A stretch of DNA of 64,000 bases, from positions 54,332,049 to 54,396,048 of the forward strand of contig NC_012870.2 of assembly GCF_000003195.3 (NCBI RefSeq), read 5' to 3'. A program made the position numbers and the translations under genes. Below, piece by piece: positions 1 to 64,000 of this stretch (positions are counted from its first letter, which is position 1; each line of letters opens with the position of its first letter). This stretch comes from Sorghum bicolor. Lineage: Eukaryota > Streptophyta > Magnoliopsida > Poales > Poaceae. Under the pieces are notes generated by a model. The model had not been told where the DNA came from and did no database searches. It saw nothing but the letters and a program-made list of their open reading frames with translations.

Positions 1-1691
1 ACCAATACAAACAGTTAGACCGGGACACCTACAAATACATCCGTACAACGTCGATTCAGTTTTTGATCTCACGTATGCATGCATGTTCTTTTTCGGCTCT
101 TAGGGACATCATCATCTATAGATAACTTTTTGGCATTAGTGACTATGGTGATGCGGTGTCGCTAAAAAAACAGATATATGTACTCTTATCCTTTTTTTTG
201 TTTAGATTATATTAGAATTTATACTCAGATTACTCAGGCAGATCGAGGGATGTATTGGATATAGAATTCCTAGTTATGCAGTTTACCGCAAGAAGTCCTT
301 GTTATTATATATAAAATAGGAGAGTTGTAAATAAATAAACGGAGATAATTTTCAATTTTTACATTCACAAAGTTAGTTTTTGGGGAAGGCCACCGGACGG
401 AAAATAAAAGAGAGAAATTTTTCTTGTCAATATAATGTATAAATATAGATTAATTTACTAAGTGATTTTACAGAAACAATTTTTTAAGTGAGCGTCGTTT
501 TTCATTTGTGTAGTCTGCATGAGTGAGCATCATGTTTTAGCAGGAATTCACGTGCGTGCGTGTGTACACGGACGTGTGCATATATACGTATATGTGCTCG
601 AGGGCAAGTAGCTGGTGGAGTGTGGACACTGATGACCTAAAGACACACACGGTGTCGTCGTCGTAATCAGCATCTCTCTCATCGTCCACAGGGTACGGTG
701 TAGTTGAACATATGAGCAGAGTAAATTTTGGCTGGCGACAAAAGCTGCGGGCTTTGCACCTTTATTAGATTCCCAATTTTTTTATATTATATCAAATATT
801 TAGACGTATGTATAGAGTATATTAAATATATATATATATATAATTATACAATTTGTATGTAATCTATTAGACGATTTTTTAAGCTTAATTAATCTATAAT
901 TGAATGTAAGTTATCAAATAAAATGAAAATATTATAATAACCAAAATTCAAAAAAAAAATCGTGAAAGAAGGCCTTAATTTGCTGCATCCGTAGGTCGTG
1001 GCTTGGGACATGCATGTGCAGTAGTGGCAGTGTTCGGCGCAGCGAGCTTTGACATTTGTCGAAAGCGATGTGTGGTTGAGGTCAACTCTGAGTGTGAGCG
1101 TTTTGTGCTCCCGCATCCTGGCTGAACTGTACCGCAACAAAATCCAGTTCAATCGCCCACGTCAAAAGGGGATAGTCTGTTTGGTTGCACGCCACTATTT
1201 GCCACGTCATAAACAGCTAGCAGCCTCAAAACAAAATTTGTTGTTCCGTTGGTGAAAAGGTTGAGACAAAGAAAAAAAGAGAGTAGAAACTTGCCACAGA
1301 GTGTGATGTTGGCTTTGGACGTCACTTCCGTGATGACGCCGCGGCGCTCATGGAGTGTGGTAAGTTATGTGGCCCCTAACCATACAACCTCTAGACTAAA
1401 TGCATCCACCACACATATATACTTCATAATATTGTCATGATGTTGCTTTGCTTGCTTAGCATCATGCATATAGATACACAACTTTATTTTTTCCTTACAA
1501 ATTTTGTGCACCAGCTTTGTCATCTTCATGTATATTCAATCTGATTGAGTATTAAATTCTTAATTTAGACTTATACCACTACTCTCGCAAATCCAAATTG
1601 TAAGATATTTGACTTTTCTAAATATAGTGTTTTTATTATGTATCAACAATTGTCAAAACTGACTTTCAGGTGTACGTACCACAATTTTCTT
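1..1691. other. intergenic DNA, no gene seen
   Basis: AT-rich sequence with short open frames only. None has a recognisable domain, splice pattern or codon bias. A stretch around 1150-1250 has a 'tgtttggtt' motif like MITE ends, but I could not find a partner end. Confidence 0.6.
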
Positions 1692-1694
1692 TAA

Positions 1695-1927
1695 GGCCTT
1701 GTTTAGTTCGCAAAAAAATTTGTTTTTGGCTACTGTAGCATTTCGTTTTTATTTGACAAACATTGTCCAATCACGGAGCAACTAGGCTCAAAAGATTCAT
1801 CTCACAAATTACAGGTAAATTGTGCAGTTAGTTTTTTTATTTTCGTCTATATTTAATGCTCCATGCATGCGACCAAAGATTTGATGTGACGGGGAATCTT
1901 GAAAATTTTTGCTAACTAAACCAGGCC
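1695..1927. mobile_element. Tourist-like MITE (PIF/Harbinger type)
   Basis: Terminal inverted repeats begin GGCCTTGTTTAGTT on the left and end in AACTAAACCAGGCC on the right. The 233-bp element is flanked by the 3-bp duplication taa (1692-1694 and 1928-1930). Inner motifs such as 'tttgacaaacattgtccaatc' are shared with the element at 57974-58216, so both belong to one family. No coding capacity. Confidence 0.85.
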
Positions 1928-1930
1928 TAA

Positions 1931-3442
1931 GAATCTATTTAAGTATTTCTCAAAATAGGCGTGTGACTGCTCCTAAAAATTGATTTCTACAAAGGCGAGT
2001 ACATTATCGACCACCCTAGAGGTTGTTGACCGTACTTGAAAATTGATTTCCATGTATCCCACTCATGTATATCACATTTTACATAAATAGTAAAAAATAG
2101 TAAAATAAAATTAATTATGCAACTACTAATGTGCCCCTGCGTAGCAAGTCAAATGATTTTTCATGTGAAATATATGTGTGTGCAATTCCTAGGATTCGAA
2201 ACTAGTAACCTCAAGCATAAGGCCCTATTTCATCACACAACACTTTTGATCTCTTTATTAGAAATTAAATGCCTTTATTTTTTTGTGACGGTCTATATAA
2301 TACCGCTTTAAGAAATAATATTTCTATGGTTGGTTTACAAAAACCATATGTGAAAACAGAGATATTTTTACATATTGTTGGTAACACCAATAATCTCATA
2401 TTGTTTTTTATAGGTGATCAGACTTTGGAACCATTGCTAGGTTTTAGATCCTTGCGTGCCTCCAAAAATTCGTTTTCACTAGTGTACACGTGATCGACTT
2501 CATGTGACCCGGTTCTGGTCACCAACTCACTTAGGTTCGCTACCATAACATATCATCCCATAGTTTTTTTAGCAACTGTTTATTAGTTCAGTGATATAAC
2601 TACGACGTGCCGCACTTTCTTAGCACCTTGTCTCAAATGTCATAGACTCATTTTTTCCGAACTTTGCCACAAGTGTGACTTTAATTTTTTCCACCAAATT
2701 TTGTGGTAGACAGTTTGACGAAGGTTTGACGTGGCAAACTGTGATACCAACCAATACCACTTCGACAAACCATGACACCTTTGCATTTTTGTTTAAGGCG
2801 GCGTCAAACCGAATTATGATTTCTAAACTATTGCTAGTGAAGATTCAATCTAACATAGAGCCCGTTCCGCTTGTGTCCTTAGCCAGCCAAGCAGAACACC
2901 TATGCACCATATGTATGGATTAATGGATACATGCCAATTTAATACCATGGTCTAAATATTACCCCCTTTATTTTAAATTATAAAACATTTTGTTTTTTCT
3001 AAATATATTATATTTACTATATATTTAGACATACTGTATATCTAAGTGCATAGCAAAAATTATATACCTAGAAAAGCTTAAACATCTTATAATTTGAAAT
3101 AGAAAGAGCATTGGCTACCTAAAATTAGTCAAAAACTCATCTAAAGAGAGGAACAATGGTTATTTTTTATGAGCCTCAAGGGCTGGCTCTAGATGAAGGA
3201 CAACCAGTACGACTTGGGACAGAGTAGCCATAAACATATATGTAATTAGTAGATAAATTAGACAGATTTAATTTGGAGGCCCAATAATTAGCCCATTTAA
3301 AAATTGACAAATATAAGACATCTAAATCTGTAAATGGATATATATAATAACTAGGCTGGAAATGTGTGCTCTGCCACACGTGCAGTTAAAAAGTTGGAAA
3401 CACCGATTTTAAACAGGATATAACAATATTTTAAGTAGTTTT
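1931..3442. other. intergenic DNA with a probable old MITE
   Basis: No gene recognised. Around 2962-3107 the ends 'ttttaaattataa' and 'ttataatttgaaat' are imperfect inverted repeats about 145 bp apart. This suggests a degraded Stowaway-like MITE of the 'CTCCCTC..' class, but its outermost bases and the TA duplication are not clear. Confidence 0.45.
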
Positions 3443-3445
3443 TAA

Positions 3446-3711
3446 GGCCCTATTTGGATGCAAAGTAACTTTTTTGGAGTTTTGGAAAATACAATAGTTT
3501 TGTAAAATACTTTGATTTTATAGTGCCATCAAATGTTTGGGTGCAACAAACTTTATGTTTTCAAATACCATGGTATTGCTGAAACTATAGTATTTTTAGG
3601 GTTTTCTCTAGATCTCTTTTTTTCTATATCACAGTTTTGCACATAAAATGGCTCTAAAACAACAGTTTTTTGATACTATGGTTTGTAATACTATAACAAT
3701 CAAACAAGGCC
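3446..3711. mobile_element. Tourist-like MITE
   Basis: A 266-bp element with ends GGCCCTATTTGGATG and CAATCAAACAAGGCC (imperfect inverted repeats), flanked by taa at 3443-3445 and 3712-3714. The TWA-type 3-bp duplication fits the PIF/Harbinger superfamily. The interior is A+T rich with no open frame. Confidence 0.8.
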
Positions 3712-4435
3712 TAAACAATATGTGAGTGAATAGTAAATAGCACGTGAACAATGTTTTCATGGGAACAGTAATTGACGTGACCTCAACGGTAGATTGCACA
3801 TAGATAGGCGGGGAGGTTTTCTAGATACATAGCTTTTGTTATACATCTAGTTATATATACACTATTATCTAGTTACATTGTAAAAGTTATGTATCTAAAA
3901 AAAAGATAGAATGACTTATAATTTAGGATGGACAAAGTACGACATAAAACATAAACATATTGTATTCTTAATCTTATTTTTGAAATGTCACTATTCAAGA
4001 ATTTTGGATAAACTAAAGGAGGAGAGAAATTGATTAATAACGGCATAAAAGTCAATGCAACCATTACTGTGCATAAAAGTGGCTACGGTTGGGAGGGAAA
4101 ATTATGCCAAAGAAGATTCTTATGCTTATATAGAGTATTTTCAACATCCATAAATACTTGAAGGAATATTCTGGTGCATAAAGGCATTTAATCACATATG
4201 CTATTTTTGTGCCATCGGAGCAATTCCATTGTCTCCTCTCCGCCGCATCATCTATCACATTCTCCGAGTGTATCACAAATTTGCAAGTCAAAGTCCAACT
4301 CTCAACGCTGCAGGGTTCCTTTCAAACATTCTTCCCCTAGAGGCGGTTGTTCTTTGTCAAAACAGTACAAAGTTGGGAAATCAAGGAACTGAGCTAGCTA
4401 CAAATTGATTCAGACAGAAACTACTAGTACTTATC

Positions 4436-4664
4436 GTCCCGTTTGGTTCAAAGTAAACTTTAACTTATATCATATTGGATATTTGGCACATGCATGAAGT
4501 ATTAAATATAGACTATTTACGAAACAAAAAACACATTTAAAGAATAATTTGCGAGACGATCTTTTAAACCTATTTAGTCCATTATTGAACACTAGTTGTT
4601 ATAGTTATAAATATGCTATAGTACTTGTTAAACTTTACTCCCTCCAACCAAACACGCCGCCAAA
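4436..4664. mobile_element. MITE-like element, superfamily unassigned
   Basis: Ends 'cgtcccgtttggttc' and 'ccaaccaaacacgcc' form imperfect inverted repeats about 230 bp apart. Inner motifs ('attaaatatagac', 'tttgcgagacgat', 'tttagtccatta') recur in many grass MITEs. I do not see a clear target duplication, so the exact ends are uncertain. Confidence 0.55.
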
Positions 4665-4876
4665 GATCTCTATCCCGTACATGTTTGCAAATTTTACGCC
4701 TTGAAGTAGAGAAACAACTATTCCCTCTTCCCTCGAAGAGATGTTGCATGTTTGTACCATTTCAATTTACTATCTTATTCTATGCAAAGATATGTTTCTC
4801 AAATGCACCAAAGCATCTTTCATTTTACGACAAACATATAATAATATATAGGATAAGCAAGTTTTGTATTACAATA

Positions 4877-5100
4877 CTCCCATCGTTCCAAGTTGTAAGG
4901 TCCTATTTGGAACACAGGAATCACGTAAGAATTCACAGAAATCAGTTCAATTTCACGGGAAAACACATGAACATGATTTATGGTTCTGGTTTTTTAATAC
5001 ATAGCTTCAATCACGTACATAGACATAACATGTGTCTAGGTGCATAGCAAATGAGATTTAGAAAAAAGCTAAAACAAATTACAATTTGGTAGGAAGTGAG
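4877..5100. mobile_element. Stowaway-like MITE in the proximal promoter of the kinase gene
   Basis: The left end CTCCCATCGTTCC follows ta (4875-4876), and the right end GGTAGGAAGTGAG is followed by ta (5101-5102). The TA target and CTCCC-type end fit Stowaway (Tc1/mariner). It is unusually long for the core family because of an inner segment starting 'gtcctatttgga'. It lies about 150 bp upstream of the TATA box at 5252. Confidence 0.6.
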
Positions 5101-5251
5101 TACAAGTCACGCATGTATCTACTATCTACACGAGGATAATAAGATGACGGTTTTTGCTCAGTCCTGTGGGCAGCCGTAGAGAATCCGAGGAGCAGGAGTC
5201 CTGTGGGCCGTGCCGGTGCCGTGCTGTTGCTCCCCCTCCCTTCGTCTCGTC

Positions 5252-5259
5252 TATAAATA
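5252..5259 (+). promoter_or_regulatory. TATA box of the inositol phosphate kinase gene
   Basis: TATAAATA sits about 30 bp before a CT-rich stretch (5280-5430) typical of a plant transcription start and leader. The start codon follows at 5594, giving a leader of roughly 310 nt. Confidence 0.75.
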
Positions 5260-5571
5260 CCCTCCCGCTCCCCTCCGCCTGCTTTGCTTCTTCTCCTCCC
5301 CCCCTCTCTCTCTCTTCACACTCGCCTCGCCATTAAACGCAAAGCTCCAAAAAGAAAAAGAAAAAAAAAGAAAACACTTTGTGCGGAAAAAAAAATTCAT
5401 CTTCTCTCTGCTCCTATCCCCATCCCCTCCTAAAATCTTCCTCTCGAACCGTCCCTGTCCGCGAATTCCTTGCCCCCCGATCGCCGCCGATTTTTTTTCC
5501 TGGATTTTCTCCGATTTTTCGAGGTATTTTTCGGTGGGGAGCGGCGGTTCCATTGCCATTCCTCGACGGGG

Positions 5572-5587
5572 GTTAGGGTTAGGGTTT
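5572..5587 (+). promoter_or_regulatory. telo-box-like GGTTAGGGTTAGGG in the 5' leader
   Basis: Two TTAGGG units end a few bases before the ATG at 5594. Telo-boxes (AAACCCTAA) near plant transcription starts are known binding sites for TRB/telobox proteins and occur often in growth and translation genes. Their role in this gene is inferred. Confidence 0.55.
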
Positions 5588-5593
5588 GCGGGG

Positions 5594-8500
5594 ATGAGGG
5601 TGCACGGGGAGGTGTCGGACGATGAGGCTGGGGCCGCGGCGGCGGCTGTGACTGTGGTCGGGGAGACGGTGGTGCCTTCGTCCCCGCCGCCCGCCTCCGC
5701 TGCGGGGCAGCAGCAGCAGCAGCCGCAGCAGCTGGTGGTGGGGTACGCTCTCACCAAGAAGAAGGTCAAGAGCTTTCTGCAGCCCAAACTGCTCGCGCTC
5801 GCCAGGTAAAGAAAAGAAGAGACCTGCTGATCCCCCCCCGCGTCAAAGCCTGGAAATCTTTTGTGTGGTTCTCTCCCCCTCCCCATGAGAAGAGGCGTGT
5901 GGGGGTGCTGTGGACTGTGGTGCCCGATTTGGTTGACTGACTGAAAGTGATGTGGTTTCTGTTTCATTTAATTTTCCCTGGACCAACGCTAACGAAATGG
6001 AAATAGTGGTTAGGAGGCTTAAGACTTTGGGTCAGGTGGGTGGGGGATTTATTAATTGTTCAATCTGCATTCTGATCAGACTATGGTGTTAACCTTGTTG
6101 GACAAATCCTCCTAAGGGAAGTGAATTTTGTTGATTCAGCAGGGTACGAATTGGGGTTGTTGGGGGGGGGGGACTCATTTTATTGTTAACTACTTTGATT
6201 TCTGTGGTTTTGGATGCAATGGAATTGACTGCGTAGTTTCTGTGGACAAGGAAAGATGATCTCGTGACACTTAAGTGCATGCCTAGTGGCTTCTACCTGA
6301 GTTTTCATAGCTTTGGACTTAAGTGTTGGGAGAGGGGGGACATATTATTTTACTAGTGCTGGAAGCAGTCTGGGAGGCTTCTTGTCAAATGTTAATTCTA
6401 ATTCAAGCTTTCAGTATCCACCTAATTTTATATATACAAGTTACATTTGGATGGCATCTTGGATTCTCATATTGGAATATTCTTGTGGATAACTACATCA
6501 CATGTCTTGGATATGTGTTTAAATTGACCAGATGACCAAAATAATCTGCCTGACTGTTTGCCAAAGTCTAAAACTTCCTTGAATTAAGATTCACCCCAAA
6601 TTATACTACAATGTGGATATTAATTATGACTTGACAAAGACTTGGTACATGCTCACATCGATAAAAGATGGTGGAAAAAGGAAATGAAATAATTGGAACA
6701 GGGACATCTTTGTTTTCTCTGTGAGAAGAGAATATTTTCATATTTCTTTTGTAGCATAGTTTGTATAGATTTTGCGTGTTTCAATAGTCTCTGAAGCATT
6801 TAACTTCTGAATCAACTATGTTTGTTGTTGTAGATTTTTTTATTGCAATTATGATGTCTCATGTAGTCATGTACTTGAAAATAGGAAAGGTTGGATGCTT
6901 ATGGTGTACCTGTTAGCTTCCAGCGAATTAAATTGTTAGTATTAGTGTGTGTATAATGTGTAGGTGAAGCATATTAGTCATATTTTTACATCAGATAACA
7001 TATATTCATGTTTCGATTAGTGCATTATCCTTTGTTATATTGGAAGAACATGAAGTTTCTGAACCAACAAAGCTTATGATGAAACTTTGATAATATGTCA
7101 TATGTAGCCTGAGGTTGCTACAGGGATATATGATCATGCAAAAACAGGCTATATTAAGTTTACTTTGAATAGGTTTATATATTATTTCTTGGTTTCCTTG
7201 TTCAAAATCAAGTAGAGCCTACGTAACTCAGGAAATCTTAAAATTTGTTTCCAAGATGTGATTATCCTTTCTACTTCAGCTTCATAAATATTTATTTATT
7301 AATATTGAGGTGTTGGAGCTGCCAGAATTTTTTTTCATTTGTTGCTTTTAGATGATCCTGCTAGTTCATGCTTGTTAATATGATCATTATACTCTTACCT
7401 GCCGTGGTTTTATATCATTTGATGAGCCTTTTTGTAATTCTGCATTTGTTTAGGAAGAAAGGCATTCATTTCGTATCAATTGATGAAACGTGCCCTCTCT
7501 CTGAACAAGGTCCATTTGACATCATTTTGCACAAGGTCCATCCCTATGTCTTTCTCTTGAGGTTCATTAAATTAAATCTTGGATATTGTAGTTTTGGGTA
7601 TCCTTTATTTCTTGCATAGGTTCTTTTGAACATCCAGATGCACTTCTCTGCTTTTGTACTCCCATGTTGATTTTGTTTGCTTTGACTGATTTTCATGCTT
7701 TCTTCTTGTCAGCTTACTAGTAAGGAGTGGCAGCAAGTTTTGGAGGTAAGCTCTGAGCACCAAAGTGGAAGCTTTTTTTTGTGCCATGGATAGTTGTGTA
7801 CACCTGCTAACAGGGTGTGCATCCTGTGTAGCTACTATTATGTTTCTCGTGTAGTTGTTTCTGTTTGCAACATGCATTTAGGCATTATGTTTCAGTTAAA
7901 AGCATGGTTGCAACATTATGAGACTTACTGCAGTACTTTCGCATTAAACATTCTTAATGTAGACTATTGTGTTTTCCTCTGCAATTCAATTTTTTCATAT
8001 TCTTGAAGGATTATCGTGAAGAGCACCCAGAAGTGACTGTCCTTGACCCACCAAATGCTATCCAACATTTGCACAATCGCCAATCAATGCTACAAGAAGT
8101 TGCTGATTTGAACTTGTCCGATGGTTATGGTAATATTTCTTACTGTGTTGGCATTCATGTATTAGCAAATATATTTATGTGATGAGCTATCTTTGCTCTT
8201 GATATTCTTTTAGTGTAAGTTAATTTGATATGTTGTGCTCTAGACTAGAGTAACATAGATCCTAAGAGAGGGAGAGGGGGCACTATTGCAAAGACACAAT
8301 AATGAGGAAATGAACAGTGCAATTGTTTATGTGCTCTTAAATTTATCTGGCATTAGGTGAAATCCTAATTAGACAATATTTAAATTAAATTATTGGTATT
8401 CTTTCGCAAACTATAATTGTATTGGCTTGGGATCAGAGACACTGCTTAGTTGGATAGCTCTACTTTTGAATATTCATAATTGTTTTCTAGCTTGCTTAAA

Positions 8501-11500
8501 ATGTAAAATTACAATTCTAATATTGCCATGTAGCTGGATGAGTTATGTACCTTTTATTCTGGGGAAATAATGTCTCGATCTTCTCTTTATTATTTCTTGT
8601 GATAATTATTATAGGTGAGGTTTGCGCTCCACGACAACTAGTCATCATGAAAGATCCATCTTCTATACCTGATGCAGTTGCTAAGGCTGGACTAAGCTTG
8701 CCTTTGGGTGAGTAATTCACACCTTCCAGTTATGATCATGTTATTTGTCAAAGAAACAACTTGAAAATTTTATATATAGAAAAAAAATATGAACTCCGAA
8801 AATGTACTACACATAGAATTTTTTGCATTGAGCTTACCAGGCCATCTCAACTTTACAACAGGGGCACAAATAGTTGTTTCTTGAAGTGAGTTGTTGACAG
8901 AAATTTATGTGTTTTGAGTAAAATATGACCTAATGTTACGATGATCCTTGTACAGATGTACAGTTATTATTTGTTATTACCTTTGTTTATAGCAATGAAA
9001 AAAGAAAAAATATAGGTAGGGGGACTTCCCTGCCGTTTCCTCAAAAAAAAAAATGTTACGATGATCTAGAATTAGTGGCTTTCATTTTTTTGTTATGAAT
9101 TTATTAGAGTTAGTCTTCCTTTGGTGATTTGCTATTAGATATACAAATATCTTTCTGTTTGTTTTTGAATTAGGCCTGTTCCTGTAGTTTTCTTTGTGTG
9201 CTTCATTGCTGTATACAAAGTGTACCTTTCATGGAAAAGACGCAATTATCAAACTAATTAAGGGTTTCAATCTCTAGGGTTTTTTCGAGTCAAGGACATG
9301 TAGAATTATTTCAAATCTTTTGTTGAAATTGGTTTACATACTAGCTTGTTAATGTTTACCAGGTGAGTAATTAAATGGGAATGTAGGTGAGGCTTGTCTG
9401 GGTATAGAGTGTAACAGGGATATTTGCTGTTACAAAATTGCTCTTGTCCATATTCTTTCCAATTCAACTAACTAAGAATGCGGCAACTTATGGTTTCAAG
9501 AATTCTCTTAAGCATTTAAGTTTTACCTCCATTTCCAAGTTGACTAATTATGAAGGCTGTTTGAATGATTCTCTTGTAATGCTTAAGTTTCACCCCCATT
9601 TATTTTTGGTTCTAGCTTGCCTATGTTCATCTGTTATTGTTCATAAGCTGTATCAATTCAAAACATTACAGGGTAAAGTTTCTGGTGTAAATAATAGTCC
9701 TTGTTTTGCAGTTGCCAAACCATTGGTCGCTGATGGAACATCAAAATCTCATGAGCTATCCCTTGCGTATGTGGAAGCATCGTTGCCTTTGCTTGATCCT
9801 CCTTTGGTTCTCCAGGAATTTGTCAATCATGGTAAATATTTATTTCCTCTCCTGTTTGTATTTGCAAAATATTTGATCTATGCTGCAACTGACATTGCTA
9901 TCTGTACAGGTGGGATCCTATTTAAGGTATATATTGTTGGTGAAACAATACAGGTTGTCCGCAGGTTTTCACTTCCTGATGTCAACACATATGACTTGGG
10001 AAACAATGATGGCATCTTTAGATTCCCAAGAGTTTCATGTGCTACAAATAATGCAGAAGATGCAGATGTTGACCCTTGTATTGCAGGTAATATTTCTGTG
10101 CCAGTAAAATCAATTTAAAATCTGCATTGGTTTAAGCTATTGCAACCTGCTTCACCTAATGATTGATGTCTATGATTTTTTGTTTCTGTTAAAAATGTTG
10201 TACTGAAGCTGTTCAGTCTCTTAGAAGTGTGTACTTGTTAATTTCCCTGTTAATTATATGGTTTTAACTGATGACACTAATTTCTCTTGTGACAGAACTT
10301 CCTCCAAAGCCACTTCTAGAGAAACTTGGCAAGGAGCTTCGACGCCGACTGGTATGAATAAATCTCATTCATATTGGCCCTATGCAACTCTTGACATTGA
10401 TTAGCTCACCTGACACTGTAAAATTTATCAGGGTCTTAGACTGTTTAACATAGATATTATTAGAGAACATGGAAGAAAGGATCGGTACTATGTCATTGAC
10501 ATCAACTATTTTCCTGGTAAGTTATTATTTTCAATATTGTTTGTTGCCTCTACTTCCCCTCCTGTGTGTTTTTGTGCATGCACAGGCTAGTTATAATGGG
10601 TGCAATTTGTGGGGTCTCTAGCTTTCTTAATGATTGCTCTCTTGTTAGATGGAATTTATTTCCCTTCAATGTATGTCTTGGTTGTAAATGTTTATTTTGT
10701 AAGGTTTATGGACATCATATAGCTATTATATAATCGTAGCTGGGAATACTGCTATGGCTGCATTTGTATAAGGCATGGTTAGATGGGTGGCGTAAGCTTA
10801 GCCAGGCTAGGACCATTGGCCAGGCCAGTGAAGACCTGGTTACTCACATGCAAAATGGGTGTGTTTGGTTGGGTTATGGATAGACATCCTGGACTGCATT
10901 GCTTGAGGTAGTGTTTGGTGGGTTGTTTTGTGGGCTGGTCAGGCATCTGTACAGGCAGTGGAGCCAGGGGTGAAGGCCCAAGTTGCACAAGCTGGAGTGC
11001 TGAACCAGGCCCCAGATGAATAAATGGTCAATTTTCACATTCTGATAGAGCCAGGTTATCAGATCTCTGTTGCGCAACTCAGACCTGGCTTAGGGGCTGG
11101 CCCAGCTAACCAAACATGCTGGCCTTTCATTGTTCTAGCCTGGGTAGCCTCCTTAGTATCCAACCCACAGATACATGGACATGTTTAGCTTCATATGTGC
11201 TTCTGGGTGAAATTTAAAGATACATTGAACATGATGATTTAGAATTCACATATTTGGCTTTACTTGACATGAGATTATAGCAACCTCTTTGGGATAAAGC
11301 TGTACATTTCAAGATCAGTTTCACAAATCTGTTGTTGCGTAAGCTTGTTTACCATTTCAGAATTGCTCCCAAAGCATGTATGTTGCGAAATAAAGCGTGA
11401 TATTGTTGCAGTGTTGTGTTTCCTGACTGTTATAGCTTAAATTCTGCAGGGTATGGCAAGATGCCAGGATATGAGCACATATTTACTGACTTCCTGCTAA

Positions 11501-11544
11501 GCCTCGTGCAAAGCAAATACAAGAGGCATCTAAGTGGGAGCTGA
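5594..11544 (+). CDS. ITPK: inositol-tetrakisphosphate 1-kinase (ITPK), 10 coding exons, 357 aa
   Basis: Phosphorylates inositol tris/tetrakisphosphates on the route to phytate and inositol pyrophosphates; ATP-grasp fold, presumably cytosolic or nuclear. Coding exons: 5594-5805, 7454-7535, 7713-7745, 8009-8129, 8615-8707, 9712-9831, 9910-10086, 10296-10351, 10432-10516, 11450-11544. All introns are GT-AG and phases agree; the exon total is 1074 nt. A variable N-terminus with a short Gln run precedes '[17 protein letters not shown]'. Later landmarks are '[16 protein letters not shown]' (exon 4), 'LQEFVNHGG' across exons 6-7, and '[15 protein letters not shown]' across exons 9-10. By family comparison, Asp306, Asp321 and Asn323 would bind the metal. 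The length matches plant ITPKs (about 340-390 aa). From memory the protein closely resembles rice OsITPK2 (linked to drought/salt tolerance), but orthology is not tested here. The ATG is preceded by an open GC-rich leader; I chose it because it gives the family's usual N-terminal length. No defect is seen. Confidence 0.95.
8947..9051 (+). mobile_element. short non-LTR retroposon (SINE or truncated LINE) in intron 5
   Basis: A roughly 105-bp insert ends in 'cccctgccgtttcctc'-like sequence and a run of 11 A. It is flanked by a perfect 15-bp direct repeat, aatgttacgatgatc, at 8932-8946 and 9052-9066. A long perfect TSD plus a 3' poly-A tail is the hallmark of target-primed reverse transcription. 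It lies in the sense direction between exons 5 and 6 and leaves the splice sites untouched. Confidence 0.8.
10859..11119. mobile_element. possible MITE in intron 9 of the kinase gene
   Basis: The ends 'gtgtgtttggttgggtt' and 'agctaaccaaacatgc' are imperfect inverted repeats 260 bp apart, with tgg on both outer sides. The interior is CCAGG/CCTGG-rich and unlike the AT-rich intron around it. The superfamily is uncertain; the 3-bp tgg flank may be chance. Confidence 0.45.
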
Positions 11545-12427
11545 AGCGTGGAGAAGATTCTACTTTTGAGATGGAGGCTATCAACAGATGCCAGCCAGGC
11601 CATGTAACAGTGGCAACTAGATAGGTTTTCCAGTTTGTACATAGCAAGGGGATGGGATGGGTCTTAGCATGAATGAGGTGCCGATGCCTTAACTGAAGGC
11701 ACATACCAGAAATCATGGAAAAATGCAGTGTTTGGGCCGGGGCAGTATCTGAAGAAAGGTTTTGGCTCCGCACCCAGCCTGTGTAAAATCGGTTTTAACT
11801 CAGTGCCCAACCTGTGGAAATCGTTTTACTGAGTGCCAACCTTGGCTTCTTTGCAGCAAGGTGTCGTAGCTAGTCCTTAGAGTTTTTGCTTTCATCTTTT
11901 TGTTACCTAACCGATGCCTCGTTCTTGAATCTTGATGATTGAGAGGTCAGCAAATTTTGCATAGGACTCAAAACATCTGACTGAACTTGTAATGTGAAGG
12001 CCAACTGAAAACTGATGCATCCAGTTAGCAATGTCCGCTGACAGTCCCCTTGAGAGTTTTGGCATCATTTAGCTTGACAGTCCCCTTGAGAGCTGACACT
12101 TTCCTGAAGCTTTTGGTGAGATCGCAAGTCACGCGTAAAAATTGACTTGTGAGTTGTGAACAGAGAGAGGTCATCATTTAGCTTTCACTCTTATTTTCAA
12201 CACATACCAATGCAGCCAACGGCCTGCGACCTCCCATACTCCAGTTACCTGTCTCGTTCATAGCAGCCTGGCCGCACATAGGAAAAACTCCTTCAGTATG
12301 ATGATCACCTTTCGTCACCTGTCAGGCTGTTACATGTCATTATGTCAAGTAAATGCTGTGGACGCGACCTACTGGAAAATCTATTCTCTTCGTCAGATTT
12401 TTTTACAAAAGGTTGTAAAAGCTTTTA
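11545..12427 (+). other. 3' untranslated region of the kinase gene and flanking DNA
   Basis: This follows the TGA at 11542-11544. There is no clear AATAAA signal within 500 bp, so the transcript end cannot be placed. No other gene is seen. Direct short repeats of 'gacagtccccttgagag' occur near 12041 and 12077. Confidence 0.5.
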
Positions 12428-12566
12428 GGCCTTGTTTGGATGTTATCGGATTCACCTCAATCCACATGTGTTGGAGTGGATTGGGGTGAAATTTAGTTCA
12501 AGTTCCACTCAAATCCACCCCAACACATGTATATTGATGCGAATCCGACTACATCCAAACAAGACC
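12428..12566. mobile_element. short Tourist-like MITE
   Basis: The ends GGCCTTGTTTGGATG and CATCCAAACAAGACC are 14/15 inverted repeats. Left flank tta, right flank ttt, so the 3-bp duplication is at best imperfect. The inner half is itself a loose inverted repeat around 'ccaccccaacacatgt', so the RNA could fold into a hairpin. Confidence 0.7.
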
Positions 12567-15041
12567 TTTAAGTTCGAGGGCGCATATATTAGCCTGGGCG
12601 CATATATTAGCCTGATGACGTCACCCCACTGATCGATCAGCGTTATTTTCAGCTAATTCGGCCTGAATGCTCGACCAAACCATTTTCGTTAGTTCGTCCC
12701 TTAAGTTAAGGCTTTGGATCCACCAGAACTTTAGCTGCGAGGGATCCAAGCCGAGACAGCTAAAACTTAGCTAAATTTAAATCCCTTTAGCTGTTCCAAC
12801 CTTGTTAAACCCAACTTAAACATGGTTAAAGACAAAATTACCCTTCCTTTCTTCCGTGTCCATATCGGGGTCAATAAAAGTATAGGCAGCATGGTAAATA
12901 AACACTAGTTAGCTAGAGGATCCAAATTGTCCCAGCTAAACTTTAGCCATCTAAGATCACTGCCTAACTGATTCACCTGGGCTATTTCAATGTCCTGAAT
13001 TCTAAGAAGCGATGTCTCTGTCCTTTCTTGTTCTTTAATTTCTTGCTGCCCGTCATTCATTTGATCAATACAGTACCACAATGTGAAATTGCTCAGGCTT
13101 GACTGCTTGAGACTGACAGGAGTATGAACAGAGATTCTATAGAGATGACAAGCTTGCTGACTGCATCTGTGAATACGATCAGAAACTTGAAAATAGAGAG
13201 TAAATTCCTGCGTCTGCATAGAATACAGGTGAATCTAGACTGTTCTATTTACACACGTATACAGTGATGGGTACTCTAACTACGAATTGAGTGATGTATC
13301 ATTCATTCATTCATTCATTCATTCATTCATTCATTCATTCATTCATTCATTTGTAGACACTGAAACACGGAAACATATATGGGTGTCAAACACAGATTAG
13401 CCAGGATCAACTATCTCTCATCAGTGATTACGTTTGTTGTGATGATCGGAACATACTAGTAATATATCACAATTATCGTATGGTGAAGCGTCAAGCCATG
13501 ATTTGTCCACCCATACTTTTCACATTTAATAACTACATGATGATGGCTCTTTGAAAATTATCCTCATCGGTCAGGATCACTTACTTTATCTCACATTACG
13601 CAATGAACAAACTGCATACTAATCAAGTTAATCAACAAAACTTTAATTTTTTTGGTTACTAGTACCTACTTCATCATCCAATCATCAGGTTTGATGCACC
13701 TCACAAATCCACAACCAAGTCAACACATAGCCCTTTGCAAAGGAGGATTGGTACACATCAACTATTTTTTAATTTCAACGCCTCCAATAAGCAAGTGCTA
13801 GCTAGGTCATGAAATCTTTTAGGTATTGAGCGTGTGATGTTGCATCCTTATGTCAGGGTGTTCTGTTTTGTTTTTTAAAGAAATAGTTGAAACAAACACA
13901 TCAACTCTATCCAAAGTCCCTTTCTGAAAGCAACATATTTTAGGAGTACTTCCAGCATGCCCCATATGATTGGTCCTAGTCATATGCTATGGCGCAAAAT
14001 GAACTACTACTTAATTGTGGAGGTTGGTTTGCCCTGCTTTCTGGGCTCCTCAATTTGGACCTGACGATAGTTTGGCCACAGCAACTAGCAAACACAAGGC
14101 AAACAGCAAGATTTGGTCCTAATGATAGGTTGCTATTAGCAATCATTGCCCTGCTTGCTTCGTCCACGACATAAGGAATCTGATGCCACTTAACTAACGG
14201 CTCATGTTTAATTCAGATAATGAACATAAAGTGATTTTGTTCCATGGAGAATAGGACATGATTTCAAGATGCAGATGCTTATTCTTTGAGATAAATGAAC
14301 TAACTATTACACAGTAAAGTTAGTAGTCACAGAACAAAAAATTTCTAACCGGGTATAATGATTCTAGTGAATTGCTATCTTTTTTCTTTTGCACTCAATC
14401 TCTTGGGTTTGGGTAGGTGCTCAAGCACTGACAAATTGCATACCATATTTCTGATATGTCCCTTTCTCTCTGACACAATATCTGGAATTTTCGCTCTTCC
14501 TCGTTATGATGCTCGATCGTGTAGTATATATCTGAAAAACTATTCGTCGGCAAGGGATTCTTCAGGGCCCCATGCGATTATGTGTTTCGGTGGTAGGATT
14601 ATTGCGTTAATCAATGCACTTTAGGCACATGGAGAAAGAAAGAATTTGGGGGGAAAAGCATCTGTCATTTTTCGATTTGATGCCTTACCACCATATGGCA
14701 TACTTCTTAGGTTGGCGAAAGAATTCAGAGAATTTTGTGTATATGTCTGTCAATGTGTGTGGTGGTGGGGTATTGTGTTTCTTTTTTAATTTCATGAGTT
14801 ATCACCGTACTATACCTTTGTGGACTTCATGGCACAAGTTTATTTATTGATGACTATTTATCAATGTCAAATCTTGCTTCCAGGATAAAGTTTATGGACA
14901 AGCTTAATTAATGGGGCTTTCTCAGTTTAGATAAAGAAAACAAACAGGAGCGTCAAGAGACAAACAAATAAACAAAGAAAATGAAAAAAGTACAGCAATC
15001 TACGTTAAACTTAGAATTCATTGGTCAAACTTTCTGGAGAT
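12567..15041. other. intergenic DNA, no gene seen
   Basis: Contains the tetranucleotide repeat listed separately and a 'gctaaactttagc'-rich patch at 12720-12960 that resembles a decayed grass MITE. Short frames at 12905-13219 and 14358-14850 have no recognisable domains. Confidence 0.5.
13300..13351. repeat. (CATT)13 microsatellite
   Basis: Thirteen perfect CATT units in a row. It is likely to be length-variable between individuals. No coding frame depends on it. Confidence 0.95.
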
Positions 15042-15046
15042 ACTTG

Positions 15047-18000
15047 TGTAACATCCAGATTTTTACGAAAACTAAAAATACGAGCTTTTTAAAATTTTTT
15101 TCCTATTATCATGTGAACCATATAGTTTTAGATCTAACTCGATCCTAACCCGCTAACAAATCGTGGCACACATATAGATTTGTTTGTGGGCAAGTGCTTC
15201 TATTCGTGAGTCATCTTAAGTTGGGTCTTGTTTAGGGTTTTGAGTTTCTTTTGGAGTGCACAATCCGTAACAAGTCTTCTTGAATCTTCGTTGAGCCTAT
15301 CTCAAAGACGAAGCGAATCCCTTCTCAACCTTTTCTCTTGTTGATCTCATCTCTAAATCTCCGCCGCTAAATCTATCTTGAATTTTTGGCGACTCATCTC
15401 AATCTCTTTTTCCTTTTCCTCTCAACCATTTTAGCAAAATGGAAAAGCCTTCCTTCTTCTCTTGGGCTCCAACTCCTTCTCTTTCTCTCGCTGTAGCCCA
15501 GCTCGCCCTTCTCCTGCTGGACCAACCTCCCTGCCTCCTCTCCTTAGCCCATCCCGCGCACCAGGCCCGGCCAACCTTCTCCCCTTCCGGCCTGCTATCA
15601 CCACCAGCCCAGCCAGGCCGGCCCGCTCCCCTCCCCTGCCTCGGCCCAGCCTGGGCGCCCTTCAGGCGAGCACCCACGCGCGGCCCAGCACCCCAACCGG
15701 CCTGCTAGGCCCAGGACGCGACGCACCCTCCCTGGCCAACCCTAGCCGCGCGCCCAGCTCTCCCAGGCCGCCGCCGCCGCCGCCTAGGGTGGACAGAGCC
15801 GCACCCGCGCCCCTCCTGCTCCGTGCGCGCGCCCGCATCCACTGCCGCGTGTCCCGCTGCGGACACGGACGCCGAGGATCGACGCCTCCACCCCGAAGCC
15901 CTAACGCTCGTGTATAAAAGCAGCAGCAGCCGCTCGCCCTTCTTCTTCCGCGCACCCGCCACCGCCATAGCCGACTCGGAGCTCCGTCCCTCGCCACCGT
16001 CGGCCGTGCGAAGCCTCGCCCTGACGCGTCCGCGCCCTCGACCTCGTCGCGCCCAAGACGCCGTGCACCCTCGCCGCGCCGAGCCCCGACCCCACGACGC
16101 CGTCGACAGAGCCACCGATACCGCGCGCCGGGCACCAGTGCGAGCCCCTTCGCCGAGCACCCGATGCGCCCCGTCGCCGCGGTGCCACGTCCCTGGTTCG
16201 TCAAGTCGGAGCCTTGCTCCTCTCCGAACATCGCCGACGACCAAGACGCCGAGCAGCAGCAACGTCGGCCGCGACCCCGACGAAGCTCCCCTCGACGTCG
16301 CGCACGGACCCTGTCGTGGCCACGCCGAGCCCTGGCCGAACCCCGACGACCACGGCCGGCTGCGCGGACGCCCCAGCGCTGCCAAGCCCCCCCTCGGTGC
16401 CCCGCGACGTCAGGCACCGCTTGGCGCCCCCGCAACCCACGACACCGAGCAGCAGCAGAACCGCGGCTTTGAGCTCGCCGCGGTCATCACCCTGTCCGCG
16501 AGCTGCGACGTCGCCCGAGCACCTGGCCGCGTGCTCGCCGCGGTGACCACGTCGTGCCCATGCCGCCGAGCTGTTCCAGAGCTACGCCACCGCGACCGGT
16601 ACCTCGACGCGCCCTCGCCAAGCCTGCCCCTGCCGTCGTGAAGCCGCAACTGGAACGCTCAGCAGCAGCACTTCCCTTTGCCGGAGCCGAGAACGCAGCG
16701 AACCACCATGCCGTGAGTCTCAAGCCCCAAAACTCTGCCTATTCCATCTCCATCCATCAACCTCGTCATTGTTGTGCTGAGATCGGCCTTCGTGCCGTGT
16801 TCTACACCTTGCAGGGAGGATGTGCCCCTTGGGGCACCATTGCTGCATGGCTGGACCACGCTGCTGCCCTCGGCTAACCCCTGGACTCGCTGCAGCAAAC
16901 CGCAACCGTCTCCAACCAGCCGCAGCAAGCCACAGCTGGTCGGCGGCAGATCATAGCCGGATCAGAGTGGCAGCAGCAGGCCTCCGCCGCCTTCCTCGCG
17001 TTCGGCAAGGTCGAAACCCCCCCCAAAACCCTAGCCGACGTTGGAACTCCATATTGATTCATATCCGTTCATACATCATTTCGTTGTCTGTCGTTTGTAC
17101 ATGATCATTCATCTCATATCTTGTCTAATGCATGATCTATCTTCGTCTATATCCATGCCTGTGCCGTGCCTTCGTGCCGGTCTATTTATCTATTTATCTA
17201 TTTATCTATCTCTCTCTCTCTCGTGCTATGGAAATGTGCTACTCCGAGATATCGTCGTGTTGGTGTTGTTTTTTAGTCATTTGTCAAGTTGTGGTTCTTG
17301 CGGGTTGTGTGGTTCTTGTCGCCTTGGATCGTGCCTTCGAGCCGGTCGGGGGATCGTAATACGTTTGATCATTTCGATCGTGGGTTCGTCCCACCGTGAT
17401 CGCGATGCCGAGCGTAACTCGTTTCCCGTGTTCAGTTGACTCTGTCGCGCCACGGTCGTTAGCTCTTGTTCTTGTCCCGCAGACGTGGTCATCGTGGACT
17501 CGATGTCTTTATCGACGCGGTTCTTATCCGCACACTCGAGACCTAAGTGACCTAGTCTAGTGGGATACGAATTAGAGGACAACCTTCGTGGGACTTACGA
17601 AAGCCAACTCGTTAGGTGGAGCTCATGGCCGCGAGTCGCCTCGCCATGGTCATCGGGCTTTACCATGTTTCTCGCATGTTTATCTTATTCTATCTCGTAT
17701 GCTTATGCCACCTAGACCCGAGCATTTCCCCTAGTTCCCACGATGACAACCGCATCGTCTGGAACTATAGGAATGACCTTGTGCCGATTCAGAAGCACCT
17801 AGGTCGTGAAGTGTTATGAGTTGGAGTAGATTGTGGGGTCGTATCCCTTTTAACCAACCGTTTTTCGTTCTATGGCATGTTGGTTGGAAGAGTGTGATTT
17901 CGTTCTTCTCTCTTGGTCTCAATCCCCGTCGATCCAGTTAGATGCGGATTGAGCCCTTCTGCTTGTTTAATGTTTTGTTTCCAATTCCGTGATTCCCGTT

Positions 18001-20573
18001 GTCGCTATGGCAAGTGGATCAATGGGAAGTGAAACCCGTGTCTTTTTCCACCTTTTTGGTTCTTTGTGTTTAAACTCTTGTATGCTTGTACCTATTCGAC
18101 CGTAGCATTTCCTTGGTTCTCGTGGTGACAACCGCACCGCTAAGAACCCTGGTGATGTCTTAGTGCATTTAGTGCACCTAGGTTGTGGTACCCTACAAGT
18201 AGTTTGAGCACTCGTGTTCTTGTGTGTCACTCTTTCTAATCCCCCATCTCTTACCATGGCGAGTGGGTGGGAAGAAGTAGACCACTCCCCTTTTCTTCTC
18301 TCCTTGTTCCACCCCCTCTTGGCTCTCGCCAACTACAATGGCGTATGGGTTGAGAGAGACAGGAACTTCTCGTGCTCATAGTCTTTTCGATTCCTGTCAA
18401 CCTCTATGACACTTGGATCGAGAGACCGTAAGCTGTGGTGGTTGCTTAGAATGAGTTAGAGTCTAAACCATTTATTAAAGCGGTACAGGTTGACTCAGTT
18501 GACCCAGGAAGTACTGGCTAGGCTAGGACTCTGACTCGTACTTAGTGAACAGCCAGTCCCGTTTCTTTTAGCCCAGGGATCGGATATCCACCGAGAGGGC
18601 TAAGTCGTTATCCTTTCGGTGCTCTCTTAGTGTAGTTGTTCTTCAGTGTTCTTCGTCTCTTTTCGCAGTCTTTCTAGGTCTAGTGGTCTGATTGTTTCGC
18701 CTTGTTTGTCACTTATGAGGTAGTCGCTTTGGGGTTAGCTTCGATCGGATCAGGACCCGTTGGAGGGAGGACATGCGGAAAGAAGGATCTTGGATGAGTA
18801 CAACAACAAGTGAACTGAGGATTTTGGAAATGTCACTCGACAGGTGCCACGTCCCACCCAACCTCGTAGAATCCTATTAGACATGCAATATTATAGATGC
18901 TAGTGCTTTACTTTTATGCAAATGAACTATGATAGGTTGCATGGTAGAAATGCTTGTGAGCCATTGCCTTGTTGCAACCTATAACCCTCGCACACCCGCT
19001 GTTAGGTTAGATGCTTGCATACTACTTGCTACTGCTTCTACTACGCATTATATCTATGATGTGATGCAATGTGGAAGATTGGATGTGAGTGGATAAGGCA
19101 CGTGGTGCCAATAAATGGATAATGAGATGGTAATGGATTTGGGGAGATCTTGGCATGTGTCTTGGGTGTGTGGTGAGGGTCGAGTCGACCGAGCAGGATC
19201 TACGATGAGTCTTGGGACAAGTCTTGCCGGGGGACGCTACCTGGGCGTTCTCCATGAGAGTTACCTGTGGCGGGTACATGTGATAGGGAGAGGTCCCGGA
19301 GTGGAGTGTCTTCGTGGGACGAAGCGCCGGGATGGGAGGTGCTGTTTAGCACGGGGTAGCCGGATGTCCCGTCGAGTGGGGCATCGGTTGGCCCCTCGTG
19401 AAGATGTCCTGTTTGGTCACCCTAAGGACTGAGATGTTCTGTGGACCGGGTCTTAGGAAGCCTTACACGCCACTCGCCTTATTATGGTGCGGGACGGATG
19501 TACGACCAGCTAGTGCGGTGCCACTACTACTAGGTTGATAGCAGATAGTGTAGGGAGGTACGGGCATGAGGACCCACACCCTCCTAAGACAGCGTAGTGA
19601 CCTTGGGGGCCCGGTACTACGCCTCACAGTCTCAGCATGCCGGTGGTACTCCGGTATGGCCCCAGTTCTGAGTGGTAGTGTGGCATCGTGTTTAGTTGGG
19701 AGGCAGTTCGGAATCAGCCTAGACGGGGGCCACCGTCGATGATGGTGATCTTGTGGTTAGTGTAAACCTCTGCAGAGTTTTGGTTGATCGATCGATACAT
19801 ATGCCGATTCGTCGGCTATGGACCTTTCCTAAGTACAACTTCACTTGACTAGAGAGAGGAGTCCCTTCTACCTTCCCCTGGGTTTGTGTTGGATCCGGCG
19901 TTGGCCGTTGAGGCAAGGCACGAGCGGGAGTCGTACTTGCCGCCTAGAGAGTGAGAGTGTGGTGAGATGTGTGTGATGGGATGGATGGATGGATGTGTGG
20001 TTGAGATGGATTAAAACTTGATGAATTATTATTATAAAATACTGATGAACTTGCATAGGAGAAACTACAGCCATATATGTAGGCCTCTTGAATCACCCTT
20101 TGCATTCCACTTACCACAAAGCTTACGCAAAAGCATAGGGTGGGAGCCAGTGGCCAGTACAAATCGTACTGAAAGTTGTTTAGCAGGTTTTGAACGTGGT
20201 CTTTGACGATAACTACGGAGAATAGAAGGATTAGGTGGTCTCGTTTCTGCGCTCAAGTTTGGTTCGGAGATGAAGGCTACGCCCGCTGATAAACTACGCC
20301 GACTTTGATGATTGCCCGTGAAGGAGGAGCCTTCACCGCTGACGCGCTACATCAACTCTGATATAGACGGTGTGTGTTTTCGCTAGAAAAACGATGTAAT
20401 AGGCTTGTTGACCAAGAGTTGTAAAGTAAATGTGTTGTAATCTTGTTTTTTTCACGATGTATGACTATGATAACAGCTGATATATGATAATGTGATGGCT
20501 CAATTTTTGAATTATCACATTATAATTCGAATCTGTGGATTTTCCCCTTTGTGGAAAAATCTAGGTTGTTTCA
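15047..20573 (+). mobile_element. very long solo LTR (about 5.5 kb) of a Ty3/gypsy-type retrotransposon
   Basis: Starts TGTAACATCC and ends TTGTTTCA, so TG...CA with near-inverted tips. The perfect 5-bp duplication acttg lies at 15042-15046 and 20574-20578. A TATAAAAG box at 15913-15920 splits it into about 0.87 kb of U3 and about 4.6 kb of R/U5. The first part of R (15920-17040) is extremely GC-rich and opens spurious frames in every phase. No gag, protease or RT motif is found, and the start is not repeated at the far end, so I read it as a solo LTR, not a full element. Similar long 'TGTAACA' LTRs belong to Tekay/Del-like chromoviruses of grasses; that assignment is from memory. Confidence 0.65.
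15913..15920 (+). promoter_or_regulatory. TATA box inside the large LTR
   Basis: TATAAAAG is followed by CAG-rich sequence. It is positioned as the core promoter of the retroelement LTR. No host gene follows it. Confidence 0.5.
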
Positions 20574-20578
20574 ACTTG

Positions 20579-23500
20579 TCTTCACTAAAATAAAAAAATG
20601 CGCTGGAACAATAATTGAAATCTGGATCTTGTGCAATATATTGCAATAGGTACAAAGAAAATGACTGGTAGGCAAAATGGACAAAAAAAGAACAATATAT
20701 ATTCGCATGGTTATGTTCCAGCTCTCTCATTTATGCTAATGCTTATGTAGTTATGTGCTTTGGTGCGTGTAAAAGTGAACTCTGTGGTGAAGCCATGACT
20801 CATACATGCACCTAAAGCGTCAATAATTACTAGCACATATATAGTCATTATTGATCCAACATCCTCCAATTCATATGTTGTTGTCAGTTCTATTAAGTTT
20901 TCCTAGATCATTGGACAAAGCATACTCTAGTGGCAACGTATGGAGCCAGACCTCACACAATAACAATTGATCTTAGCCTCTAATAGGTTCTTGCAAACCG
21001 AATTTTCTGCTGCACCTCAAAAGTTAAGATTCGGTCATGAAAGTTTATTGTTGTGTGTACGTGGGTCATACAGGAGATCTAGTTGTGGAAAATTTTGGTT
21101 CCACCATTTTCCTCACCAGTCATATTGGCTAGCATGGTTTGTGCTGCAAACAAGATGTGTGTTGACCACAAGAGCTGGAGACATGCATGGTGCTGAAAAA
21201 GGAGAGGTGGTTGCTTTGTCAGTTGGGTGGATCATTCGTTACATTACGTTCAGGGTGTTGGACTGTAAAGACGTTTTGCAAGGTGGGCAAGAGGTCCCCA
21301 TCACAGATTTGTGGAGGATTTGGTGATGGTGATTGCAGCGTAATTCAGATCCCATCTGAACATAGATTAGAAATTGAGTACAACCCTTGTCCTTGTCCTC
21401 TCAAACTACTAGATTGATGATTTTTACAATTATTTATCTTTTTTTTTCTAGGGCAGCTCACTTAATCCGACCACCCCTAGAAACAAGAGCTTTCTAAGGG
21501 CGTCAAGCTTAAGTAAACTGTGCTTGAATATGGATTTACAAGGCGGATTATTAAGGGAAACGCCGCTCAAAATACTTTCTATAAATCCTTTCTTCCTCTT
21601 CAGATCGTTGACTCATAATCCGAGCCCCTTCATTTCTTGGAGAAGCTAAAGAATTGCAAAAATAGAGGGGGAAGGTTTTGCCCCTAGAATCTTTGAATGA
21701 GTTTGCTTTAAAAGGTGAGATTATGCCACCTCTAATATCTTTTTTGAAGTTTGCTCATAGATTTCTTTCTAACTAGGGTTCCCATCTAGAGAGAGACATT
21801 ATGGTTAATTCTCCATTGATATCAATTTAGATAACTAGTGCTATCTGTCTCTCTAATCATTGTAAACATAATGTACACAATATGTGAAGTGTGGTTAATA
21901 TTTTAGTTTTAATACATCTAACATCATTACTAACCATGGCGTACTTTGAAGTGGTGAATTAGTGGATCATGATATATATGTATATTAAATGTGGCGGTAC
22001 ATATATGTAAAAAATGGTGTGAGAATATGAAATCAAATATGGCAGGAAATTTCAAAAATCTAAAGTATTTCTAGGGGAGACTGTAAATGTTCATTTGCAG
22101 AGTCACTTGGTTAAAGCTCACCACCTTAGGAAATCTATTTCTAGGGGCAGTTACATTAAGCTAACCACCCTTACAAATCCATTTGAGCAAACCTGAAAAT
22201 GTATTTCTAGTAGCGGTTGAATGCCTATCTCTATAAAGGCCACATCTTTACAATCAATACTGTAGTGTCGGTTTCGAAACCACCCATCGATACCGTTTAC
22301 GACAGTCTCTGAAAATTGTTGTTGCAGTATTGTTAGCAATTTCTCATATCATTATTGGTACTTGTGGTTATCTCATAGAGTTTTTTTTGCGGTGGTGCGG
22401 CTGTTATTTTTGTTGTTGTGTGTGTGGATGGGGTGGTGGGTGGGGTGTTCGTGAAACAGCAACAACAGCACGTTAATGTTTAATCTGAAATTATTCACTA
22501 AGATGAAAATCCTGTCCCTGATAATATTGGCAGCGCAACTGTGTGATAATCATGCATGCCTACTCAGTCTTTGGTCATCAACTCTAGCACGCATCGTTAA
22601 TCATCATAAAACTTATCAATAATTTTCATGTAACAATCTCAATAGTTGTTGTCAAATTAATATCTATTATATTTTTTAATCATCAAATTGTGTATATAGG
22701 TCCCAGGGGCTGAGGGGCCCAGAGTCATTGCACCCTGCATGCGCGTTGATGTTGAAGGCTACGTGCGAGAAGGCTGACGTGACTGCTTCAATAAAAAAGG
22801 CAACTAATGTATAGGAGAGCCACTTCATATCAATTTATCTTTATTAATTAACTGTTTTTGATTAGATGATAATCGTGCACATGCATGATAGACTATGAAA
22901 TTGTCGGCAGATATGAATTCAGTGCTAGGAAAGAGTCATGGCATACAGATTTTACTAGAATGGTGAAAGTAATATTCCCTACAGACCAGGACATTTCTTT
23001 TTTTATAGCTTTCTCGTCACCAGGATATATATATAGCTGGCATATAATTCACTTAAATTTATATGCTACTTTTGCAGGAGGTTTTTAAGCTAAGATAGCA
23101 CATGTCATTATTATATTCCTTTTTATGTCACTCAGAAAAGAATTCTTTAGTATGCCATAAAACTACCATAATTACAACAGGTAACACAACAATGTTTTGT
23201 AGTAGTAATAGTTTTGTTAAAGTGATGTTCCCTAAATGGCTGGCACAATAAAAAAATATGTTTGCAAGTGTTCACCAAAAAGGTTGCAACGCGCATCAAA
23301 CCGAAGTTTTGCCACAATGGAATGTTGGGCGACAGCAAACTTTAGGCTTTAACAGGACACACATGTAAAGGTATTCAGCGAAACATCCACGATGCTTCCT
23401 CCAAAAAAGAGTTCTGCGTATTTAAGCGATAGCTCCACCTTCACAGAGGGCCCACCCTATCTAAAATCAATTTTGCTTCACATTCTTGCAGATAAAGACA

Positions 23501-25319
23501 TTACCGTCTTGCTGTATTATTGGTTGGGCACCAAAATGTTTCACTCAAGCGGCTTGTGATATTAGTTGAGTATTATCAATGTCCTAACTGACTATATATT
23601 TTTTAAATGGCTGGGGAATATGGAAAAGAAAAAAAGTTTGACTTATTTTTGTTGCAAATTAAAACCAGTTCACATAATGAATTGTATTATATATTGATCT
23701 TACCAGGCAAAGTTGCAACAAATATGAAATAAATATAATGATGATGTCTTTATGGCTAACAAACAATTAAACCCCATATCTGTTCCAATATACACTTAAT
23801 CTCCCTGAACCTTTATTTAGAACGTGGTAATAAAGCTTTACATTCCTTTCCTTTAATTTAGAGTTCATGACTTCCTACTAATACTCCCTCTGGCTAATAA
23901 TTTCAAATGTAAGTCAGTTAGGACATTGAAACAGGGTTGAACTTTGACAAGCATGAACTCTACAAAACATTGACAAGCATTTCCCATAAAATAGTTTAAT
24001 ATTTCAACTATTTATGACCAATCTAGCTTTTAACACCAGCCATATTATTTGAAAATAATGCTCAACATAAAACAAATAACCTAATGGAATGAACCGGAGG
24101 TTGACACATATTGTTATCCACATAGTGATAATTTTAAGTTATCTACTTGTCCCATTTGATATATAGCTTGGTATCGATCTCATATGACGCAAACAGCGCA
24201 CAACCATATATAGTTCCATGATAGAAAATGATTTTCTATCCCAACTCACCGGCATAATAATGAGAGAAAAAAAGTGATCAATTCCACAAACCAACCAAGA
24301 ATGATAAAGGAAATTGTTGAATTGTAGATAGTGGCAGTACATGATATCGGCATGCATGGTCACACATAAAAGGTGAGGTGTCCATAGTGTTTGGACTTTT
24401 GGATAGGGATATATGCATGTGTGCATCATTAGGTGTGGGTTGGTGACAAGGAGAGCACGGTGGGAATGGCTTTTTCAGACAACATTGGTCGGCTGAGGTT
24501 TTTCTGTGGGAGAGAGAGAGCCAGATCCAGATGGAAGGAAGAATATAGCTAGGCAGCAGCTATATATTGAGGTAGACAAACATGCAAATACCTTATCTTA
24601 TTTATTATTATTTTTTGTGTTGGTGGTGTTACCAAGATAACTTCAACGACCTGTCTCTTTCTTTCTCATCACCACACAGAAAGTTTCATGATTGCTAGCT
24701 TACTCTTTCACAATAATGCTGATTTTATGTGTCAGTTTTATTTTGCACATTTCAATGCATATTGCAGAAACATTAGTATATATCCCACTGCTACGATTTA
24801 TTATGTCAGAACGAATTTCAGAAATATCATTATTGGCAACAGATTGTATGATTTTTTTTTGTTTTCACTTCTGTAATCACAAGCAAGAACATCCCTCAGT
24901 AATCACTTTTGAACTTTTTCGCTAGGACTACTTTTTCAGGTGGACATCAGGAAGAATGCTACTACTTTTGTTCTAGAACTTTTTTATGATATATACGTAA
25001 TAAACACTAAAGCTTAGGCTGTTCAAAATAATAAAACTAAACGTAGAAATAAATAGGAAAAATAGTGCACACATAGCTGAAAAGCTATATACACATGGAG
25101 AACATAGAGAATAATGAAGGGTCGGCATGCTTGCATGCGTGCATAAAGAATCCAAGAGCTGAAGAGAGAGGTGAGGTCGTTGTGAGTCCAAGTCATCATC
25201 CACTATCGAATGTTGCCCAACTGAATGATGGCAAATCATTGGTAGGGCCAGACCAAATCCCCGTCAGCATGTGGACGTGTCAAAACAGCTATAAGAGACG
25301 TCGACGGTCGGCAGGATTT
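20579..25319. other. intergenic, transposon-derived DNA, no gene seen
   Basis: AT-rich. At 21450-22330 motifs such as 'tttctaggggcagtta' and 'gctaaccaccc' recur in both orientations, like the subterminal repeats of a CACTA element. At 23883 a Stowaway-type end (CTCCCTCTGGC) has no visible partner. A GT/GGT-rich stretch lies at 22385-22450. Short frames at 20967-21417 and 24139-24429 have no recognisable domain. Confidence 0.45.
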
Positions 25320-25600
25320 TCTTGCTTTGTTGAGAGGCAAACCCGCCTCTCACGCAGAATCAGCGGCGCTCTGCTCGCAACCGCCTCCCATAAAAAACCC
25401 ACAATTCTCCTGCTCGTCTCCGTTAATCGTGTTAACGAAGACAGACACTATAAAGTCATTGTCTTTGTTAATACGATTAATAGAAGGCGGCAATAGAAGG
25501 CGGGCTTTATTAATCATCCGTCTCCATTAATACTTTAACGGAGGCGGCCGTTTTATAACGTCTGCCTCCATTTAAATTTTAGCATTTTAAAAAAACTTTT
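25320..25600. repeat. CACTA-like subterminal repeat block
   Basis: Contains repeated 'gtctccgttaa', 'aacggaggc', 'gaggcaaacccgcctc' and 'gaaggcgg' motifs in alternating orientation. This style is known from ends of grass CACTA elements. No terminal CACTA could be tied to it, so it is probably a fragment different from the element starting at 25654. Confidence 0.4.
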
Positions 25601-25653
25601 GTATTGTGATTTAAATTTGAATTTAAATTATATTTTCGCAAATCAAATGCATA

Positions 25654-25920
25654 CACTACTAATGAGGCATTGGTCGATGTTCAAAATGGCCAAAAACCTC
25701 GGCCTTTTTGCGGCCCGAGGTTAAAGACCCCTTTAGCACCGGTTTATAACACGAACCGGTGCTAAAGGGTCCTGCCCAACGGCTACTGACAGGTACTGTC
25801 GGGGCAAAGACCCTTTAGCACCGGCCAGTGCCACGGGCCGAGGCAACACAAACCGGTGCTAAAGGATCACCCTTTAGCACCGGTTTTTGCCCTGAACCGG
25901 TGCTAAAGGTCCGGTTTATA
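25654..25920 (+). mobile_element. left end of a CACTA (En/Spm) transposon with hairpin subterminal repeats
   Basis: Starts CACTACTA. From 25730 to 25910 the motif CTTTAGCACCGG occurs six times in alternating orientation. Two pairs fold into perfect long hairpins (25731-25767 and 25870-25909). Such arrays near a CACTA tip are the transposase-binding subterminal region. The right end is not securely found in this window, so the element may be truncated or rearranged. Confidence 0.65.
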
Positions 25921-26482
25921 GGCCGGATCCCTCCTCCTCTCTGCCCATTTGAAACCGAGAGCACCATTCACCATTGTTGTTCTTGAAGCTTCTTCTTGCT
26001 TGTTCTTCATTTGTTCTTCATCTCCGATGCCCATCGTTGATCTTCTTCGACTCCGTCATCGTCTCTTCGTGCTTGGAGGTGACTAACTTCAGTCTTTCTT
26101 GTCTTTTTCGTGTTATTTTTGGCTTGTGATGTTTCCATCATTTTTAGCTCAAATCCACTTTGTTATTTTGAATCATTCACATGAATTAGTATCCATATAT
26201 ATATATATATCATATTTTATGGTTTACCTAGTATTAATGTAGTTTGTAAGAATGAATTATAGTATCTTTTTATGATCTTAGAAAGTAGGATAGTTCAAAT
26301 TAATTGGTTTGTTAATATCACTTGATTTATTTTTATTACTACATAATGTCTATTGTATAATTTAGAAGATTTGTTGAAGTAACTAGACAAATAAAGGATA
26401 TTATTAGGTTCTTCTTTAATCATACATGTTTACTAGTAAATGTGGAATTTATAATCGTTTAAAAATTGAGTATGGATAGTAG

Positions 26483-28063
26483 ATGGCAACCGTGACCGGG
26501 TCTTCGGTCTCTCAACGGGTTCAAAAGCGATACCGGCCGGAACTCCCTCTCATTACTTGTGGCAAGTGTGGGCAGAAGATTGTGATGGAGTACAAAGTGT
26601 CGAAAGAGGGAGTAAACAAGGGTCGTATATTGTACAAGTGTCCGGATCGTAATGTGAGTTATTTCCAGACATTTGCTTATATATGTGCTTATTTTTTTAA
26701 AATAATATTAATTAAACTTTTGATTCTCTCTTTTAATTTCAGTGGGACTGATGAGGACATCCCAACCAAGCATGCTCCCTCTAATTCCACGTCACCAAAC
26801 AAGATGTCACAAGCTCCAAGTCAAGCTACATCCACTCAAGTTTCACCTACGCCGACACCAGCCCATGTCATCAATGGACCGATTACACGTAGTCGTGCAA
26901 AGAAGCTACAACAAGAGGTCCACGCGCTACTTTGTGAGATTCATTTTAATATTAATGAGAATTATATACTACCTAAGTGTTGTACCTTGGTTGTACTCAG
27001 GTATATAGAGGAAGAGAAGGATAAATTGGACCCTGAAGAACGGACCAGTGCAAGTTCCAGAAGAAGCCAAAAACGGACCAGTAGAAGTCAAAAACGGACC
27101 AGTGAAAGAAATCTTCATAACTTTTTACTCACAAAAGCTATAAAGGTCCATGAGCACTTGTTGGAAATCTTGACGAGTCTACTTTCCAATGAATCTAGTG
27201 GCGACCAGTTTGGATACTCCATATTGCCTGCAGACCAGAATTAGTACAGACTGCTCAGAAGGTCAACAGTCTGTCGTGACAGAATGTTGGTACAACTTGC
27301 CAAGTGAAACTGTACCAATATACAGCATTTCGTGGTGCATGGAATACATTGATGGAAAGCTCTTGGAGTCTAGTTTCACACCCAAGAAACGGTTCATCAT
27401 TTGGACTTCCCAATAAAAATTTATGGTCAGTTTATTAGAAACTGCTCTGGAGGCCAACAGTCACACGAAGCCACTTCGGGAATCCATTTCGAGGGGACCT
27501 TTCACATTGCCTTCCCTCAGAAACTCTATTTCGTTTTCATACCTATCTAGCAGGGCTGTTGCTAGTATAAATACCCCCTAAGACTCATTGTAATCCAAGA
27601 CTTATTATATTGAGAATACAAACCACTTTGTTCAGCTGTGTGCTAACAAATTCAGAGAGAGATCTCTACCCCTTTGCTCTTGTGTTTTCCTTCGCGGAGA
27701 TTACAGAAGCGGCCGCGTCATCGGCACCCAATCCGTGCTCCTGATCCTCGAGTTCAGGTTGCGTAGGTTGGTTCTTTGAGAGTGTGGTTGGGCGAATCCT
27801 TGGTTCAGGCTACCGTATAGAGACGGTGGTTGGCTCCTTGTGCGTGTCGTCAGGTTGCACTAGTTATCCTCGCTGCTTGCAGCAAGTTATCGGCTGATCT
27901 TCAGCTAGTTATCCATCCTACGTCGTGAAGATCGGGACAACGACCTCACCAGGGACGGTACTGGCGGATGTACAATGAACACATTAAGAAAACTTTTGCA
28001 CAGGTGGTTGAGGCTGAAGGTGGTGAGGCAGTGAGCCGACGAAAGGAGTTCAATGATGTTTAG
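26483..28063 (+). pseudogene. GRF-type zinc-finger-like gene remnant, split by a solo LTR
   Basis: Exon 1 (26483-26653, 57 codons) encodes a basic N-terminus with C26-x2-C29 and then 'NKGRILYKC', fitting the start of a GRF zinc finger (nucleic-acid binding). It ends at a gtgagt donor. The next acceptor is at 26741-26742, but exon 2 is cut after 6 nt by the solo LTR at 26749-27951. The downstream remainder resumes at 27952 and reads 'MYNEHIKKTFAQVVEAEGG' up to a TAG at 28061-28063. Exon 1 and this remainder no longer share a frame across the junction even without the LTR. Genes of this type commonly sit just inside grass CACTA ends, and here the CACTA tip is 830 bp upstream. It is not functional as it stands. 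Confidence 0.6.
26749..27951 (+). mobile_element. solo LTR (1.2 kb) with the tail of pol in its U3, TSD gggac
   Basis: TGATGAGG...CTCACCA, flanked by gggac at 26744-26748 and 27952-27956. The first 500 bp encode 'GPITRSRAKKLQQEVHALL', a tail I recognise from the C-terminus of gypsy (chromovirus-like) polyproteins. In full elements the pol frame would therefore run into the 3' LTR. A promoter-like 'agtataaatacccc' lies near 27570. With only one LTR left and an intact TSD, this is the product of LTR-LTR recombination. Confidence 0.75.
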
Positions 28064-28066
28064 CCA

Positions 28067-28911
28067 TTTGGATAATTTTTAGCCCATCCTAATCACATTT
28101 CTATAAAATCCAAGACGGGTTTTGGTCAAACTTGGTCAAATGACAAACTAAATTACTTAAAATAAAAAATTTTGAATACCAAGTTGTTAGATATCATCAA
28201 GATCTAAACTTTTGATATACACAACTTTTCCATTTGAGAAAGTTTAAGTTAACAATACCCACCAATTCTTGAATCTCACACAAACTATATGAAACTATAT
28301 GTGTCAATTGTGGATTTTCAACTACACCTTCCCAAACCTTTGTCAAATGCAAAAATGGTCTATATATTAAATGTAGATTTTGATGAGTGGAACAATATTG
28401 GTATTCATGACTTTTCCATTCGAGACCATCTAGGGTTCCAAAACCGCTGCGTGGCTATGAATTCTCTGAAAATTCAAAATTCAATGGTTCAAACTTTTCC
28501 AAAAGAAAAGTTGATCATTAGACAAAATGTAGAACTTGATGAGTGTAACAAGCTTTGTATTCATGACTTTTCCATTTGGGACAATCTAGGGTTCGGTCAA
28601 AGGGTGTTTTTGTAAAAACCAATGCTTTGACTTTGGTCAAACTTGATCAAATGGCCCATTTGATGACTTCAAATGAAAAAAATTTGAATATAAAGTTGTT
28701 AGAGATCATCAAGATCTACATTTTATATATTGTCCATTTTTCCATTTGGATAATGTTTAGCCAATCCTAATCACATTTCTATAAAATCCAAGACGGGTTT
28801 TGGTCAAACTTGGTCAAATGACAAACTAAATTACTTAAAATGAAAAATTTTTGAATACCAAGTTGTTAGTACACAACTTTTCCATTTGAGAAAGTTTAAG
28901 TTAACAATACC
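28067..28911 (+). repeat. diverged direct repeats of about 170-195 bp
   Basis: The block at 28067-28262 returns at 28743-28911, nearly identical apart from a roughly 25-bp deletion in the second copy. Sequence between them contains further partial copies ('acttttccattt', 'ggtcaaacttg'). The pattern is typical of internal CACTA or MULE filler repeats in grasses. Confidence 0.7.
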
Positions 28912-30918
28912 CGCAAGCACATATACAAACACTATTACACAACACAAGTATATGACATATTTATTGATATCATCCATTGTATGTCAACTATGCAACATCA
29001 TTCAAAGTTAGATTACACAAACATATGTCAAATGTTTACACTTGTCAAATTAAGATCTACAACAATGACACACCCATTTTTCTTAAGTCTGACCAATCAT
29101 AGCAATATGCATAAATCTATGACGTCAACACGAGAAACCAAGATTAATATCTCGTGAATTTAGCTTCTTGACAACCAACCAGACTTCGATACATATGCGG
29201 TAGAAATAAGAAGCAGTAGAGCCAAGAGTTCCCACGCTAATTATATTGACAAATAAAATAAGATATAACCTCCGCACAGGTCAAATAAATCTCACGAGAT
29301 CAAACACAAGTAGCTTAACCCTAGATGAAACACTCACAAAATAAAATCCAATCTAATCCCTTTAACAAGGCGACCTTGGCCTTTTAAGTGCATGCAGGAA
29401 AGATACACCAAACCAGACATGGACTAGGATAGATTAAACCAAGCCTAACTCCACCCTTTTAGCAAAATAATGCGGCCACATTGCTAATCACCATATTTAG
29501 CTTTCAAATTAAATCAAGCCACTAGCAACTCGCATCAATAAAATTGGAGCCAATCGTCAACTTGCTTCGTATATCAGGTGGCTTCTTAAATTGGTATAAT
29601 TCCTTTTCTTTGGATAAATTAGCTCCACAAAATATAATCAAGGTTGGCATAGTAGTAGTAAAATCTATATTTCCAGCCTTCATCATATTTTGCTTCACAT
29701 CAAAAGAAAATGAACCAAACTGATTAACTTGACGAGCCATGGGATCATCATCCTCTCTTCCTTGAAACAAAGCCGTCCTCGGCTTTAGCATAATCTCAAC
29801 TGGCCTCTCCATCTTTGTAGCTACTATATTTTCATCATCCTTGTTGTCTTTATGTTGCACAAAAATTAGACAGAGAATTGAACTATATTGGAGATTTATT
29901 AGTAACAACATTTGCATTTTTTCACTCCTTGCAATGACTTCCAGAAGCTTCACCCAAAGAATTAATAACCACAACAGAGTTCCCCTTCATGGTTATACCA
30001 TGCTCTGATGGCTCATTAAGTTGAGCATTGATCTCAGGAACCTTCTTTGCAGCAAGAGTGCCTTTTATCACTGCCACATTGTTCCCAACAAAATTGTTGG
30101 AGATAGAATCAAATTGGATTGATGATTTAATTGGCTCCCTGCAAAGAATCTAGGACTCAGTAGCAGCAACAACAGTAGGAATATTCACATCAAAGTTGAT
30201 CTTTCTCCTAAGGTCTCCCCTAAAAAAGAGGACACTCAATCTCTTCATCTAATTAGTTCAGAACTATATATAGTTGCTCATGATCTTTCCATCTATCCTA
30301 CATATCCTCCCATGCCACAAGTCTCTATCGATTTCTACAAAAATAACTGCTATAGTGAGATACTCTAAGCTTTCATGATGGCCTAGGGCCATGAAGACAT
30401 CATGAAAGGAAGACACACTTATGACTAATGAGCTCTATTTTGGATTAATTATGTATTCTCCTGAGGAATTATTTTGTCTACGATGCTAGAGTTGGTAGGT
30501 TGATATAGGTTAATTTTTCTTCACCTACTATGGCCTCACCTCACTTAGAGGAACATAAAGCTAATATGTCTAGAAATGTTCATTACGGACCATAATGGGC
30601 TGATTTGACCCTGAACTTGAATCTAGCCCCATGGCATCAAGGCCAATTTCAGGGGTCATAGGTCAATCCAATTGACCTAAAAGCTATGTCTTCTTTGATC
30701 CCATGGCATCATAATGGGATAATCTGACCCTGATCTTGAACCTAGATCCATTAGCTTTATGTAGTAGTGTGGCCCAAATATTTTTTGCTATCATGGTCAT
30801 GTTACTTGTTGGTATAAGTTACATTCACATATTGACCCACAATAGCACGTTCAATTTTGCACTTCACTCGGGAATATTCCTAAGTATAATTATTTATTTA
30901 ACCTTAGGGAAGGCTGTG
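28912..30918. other. unidentified repeat-like DNA with one antisense frame
   Basis: The minus strand at 29522-29974 has a 150-codon open frame containing 'ARQVNQFGSFSFDVKQNM'. I do not recognise it; the frame continues upstream (to about 30250) only through stops, so it looks like decayed coding DNA, perhaps of a retroelement. 30600-30760 contains a duplicated 'gaccctgaacttgaa / gaccctgatcttgaa' block. Confidence 0.4.
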
Positions 30919-30923
30919 GCAAC

Positions 30924-32191
30924 TGTTGACGGTCCTTAATGCTCATATTTAACCATCAATTAATCATGGAAAAGGATCCAAATGCAACCAACACCCAAAC
31001 TTAGGGTTTTATCTGACAGAATTCCACGAGTTTTGGTGTTTGTCTATTTCTACAGGGGGTTATCAGGAAATACGGAAGAAAGGCCCACACGTCGGGTTTA
31101 CATAGAGATATTAACATGCCGCATAATTTTCTATCATCTAGAAGACTCCAGAAGCCACGGGAACGAAGCGGAGGCCGAGAGGGCTCAAGCACAGGGCGCC
31201 CGTCCGAGTCCTGAGGGCGCCCGCCCTGCTACAGTGCTCAATCAGAGTCCAATTCGGGGACAACGCTCCACCGACCTAAAGGATCAAGGAAAACCGTGCG
31301 ATTAATGTCGGTTTGATCCAACGGCCCATATTCACTTGAAGGGACTATAAAACCAGACCCCCTGGCCCCTAGAGATCATACCTCTTCTACAGAATCAAAG
31401 TTAGGGTTTCAATTCTTCATCCAAGTAGAGAGGATCCCTAGTTCTTCTAGTTCTACCTCTAGTTCATCTAGTTCTAGTTCTAGTTCATCTAGTTCTAGTT
31501 CTAGTTCTAGTTCTAGTTAGTTCTAGTTGTAATCTAGAAAATAGGGAGAGAGAAGAGGAGAGTGGAGGAGGAGCCGGATCTGTCGGATCTTCCTCAACAT
31601 TGTACTTTTACAACAACTGGTTCGTCCTTCATCGTTCTCCAAGTTCTTCAATTCATAATTCCTGAGTTCTTTAATTACTTTTATTTACATTCAAGTTATT
31701 TATTGGATTCCCGCTTGCATCAAGTGCTCTAGTGTTTATAACGCTAGAGTAGTAATTAATAGATTAGACGTGGTGTTTAGTCTTGCAATTACCTGGAATT
31801 GCACCCAATCATGCGGATTGTTGTGGTAGCCTTAGGGTAGTGACAGCCCTAACGGTCGACGTATTCCACCTCGTTCGGATCGGTGTTTGTAGGACCGTAG
31901 TCAGACCTTCCTAGCCCCCTTCTCATCTCTTTCTGTGGTTAGTGCTCTGATGTCCCGATATAGATAATCTTGAAGTAATTCTTGATTCTTAGATCAACTA
32001 GAGAACTCTCAAGAAACTTCCTCTCTTCCCACCAAAAACAATTATATAGTTATCCTTGGGCGATCTTGATTCTCAATTAGTACACTCACGTTCCCTGTGG
32101 AAAATCGATACTCTGGAATACTCCCGGGTGAAGGCTACATCGGTATCCGTGCGCTTGCGGATTTTTCTATTTGCGTTTAAAATACCCAACA
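30924..32191 (+). repeat. 5' LTR of the non-autonomous element
   Basis: Starts TGTTGACGG and ends ACCCAACA. An 'actataaaacc' promoter box lies near 31344. A CTAGTT-based short tandem array follows at about 31435-31520. Confidence 0.93.
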
Positions 32192-32195
32192 AGCT

Positions 32196-32219
32196 TTCTG
32201 GCGCCGTTGCCGGGGAACG
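32196..32219 (+). promoter_or_regulatory. primer-binding-like site
   Basis: TGGCGCCGTTGCCGGGGAAC starts a few bases after the 5' LTR. This is the usual position of the tRNA primer site, and the same motif is widespread in plant Ty3/gypsy elements. I do not assign the tRNA. Confidence 0.6.
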
Positions 32220-34008
32220 GTAGCTGTGCTAGTTTCGAACCAAGTCGTCCGTGTATCCTTTTTCTTTTCCTTTTTTACCACACTCACCTTATCATTTTCA
32301 CCATACCACATGGATTTCACTCTAAGCATTAATGAGCATGGAATTTATTTCATAGCCACTTCATTTACTCCATGCTCATATGCAACATCTTCCCAATCCA
32401 TTGGTTTTTCCAACATCACCACATTCGAGATCTCCAACCCCCTCATTCTTTCTATTTATAAAAACTTTAAAATGGCGGTTGTCGATGCATATGTCTATAT
32501 TAAATATTGCAGATCTCGTTGTGTTGATCTTTATATAGGTCAGCGTTGGAGGGGAAACCACTTCGCCGACATAAATTAATGGTTTCCCAAGGACAAGCTT
32601 AGTGTCCTAAAACAAGCACTGATCGGATTGTAACATGAGCTTTTAATTATTTGCAACATTACCTTGTGTATTGAGCATATAAGGATAATTTTAAAAAAAT
32701 TCCTTCGGGTATTCTTGTCACTAACCTTTTCTAGGATTGGAGCAAGAAGATCGGATGAATAACAAGCACAAGGTATGTCCAACCAATCATCATACAACAT
32801 TGAATTAAATTCATCCAAACTTGAATTTTGCAAAATTCAAGCATGGGGGAGTACTATACATAAAATCATCCATTGCCATGTTGCTACGTTGGTTGTCTCT
32901 ACCTTTGAGACATGCTCAATGTGTTAAATACTAATCACATTACTTCATCTCCACTTGAGTAGATCTCTATAAATGCTCTCATGCTACCTTTATTTGCTTT
33001 AGTATATGTCTAGGTTTGGAGTAGTTTCATTTATCTCTTAATTAAGCATGGTGCTTAGTTTAGGGCTGATGATCTTACTTCCAAGGGAGTTTAAATTAAG
33101 CATGATGCTTAGGTTAAAATGCCCTCCTAAATCAAATTAGACATGGTGTCTAGGTTGATTTTTGAGCCGATAGTATGCTATAGTAGATATTGGATATTTT
33201 GTTGGACTAACCCCTACAGGAAAACTTTCAATATCGACCTGGGAAGTCCTGAGACAAACTCACATTGGAGACAAAGAGAGAGGTACATGAAGTTTAACAA
33301 TTTACACAAGGAAGGCATAGCTCACAAGAGATGATCCGTGGAGGGTGCCACAAACACGATGCACAACCGCTGAGAAAGGAAAGCTTCCACAAGGAGATAT
33401 CATACCATCACTCTTCAAGTAAGGTAAGATCTTAAGGTACTTGACTATCACTTTTATAAGCTTCTCCTTGGTTCTAGCGTTCACATGAATAAAAGAGACA
33501 AACATGTATGATTTACAACTCTAGATTAACCAACCCAATCGGTTCAACATGTTTAGTCCTTCCACCTTTGTGATCCCACAATCCTAATCATATGAGCTAA
33601 AATGTTGCACACGCAATCTTTGGAAGATATATATAAAAAGAAAACATAAGCATAGATAGATTATCTTTCCATTAGGTTGAGCGATCTGATCTGACAAATG
33701 CTTTAAATGCTACACTCATAATCTTATTATCTATCAACTTTGTATTGCTCCCTATGCTTAAGGTTAGAGAAGAACAAATACACTTTTGGTTCTGTTGGTG
33801 TTTTCCACCAACAGGGCCCATGCACTTGATCTCTGCCTTGTCTATGAGCAGGTACACTTCTAGCGAAATATGAAGGACTTTTACAACTCCCAGACTACAC
33901 CAAGTGAAGAACCTAGATCTACAAGCACAAACACACTAGAGATACTGGTTACTCAGGCAATCACTGCCCTGAGATGCTTGAGGACGTAACTACTAGAGTA
34001 ACCCCATT
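32220..34008 (+). other. decayed gag region of the non-autonomous element
   Basis: No gag domain survives as an open frame. A fragment reading 'YSGNHCPEMLED' near 33950 resembles the end of a CCHC zinc knuckle. It lies directly before the protease-like frame, where gag would end. The rest of the interval shows nothing I can name. Confidence 0.4.
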
Positions 34009-35174
34009 GTGGAAGTAATTACTGACCTTCTGCCGGTCAAGAGAGACAATCCAGGACGCCCCGTCATCCCGATCTCCATCGGCATGGTGGACTTCCTAGA
34101 AGCACTCTACAACTTTGGCTCCAGTGTCAACATTATGCCCAGGGTACTCTATGGAAAATTCTTTACACATCCTTTCCTAGAAACAACCATGTGTTTGCAG
34201 CTTGTAGATCAGACACTAAGTTTCCCAAAGGGAATATTGAAGAACCTCTACGTCCGAGTTGGTACCTTATACGCTCCAGCAGACTTCGTGGTGATAGAGA
34301 CTGATACTGATGAGAGGGCATCCATCATCCTAGGGAGGCCATTCCTGAACACCTCGGGAGCTGTCATCTACGCTAGTGCTGCTAAAATCCATTTCTACAT
34401 CAAGGGGAGGAAGGAGACGTTTTCCTTCAAGAACAAGACTACACAAATCTCAGAGCAATCCCGACATGAACCAAGGAAGAGGACCAACATGAGGAATAGA
34501 AACAAGCAAATGTGGACTGAGTCAGCTAAGATGGTCACTGCAGCTCAAGAAGGTCAAGATCGTCAACTCAAGTCACCTTTCTTGATCAAGAAGGACGACC
34601 TTGGTGTTCCAAGCATCAAGTGCACAATCAACAGATATTCTTTTTAGAAGACACTCTATGACACCGGATCTGACATCAACATAATGGCCGCAGTCACTTA
34701 TCAGCTCCTGTATGGAACCATGCCCCTACAACCAACATACATTCAACTCCAGATGATTTTAAGGTTATTGACATGGGAGAAGACTAGTACATTCCACCCA
34801 TTACCATTGGGAGACTGTTCCTCAGTACCGTTAAAGCAATCATCTACATTGGAACCGGAGAAGTCCACATGCACTTCCCCTCAGAGAAGGTACGCCGCTA
34901 TTTCACTGACCCTAACTATATAGTTGAAGACCCTAAGCAGGTCAGGACAAGAAGAAGACGACGCAACCGCAACCAGAGGAGGCAAATCATCAAGGACGGA
35001 TGGGCAGACTACGAAGGAGAAGTAGTAAGATCTGAAGACATACAGCTTGAACAGAACTGTTCTGAGGAGACCGTAGCACCGAGTCAGGTGTGGAGAGAGA
35101 AGATAGTTATACATGAAGAGTATGCGCCGCCGGAACCACCGACTACGCCATCCAGCAAATCCCAGGACGACTGA
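34009..35174 (+). pseudogene. two tandem retroviral-type aspartic protease-like domains
   Basis: The first domain (34009-34440) has 'SSVNIMPRVLYG' and later 'ASIILGRPFLNTSGA', the flap and ILGRPFL signatures of gypsy proteases. Its catalytic Asp position is Asn (AAC at 34111). In the same frame, after a TAG at 34645, a second domain starts with an intact 'DTGSDINIM' (Asp codon 34660-34662). It is then broken by a deletion or frameshift around 34755-34840 and resumes in another frame with 'MHFPSEKVRRYF' and an Arg-rich tail ending at 35174. Tandem protease-like domains in one polyprotein without RT are unusual. Whether the family is still expressed cannot be told from this copy. Confidence 0.7.
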
Positions 35175-37030
35175 GAAAATGGAGAGTCCCGTTCGGAGAA
35201 CTTAAAAACACCGAACGCCTTGCCAAGAGTTCCACAAAGCTTTGTTGTCTATTTGAGCTACACAGAATTCAAGGATCAAAGAAAACTAGCAGACGAAAGA
35301 CATCCTAATCGCTGTCAGAGTGCTGCCGACATTCAAATACACCTCCGCCAGCTTCTAGCTACATCAGAAGAAATTACGCCAAAATCCAGCTTGGGGGAGA
35401 GCACCCCCATTTATCCAGCTAAGTATTCTACTCACGTTTATACTTTACTCTAATAATAAAATGATGCATAATCATAAAAACCCAAATAAAGATTTTGTGC
35501 TTATATATATATATCTTTGCTTAGCTTGCTAAATAAATAAATAAATAAAGTTTGCTATGAACCCTCATGATAAGCTCTCACATGGAAATGATGAATAGTT
35601 GCTCTACCATGATTAGTTCTAAAAATTGAAATCTCTCTTAAGTTTAGGCATGACTATTATTAATTAAGATTTGCTCTGAACCTGAACTTGTGGGAAGAGT
35701 ACTTGATCTAAACTCTAAGTCGTTAACGGATACGATATGGGAAGGTTGAGCTGCTGTTTATCTGTTCCTAGAGATGCTAGAATTCTGGAGAATTTTATCT
35801 TTGAAAATCTTTAAAATGTTGCATGATGAGTTCCTGTATGATGAGAGTTTAAAATCCTACCACAGCTATATATACATGCTTGCTAGACTTTGAACCATAC
35901 ATTTACTTTGTACTGCTTATGAGCATTGAGTGTGGTCAAGCTGTGTAGACCCTTAGGAGCTTGTCATGTGGTTAAAATCAAGATTCACTTGCACATTCAC
36001 TCACACATGCTGCTTCTACTCAGGAAGTACCATCCACATATATCCATTTCCATCTCCAGAACCACCCAAAAATATTCTACTCCTAATCCGGGAGAGAATA
36101 GCCAAAAATATTTCTGTTTTTCCCCTGTGAAATAAATGCTCAAGTTATCATGTTACTACCACTTGCTATATTATCTCATGAGATGAGTGCTCTAAAAAAA
36201 GAGAGAAAAAAAGTATACGAGGAAATAAAAAGGGGCAAGTGCCCGGAACCTCGAAAGAAAGAAAAAGTGAGACGAGAGGTAAAAATAGACAAGTGTCCGA
36301 CAGTAGAATTAGGGGTACAAGATACCCACCTGAGAGAAAAGAAAAAGAAAATATAGAGCATCTCATTCTCCTCAAAAAGTTTCAAAAGAGCAAGAAAGGT
36401 ATGTATCCCCTCAAAAGAGCAAAAGTAGAATTAGACTTTCACCATTGTTATCACCATCATACACCATTCATTCGCCACACATGCACATCTTGATTTGACT
36501 TATTGACTTGTTCTTCTGGATCCATGGTTTGACTATGTAATAAATGTCTTGTAAGTATGTATTAGCTGTCTCCCATCTATGAGCTCCAGATATCAAAAGC
36601 CTTATTAGAGTAGGGTGAGAGAGAAAGCAATGCCACTATGTCTTATACCACAAATACCACATACTTTGAGAGAAGGCATATACCATTACTACCTTGGTAA
36701 GGATCCAGAAATACCACAAAAGAGAGACTAGAGAGAGTCATACAAGGAATCTCTGAGTTTTATTTGAAAATCTGCAAAAACTCCAGAGCTATAGTTGATC
36801 AAGAACATGAGACATGGCGCTTGATTAGACCGTTCTATCTTTTAACTGCTCAAGACACAAGTGACGGTTGCAAGCCCCACGGTGGAAGGTAAAATGAGTA
36901 AGTTTAAATCTTAACAGTTTACCCTAACCCAGAAATGATATCTTGTTTGAACGCATGTGTATCTTTAAGGCATGAAACCATTGCAGAAGCTCTTGAGTTC
37001 ATCTTTGCTCAGGGACGAGCAAAGGTTAAG
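35175..37030 (+). other. non-coding 3' interior of the non-autonomous element
   Basis: No gene. A 'agcttgggggag' purine motif at about 35390 is repeated just before the 3' LTR (37030-37042). A purine-rich block lies at 36185-36420. A-rich stretches such as (AAAT)n occur at 35530. Confidence 0.5.
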
Positions 37031-37042
37031 CTTGGGGGAGCT
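37030..37042 (+). promoter_or_regulatory. polypurine tract
   Basis: 'gcttgggggagct' directly abuts the 3' LTR at 37043, the position where plus-strand priming begins. Confidence 0.65.
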
Positions 37043-38331
37043 TGTTGACGGTCCTTAATGATCATATTTAACCATCAATTAATCATGGAAAAGGATCCAA
37101 ATGCAACCAACACCCAAACTTAGGGTTTTATCTGACAGAATTCCATGAGTTTTGGTGTTTGTCTATTTCTGTAGGGGGTTATCAGGAAATACGGAAGAAA
37201 GGCCCACACGTCGGGTTTACATAGAGATATTAACATGCCGCGCAATTGTCTATCATCTAGAAGACTCCAGAAGCCACAGGAACGAAGCGGAGGCCGAGAG
37301 GGCTCAAGCACAGGGCGCCCGTCCTAGTCCTGAGGGCGCCCGCCCTGCTATAGTGCTCAATCAGAGCAATTCGGGGACAACGCTCCACCGACCTAAAGGA
37401 TCAAGGAAAACCATGCGATTAATGTCGGTTTGATCCAACGGCCCATGTTCACTTGAAGGGACTATAAAACCAGATCCCCTGGCCCCTAGAGATCATACCT
37501 CTTCTACAGAATCAAAGTTAGGGTTTCAATTCTTCAACCAAGTAGAGAGGATCCCTCTAGTTCTTCTAGTTCTACCTCTAGTTCATATAGTTCTAGTTCT
37601 AGTTCATCTAGTTCTAGTTCTAGTTCTAGTTCCTCTAGTTCTAGTTCTAGTTCTAGTTAGTTCTAGTTGTAATCTAGAAAATAGGGAGAGAGAAGAGGAG
37701 AGCGGAGGAGGAGCCGGATCTGTCGGATCTTCCTCAACATTGTACTTTTGCAGCAACTGGTTCGTCCTTCATCGTTCTCTAGGTTCTTCAATTCATAATT
37801 CCTATATTCTTTAATTACTTTTATTTACATTCAAGTTATTTATTGGATTCCCGCTTGCATCAAGTGCTCTAGTCTTTATAACGCTAGAGTAGTAATTAAT
37901 AGATTAGACGTGGTGTTTAGTCTTGCAATTACCTGGAATTGCACCCAATCATGTGGATTGTTGTGGTAGCCTTAGGGTAGTGACAGCCCTAACGGTCGAC
38001 GTATTCCACCTCGTTCGGATCGGTGTTTGTAGGACCGTAGTCAGACCTTCCTAGCCCCCTTCTCATCTCTTTCTGTGGTTAGTGCTCTGATGTCCCGATA
38101 TAGATAATCTTGAAGTAATTCTTGATTCTTAGATCAACTAGAGAACTCTCAGGAAACTTCCTCTCTTCCCACCAAAAACAATTATATAGTTATCCTTGGG
38201 CGATCTTGATTATCAATTAGTACACTCACGTTCCCTGTGAAAAATCGATACTCTGGAATACTCCCGGGTGAAGGCTATATCGGTATCCGTGCGCTTGCAG
38301 ATTTTTCTGTTTGCGTTTAAAATACCCAACA
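37043..38331 (+). repeat. 3' LTR of the non-autonomous element
   Basis: Near-identical to 30924-32191. It is 21 bp longer, mainly because the CTAGTT short tandem array (about 37555-37660) has gained units. Confidence 0.93.
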
Positions 38332-38336
38332 GCAAC

Positions 38337-39330
38337 AATAATAGATAATTTTACATACTCACGATCATATCATAACCAAACATCAAAGTCTAAATAGGGG
38401 TGAATGGTAGATTGAAGGTAGTGTGACACACACACAAAGCTTCTACTCTACAAAGAATAGGACTAAGCTTGGTGGAGATCGGCAAAAGAAAGCTAAGGTT
38501 CCTATGATACATCTCTACTTATGCTCTATTGTCTACATATATGCACATATACAACATTTATCATTAGGATTTAGTTCCATGTCCCTAGGCACTACCAGGG
38601 TATCATCACTGTTCTAGTGGTAGCTAGAATAGGGAGATTTAACATGCCCTACATGATACCCAGACGTGGTGGATTACAAAGGATGAACATGGCTATCACC
38701 ACCTCTACAATCGATAGGGTCACCCTGTATTCAATGACATTTACTAGTCTAAGGACCATGTTCACACTAATAAACACTACTCTTACTCTCCCAGAAAGAA
38801 TAAAAGCAAACTAGAGGTACCCTAAACTGATGTCATAGCATGGATCAACTATCCTAAACATGCTTTTGCATACAACATTGAAACGCCCTAGTTTGGTTTT
38901 TGTAATGGAGTGACAACCTAGGTGGACTAATATGTATTTATGTGAGATACATAGGTAATACTTAGTCCATAGGTACACTAGTGTGAGCAACTTGAGCCAC
39001 GGTGGTGAAGTGGCTTTGGATTTGTTGCAATGCTCAACTAGTGTTGTTGAAGGAGCTCATTGCGTATGAAACATGACATGGTGTCATGTGGCTAGGTGTA
39101 GAAGATCAATAGATATGGATTGGCTATGAAGGACAGGATTGCTATTGTGGTGGGCAAGTCAAAGGCATGGGTGTGATGGACCGTGTGGCGATGAAGTTAG
39201 AGCAGGGATTAGCATTGGTGCACCAGACACAACAATGAAGAGCAAGCTTTGCGTTCAATGAACCAATAAGGCCGCATGGTGACATGAAGTAGATCATATC
39301 ATCTATGAGATATCAAGCCATGCTAAACTT
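38337..39330. other. old repeat DNA between LTR elements
   Basis: At 38877 'tgaaacgccctagtttgg' resembles the start of the old LTR at 39331 ('tgaatgccctagtttag'). This points to a truncated relative lying upstream of it. No gene seen. Confidence 0.4.
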
Positions 39331-39728
39331 TGAATGCCCTAGTTTAGTTTTGATGAATTGATGAATCCCTAAGTGCTAAATTTTGCTCTGAGTGAATATG
39401 AGATAGGCTAAGCACATTCCAAGTGGTAAGCAAGTGAATGAAGATCATGATGGTGGTGATGGCCATGGTGATGATCAAATGCTTAGGCTTGGAAAAGAAG
39501 AAAGAGAAAACAAAAAGGCTCAAGACAAATGTATATTTGATAGGGGCCTTTTGTTTTAGCACTCAAGACACTAAGTGGATGTGACTACATTTAGGATTGA
39601 TAGCCGTACTAATAAGAGGGAGAAAGTTGATGAAATGCAGTTATCAAAATGCCACTAGATGTTCTAATGCATTGCATATGAATTTAGATTCTAGTGAGTG
39701 CTACCACCCTTGAAATGTTTATGAAAAT

Positions 39729-40454
39729 TGTTGACACCGTTTTTGGACACGTATCTTTGGATACGCACCTGGAATTAATGAAGTGTAAATCGGCAGGTGG
39801 AGAGATGGTGGCTAGTCTATAGGAGAGTTGCCGATGAGGGTTGATGCCGATGGAAAAACAGCCGAATATGACCAAGTCCAGGAGTGGTGATGCGTTCATG
39901 CCGATGGCCAGTGCTGATGGTTGCCGATGGCGGTGAAAGGCAGTCTGCCGATGGTCATAGAGGAAGATGCGGGGGTAGCCGATTGGCTCATAACAGTGTA
40001 CCGATCGGTTGTGGAGGACAGTTTAATGTTTTCCTTAGTTATTAGAGTTCATTTTGTATACGGATTCCGTTTAATTTGGAATTCGAGTTCTAGTCGTGTC
40101 TGGTTGTAGTTCTTTGGGACAGGGTATAAATCTAGATCCCGTGGCAATGTAACGAGACATATATCAACCAATCAATCACAAGTTTTTACACATATTCTAG
40201 CATCTACTTTTCGACGACTTCGTCATATTTCCGTTTACTACGAGTTCTTAGGAATTCGTCGAGTCAAACTCGGCGTGTTCTCGAGTTCCGCGTGAGCACC
40301 TCTTGGCCGTGATATCCTGGCGCATCGCTGTTGTCGGGACCAAAGTGTTCGAGTTACCACCTTTGTCGATTGCAATGTCAAATCGGCTGGCACGCCTTAA
40401 CGTTTGAATCGGGTATTAGCCCTTTGTGTTTGCAGATTAGCTTTTGCACCAACA
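39729..40454 (+). repeat. 5' LTR of the Tat-type element
   Basis: The TATA box (TATAAAT) is at 40125-40131. U3 carries seven GCCGAT/ATCGGC hexamers within 39798-39985, in front of the promoter. Confidence 0.95.
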
Positions 40455-40485
40455 CATATTTTGGCACACCCGGTGGGACAGGAGA
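40455..40485 (+). promoter_or_regulatory. probable primer-binding region
   Basis: 'ttggcacacccggtgggac' begins a few bases after the LTR. Related elements carry similar 'TGGCRC..CCGGTGGGAC' sites here. The tRNA is not assigned. Confidence 0.5.
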
Positions 40486-40503
40486 TTCAAGATCAAGATC
40501 AAC

Positions 40504-43500
40504 ATGTCGAACACCGATTTCGACTTGGAGAACGTCATCCCCGTGACGGAAGCCAATCTTAGAGATGAGCCGAAGCAAGCTATGGCAAAAGCCATGGAGG
40601 ACTACAAGCAGCTATGCTTGAAATCCTTCAGTATCAATAGGAGTGGCGAGGTAATCCAGAAGGAAGCATTGCCGATGCCTCGGCAAATTACTTTTGAAGC
40701 CAATCCTGGTAAACTTCAAGACATGGTTGACAGTGCTATTAACCGTGCCTTGATCAATTAGTCTGGTGTACTGTCCAACACGGTTTTCAACGCTGTGGCT
40801 AGAACTTTCAAAGAAGGGCAAGTACCACCATCTTATGTGGGTCCTGCCTATCATCAGCCTGGGTCATCGGTGGTTACGGCTCCATCGGCTACTACAGCCG
40901 TTGCGGGTGCAGAAGTTACTTCCCCTCCAAGCACATTAGGGATGACTAATGCACAATCTACACCGATGACAACTAATCCATCAGCATCGGATGGGCAAAT
41001 TAAACTCGCTATAGATCTATTAGCGTCAGCGATGTCAGGGACTGTTCCTCCCAACTGGTGGGGTTATGGTATGCCCCCAGAATTGATGGCAAAAGGCCCT
41101 GGAACATCTCAGGTGGCTGACATGACAGGCAAGGCTCCTATGGCATCGGCACCTCCAAGCTCAGCGATGACTCAGAATCCCCAGTATTCTACAACTACTA
41201 CTGCAAGACCTTTCACTGGGAATTCTCAAACACCAACGTTCCAGTTGTCTAATGCATCAGCAGATCCAATGCCGACGCAGCAAAGGTTTATGACACAGCC
41301 AGGGTGTGTCAGTTCAATGATGATGCCCACTTACCAGTCATCGGCAGGACCCACGCCGATGAATGTTAATGGTGGATGGACAGGGCAGTTTGTCTTTCCA
41401 CAGATGCCTTAGCAGAATCATCAAGCTGTGGGATTTCAACAAGGACCAGTCCAACCTGGATTTCAGAACCAAAGGTTGATCAATCAGCCGATGAATCTAG
41501 GCCGGCAACTTGGTGGTCAGTAGACAATGGTTAATCCAATGTTCCATGGAGATCGTGCACCTCAGAGACATGTGGAGGCTTATTAGCAGGTGCCAGATCC
41601 ACAACCACCTCATCGGCAAGATGCCGATGCTTATTGAGCTGATAAGATAGCTGAAGTAATGAGAGACCAATTTGGGATAAAACCCAAAGTCAACACTTAC
41701 TCTTATCGGACACCGTATCCTCCTGCATATGACTTAATGCCACTTCCAAATTGGTACAAGGTACCAGATTTCACCAAGTTTTCTGGGCAGGATGATACAT
41801 CAACTATGGAGCATGTTAACAGGTTCATCATCCAGTGTGGAGAAGCTGCTAACAGAGATGAGTTAAGGGTTCGCCTATTCTCATCATCCTTGTCTCGATC
41901 GGCTTTTACTTGGTTTATTTCGCTACCTCCCAACTCAGTTATTACTTGGGCTGATCTAGAGAAACAATTCCATAAATACTTCTTTTTTGGAGTTCATGAG
42001 AAGAAGATTACCGATTTAGTCAGGCTAAAACAACGCAATAATGAATTGGTTGAATGTTTTGTGCAAAGGTTGCGAGAGGTTAAGAATAAGTGCTATAGTC
42101 TAGTTCTGGACGATCGGCAGCTAGCCGATTTGGCTTTCCAGGGGTTGTTGCCACATATCAGAGACAAATATGCTTCTCAAGAGTTCGAAAGTCTAAGTCA
42201 TTTGGTGCAGAGGATTTCTGACCAAGATATTAAAACTTTTGAACCTAAGAGAGCATGGAATAAAAAGGTGTCATTTGTCGATGAGGCAGCAAGCTCAGAT
42301 TCTGATGAAGAACCAGTCATCGGCTTGGCAGAATGGGTGAAGAATAAGAAGCCGATGTCTTGTCCTTTTGGGCATAAGAAACCAGAGAAGTTTGCATTTG
42401 ATATCACCAAAGCCGATAGGATATTTGACTTTTTACTTCAAGAAGGGCAAATTAAGTTTTCACCCAATCATGTGATTCCATCGGCAGAGGAATTGAAGAA
42501 GATGAAATACTGCAAGTGGCATAATGCAACATCTCACAGCACAAATGAGTGCAAGGTTTTCAGGCAATAGCTGCAATCGGCTATAGAATCTGGGAGAATT
42601 AAATTTGATAATTCCAAAGCTCAGAAGCCGATGAAGATCGATCAGCATCCTTTCCCTACAAATATGTTGGATGCTAAGGGAAAAACTAAAGTCTTGACGT
42701 CAGAAGTAGCTGAAAGAAGCGCATCGGTGGATCCTCAACATCAGATTACTGCCGATGATGCTAAAGGCAAGGGTTTGATTCAGGAAGGAACCAGTTCAGG
42801 AAGGCCTCCCCGATCTGGCATTGTGATAACTTATAGAAGGCATCAGGAGACCTGGCAGCAACATGAAGATCGGTATCGGCGCCAACAAGAGGATCGTCAT
42901 TAGGAAGAGGAAAGACGCCGACAAGAGTGGAATCGGCATAAAGATCATTGGAACTGCCCGTTCTTTATCCACTGTTGGGAACAAGACATCAAATTTCCCA
43001 ATGTTAGAGACTGCCCTGAGTGCAATGATTATGATCGGTATGATAGACCTAATCGGCAGTATCAAAACAATGATCGGCGATTTAATGGGCCAATTAGGGG
43101 AGAGCTTCAGTTCATGATCGGCTGGGGGGCAGGCTCAGTGTACATGACAGACTTGGTTTTCGTGTCGGGTATTTTCCCAGAAATCAAGAGGAGCTTGAAG
43201 AGATGGCAGATGCGCGAGTTCCCGATGAGTTCATATTTTGCAGGAATGCTAATACCTATCAAATGGAGTCAAGGGGAGATCGTCGTCAATCGGCAAGACA
43301 GCCACAACTTCCTCCATGGTGTCTAGAGGGGTTGACTAGGACACAGAAAAGAAGGCTACAGCGCGAAAGACGAGAAGAGCTGAGCAAAGGTGAGAATTCT
43401 GCTAAGTCTGAAGATCGGCAACAGCCAGATCCCAAGGGGAAAGGGCCATCGGCAGATGTTAATATGGTGTTTATGTTGCCGATGGAGTTCCTTGCGCCTG

Positions 43501-43676
43501 CCAGTGATGATGAGATGGATTTTTCTGACCAAATAGCTCAGTTGGCTCTAGATCTGATGACGGCTGTCTTTGAAAAGCCTGCCGACAATGAAAGACAGCA
43601 TCTTAAAGCTCTGTTTGTAAGGGGACGAGATTTGAAAGACGGCATCTTAAAGTTCCTTGTAAGCCTTGAGGGTTGA
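40504..43676 (+). pseudogene. gag of the Tat-type element, with stops and a frameshift
   Basis: Structural protein that would form the virus-like particle. The ATG at 40504 opens a frame that stays readable to about 43095 apart from stops at 40759, 41410, 41521, 41584, 42568, 42901 (all TAG) and 41635 (TGA). The N-terminal part is Pro/Ser/Thr/Met-rich. The retrotransposon gag domain lies at about 41750-42240 ('FTWFISLPPNSVITWADLEKQF'). A Cys/His cluster 'CKWHNATSHSTNEC' at about 42510 is a zinc-knuckle relative. A frameshift near 43095 moves the C-terminal part into the frame 43203-43676, and a short partial duplication near 43610-43665 moves the downstream frame again. Not functional in this copy. 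Confidence 0.85.
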
Positions 43677-44169
43677 TGGGCAGCCGATGACCAAGATACT
43701 TGTTGATGGTGGGGCTGCTATCAATATTATGCCATATGCAGTCTATCAGAAGCTTGGGAAAGGAGATCAAGATTTGACCAAGACAGATACGATGCTGAAG
43801 GACTTTGAAGGGAATGTGTCTCCGGTTAAGGGGGCAATATGCATCGATTTGACCATCGGCAGCAAAACCTTTCCGACAACTTTCTTCGTTATCAGTGGAA
43901 AGGGTGCTTATAATCTGCTATTGGGGAGAGATTGGATCCATGCCAATTGTTGCATCCCGTCTACAATGCACCAATGTTTGGTTCAGTGGGTAGGTGACAA
44001 GATTGAGATTGTCCCAGGAGATTCTTCATATGTCATTGCATCGGCAGAGGCAGATACTTATGAGAGGACCAGGTGCATCTCAGGAGAAATTTGGGAGATG
44101 GATTTCCTCAAGGTTGCCAATTACGAAATTCCACCGATCCAAGCAGTCGGTTCTAATGAGGAGTTTTAA
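43666..44169 (+). pseudogene. aspartic protease region of the Tat-type element
   Basis: 'VDGGAAINIMP' at about 43695 is the active-site loop of this clade, with Gly where other families have Ser/Thr. 'YNLLLGRDWIH' at about 43912 is the second conserved block. The frame ends with a TAA at 44167 that overlaps the next frame's ATG at 44169. The protease would mature the polyprotein. Confidence 0.8.
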
Positions 44170-47100
44170 TGGATAGGTTCGCCGATGATGGAAAATTAGG
44201 CCAAGGGTTTACATCGGCCGATGATTTAGTAGATGTAGATAGAGGTAATGGTGATAGGCCAATGCCTACTTTTATTAGTGCTAAGTTAAATTCTGAGTGT
44301 AAGCAATAGTTAATCGATTTGCTAAAGGAATATAAAGATTGCTTTGCTTGGGATTATACCGAGATGCCTAGTTTGGACCGATCTATTGTTGAACATCGGT
44401 TGCCTATCAAATCTGGATTTCGGCCACATCAGCAGCCAGCTCGCTGATGTAATCCTAATATTCTTCCTGATATTAAGGCTGAAATAACTAAACTTATCGA
44501 AGCTAAATTTATTCGATAGTGTCGGTATGCCGAGTGGATTTCCAATGTCGTTCCAGTTTACAAGAAAAATGGGAAGCTTCGAGTTTGCATTGATTTCAGG
44601 AATCTTAACAAGGCTACGCCGATGGATAGTTATCCAATGCCAGTTGCCGATTTGCTAGTTGATACTGCCGCTGGACATCGGATCATAAGCTTTATGGATG
44701 ACAATGCAGGATATAATCAGATATTCATGGCTGAAGAAGATATTTCAAAGACCGCATTTAGATGTCCTAGTCATGTTGGGCTGTTTGAATGGATAGTCAT
44801 GACCTTTGGCTTAAAAAATGCTGGTGCTATTTATCAGAGGGCTATAAATTTTATCTTTCATGAGTTCATCGGCAAGCTGGTAGAAATTTACATCGATGAT
44901 GTAGTGGTTAAGTCTGGGGATTTCACAAAGCATCTTGCCGATCTGCGAAAGGTGTTGGAGTGCACAAGGAAACATGGTTTAAAGATGAATCCTAACAAGT
45001 GCGCGTTCGGTGTATCGGCAGGGCAATTTCTTGGTTTCATGGTGCATTAGAGAGGAATTGAAATTAGTAGGAGATCTATCGATGCCATCAACAAAATAGT
45101 TGCTCCTACCAACAAAACGGAGCTCCAGTCTCCGATCGGCAAGATAAATTTTATCAGGCGATTTATTTCCAATTTGTCTGGTAAAATTCGTGCTTTCAGT
45201 CCTTTACTTAAATTGAAAGCCGATCAAGAGTTTGTGTGGGGAAAAGAGCAACAATCAGCCTTGGATGAAATCAAGAATTATTTAACAAATCCTCCAGTCC
45301 TGATTCCACGTCAGCAAGGAAGGCCTTTCAAATTATATTTGTCTACCGATGGAATGGTCATCGATTCAGCTTTGATTCAAGAATTTGAATGGAAGGAGCG
45401 TGTGATTTATTATTTAAGTAGAAGGCTGATTGATGCTGAGACCAGGTATTCAGCGATTGAAAAATTATTTTTATGCTTATACTTTTCATGCATTAAGTTG
45501 AGACACTATTTGCTATCGGCCGAATGCACTGTTATATGCAAAGATGATGTAGTCCGATACATGCTGTCTATGCCGATTATGAGTGGTACAATCGGCAAAT
45601 GGATTTTGGCGCTGTCAGAATTCGATCTGCGTTACGAATCGGCTAAGGCGGTTAAAGGACAGATCATGGCCGATTTTGTGACTCAACATTGCAGTGTAGT
45701 GGAGACTTTAGAAATTGTTCCTTGGACGTTCTTCTTTGATGGATCTACGTGTGACCGGGGGGCAGGAATCGACATAGTACTAATTTCCCCTCAGGGAAGG
45801 AAGTATGAGTTCTCCTTGCCGATTGTCGCCACGTCAACGAATAATCAAGCTGAATATCAAGCTTTGATCAAAGGGTTGGAATTGTTAAAAGAGGTTCGTG
45901 CTGATGCTGTTGAAATCTTCGGTGATTCTATGCTTGTCATAAATCAATTGGCTGGAATTTATGAATGACGAAGCGAGGTCCTGATAACCTATTATGAAAG
46001 AAGTGTGCAACTATTGAAGGAGTTCAAGGATTTCCGATTAGAGCATGTTCCTGGATTACATAATGAGGAGGCTAATCGGTTGGCTCAGCATGCCTCGGGA
46101 TATCAACCCATATTTAACACGTTATCGGTGATCGGTGTCGATGATTGGAGAAAGGAGATCATTGATTATTTAAAAGATCCATCTAAAAAGGTTGAGAGGC
46201 GTATCAGGTTCCAAGCTACCAAGTATGTGCTCCTTGGGAATGAACTGTACTATCGAACAATAGATGGAGTTCTTCTCAAATGCTTGGGCAATGATGAAGC
46301 TAAAAGTTTGATGGGTGAAATCCATGAAGGAGTGTGTGGAGCACATAAGTCGGCTTTTAAGATGAAATGGATGATTAGGAGGAATGGGTATTATTGGTCA
46401 ACTATACTCGAGGATTGTTTTAAATATTTCAAAGGATGTCAAGGATGTCAGAAATTTGGCAATATTCAAAGGGCACCCACATCGGCTATGAATCCTATTA
46501 TTAAACCTTAGCCGTTCTGGGGATGGGCTATTGACTTAATTGGCTAGATTTATCCACCATCAAGCAAAGGGCATAAGTTCATCTTAGTTGCCACTGATTA
46601 TTTCACTAAGTGGGTTGAAGCTATTCCTTTGAAGAAAGTCACATCGGCTAATATGATTGATTTTGTGAAGGAGCATATTGTTTACCGATTTGGTATTCCT
46701 CAAACAATTACTACCGATCAGGGTACCATGTTTACATCAGAAGAATTTGATGAATTTGCAATAGGTATGAGAATTAAAGTGTTGAATTCTTCTCCTTATT
46801 ATGCTCAAGCCAATGGGCAGGTCGAGGCGTCTAACAAAGGAATTATTGAACTCATCAAACGAAAGATTGAAGAAAATCCTAGGAGGTGGCATGCATTGTT
46901 GAATGAAGCTTTATGGTCATATCGGATGGCGTGTCATGGGTCGACCAAAGTTTCACCTTATCAGTTGGTGTATGGGCACGATGCAGTACTACCATGGGAA
47001 ATTAAGACTTGGTCTAGGCGACTATCTTTTCAAGACCAGTTGGCTGCCGATGACTATGCTACTTTGATGAAAGACGAGTTAGACGATTTAGCAGGGCATC

Positions 47101-47402
47101 GGCTGAGGGCTTTGATAAGTATAGAAGAAAATAAAAAGAGAGTTGCTAAGTGGTATGATAAAAAGGTAAAGGCTAAGGAGTTTGCCGATGGAGATTTGGT
47201 GTGGAAACTGATCTTACCAATTGGGACTAAAAGTTTGAAATTTGGGAAGTGGTCTCCTAATTGGGAGGGTCCTTATCGGATAAATCGGTCTGCTCCCGGT
47301 AATGCTTATATTTTGGAAACTCTTGAAGGAGTTGAATTTCCCAGAGCATTAAATGGAAAATATTTAAAGAAGTATTACCCAAGCATATGGGTCGATGCAT
47401 AA
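44169..47402 (+). pseudogene. pol: reverse transcriptase, RNase H, second RNase H, integrase
   Basis: A single reading frame runs 3.2 kb with stops at 44307, 44517, 45048, 46509, 46545 (TAG) and 44445, 45966 (TGA), then its natural TAA at 47400. The RT has 'FMDDNAGYNQI' (about 44690) and the catalytic 'YIDDVVV' (about 44890). The first RNase H spans about 45320-45520. A second, plant-type RNase H begins 'WTFFFDGSTCDRGAG' (about 45722). The integrase has an HHCC finger (about 46320-46460), the DDE core ('VATDYFTKW', 'TTDQGTMF') and a C-terminal 'NWEGPYRI' module with no chromodomain. This domain set fits Tat-lineage Ty3/gypsy. The stops make this copy dead unless read through. Confidence 0.92.
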
Positions 47403-47412
47403 CAGTTTAAGT

Positions 47413-47499
47413 GCCGATAATACTCCTATCGGCTGGATTAAAATGTATCTGGGACTAAGTATGATGTTTTAAAAAGATGCCGATAACAGTCCTATCGGC
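47413..47499. terminator. twin GCCGATA hairpins between convergent genes
   Basis: Arms GCCGATA (47413-47419) and TATCGGC (47427-47433) with a 7-nt loop are followed 66 bp later by the same arms at 47479-47485 and 47493-47499, also with a 7-nt loop. They lie between the pol stop (47402) and the stop of the antisense gene (47559). A role in 3' end formation or insulation of the two converging transcripts is inferred from position only. Confidence 0.4.
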
Positions 47500-47558
47500 T
47501 AGACCAAAATAGTCAGCAGTTTCTAAAGGCAGAACAAAACATGCCGCCGATGAGGAGC

Positions 47559-50500
47559 TCATACATTTAGCAGGGCTTGGATAGCCGATATAGCGCGCAG
47601 ACAAATTTGATCTGCTTCTTCTATCTCTTTGATGTCCTCATCGGCAGAGCCCTCCACTGGCTTCAGCTTCTTCTTCATCTGCAGTGCCTTGCGGGCTTGA
47701 ATGTTTCGCTCTTGTTCGAGGGTCTTAATCATTTCGGGCAGCTGACTTTCTTCTTGCTGGGCTTGAGAGAGGGCCTCTTCTACTTGCTTAAGCTCTGCCA
47801 GTAAGGCTTCCCTTTTTGCCGATAGATCGGAGATCTTCTGCCTTAATGTCTCCCCTGAGGACTGCATGATGCCGATGCTCTGGTGCTTCTCATCGGCAAG
47901 GCATTTCACTTGCATTACTTCCTCTGAGAGTTGGGCATGGGTGGCTCTATCGGCAAGGCATTGAGTGGCCTTTTGGTACTGGAGCTGGTGGCTCTCCAGG
48001 TGTGTATCCTTGAAAAGGATCTCTTCGGCATCGGCAGAGATTTGACCCCTAAGAGCTTTAAACAGAGCCTTGGCTGGATCGGAATCATCGATCAGTTGAG
48101 CAGTGTCCTGATGAAGCAGGGATAACAAATCTTCTAGCTTTGCTCTGATTTCTGCCGATGAAATCCCTACTGCTTGAGAAGAGCTTGCTTCCTTGCCTTC
48201 ATCATCGAAAATTTCAATGGCAAAGGAAAACAAACTATCCGAAGAGTCTTGTTCCTGGAGAAGAATGAGATAAGTTATTTGGTGATCGAGTATTCGTGAT
48301 ATAAAGGATAGAAATCAGATGACTTACTTGTTTCAGAGCTATTTCTTGCCTCTGACTGATTGAGGCCGATGGTACCACAGGTTGATCGGCCGGAGTTGCC
48401 GATGGAATAATGTCAGCTAAAAAAAGGATATAATCGTTATAAAGTGAAAAATAGATCCGTCGACAATAATTTTATGGACAATACTTTACCTTGAGGGGGT
48501 GCGGTGCTTATCTGAATTGAGGAGACTACCGATGCTATGATTGAACCCACTGGATCGGCAGTCTGCTCACGTACATCGGCTGATGTCTCTTCTGGCTGAG
48601 GTGCTTCTTGCGGCTGAGGTGGAGACAGTGCTTGCTGTGTCTGAACTTCTGGCAAAGAAGAGGACGATTCCACATGAATCGGTGACCCTGGAGGAGGAGG
48701 AGGAGGCACTGCTGTCTTCTGACGCTTCGCTTATGACTTAGTACTTTTGGGGCCTTTTCTCTTGACTTTGCTAGACTGAGGGGCATCGGCACTCGTCTTG
48801 GTACTTCTGGTCTTTGCCGATTTGCCAGTTTGCTGATGCAACAACAAAAGTTTCATAAGTATAAATGTAACAGAGTATTGATGAGATTTTGGATGGAACA
48901 GTACCGATGAAGTTCCCATGGCAGCCGATGTATCCTGAAAAGGCTGTGTAAGTATAGAATGGAATCGGTATAAATTGAAGAAGTCAAGAATTTACCTTGA
49001 AAGCTTGTGCCAAAGCAGCAGCAGCGACCGATGGAGATGTCTTAGCTCGTTTGGTGGTGATCTTCTTGAAGCGCATGTTCCGGTGCATTAGAGCCGCCAG
49101 GCTTGGTGCGTTGTTGCCGATCAGGGAGATCGGGCCTGATGGAAGGAGTTCGATCGGCCTTCCGCTCCTACTGACTGTCGGTGGTGTATCGTCAACCTGT
49201 GTAAAACGGAGAAAGTAAGTTGCCGATAAGAATAAAAGTAATAGAAGAATTGAGGCATCGGTTGAAGACTTACAGTGTTCTCGGGGACTTTGTATTTGGA
49301 GTCGATCATACCACGGTATGCAAGGGCCGATCTGCAGAACAGGTGCTCTTTCCATTCCTCCCACTATTGTTTGTATACCTGAGTAATGAAGAGAGCGGGA
49401 TCCAAGCCGATAAATCAATGTCTGATGTATCGGCGTTTGGTGGGAGTTGAGCTATTCTAATCCACTCAAGGCCGCTAGTTATGGTCTCCCTTGGCTTCAC
49501 CACATCGGCGTAGCAGAGTGCAATTGGCAGCTGTCCAAAGGCTAATTCACGAGCCAAAGCCGATGGATTATAAAACTCATAGGTGAGATTGGAAGTTTTC
49601 CCACTGACGAAGAAGTTTACTGGTATAGCTCTCGGAGTGATAATTGCCATCATCAAATCATGGTCCTTGTTGAGGGCATTATCAAAGGGGTAGAAAGTGA
49701 GTGGGAATCTGGTCTCTATGTCCTCATAGGGCATCCATGCCCGCTGGTCTTTGGTCGAACCTTCATAAAGAGTCTGGATGAATCGGCTGACCTGGTCTTC
49801 ATTCCCACCAGTACCAGGTAAAACTATGGCAGCTTCACCATAATTCAAAGGGGGGCGAGTTGCCGATTCTTCATCATCCAATTCGTAATCTTCGGTTATA
49901 TCTGTGGGAAAGCGTTGCGAGAAGAGATTGAATCCGAGGCGCTTATGCATATGGACACTGAGCCACATGTTGATAAACCACCATGGTCCTCCTAAGTTGT
50001 CGATGGGTTGGCCTAGCAAAAGCTTCTCGGTCACTTGATGAAGAAGGTGATAAGCAGAGCCTAACAGGTATCGGCCAAGAGGAAAACGACCACCGCTAGC
50101 TAATCTTTCTGCTACCAATAAGTAAACAGAAGTTGGTCCTGTCGATCGACCGCAGAATACAAACTTATCGAGCCACATATTCAGAAAGATGGCATGTTCC
50201 CTTTCCCCAATAGCCCCTGTTTTTCGGTACTTCTGAATGTACCCAGACCAACCGCCGATGCTGCGAGTTTCTACCTTGGAACTAGGCTCATTATCGAACA
50301 GATCACTGTTATCGGCAGTTGATATATCTAAGCCGGTGAGCATGAGTACATCGGCAAGAGTAGGCGAAGCGAGACCATGGCCGAATACAAAAGCATTAAG
50401 GGTATCTAACCAAAAGTATGAAGCGGCTATCAGCAGCGACTCGTTCCTCTCCATATTGGCAATAGACAGTCTAATACACTGGTCCAATTTCCGCTCACCC

Positions 50501-50898
50501 CATTGGACTTCATTTGAATTGCCGATTCTCAGGAACCAGTCTTTCCATCCTTTGGTGGGGCTGGGCCAGGAACGGAAAGCATCTTTCCACAGATCTAAGG
50601 AGAAATTTTTGGCTCTAAAAGGGATCCTATTTGTCTCTGCATTTATCAGATCGGTGGGATCTGGGTTTCCCAATGGACCGAGGCACTGAAAGTGAGGTTG
50701 ATCGGTAGGAATCACGATCTTATCGGCCAATTCCTAAAGGGTTTGGAGGATGAAGGAACAAAAAGGAGATAGAGAAAAGAAAAAAAGAGGAAAAAGGGTG
50801 CTCAGTAAATAGATTTGCAGATGAACAAGAGTACAACCAAAGTATAAAAAGAAGGGGGATGGTAAGTTGACCTCAGGGACGACGAAGTTGATGGCCAT
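47559..50898 (-). pseudogene. captured plant-mobile-domain gene, antisense within the retrotransposon, seven exons
   Basis: Exons on the minus strand: 50898-50872, 50733-49274, 49196-48996, 48934-48905, 48832-48490, 48416-48328, 48254-47559. All introns are GT-AG, and phases agree throughout apart from a net 1-nt loss in exon 2 (near 49400). Exon 1 encodes 'MAINFVVPE'. Exon 2 is the plant mobile domain (aminotransferase-like PMD, MAIN/MAIL1 relatives), with 'FSLDLWKDAFRSWPSP', 'LTLADVLMLTGLD'-type and 'GGPWWFINMWLSVHMHKRL' blocks. The middle exons are low-complexity Pro/Ser/Lys. The last exon (231 codons) is a Glu/Gln/Lys-rich coiled coil. The intact protein would be about 950 aa. This copy also has a stop near 49357 and one near 48733. 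PMD proteins act in nuclear silencing and growth. PMD genes inside retroelements are known, so capture itself is not new; function here is unknown. Confidence 0.8.
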
Positions 50899-51051
50899 TT
50901 CTTCCTAAAGGAAGGAAGAGATCGAAGACTCAGAAGATTGTGAAGGAGATCCTTGCCGGAGTTCTTGAAGTTCTCGAACAGTGCCGCCGCCAAGGGGGTG
51001 GATTTGAGGCTGTAGAATGACAAGATGGAGGAAGAGTACCGGAGAAGGAGG

Positions 51052-51059
51052 TATTTATA
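51052..51059 (-). promoter_or_regulatory. TATA box of the antisense gene
   Basis: On the minus strand TATAAATA is followed by a CT-rich leader of about 150 nt and the ATG at 50898. The captured gene therefore has its own promoter, separate from the LTR promoters. Confidence 0.7.
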
Positions 51060-51109
51060 GGACAAAAAGGGCAGGGGCAAATCTGACTTATCTCTTTGCC
51101 GCATCCGTG

Positions 51110-51440
51110 AAATCTGAGGGTGTTCAGGTGGATATGGTAACTGTTCGCACGATAATCAAGGGATTGTGCAGGTGATTTGACAGCAAGCGGTCGTTTTAAA
51201 GATATCTTACTGTGTAAGATCGCCTAGTCGGTTTATTGGCAGTCTTCTCTAACGGTAATATTGCCGATGAGCGCATTATGGGGAGATTCAGTTCGAGAAG
51301 TTGGGAAATTCGAGGTACATGCTGTAAGACTGAACTGAGGTTGTTAAGATTTGGTGATTAATTACCAATTAGAAGGAGTAATTGTGGAAAGGCGTCATTC
51401 CTGAGGAGAATTTCAGAGCATTAATGATTTTATACTCCGA
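51110..51440. other. non-coding stretch between the antisense promoter and the 3' LTR
   Basis: No open frame of note. It holds a GCCGAT hexamer at about 51263 and upstream sequence for the antisense promoter. Confidence 0.5.
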
Positions 51441-51454
51441 AATTGGGGGGCATG
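51441..51454 (+). promoter_or_regulatory. polypurine tract of the Tat-type element
   Basis: 'aattggggggcatg' directly precedes the 3' LTR start at 51455. Confidence 0.6.
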
Positions 51455-52181
51455 TGTTGACACCGTTTTTGGACACGTATCTTTGGATACGCACTTGGAA
51501 TTAATGAAGTGTAAATTGGCAGGTGGAGAGATGGTGGCTAGTCTACAGGAGAGTTGCCGATGAGGGTTGATGCCGATGGAAAAACAGCCGAATATGACCA
51601 AGCCCAGAAGTGGTGATGCGTTCATGCCGATGGCCAGTGCTGATGGTTGCCGATGGCGGTGAAAGGCGGTCTGCCGATGGTCATAGAGGAAGATGCGGGG
51701 GTAGCCGATTGGCTCATAACAGTGTACCGATCGGTTGTGGAGGACAGTTTAATGTTTTCCTTAGTTATTAGAGTTCGTTTTGTATACGAATTCTGTTTAA
51801 TTTGGAATTTGAGTTCTAGTCGTGTCTGGTTGTAGTTCTTTGCGACATGATATAAATCTAGATCCCGTGGCAATGTAACGAGACATATATCAATCAATCA
51901 AACACAAGTTTTTACACATATTCTAGCATCTACTTTTCGACGACTTCGTCATATTTTCCTTTTACTACGAGTTCTTAGGAATTCGTCGAGTCAAACTCGG
52001 CGTGTTCTCGAGTTCCACGTGAGCACCTCTTGGCCGTGACATCCGGACGCATCGCTGTTGTCGGGACCAAAGTGTTCGAGTTACCACCTTTGTCGATTGC
52101 AAGGTCAAATCAGCTGGCACGCCTTAACGTTTGAATCGGGTATTAGCCCTTTGTGTTTGCAGATTAGCTTTTGCACCAACA
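51455..52181 (+). repeat. 3' LTR of the Tat-type element
   Basis: Near-identical to 39729-40454. By hand I see about 22 substitutions, of which about 16 are C/T or G/A changes, plus a 1-bp indel. The TATA box is at 51851-51857. Confidence 0.95.
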
Positions 52182-53756
52182 AAAATATGCTAACACATGC
52201 ACACAAGGAGATACACTTGGTGGTTAGCACATTTGAGCAAGGGTGAAGAAGTTGGAGTTAAGGAGGCAAAGTTTTTAGTGAACAAACTCTAGCCTTAGGG
52301 AGACTGGACTCTCCCCAGGTGCGTCCGGTCAGTAGACCAATGAAGGGCTAGCTTAGCCTTGTTCTTTGACTAGACTGATCAATAGAGTAATCAGACACAC
52401 AGGGGGTGCGTCTCATCAATGGTGGCATATGTTGACATGTGGGTACGAGTTGCTCGGCTTGTTTCATAGAGGTGACTGGACTCGGTGGTGCATCTAGTCG
52501 TGGTTGATCTAACACATTAGGTCACTGAAAAACCTCTCTGTGTAGTTTTTGTTCTCAACCTGACTCCAGTGAGTGTAGCATTAGTGTCTCCTTTAGCGTG
52601 TTCAAATAGTGGTTCGAGGGTATAGGTGAATGCATGAGCGGATGCGGCTCTAGTGCATTAGCTTTCTTAGCCATACATCTGATCGTTACTTAACCCTTAT
52701 GTGCATTTGATTAGCCATTGGAGATCAGCGGTGGTGGTTGAGAATTGGTGACATGTGGCCACTATTTGTGGACTAGACGCTGGGTGTCGCATGTCTAGTC
52801 CTTGTGTAGAGAACCCAATGTTGAGCCTAATGGATCTATTCTTTGGGGGCCTCTATAAATATTGTTTGGCCAGCTCTTGCTTACTCGCTTGGGCATTTGC
52901 CTTGACAATACACACTAGTGAGCATATCCAACACTCTGTAGCTCATATTGCTTGAGTGATTCATCATTTGGTGACATTTGAGATCATCCAAGTGCATTGC
53001 TTTGAGTGATTGCATCTAGAGGCACTTGGTGATTGTGTTTTACTTTGGGATTTGCTTGTTACTCTTGGTGTTTATAGACACCTAGATGGCTTGGTGTAGT
53101 GAGGATGGTTGAGTGGAGGGTGGTGTTTGTCTCCAGTTCTGATCATGGTGGGGTTCTTGAGCCTTACCCATGGAAGATCACGAAAGGCATCTCTATTAGA
53201 TTTCTCGTGGCTTGTGGATCCCCATCTTGTGTTGGTTGTACGACACCTAGTTGCGGGTTAGGCATGTGAGGCCTATTAGACCTCCAAGTGGGTGAATCAC
53301 CACAAGGGGGACTAGCTTGCCTACAAGCAAGTGAACTTCGAAAGAAAAACCATTGTGTCATTCTTTCTCCAAGGAATTAATTTGATATTCATTGATATAT
53401 TGTAATGGATCATCTGTCACGGTGGTACAACCCTCTCTACCTCACTTGTATTTACATTCTATTGCAGCTAAGCTCTTTAGTGTAATTAGTTTTGAGAGCT
53501 AGCTTGTTTGTCTCTAGTTTAGTTAGTGAGGCTCTTTAGTTAGTCTTTGAGAGCTCACTGCTTTAGTGACATAGCCTCTTGTGTGATATAGATATCATAG
53601 CAACTAGAATCATGGATAGGTGTCTTGCATTTTTAGTAGGCTAGCACAAAACTTTCTATTTGCTATTTAGTTGCCTAACCACTTGCTTAAGTGTTGTTAT
53701 AGAAATTTTTATAGGCTATTGACCCACCCTCTAGCCATTTAGGACCTTTTAGACTT

Positions 53757-55580
53757 GTGTTTATTATTACAAGTGACTTGATGGAGGTTGAATGCTTGTG
53801 TGGCATCACCGATGGAGGAGATGAAATGGAATGCACAAGGCATATGAATATTTGTAGGGAATTTCTTTCACCGTTCTTAGGTTTAGTAGAGAAGAGCTTG
53901 ACCAGGGTTTAGGATAGTTGGTGATACTATTAAGAGGGGCAAACTTATTTGCATATTGGTCATCTAGTACCACTTGAGCAGTCTAACTTTGCATACATTG
54001 CTAGGATCAAGTGGGCGATTGAAAATGAGTTTAAAACCTTTGTGAAATGATTCAAAAAAACCTAACTCACCCAAAAGGTGGACGTTGTCTTATGTGACAT
54101 TGGGGTTGGTGGATTTTCAAAAGGTTTGTAAACAATTGTTTTAGCTAGGAGTCAAAATTTCTGAGATTTTCCACTCTATTGGCTATTGGAGCCTAAACTA
54201 GAATTCCCAAGGTTCCACCCTAAAAAGTCTAGGCTAACTAGTTCATGTGAGAGGGACAAACAATGTTGTGTTGCATTGTACACCTTGAATATTCTGACCC
54301 TTGCTTGGAATATCTAGGCGCCCAAAATTTCCTTGCCATGACCGTATCTGTTTCAAATAGCCAAGAGGTGCTGCAATGGTCAAGTGGCACGGAGGCCTCC
54401 CCAAAATTTCTAGGCCTCCCCTAGAAACTCTAGTGTGGGCTTGTCTTTGTGTAGTAACGACTAGTTTTGGTGCCCTCTCTACAAATAGAGGGATGGTCAG
54501 TCCTTGGGTCTAGTTGAGCACCGTGGAGACTGGTGTCCAGCCCTAGAGAGTGCTTGAGAACCCTATAACTCATGTGCTTGTGAAGAGTGCATACTTACAA
54601 GATATAACCAACCATGCTTATTCGAAAAATAAGACCAACAAATTTAAAAAGGGTGTTATTTGATGATTGGGTCGATTCATATTATGCATTGGGTTAATAA
54701 TTCCAACCCAATTAATCTACTTAGACTTTGAGGCTAGCCTATATGGACCATTGGCTTTGTATTTGTGGGTCAGGTCAACTACCGAATAGGTCGACCAACC
54801 CATTTCTATCCCTAATGTCCATCCTTCAAAAATGTCATAGTAATCATCCTTAGCCATGCTTAGAGATGGTAGAATTTGAATAGCGGCCACAGAACCCTAT
54901 TCATGAGCTATATATAGGTGATCTCGGGTGAACATGTTAAACCTCAAACTAATATCTGCTAATGAGTGCAATTGGATAGGCTATGTTAAGCTATGAGGAT
55001 GTTCTTAAGGTTGATAAAAAAATGGACAACAAATAGTGATGACTAGAGGCTAGGCTTGGGGTAGCGTCATGGTGACCGAATATCATAATGCCTTTGAACT
55101 CGTTAAGGACCATTGCATTTGTTGCATTATTCTTAAGCACATTTTGTACTTAGCATATACAATGAGTGGGATGATAAGCTAGATATCATGTTGTAGTTGC
55201 TAGCGAGACTAGTCCTCCTGCATCTCTTGGCCATCCATTCGATGACTTGGCCAAATGTGGGAAAGGTTGGGAGAATGAATCGACTAACGCTTCATGTGGG
55301 AAAAAAATTTGTACACTGTATAAGGATAACAACCATTTCAAAATGTCATGCTGTTGAATATGAGCAACTCCTTGACTTTCAGCTTTAGGGTAGTTTTATG
55401 ATGTTGGCATGTGAAAGATAAAGCTTTGATTTTTGAATTTTAACTTACAGTAGTTTCCTCATGTACTTAATTAGCTGATGTTTCTTTAATACTCTCACAT
55501 GCAATGTTTCTCCTATTACCCATTCCTACAATATTATATTGTGCCTTTTATGCATAATTCACATACATATGTTGTAAAGA
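53757..55580. other. intergenic repeat-like DNA, no gene seen
   Basis: AT-rich with no domain-bearing frame. 54340-54540 ('aggcctccccaaaatttctagg' region) looks like part of another old LTR, but I cannot find ends. Confidence 0.4.
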
Positions 55581-55588
55581 CTTGCATC

Positions 55589-55754
55589 CAGAGGCGAAGC
55601 TACATATTGATTAGGGGGTGCAAATGCACCCCCTAAAAATTATAAAAACAATGATTAGGTCTAAAATTTCACCATATATGCACCCTTCATAAAAGATGTT
55701 TGTGCACCCACAAGTTAAGTGCACTCCCTCTAATTTGCTCTAACTTCGCCACTG
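55589..55754. mobile_element. hAT-type MITE, 166 bp
   Basis: Ends CAGAGGCGAAGCTAC and AACTTCGCCACTG are inverted repeats starting CAG. The 8-bp duplication cttgcatc lies at 55581-55588 and 55755-55762. An 8-bp TSD and CA-starting tips are diagnostic of hAT. The inner 'gtgcaccccctaa' stretches recur in a common grass MITE family. Confidence 0.8.
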
Positions 55755-55913
55755 CTTGCATCCACCAAATATGGTAGATATGGATAAGCCCTAGCTATGA
55801 GTAACATCATACTCATGGTGCTACCGGTGGGTTATTTTGTAGGTTGTTGGAGACCATGGTGACCACTTGAGTAAGCTCCACGGACTGTCAGTGGGATATC
55901 TAGCAGAAGGCTG

Positions 55914-56330
55914 GGCACATTTGTTTTACTCGGTAAACTAAATAGGATAGTGAATTAAGCAAGCAACCAAGGGACGGTTGGCTTACGAAAACACAACTAG
56001 AGATATCTTATTTTTAGTTTATGAACCACTTCTAGAAATCTCTTATTTTTAGGGATGGTTAGTTTAAGTGAACCATCCTTGAAAATATGATTTGCAAAAG
56101 ATTGTCATAGCCACTTGAGACAGTTCAAGTACGGTCGGTAAAATATTGAGTAGATGAGTTAGGCACATCTATTCGACTCGGTAAACTAAATAGGAGAATG
56201 ATTTTAAGCAAGCATTTAAGGGGCAGTTAGCTTACGAGTCACCCCTAAAAATCTGTTATTTTTAGTTTTCGAAACACTTATTATGTCCTATTTTTGGGGG
56301 TGGTTGGTTCAAGTCAACTGTTCCTGAAAA
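55914..56330. repeat. imperfect tandem duplication, period about 248 bp
   Basis: The segment starting 'ggcacatttgttttactcgg' at 55914 returns diverged at 56162 ('ggcacatctattcgactcgg'). Inner motifs 'cttatttttag' and 'ggttggctta' occur in both. The style resembles the subterminal part of a CACTA element, like the patch at 21450-22330. Confidence 0.55.
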
Positions 56331-56380
56331 TTTGATTCTATAGCTAATTATCTGAACCTAACCATCCCTTAAAACACATA

Positions 56381-56637
56381 CTCCCTCCATACCTATAAAG
56401 AAAGTCATTTAGGATAACGACACAGTCTCAAAAGTCTAACTTTGACTCCTTACTTTTATAAAAGTATTTATCAAAAAGTGGTATATGTATATTTTTATAA
56501 AAGTATTTTTGAAGACAAATCTATTCATATAGTTTTTACATTTTCAAACTCAACAACTAAAAAAGTTATTCATGATTTATATTTTCAATGTTTGACCCAA
56601 ACCTTGTTCAAAACGACTTTCTTTAGTATGAAGGGAG
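56381..56637. mobile_element. Stowaway MITE
   Basis: CTCCCTCCATACCTATAAAG at the left and CTTTCTTTAGTATGAAGGGAG at the right, with ta at 56379-56380 and 56638-56639. 257 bp, AT-rich, non-coding. Tc1/mariner-related. Confidence 0.85.
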
Positions 56638-56639
56638 TA

Positions 56640-57970
56640 CATTCTGAGGGAAGTTTGCTTAAGAAAACTGCCCTGAAAAAATTGAGTGCAGGGATGGCTC
56701 GTATTGTTAAGCTACGACTACGATGCTGCTTGATCTAGGTAGAGGTTGTTTGCAGTATGATCTGCTTTTGAAAAAAAAATAGAAGGGACAGTTATAAAAA
56801 AAAATCTGTGTAGTACGGGCAGACACAAGGACTTAAATTATTGTTGTGAATCCTGGTCTGTTTTGGCCTTTCTTGTGAGTTGTGAAACCAGTGATGATTA
56901 GTAAGATGACACAGAGGGGACAATTAACTTATTATATTAAGGATAAAGAAGAGCCAGGAAGCATATGATTAGTTTGTTATAATATAATTGCATACATACA
57001 TGCGGACTTTGATTCTATATTACAAAGAAGCTGATGGTGCATGGACGTGGAATTATATTATATTATATTTTTCTCTTGAACTTGAACTTATAAGCCGAAT
57101 CTGTTAGTCATTCAGTAGTATTTTTCTCTCACAATAAATCAGCCTACCGTATTTTCTGCCATGACTTATCAGCCAAATGAACTCGTGGTCCGGAACTCGC
57201 GGACTGAAAAACAATAGCTCAAGTAGACAAGTACTTAGAAAAGTAAACTATTTCTATGATACCATGAATCAATTTTACAGCATACATTAGCACATTAGAC
57301 GCGCGTGTGGCACATAGACTTGTCGTGTTTATACGGCAATCAATGATTGTGGCAAATCTAGAATACTTCAACCATATGATTTGTTTTGAATGATTGCATG
57401 TCCAACAAATGGACAAATTATTTGGACGTAAAGAGTCAACATTGTGATTATAGTTATGAGAAATGGTTAATCATTGCGCAAGTTTCAATTGATTACATCA
57501 ATATTTAATTTTTAGGAGTAAAATAAATCAAAGTCCAATATAATCCTATTGCTTGCTTAAAGGAACAACTGGAGCACACTCAATCACAATGTTTGTGGTT
57601 GTTGCTTGACAATTATCATGATCACCACCTGATACTAGCTAATTAGTATCCCTTCATACATCTCTGGATACGCCAAACATGTATCATTGCCAAAAGTGAG
57701 GGGACACGACCAAACGCTCAAATGATATGTTCTTTCCAAAATCCTCAGCAGTGCATCTGCCTTTTTGAGTATTGTGGCAGCTCATTGTGAGACATCAAAT
57801 CCTCGCTGCATGATTACACAACATCATCACTCCTGCCCATATAGCCAAGACAATGAGGTCATCTATCAGTGATCACAATATATATACCATCATGACCTCT
57901 ATCTCCCCATCCACTTGTAGTGTCCAAGAGATGGCCCGACAACGGATGCCGCCCATTCATCATCAGTGCC
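56640..57970. other. intergenic DNA, no gene seen
   Basis: 57085-57175 contains 'ttataagccgaat', 'tctcacaataaatcagc' and 'tgacttatcagcca', motifs of a common grass MITE, here degraded. No domain-bearing frame. Confidence 0.45.
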
Positions 57971-57973
57971 TTA

Positions 57974-58216
57974 GGCCTTGTTTAGATCCAAAAACTTTTT
58001 GGATTTTGACACTGTAACACTTTTATTTTTATTTGACAAACATTATCTAATCATAAAGCAACTAGGCTTAAAAGATTCGTCTCGTGATTTACATATAAAC
58101 TGTGCAATTAGTTATCTTTTTTATCTATATTTAATGTTATATACACGTGCCACAAGATTCGATGTAATGGAGAATCTTGTAAAGTTTTGGAGTTTTGGGT
58201 GTATCTAAACAAGGCC
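57974..58216. mobile_element. Tourist-like MITE
   Basis: Ends GGCCTTGTTTAGAT and ATCTAAACAAGGCC are perfect inverted repeats, with tta at 57971-57973 and 58217-58219. 243 bp. Same family as the element at 1695-1927. Confidence 0.9.
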
Positions 58217-58219
58217 TTA

Positions 58220-59081
58220 GTATTCCTTAGAGGACATGAAAATAACCAACTCGGAATTTATAATTTATTTCATCGAAAACATATTTCAGCCGCCCGGGGC
58301 CATATATTAACTATATAGCAATATCAAAATATGACCGATCCTGATTCCTTTAGAAAAACTAAAACTATTGCTCTCACCATCTTGCATACATCAGGTTATC
58401 GTTAGATACGTGGTATGTTGAAAACAATTCATTTTTATGAGTAATACTATATATGTAGAAATTGAAAAAACTTTAACCACTTGGTTTGCTTTCGACGCTT
58501 GAAATTTTTTACTGACGCTATTATATAATACCTGTACGTGAGGGAATAGCTTTTGTGATGATGAAAAGAGTCCACCTCACCCAACCATACCTACATACCC
58601 TAATTGAGGAATGTTGATTGGTGAGGTTGCAATTGTGACTTGTGAACCCCCATCATTAAAAAGGTTGTTACAATATGAGCTAACCACCAATGTCCCACAT
58701 CAGACAGACCTTTCAACTGGCCCAATTTTTCAGAGTTCCATGTGGAAAGCAATTATATGGTGTGTAAAGAGGGCAAGCCTTACCAAGAACAAAAGGATGA
58801 TGATGGAGCAATCTTGGCAGATATATGCTACTACTAGCAGTACTACCGAAAAAGAAAAGTTACTTTGGAGTCACCATGCACATCAGTGTGTCCGATCCAG
58901 TAAATGGGCGCATATATAGGTGACTGGCTGCAGCTGTGGGTGAGTGCACTTGGCACAATCTTCACCACTCCCCTAGGAGTAAAAGATTAATACAACATTT
59001 TGCAATGAAGAATATTTGGGATGGGTCAGAGGGGATTATTTTGTTTGTACAGAGACCCCACCCTGAATGAAAATAAAAGGA
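58220..59081. other. intergenic DNA, no gene seen
   Basis: A 102-codon frame (58611-58919) has no recognisable domain or codon bias. Otherwise unremarkable. Confidence 0.4.
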
Positions 59082-59091
59082 GATGCAAACC

Positions 59092-59586
59092 AAACTTTAA
59101 AATAGCGGGTTATTGAAAATAGCGGTAACTTTTTTTAGTAGCTATGCAGCTATAGCGGCGCTATAACATATAGCGTTTTTATAAAAAAAAATACATGAAA
59201 ACACGAGTAATTGATAAAAAAATACATGGTAAATATGAATTTCGATGAATAAAAATATATTTTCATAAGTCTAGGCAATAATACAAAATACTAATATGAC
59301 ATTACAGCATGGTTCATGAAAGCTTTATTATCCAAAATACCAAATTAGTTGCAAATGATAAATGATAATCTAGTCTAAGATGAAGTTTTGAGAGTCAGAC
59401 TGAGAAGATTTATCATAGCGGCGCTATAGCGCGTAATAGCGGTGAAATTTGTCATAGCAAATGCAACTTAGCAGCGCTATAGTGGGCAATAACGATGAAA
59501 GTTGTGATACCGTAAAAAATACAAATAGCTTAGCGGCAAGCCTGTCCAGCAGCTATAGATGCCGCATAGCCCACTATTTTTTCTTT
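59092..59586. mobile_element. Mutator-like non-autonomous element with GCTATAGCGGCGC repeats
   Basis: The perfect 10-bp repeat gatgcaaacc lies at 59082-59091 and 59587-59596. The 495 bp between start 'aaactttaaaatagcgggttat' and end with its inverted likeness. Inside, 'tagcggcgctatagc'-type palindromes recur at about 59150, 59420 and 59470. A 9-10-bp duplication fits Mutator. The family is not recognised further. Confidence 0.65.
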
Positions 59587-59596
59587 GATGCAAACC

Positions 59597-60127
59597 CTAC
59601 TTTACCATGCTAATAAGTGATGACAATTAACCAGCTGGTAAAGCCAGGAAGAGAGGTGGAAAAATGAAGAAGATTAGAAGAGTCAGTAGGTGCATGCATG
59701 TATTATAGGATAGTCATTGCAAAAGGGAGTACACGTACACTTAGAATAATATATATGGACATTTGCAATTCCTACCTTTTTCATTTTTGTCAACCTTAGC
59801 AAGTGTGAAGTGCATTATTGTGTTTTGGTTTGCCTGTTTTGGCTCATGTGGCCGGCCTGCTGAGTGCTGCCACCCCCTATATGTATGGGTGTCCATCCTC
59901 CTCGTCTCTCTCCCCCTCCTCTTCCTTCTCCCTCTTCACACATATTCTCTTGGCCTTCTTAGCTCAACCATTCTCCCTCCCTCTCTCTCCCTCTCCATCT
60001 CTCTCCACACATACACAACACACAAAGGAGCAGAAGCAGCTAGATAGCTAGGGAGACCAAACTTTCGCAAGAAATAAACCACTGCCTGAATCATCTCCTT
60101 TGATACAGACAACAACAGAAACTGTGT
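59597..60127 (+). promoter_or_regulatory. promoter and CT-rich leader of the HD-Zip gene
   Basis: 'aatatatatgg' near 59750 may be the TATA region. 59890-60010 is a long CT/CTCC tract (GAGA on the other strand). Such tracts in plant leaders are bound by BBR/BPC proteins. The ATG follows at 60128. Confidence 0.45.
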
Positions 60128-61313
60128 ATGGAGCAAGAAGAGGTCGGGCTAGCCCTGGGCCTCTCCCTCGGCTCCGGTCATCACCAGCAGCTCAAGGAAC
60201 AGCCACCGCCTTCTTCGCATCCATGTGCGCTGTTGGAGCCGACTCTGTCGCTGAGCAGCCTCCCGGCCAAAGATGGCCTGACGACCACACCGATGAGGAG
60301 GATCGCTGCCGTGAAAAGGGAGCTGCAGGTGGAGGAGGACGATGAGGCCACCGACAGGGCGCTTATTTACTCGGTGGCATCGTCGGCGGTGGTCACTGCC
60401 GACGACGACGAAGGGTGCAACAGCCGGAAGAAGCTGAGGCTGTCCAAGGAGCAGTCGGCGCTGCTGGAGGACCACTTCAAGGAGCACAGCACCCTCAACC
60501 CTGTAAGTCCTGCTAGGTTGAAGTACAACATATATATTAAAAGTTTAATTAGCACTTCTGAAACCATGCGTGTTAAAATATTTTTTTTTTAGTATTTTTT
60601 GGTCTGTGTGGATTCCTAATTTTTCCCCCCTTTGCTTGTGTTGTGCCATGGTGCATCTGAGCAGAAGCAAAAGGCTGCTTTGGCCAGGCAACTGAACCTG
60701 AGGCCAAGGCAAGTGGAGGTGTGGTTCCAAAACAGAAGAGCAAGGTCAGTCGTCAGTCATATTCATCACCTCAAAACTCATATCCATATCTCCTTTCTGA
60801 TTTTTCGTTCCTTCCTGTTCCATCACATATATTCGTCAACAATTCTATTATATATTTAAAGAAGCAGCATTCAGAAATTGACTATTCAATATATATAAAT
60901 GTTTTAGTCTTATCTTGTACTATATGATCTATTTGCATGCATATATAATTACTATCCTGCTGATGGTCCTCCATATATGCATGTATGTATTTGTTGCGTG
61001 CAGAACAAAGTTGAAGCAGACAGAAGTGGACTGCGAGCTTCTCAAGCGCTGCTGCGAGACGTTAACAGAGGAGAACCGGCGTCTCCACCGCGAGCTCCAG
61101 CAGCTCCGCGCCCTCAGCCACCCCCACCCGGCAGCTGCCTTTTTCATGCCCGCCGCCGCTGCTCTCTCCATCTGTCCCTCCTGCGAGCGCATCGCCACCG
61201 GAGCGTCTGCCGCCGCCACCACCACCGGTGCAGATCGCCCTAATAAGGCCGGTGGTGGCCCTGTCCGAGCACCGCACTTGTTCAGCCCTTTCACCAAATC
61301 TGCTGCCTGCTGA
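60128..61313 (+). CDS. HD-Zip class II homeodomain-leucine zipper transcription factor, 3 exons, 254 aa
   Basis: Nuclear DNA-binding repressor; class II HD-Zips bind CAATNATTG sites as dimers and act in auxin and shade responses. Exons 60128-60502, 60665-60744 and 61004-61313, all GT-AG and in phase. Residues 8-14 (LALGLSL) form an EAR (LxLxL) repression motif. The homeodomain spans about 98-157, with 'VWFQNRRAR' in helix 3 (residues 144-152). The leucine zipper has Leu165, 172, 179 and 186. Residues 209-213 are CPSCE, the redox-sensing motif that defines class II. The introns cut the homeodomain at the usual class II positions. The ATG is the first one giving an EAR at the normal place. The C-terminus is Ala/Pro-rich. 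I cannot assign the exact paralogue (rice Oshox-type). Confidence 0.95.
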
Positions 61314-61852
61314 ACAACGTTTGGTCCATCCATCATATTATTCACCCATGGTTTATTAGGCAATAGCAAATCATTCCATCACTATATATATGTATATACA
61401 TACATATACATGCACACACATAAATCATCTTTAGCTAGCTAGCTAGTAGCAACTCTATCTATCTCTGCATCCATCACTCATCGATCGTCATCTACTAAAT
61501 AGTAATTGGTTGACTAGCTAGATGGCATATATTCCTGTCCCCTCCCACCTTAATTCGTTAGCTTTGTTTTTTCACAAGCTAAATGAATTAATAGCGGCGT
61601 CGCGTGAGGTGGATGGAGCACCACGCATGCATGATTCTAGTCTAGTCTAGTAGGAATAACAAAGAAGTGTCTTGTTTGGTGTTAGTTGCTTCTGCTATAG
61701 TTAGTATAGTGGCTGCTGTTGCTGGTATAGCTAGCTTTATACTTAGTATTGCTGATTGTATTAATTAATTGTCAGTCAGGGGAAGAACCATCATTAGATG
61801 ATGATGACATGACACCACGCATACACATCCCAGTTTATTTGGATGTGGATTC

Positions 61853-61855
<3 letters not shown>
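61314..61855. other. 3' flank of the HD-Zip gene
   Basis: No gene. Repeated 'gctagctagcta' at 61435-61450 and 'tctagtctagtc' at 61636. The polyadenylation site is not clear. Confidence 0.4.

Positions 61856-61917
<62 letters not shown>
61856..61917. repeat. (TA)31 microsatellite
   Basis: 62 bp of uninterrupted TA. A second TA run at 62432-62467 lies on the other side of the assembly gap. Confidence 0.95.
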
Positions 61918-61920
<3 letters not shown>

Positions 61921-62300
61921 GTGAGTAGATTGCTCTCAGAGAATATGTTTTTTTTTTATGTGGGTTTGGTTTCACACTCTCTATTTGATACTAATGGGGT
62001 GTATTTAGCTCCCTAGATGAAGAAAAAAAAATATGTGTACACACTCACTCTTTTTCTCTCTCTATCTACATGTCTGTCTCTCTCTGTTTTTTGATATATA
62101 CAAAAGAAATTGAGTTCGTCCCTGCAAGTACAATAACAAAAAATGTTTAGAAAATACATACATGTTCTCAGAATAAATATTCACGAACAAGATACTTACT
62201 CTTTCTCGTAGGAAACCATTGAGAGACACACACAAACAGCTAATATAGACGCACTTGATATTGAGCAACAAGAAACTGGAACACTTTCTCTCTCCCTGTC

Positions 62301-62400
62301 NNNNNNNNNNNNNNNNNNNNNNNNNNNNNNNNNNNNNNNNNNNNNNNNNNNNNNNNNNNNNNNNNNNNNNNNNNNNNNNNNNNNNNNNNNNNNNNNNNNN
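62301..62400. other. assembly gap, 100 N
   Basis: Exactly 100 unknown bases, which usually stands for a gap of unspecified size. The left flank ends in a CT run and the right flank reaches a TA run within 30 bp. Confidence 0.99.
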
Positions 62401-62429
62401 AAGTTATTTTGGTAGCTATTATGAGAATA

Positions 62430-62431
<2 letters not shown>

Positions 62432-62467
<36 letters not shown>
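62432..62467. repeat. (AT)18 microsatellite
   Basis: 36 bp of AT dinucleotides right of the gap. Confidence 0.9.
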
Positions 62468-62472
<5 letters not shown>

Positions 62473-63559
62473 TGCCACATGATGGATCTGTTTCACCAAT
62501 TAAATAATATATATTGATTTGTTTTCAGAAATTGTATTTTTTTTTTATGTGGGCAAGGTAGCTCGCTCCCTGATGAAGAGAAAATCTGTGTATTCAGTTA
62601 CGTTGAAGAACTGAAATTATGAATTTTGTAATCAAATTCTTTTTTTTTCTCTAGCTACAAAAATGCCTACATCGATGAGATGACAAATACAACAGAAGTT
62701 TATATAGTCCCTACATGTTATATGAGGAAAATTAATTGGAGAAGAATAATATATTTCCACTTTGGATATTCAGGAACGATCCAGTTACTCTGTTTAGCAT
62801 GTAAACTTTGATTTAGAGAAACTAATAACTAGTATATATACACGTTAATTTTATTGATAATAAGCTGTAACAACATATCTCTCCCCGCCTTCAACAGACA
62901 TCTACCCAGAGCTAGCTAGCCCTCTAGTCTAGTAGCAATAACAAGAGAAGAAGCACAGATTATGTGAGCAAAGCAAAGCAAAGACACGAAGTAGTCGTGA
63001 TATACCAAAGGAGGTTGGGCTGTGGTAGTTTAACTCTGTGAGGCATGCGTTGCATGCATGTATTGGCCGCCGGGTGTGCATGCATGCCGGGGACACAGAC
63101 AAGCAATGATCTTTCTGTTGAGACACACACACACACCATCCGGGCTCCTGCCTCCACATCTCTTGGCAATTTCTTGATGACTCCGTCACCTGGGGGCGAC
63201 GGCATTATATGTCGCTAATCTTCTATATATGCCAAGTCAAGCATGTCTGTTCAGTTATAATTAATTACCCTCTCTGTTTCAAAACATAGGCCGCCCACCA
63301 CTCTCTCTCTCTCTCTCTGTTTTATTTTTGGCTATTGTACTAACTGTATTTTTAGACACTGCTGCAGTGTGATGATAAAACAAAGAAATCTTTCTAGTTA
63401 GCGAGCGGAAAACTAGAGACCACTGCGTTATAATTGTTCGCTTCCCACATGGATGGACAATATTTGTATTTCTTGCTTCTATCCACAAAGTGTCGCTGAA
63501 ACTATGTAATATTATAAGCACTGTATATGCGAAAATTCAGAAACAGAAAGTCTCTTCCA
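62468..63559. other. intergenic DNA, no gene seen
   Basis: 'tttttttttatgtggg' followed by 'tagct..ctccct..gatgaaga' occurs here (about 62535) and left of the gap (about 61950), suggesting a diverged local duplication. A Stowaway-type start (CCCTCTCTGTTTC) is at 63270, and a (CT)n run is at 63300-63318. Confidence 0.4.
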
Positions 63560-63832
63560 TTTTCTTAAAAAACATTTATTTTTTAGATAAGGGATATATA
63601 AATATCCGGCCTCTATATTCGAGGATGTACACAGCCAATTATTACAAGTCTTGGATCAAAAAAGAAAGCAAGGCACGGTCTTTTACATAGACCAGGATAC
63701 TAGAGCAAACAATATAAATGTTTTCATCCTTTATTAGAAATTTCTAAAGCAATAATCTCCAATGTCTTGCTCATCGATGAGAGGATGTCCTTGGCTTGGT
63801 CATCGCGCTGCAGCGGGGCCCAGAAGCGGAGC
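63560..63832 (-). pseudogene. fragment of an unidentified retroelement or gene end
   Basis: On the minus strand a frame ending at 63724 reads 'WAPLQRDDQAKDILSSM' and is followed by 'agaggccggatatttat'-like sequence before an A-rich end. From memory that 3' signature is common in grass non-LTR retroelement tails. It is cut at 63832 by the LTR start. Confidence 0.3.
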
Positions 63833-64000
63833 TGTTGACACCGTTTTTGAACACGTATCTTTGGATACACATCTGGAGTTAATGAAGTGTAGATCGACAG
63901 ATGGGACAATGGTGACTAGTCTACGGGGGAGTTGCCGATGAAGGTTGGTGCCGATGGGGAAACAACCGAATATGACCAAGTTCAGAAGTGATGATGTATT
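63833..64000 (+). mobile_element. start of another Tat-type LTR (runs off the window)
   Basis: TGTTGACACCGTTTTTG matches the start of the LTRs at 39729 and 51455, with clearly more divergence than those two have from each other. Two GCCGATG hexamers are present. The rest of the element lies beyond the window. Confidence 0.9.

What the first reader, a model, noticed from the sequence alone, without database searches (positions are those of the whole stretch)
39729..52181. The whole Tat-type element is saturated with the hexamer GCCGAT/ATCGGC
By hand I count about 110 copies on the two strands in 12.45 kb, often as TGCCGATG/CATCGGCA; a random sequence would give about 6. They occur in both LTRs, gag, pol, the antisense gene, its introns and the non-coding joints. 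In coding parts they fall in every phase and give different dipeptides (AlaAsp, ProMet, IleGly, SerAla, ArgGln/ArgHis), so a repeated peptide is not the cause. The neighbouring LTR element (30924-38331) lacks this bias. The selection seems to act on DNA or RNA: a binding site for an element-coded or host factor, a packaging signal, or a silencing-related mark.
Basis: seen in the sequence. Interest (0 to 1): 0.9.

Follow-up and report, generated by a model that had tools for sequence, protein, structure and literature searches.

The report
Retrotransposon saturated with a self-marking motif
A plant LTR retrotransposon carries about a hundred scattered copies of one six-letter DNA word that its lineage preserves, most likely as docking sites for a DNA-binding protein encoded by the element itself, which would let it recognise and protect its own copies.

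Summary
GCCGAT/ATCGGC occurs 103 times in 39729-52181; 300 dinucleotide shuffles gave mean 4.9, maximum 14. With ACCGAT there are 132 sites, 67+/65-. They lie in coding and non-coding DNA and are not peptide-driven: 65 in coding pieces against 12.9 after synonymous shuffling.

The motif is kept beyond shared descent. In 20 copies of the first 6 kb it is intact in 69% of cells, against 50% for CpG-matched hexamers; in eight loci of the antisense half, 68% against 36%; in one relative of 80% identity, 33/44 against 20/107. Synonymous positions are constrained too.

The element is Tat-type with an antisense plant-mobile-domain (PMD) gene. In fine structural alignment, two AlphaFold models of the PMD piece single out VANC21, the anti-silencing DNA-binding protein of Arabidopsis VANDAL21; Foldseek's own score is weak.

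Best reading: the motif is the dispersed binding site of the element's own PMD protein, a VANC-like self-recognition and probably anti-silencing system. Binding and function are inferred. Whether other PMD families carry other motifs could not be tested.

The parts
39729..52181 (.). Tat-type Ty3/gypsy element saturated with GCCGAT/ATCGGC (103) and ACCGAT/ATCGGT (29); 5-bp flanking repeat AAAAT
39729..40454 (+). 5' LTR (TG...CA); its first 282 bp, upstream of a TATAAA-like box near 40125, holds 9 RCCGAT sites, the remainder 1
40462..40479 (+). putative primer-binding site 7 nt inside the 5' LTR (TGGCACACCCGGTGGGAC); its tRNA match was not computed
   Evidence: sequence read
41638..42567 (+). 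gag open stretch (PF03732), 7 GCCGAT copies
43663..44166 (+). aspartic protease piece (PF13975), 3 GCCGAT copies
44520..45047 (+). reverse transcriptase piece (PF00078), 5 GCCGAT copies
45051..45965 (+). RNase H pieces, two kinds (PF17917/PF17919, then PF13456/PF00075), 8 GCCGAT copies; in-frame stops separate it from its neighbours in this copy
45969..47399 (+). integrase pieces (PF17921 at 45969-46508, PF00665 at 46548-47399), broken in this copy; 1 and 4 GCCGAT copies
47403..47560 (.). pol/antisense joint, 5 RCCGAT sites, including the clearest local duplication of sites (47413/47428 and 47479/47494)
47562..48314 (-). antisense gene, 3' open stretch (coiled-coil-like by the names given to some relatives); a homologous stretch follows the PMD in the Miscanthus protein P0020; 8 GCCGAT copies
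49309..50733 (-). antisense gene, main open stretch: plant mobile domain (PF10536, E 1.4e-16), 13 GCCGAT copies; predicted fold like VANC21
50734..51454 (.). motif-poor stretch upstream of the antisense open frame: 1 RCCGAT site, 7.5 expected at the internal rate
51455..52181 (+). 3' LTR; two GCCGAT sites present in the 5' LTR are lost here by C-to-T / G-to-A changes at their CpG

Best explanation
GCCGAT (more exactly RCCGAT, often T-RCCGAT-G) is a short double-stranded DNA recognition site that the active lineage of this Tat-type retrotransposon has accumulated one by one over its whole length, and that purifying selection keeps at DNA level on top of the protein code. The reader of the site is most likely the element's own antisense PMD protein, which would mark and coat the element's own copies, densest in the U3 promoter; the likeliest benefit is to counter host silencing of the full-length unit, as VANC21 does for VANDAL21. 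Shown: the excess, its independence of peptides, strand neutrality, a narrow constrained footprint, and maintenance across diverged copies. Inferred: binding by the PMD protein (supported by the predicted fold), and anti-silencing as the benefit (by analogy with VANC and with published speculation about transposon PMD proteins).
Confidence: 0.55

Rival explanations
1. The sites bind a host transcription or chromatin factor; the element gathered them to borrow host activation or to be placed in a given chromatin state, and the PMD gene is unrelated to them.
For: The densest stretch is the U3 promoter part of the LTR, 9 sites in 282 bp, as expected for enhancer sites; RCCGAT is one base away from the DRE core RCCGAC (recalled).
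Against: ACCGAC 4, GCCGAC 4, GCCGCC 4 in the element, so these AP2/ERF cores (recalled) are not notably enriched (GCCGAC expected 2.7). A promoter factor does not explain about 100 sites through gag, pol and the antisense gene kept at synonymous positions. Eighteen control segments hold few sites.
Confidence: 0.2
2. The sites bind another element-coded protein (integrase, gag nucleocapsid, or the product of the 3' antisense stretch) and mark own copies for targeting, target immunity or cDNA handling.
For: Dispersed, orientation-free sites over a whole unit resemble bacterial DNA uptake signals (recalled), where a DNA-handling step favours marked molecules; selection is seen across copies of the element.
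Against: The only element protein whose fold I tested was the PMD piece, and it matched a sequence-specific DNA-binding protein. An RNA-stage signal should be strand-biased; the counts are 67+/65-.
Confidence: 0.13
3. Neutral cause: copies of one ancestral repeat, codon or peptide bias, or a local mutation bias that makes GCCGAT.
For: One small local duplication at 47413-47494.
Against: Flanks are unrelated, no tandem array was reported inside the element, synonymous shuffles give 12.9 against 65, and CpG-containing hexamers should decay faster, yet motif copies are kept more than CpG-free hexamers (0.69 vs 0.56; 0.68 vs 0.44).
Confidence: 0.02

Closest known systems
VANC anti-silencing proteins of VANDAL (MULE) DNA transposons, Arabidopsis (PMC5735166 and PMC10398659, passages read; structure 9lnj known to me only by its PDB title)
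   Same: Element-coded non-structural protein; short family-specific motif in many copies, rare in other sequence; predicted fold of the PMD piece matches VANC21 over 292 of 362 residues.
   Different: LTR retrotransposon, not DNA transposon; PMD (PF10536) instead of DUF1985/DUF287; sites dispersed, both orientations, independent origins, coding DNA included; VANC sites are tandem, same orientation, mainly non-coding. Binding and demethylation are shown for VANC, not here.
PMD-A proteins of plant Gypsy elements and host MAIN/MAIL1 (PMC5418596, PMC7156037, PMC9899485, passages read)
   Same: PF10536 domain carried by Ty3/gypsy elements; counter-silencing by transposon PMD proteins is already suggested in print (PMC8616336 for transposons in general, PMC5418596 for PMDs captured by MULEs; passages).
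   Different: In the passages read no target DNA motif is reported for transposon PMD proteins; the host motif is CATGCAGTTT.
Retand/Tat elements with antisense ORFs (PMC11963269, PMC7264820, passages read)
   Same: Long pol-to-3'LTR region with antisense coding; dual RNase H (the latter a Tat feature per PMC9289625, passage).
   Different: Retand antisense ORFs carry TRP28 (PF04195) in 97% of clusters and about half have tandem repeats; here PMD, and no tandem array reported in the element.
Bacterial DNA uptake signal sequences (recalled)
   Same: Dispersed short word, both strands, inside genes, in preferred codon phases.
   Different: No uptake system here; the unit under selection is a transposable element.

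Membership tests
Tat lineage of Ty3/gypsy LTR retrotransposons | LTRs, flanking 5-bp repeat, gag, protease, RT, RNase H, integrase in Ty3 order | tested here: met
Tat lineage of Ty3/gypsy LTR retrotransposons | second RNase H domain and antisense ORF between pol and 3' LTR | tested here: met
   PF17917/PF17919 and then PF13456/PF00075 in 45051-45965; PF10536 on the minus strand at 49309-50733
Tat lineage of Ty3/gypsy LTR retrotransposons | placement by reverse transcriptase phylogeny | not tested
   no tree was built
Retand (Tat sublineage) | antisense TRP28 domain (PF04195) | tested here: not met
   not listed for the antisense pieces 49309-50733, 47562-48314, 48440-48730; other antisense frames were not scanned
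PMD protein family (PF10536) | Pfam gathering score | tested here: met
   61.1 bits, cut-off 34.9
VANC anti-silencing protein | DUF1985 / DUF287 domains | tested here: not met
   only PMD is listed for the window's piece at E<=5; neither is among the 25 families shown (a capped list) for 56 relatives
VANC anti-silencing protein | VANC21-like fold | tested here: met
VANC-type anti-silencing system | short motif enriched in the own family and rare elsewhere | tested here: met
   elsewhere means the rest of the window and 15 segments of fetched loci, not the whole genome
VANC-type anti-silencing system | motif in same-orientation tandem repeats of non-coding DNA | tested here: not met
VANC-type anti-silencing system | protein binds the motif and removes DNA methylation | not testable with these tools
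   needs EMSA, ChIP or DAP-seq, and methylomes
DREB/ERF transcription factor sites | RCCGAC or GCCGCC core (recalled) | tested here: not met
   ACCGAC 4, GCCGAC 4, GCCGCC 4 copies

The most novel reading that the evidence does not exclude
Retrotransposon-coded PMD proteins are sequence-specific DNA-binding factors of the VANC fold, and each PMD-bearing Tat lineage writes its own short DNA barcode over its whole genome, genes included, so that its protein recognises and de-silences only its own copies; the host silencing factors MAIN/MAIL1 would then be relatives of such a self-recognition protein.
Probability: 0.4. Interest if true: 0.93.

Novelty: new variant of a known kind. Interest (0 to 1): 0.87.

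Why it matters
The function of the plant mobile domain and of antisense genes of Tat retrotransposons is described as unknown in the passages read (PMC5418596, PMC7264820, PMC11963269). A lineage-preserved, whole-element DNA motif next to a PMD gene with a VANC21-like predicted fold gives both a directly testable target: mix the protein with the word and look for binding. If right, it would extend sequence-specific anti-silencing from DNA transposons to LTR retrotransposons, show a DNA code overlaid on protein code in a retroelement, and suggest how the host silencing proteins MAIN/MAIL1 relate to transposons.

Tried and rejected
Relatives in viral contigs, genome contigs and plasmids: none found. 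Full-text searches for the word with retrotransposons (listings only, none of the listed titles concerns this), for over-represented short motifs in anti-silencing and for uptake-signal-like drive gave no paper describing this; two searches returned no paper at all. PMD together with VANC or VANDAL (10 of 512 listed): passages of two listed papers (PMC6419827, PMC8616336) mention both and do not link their folds. A search for the VANC21 structure led only to a meeting report calling it unpublished (PMC8756742, passage).

Rejected: a repeated peptide or codon bias; tandem duplication; an RNA signal (strand balance); DRE/ERF sites. Dipeptide counts in relatives as a stand-in for the motif were not informative: Ala-Asp gains were not special. 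The protein-level compatibility test was run in three forms; the strictest is quoted. The neighbour element's GAACTAGA excess is its LTR tandem arrays. BFVD search of the PMD model: no match with E<=0.001. PDB by sequence: nothing for the profile at E<=1, one irrelevant hit at E 1.5 for the single sequence. Foldseek on the low-confidence model: no match with E<=0.001. In 18 other segments (103 kb, at least 1.2 kb each, three of them the rest of the window) none of the three top hexamers printed per segment approached the dispersed excess seen here.
Full report
What is there. The element at 39729-52181 has LTRs of about 727 bp that align 704/727, a flanking repeat AAAAT and a primer-binding-like site. 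In order it encodes gag, protease, reverse transcriptase, two kinds of RNase H and integrase. An antisense gene lies between pol and the 3' LTR, and its main open stretch is a plant mobile domain, PF10536. The sense frames of this copy are broken by stops. The window lies in a 709-Mb assembly on contig C1 of 80,884,392 bases; that length is, from recall, chromosome 1 of Sorghum bicolor.

The motif. GCCGAT/ATCGGC occurs 103 times; in 300 dinucleotide shuffles the mean was 4.9 and the maximum 14. ACCGAT adds 29, giving 132 RCCGAT sites, 67 on + and 65 on -, with a preference for T before and G after. Spacing is irregular (mean 91 bp, coefficient of variation 0.96) and 61 of 131 neighbouring pairs share a strand. 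Flanks of different sites are no more alike (0.259) than random places (0.253), so sites mostly arose separately; the clearest exception is a small duplication at 47413-47494. The U3 part of the LTR is densest (9 sites in 282 bp), and the 721 bp upstream of the antisense frame nearly empty (1, expected 7.5). These two comparisons were chosen after looking, so their Poisson values are only descriptive.

Not a peptide. In 13 open pieces that I took as coding (8.6 kb) there are 65 copies; exchanging synonymous codons within each piece gives 12.9 on average and at most 23 in 500 trials. Of 31 Ala-Asp pairs 20 are spelled GCCGAT, while Ala is GCC at 19% elsewhere; of 37 Ser-Ala pairs 21 use TCG, which makes up 17 of 191 other Ser codons. 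Density is 7.6 per kb in coding and 9.8 in the other parts.

Maintained in relatives. A 1-kb LTR/gag query listed 41 places in the genome, a lower bound; one is the window copy itself and one its own 3' LTR, and the others are mostly 86-92% identical. I compared 20 other copies over the first 6 kb. Motif hexamers are intact in 69% of cells (43 of 53 sites, those with at least 8 copies aligned), hexamers with a CG at the same place in 50%, CpG-free hexamers in 56%; 0 of 5000 resamplings of CpG hexamers reach the motif value. In the antisense half, 12 stretches were fetched and 8 matched: 68% against 36% and 44%, again 0 of 5000. The most diverged relative, L036 at about 80% identity, keeps 33 of 44 motifs, 20 of 107 CpG hexamers and 1007 of 3661 CpG-free hexamers; L028 keeps 30/47 against 55/155, L027 22/25 against 51/108. 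Copies also carry the motif at places where the window lacks it: 18 positions in the first 6 kb and 14 in the antisense half, some in many copies, so sites turn over. Across the 29 of 32 loci with alignments, codons that keep their amino acid and first two bases keep the third base in 1044 of 1127 cells inside motifs, against a codon-matched 0.786 outside.

Footprint. Around the sites the A and T of the motif are 98% unchanged; the four G/C positions are 89, 93, 91 and 94%; flanking positions lie between 79 and 93%, the highest being the base just after the motif; CpG bases outside motifs are 79% unchanged. So the first and third positions are no better than flanks, but their losses are mainly transitions: at the four G/C positions 310 of 367 changes (gaps counted) are G-to-A or C-to-T. 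That fits deamination of methylated cytosine after insertion plus tolerance of A at position 1. In L036 the second, fifth and sixth positions are 44/44. Between this element's own two LTRs 2 of 8 motif sites differ, both by such transitions, and 10 of 48 CpG differ: after insertion the motif is not specially spared, as expected if selection acts on the active lineage. Cells share descent, so the resampling was over sites, not copies.

Protein-level view in other species. Among the 120 best homologues listed by each of three searches (133, 649 and 655 hits), residues under motifs in the antisense gene stay compatible with the motif more often than same-phase controls in relatives of 60-75% identity: PMD 0.79 against 0.48 (3 of 2000), 3' stretch 0.91 against 0.52 (4 of 2000). 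Above 75% identity the excess is weak (PMD 69 and 118 of 2000, 3' stretch 464 and 409 of 2000). In 35-60% relatives the PMD shows none (0.16 against 0.22), and gag shows none at any level. This suggests, without proving, that the motif is older than this family within a grass PMD lineage and absent or different beyond it.

Reading and limits. The firm result is a selected, dispersed, DNA-level short site (my confidence about 0.97). That the element's own PMD protein reads it, as a self-mark, I put at 0.55, the scored statement; anti-silencing as the benefit is less certain, about 0.45. It works like a VANC system but is not filed as one: site layout and domain content differ. The key comparison, other PMD families and their words, stayed undone because the genome server did not answer.

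Noticed in passing
63833-63996: Start of a second, related LTR (86% identical over 164 bp) running off the window's right edge; it keeps 2 of the 3 motif sites of that stretch.
   Followed up: partly
31438-31528 and 37556-37668: The neighbouring LTR element carries tandem arrays built on TTCTAG/GAACTAGA near both ends; this explains its most frequent hexamers.
   Followed up: partly
50734-51454: Motif-poor 721-bp stretch upstream of the antisense PMD frame, in contrast with the motif-dense U3 beyond it; might be the antisense promoter region.
   Followed up: no
L036 (C7, 20820178-20825127): An inverted relative of about 80% identity beside another copy keeps the motif density (58 RCCGAT in 4950 bp) although the part of its PMD region that was read is only about 71% identical to the window's.
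   Followed up: partly
L028 (C4, from 35430877): One copy has a second relative (82%) beginning about 1.2 kb inside the stretch, suggesting nested insertion within the family.
   Followed up: no
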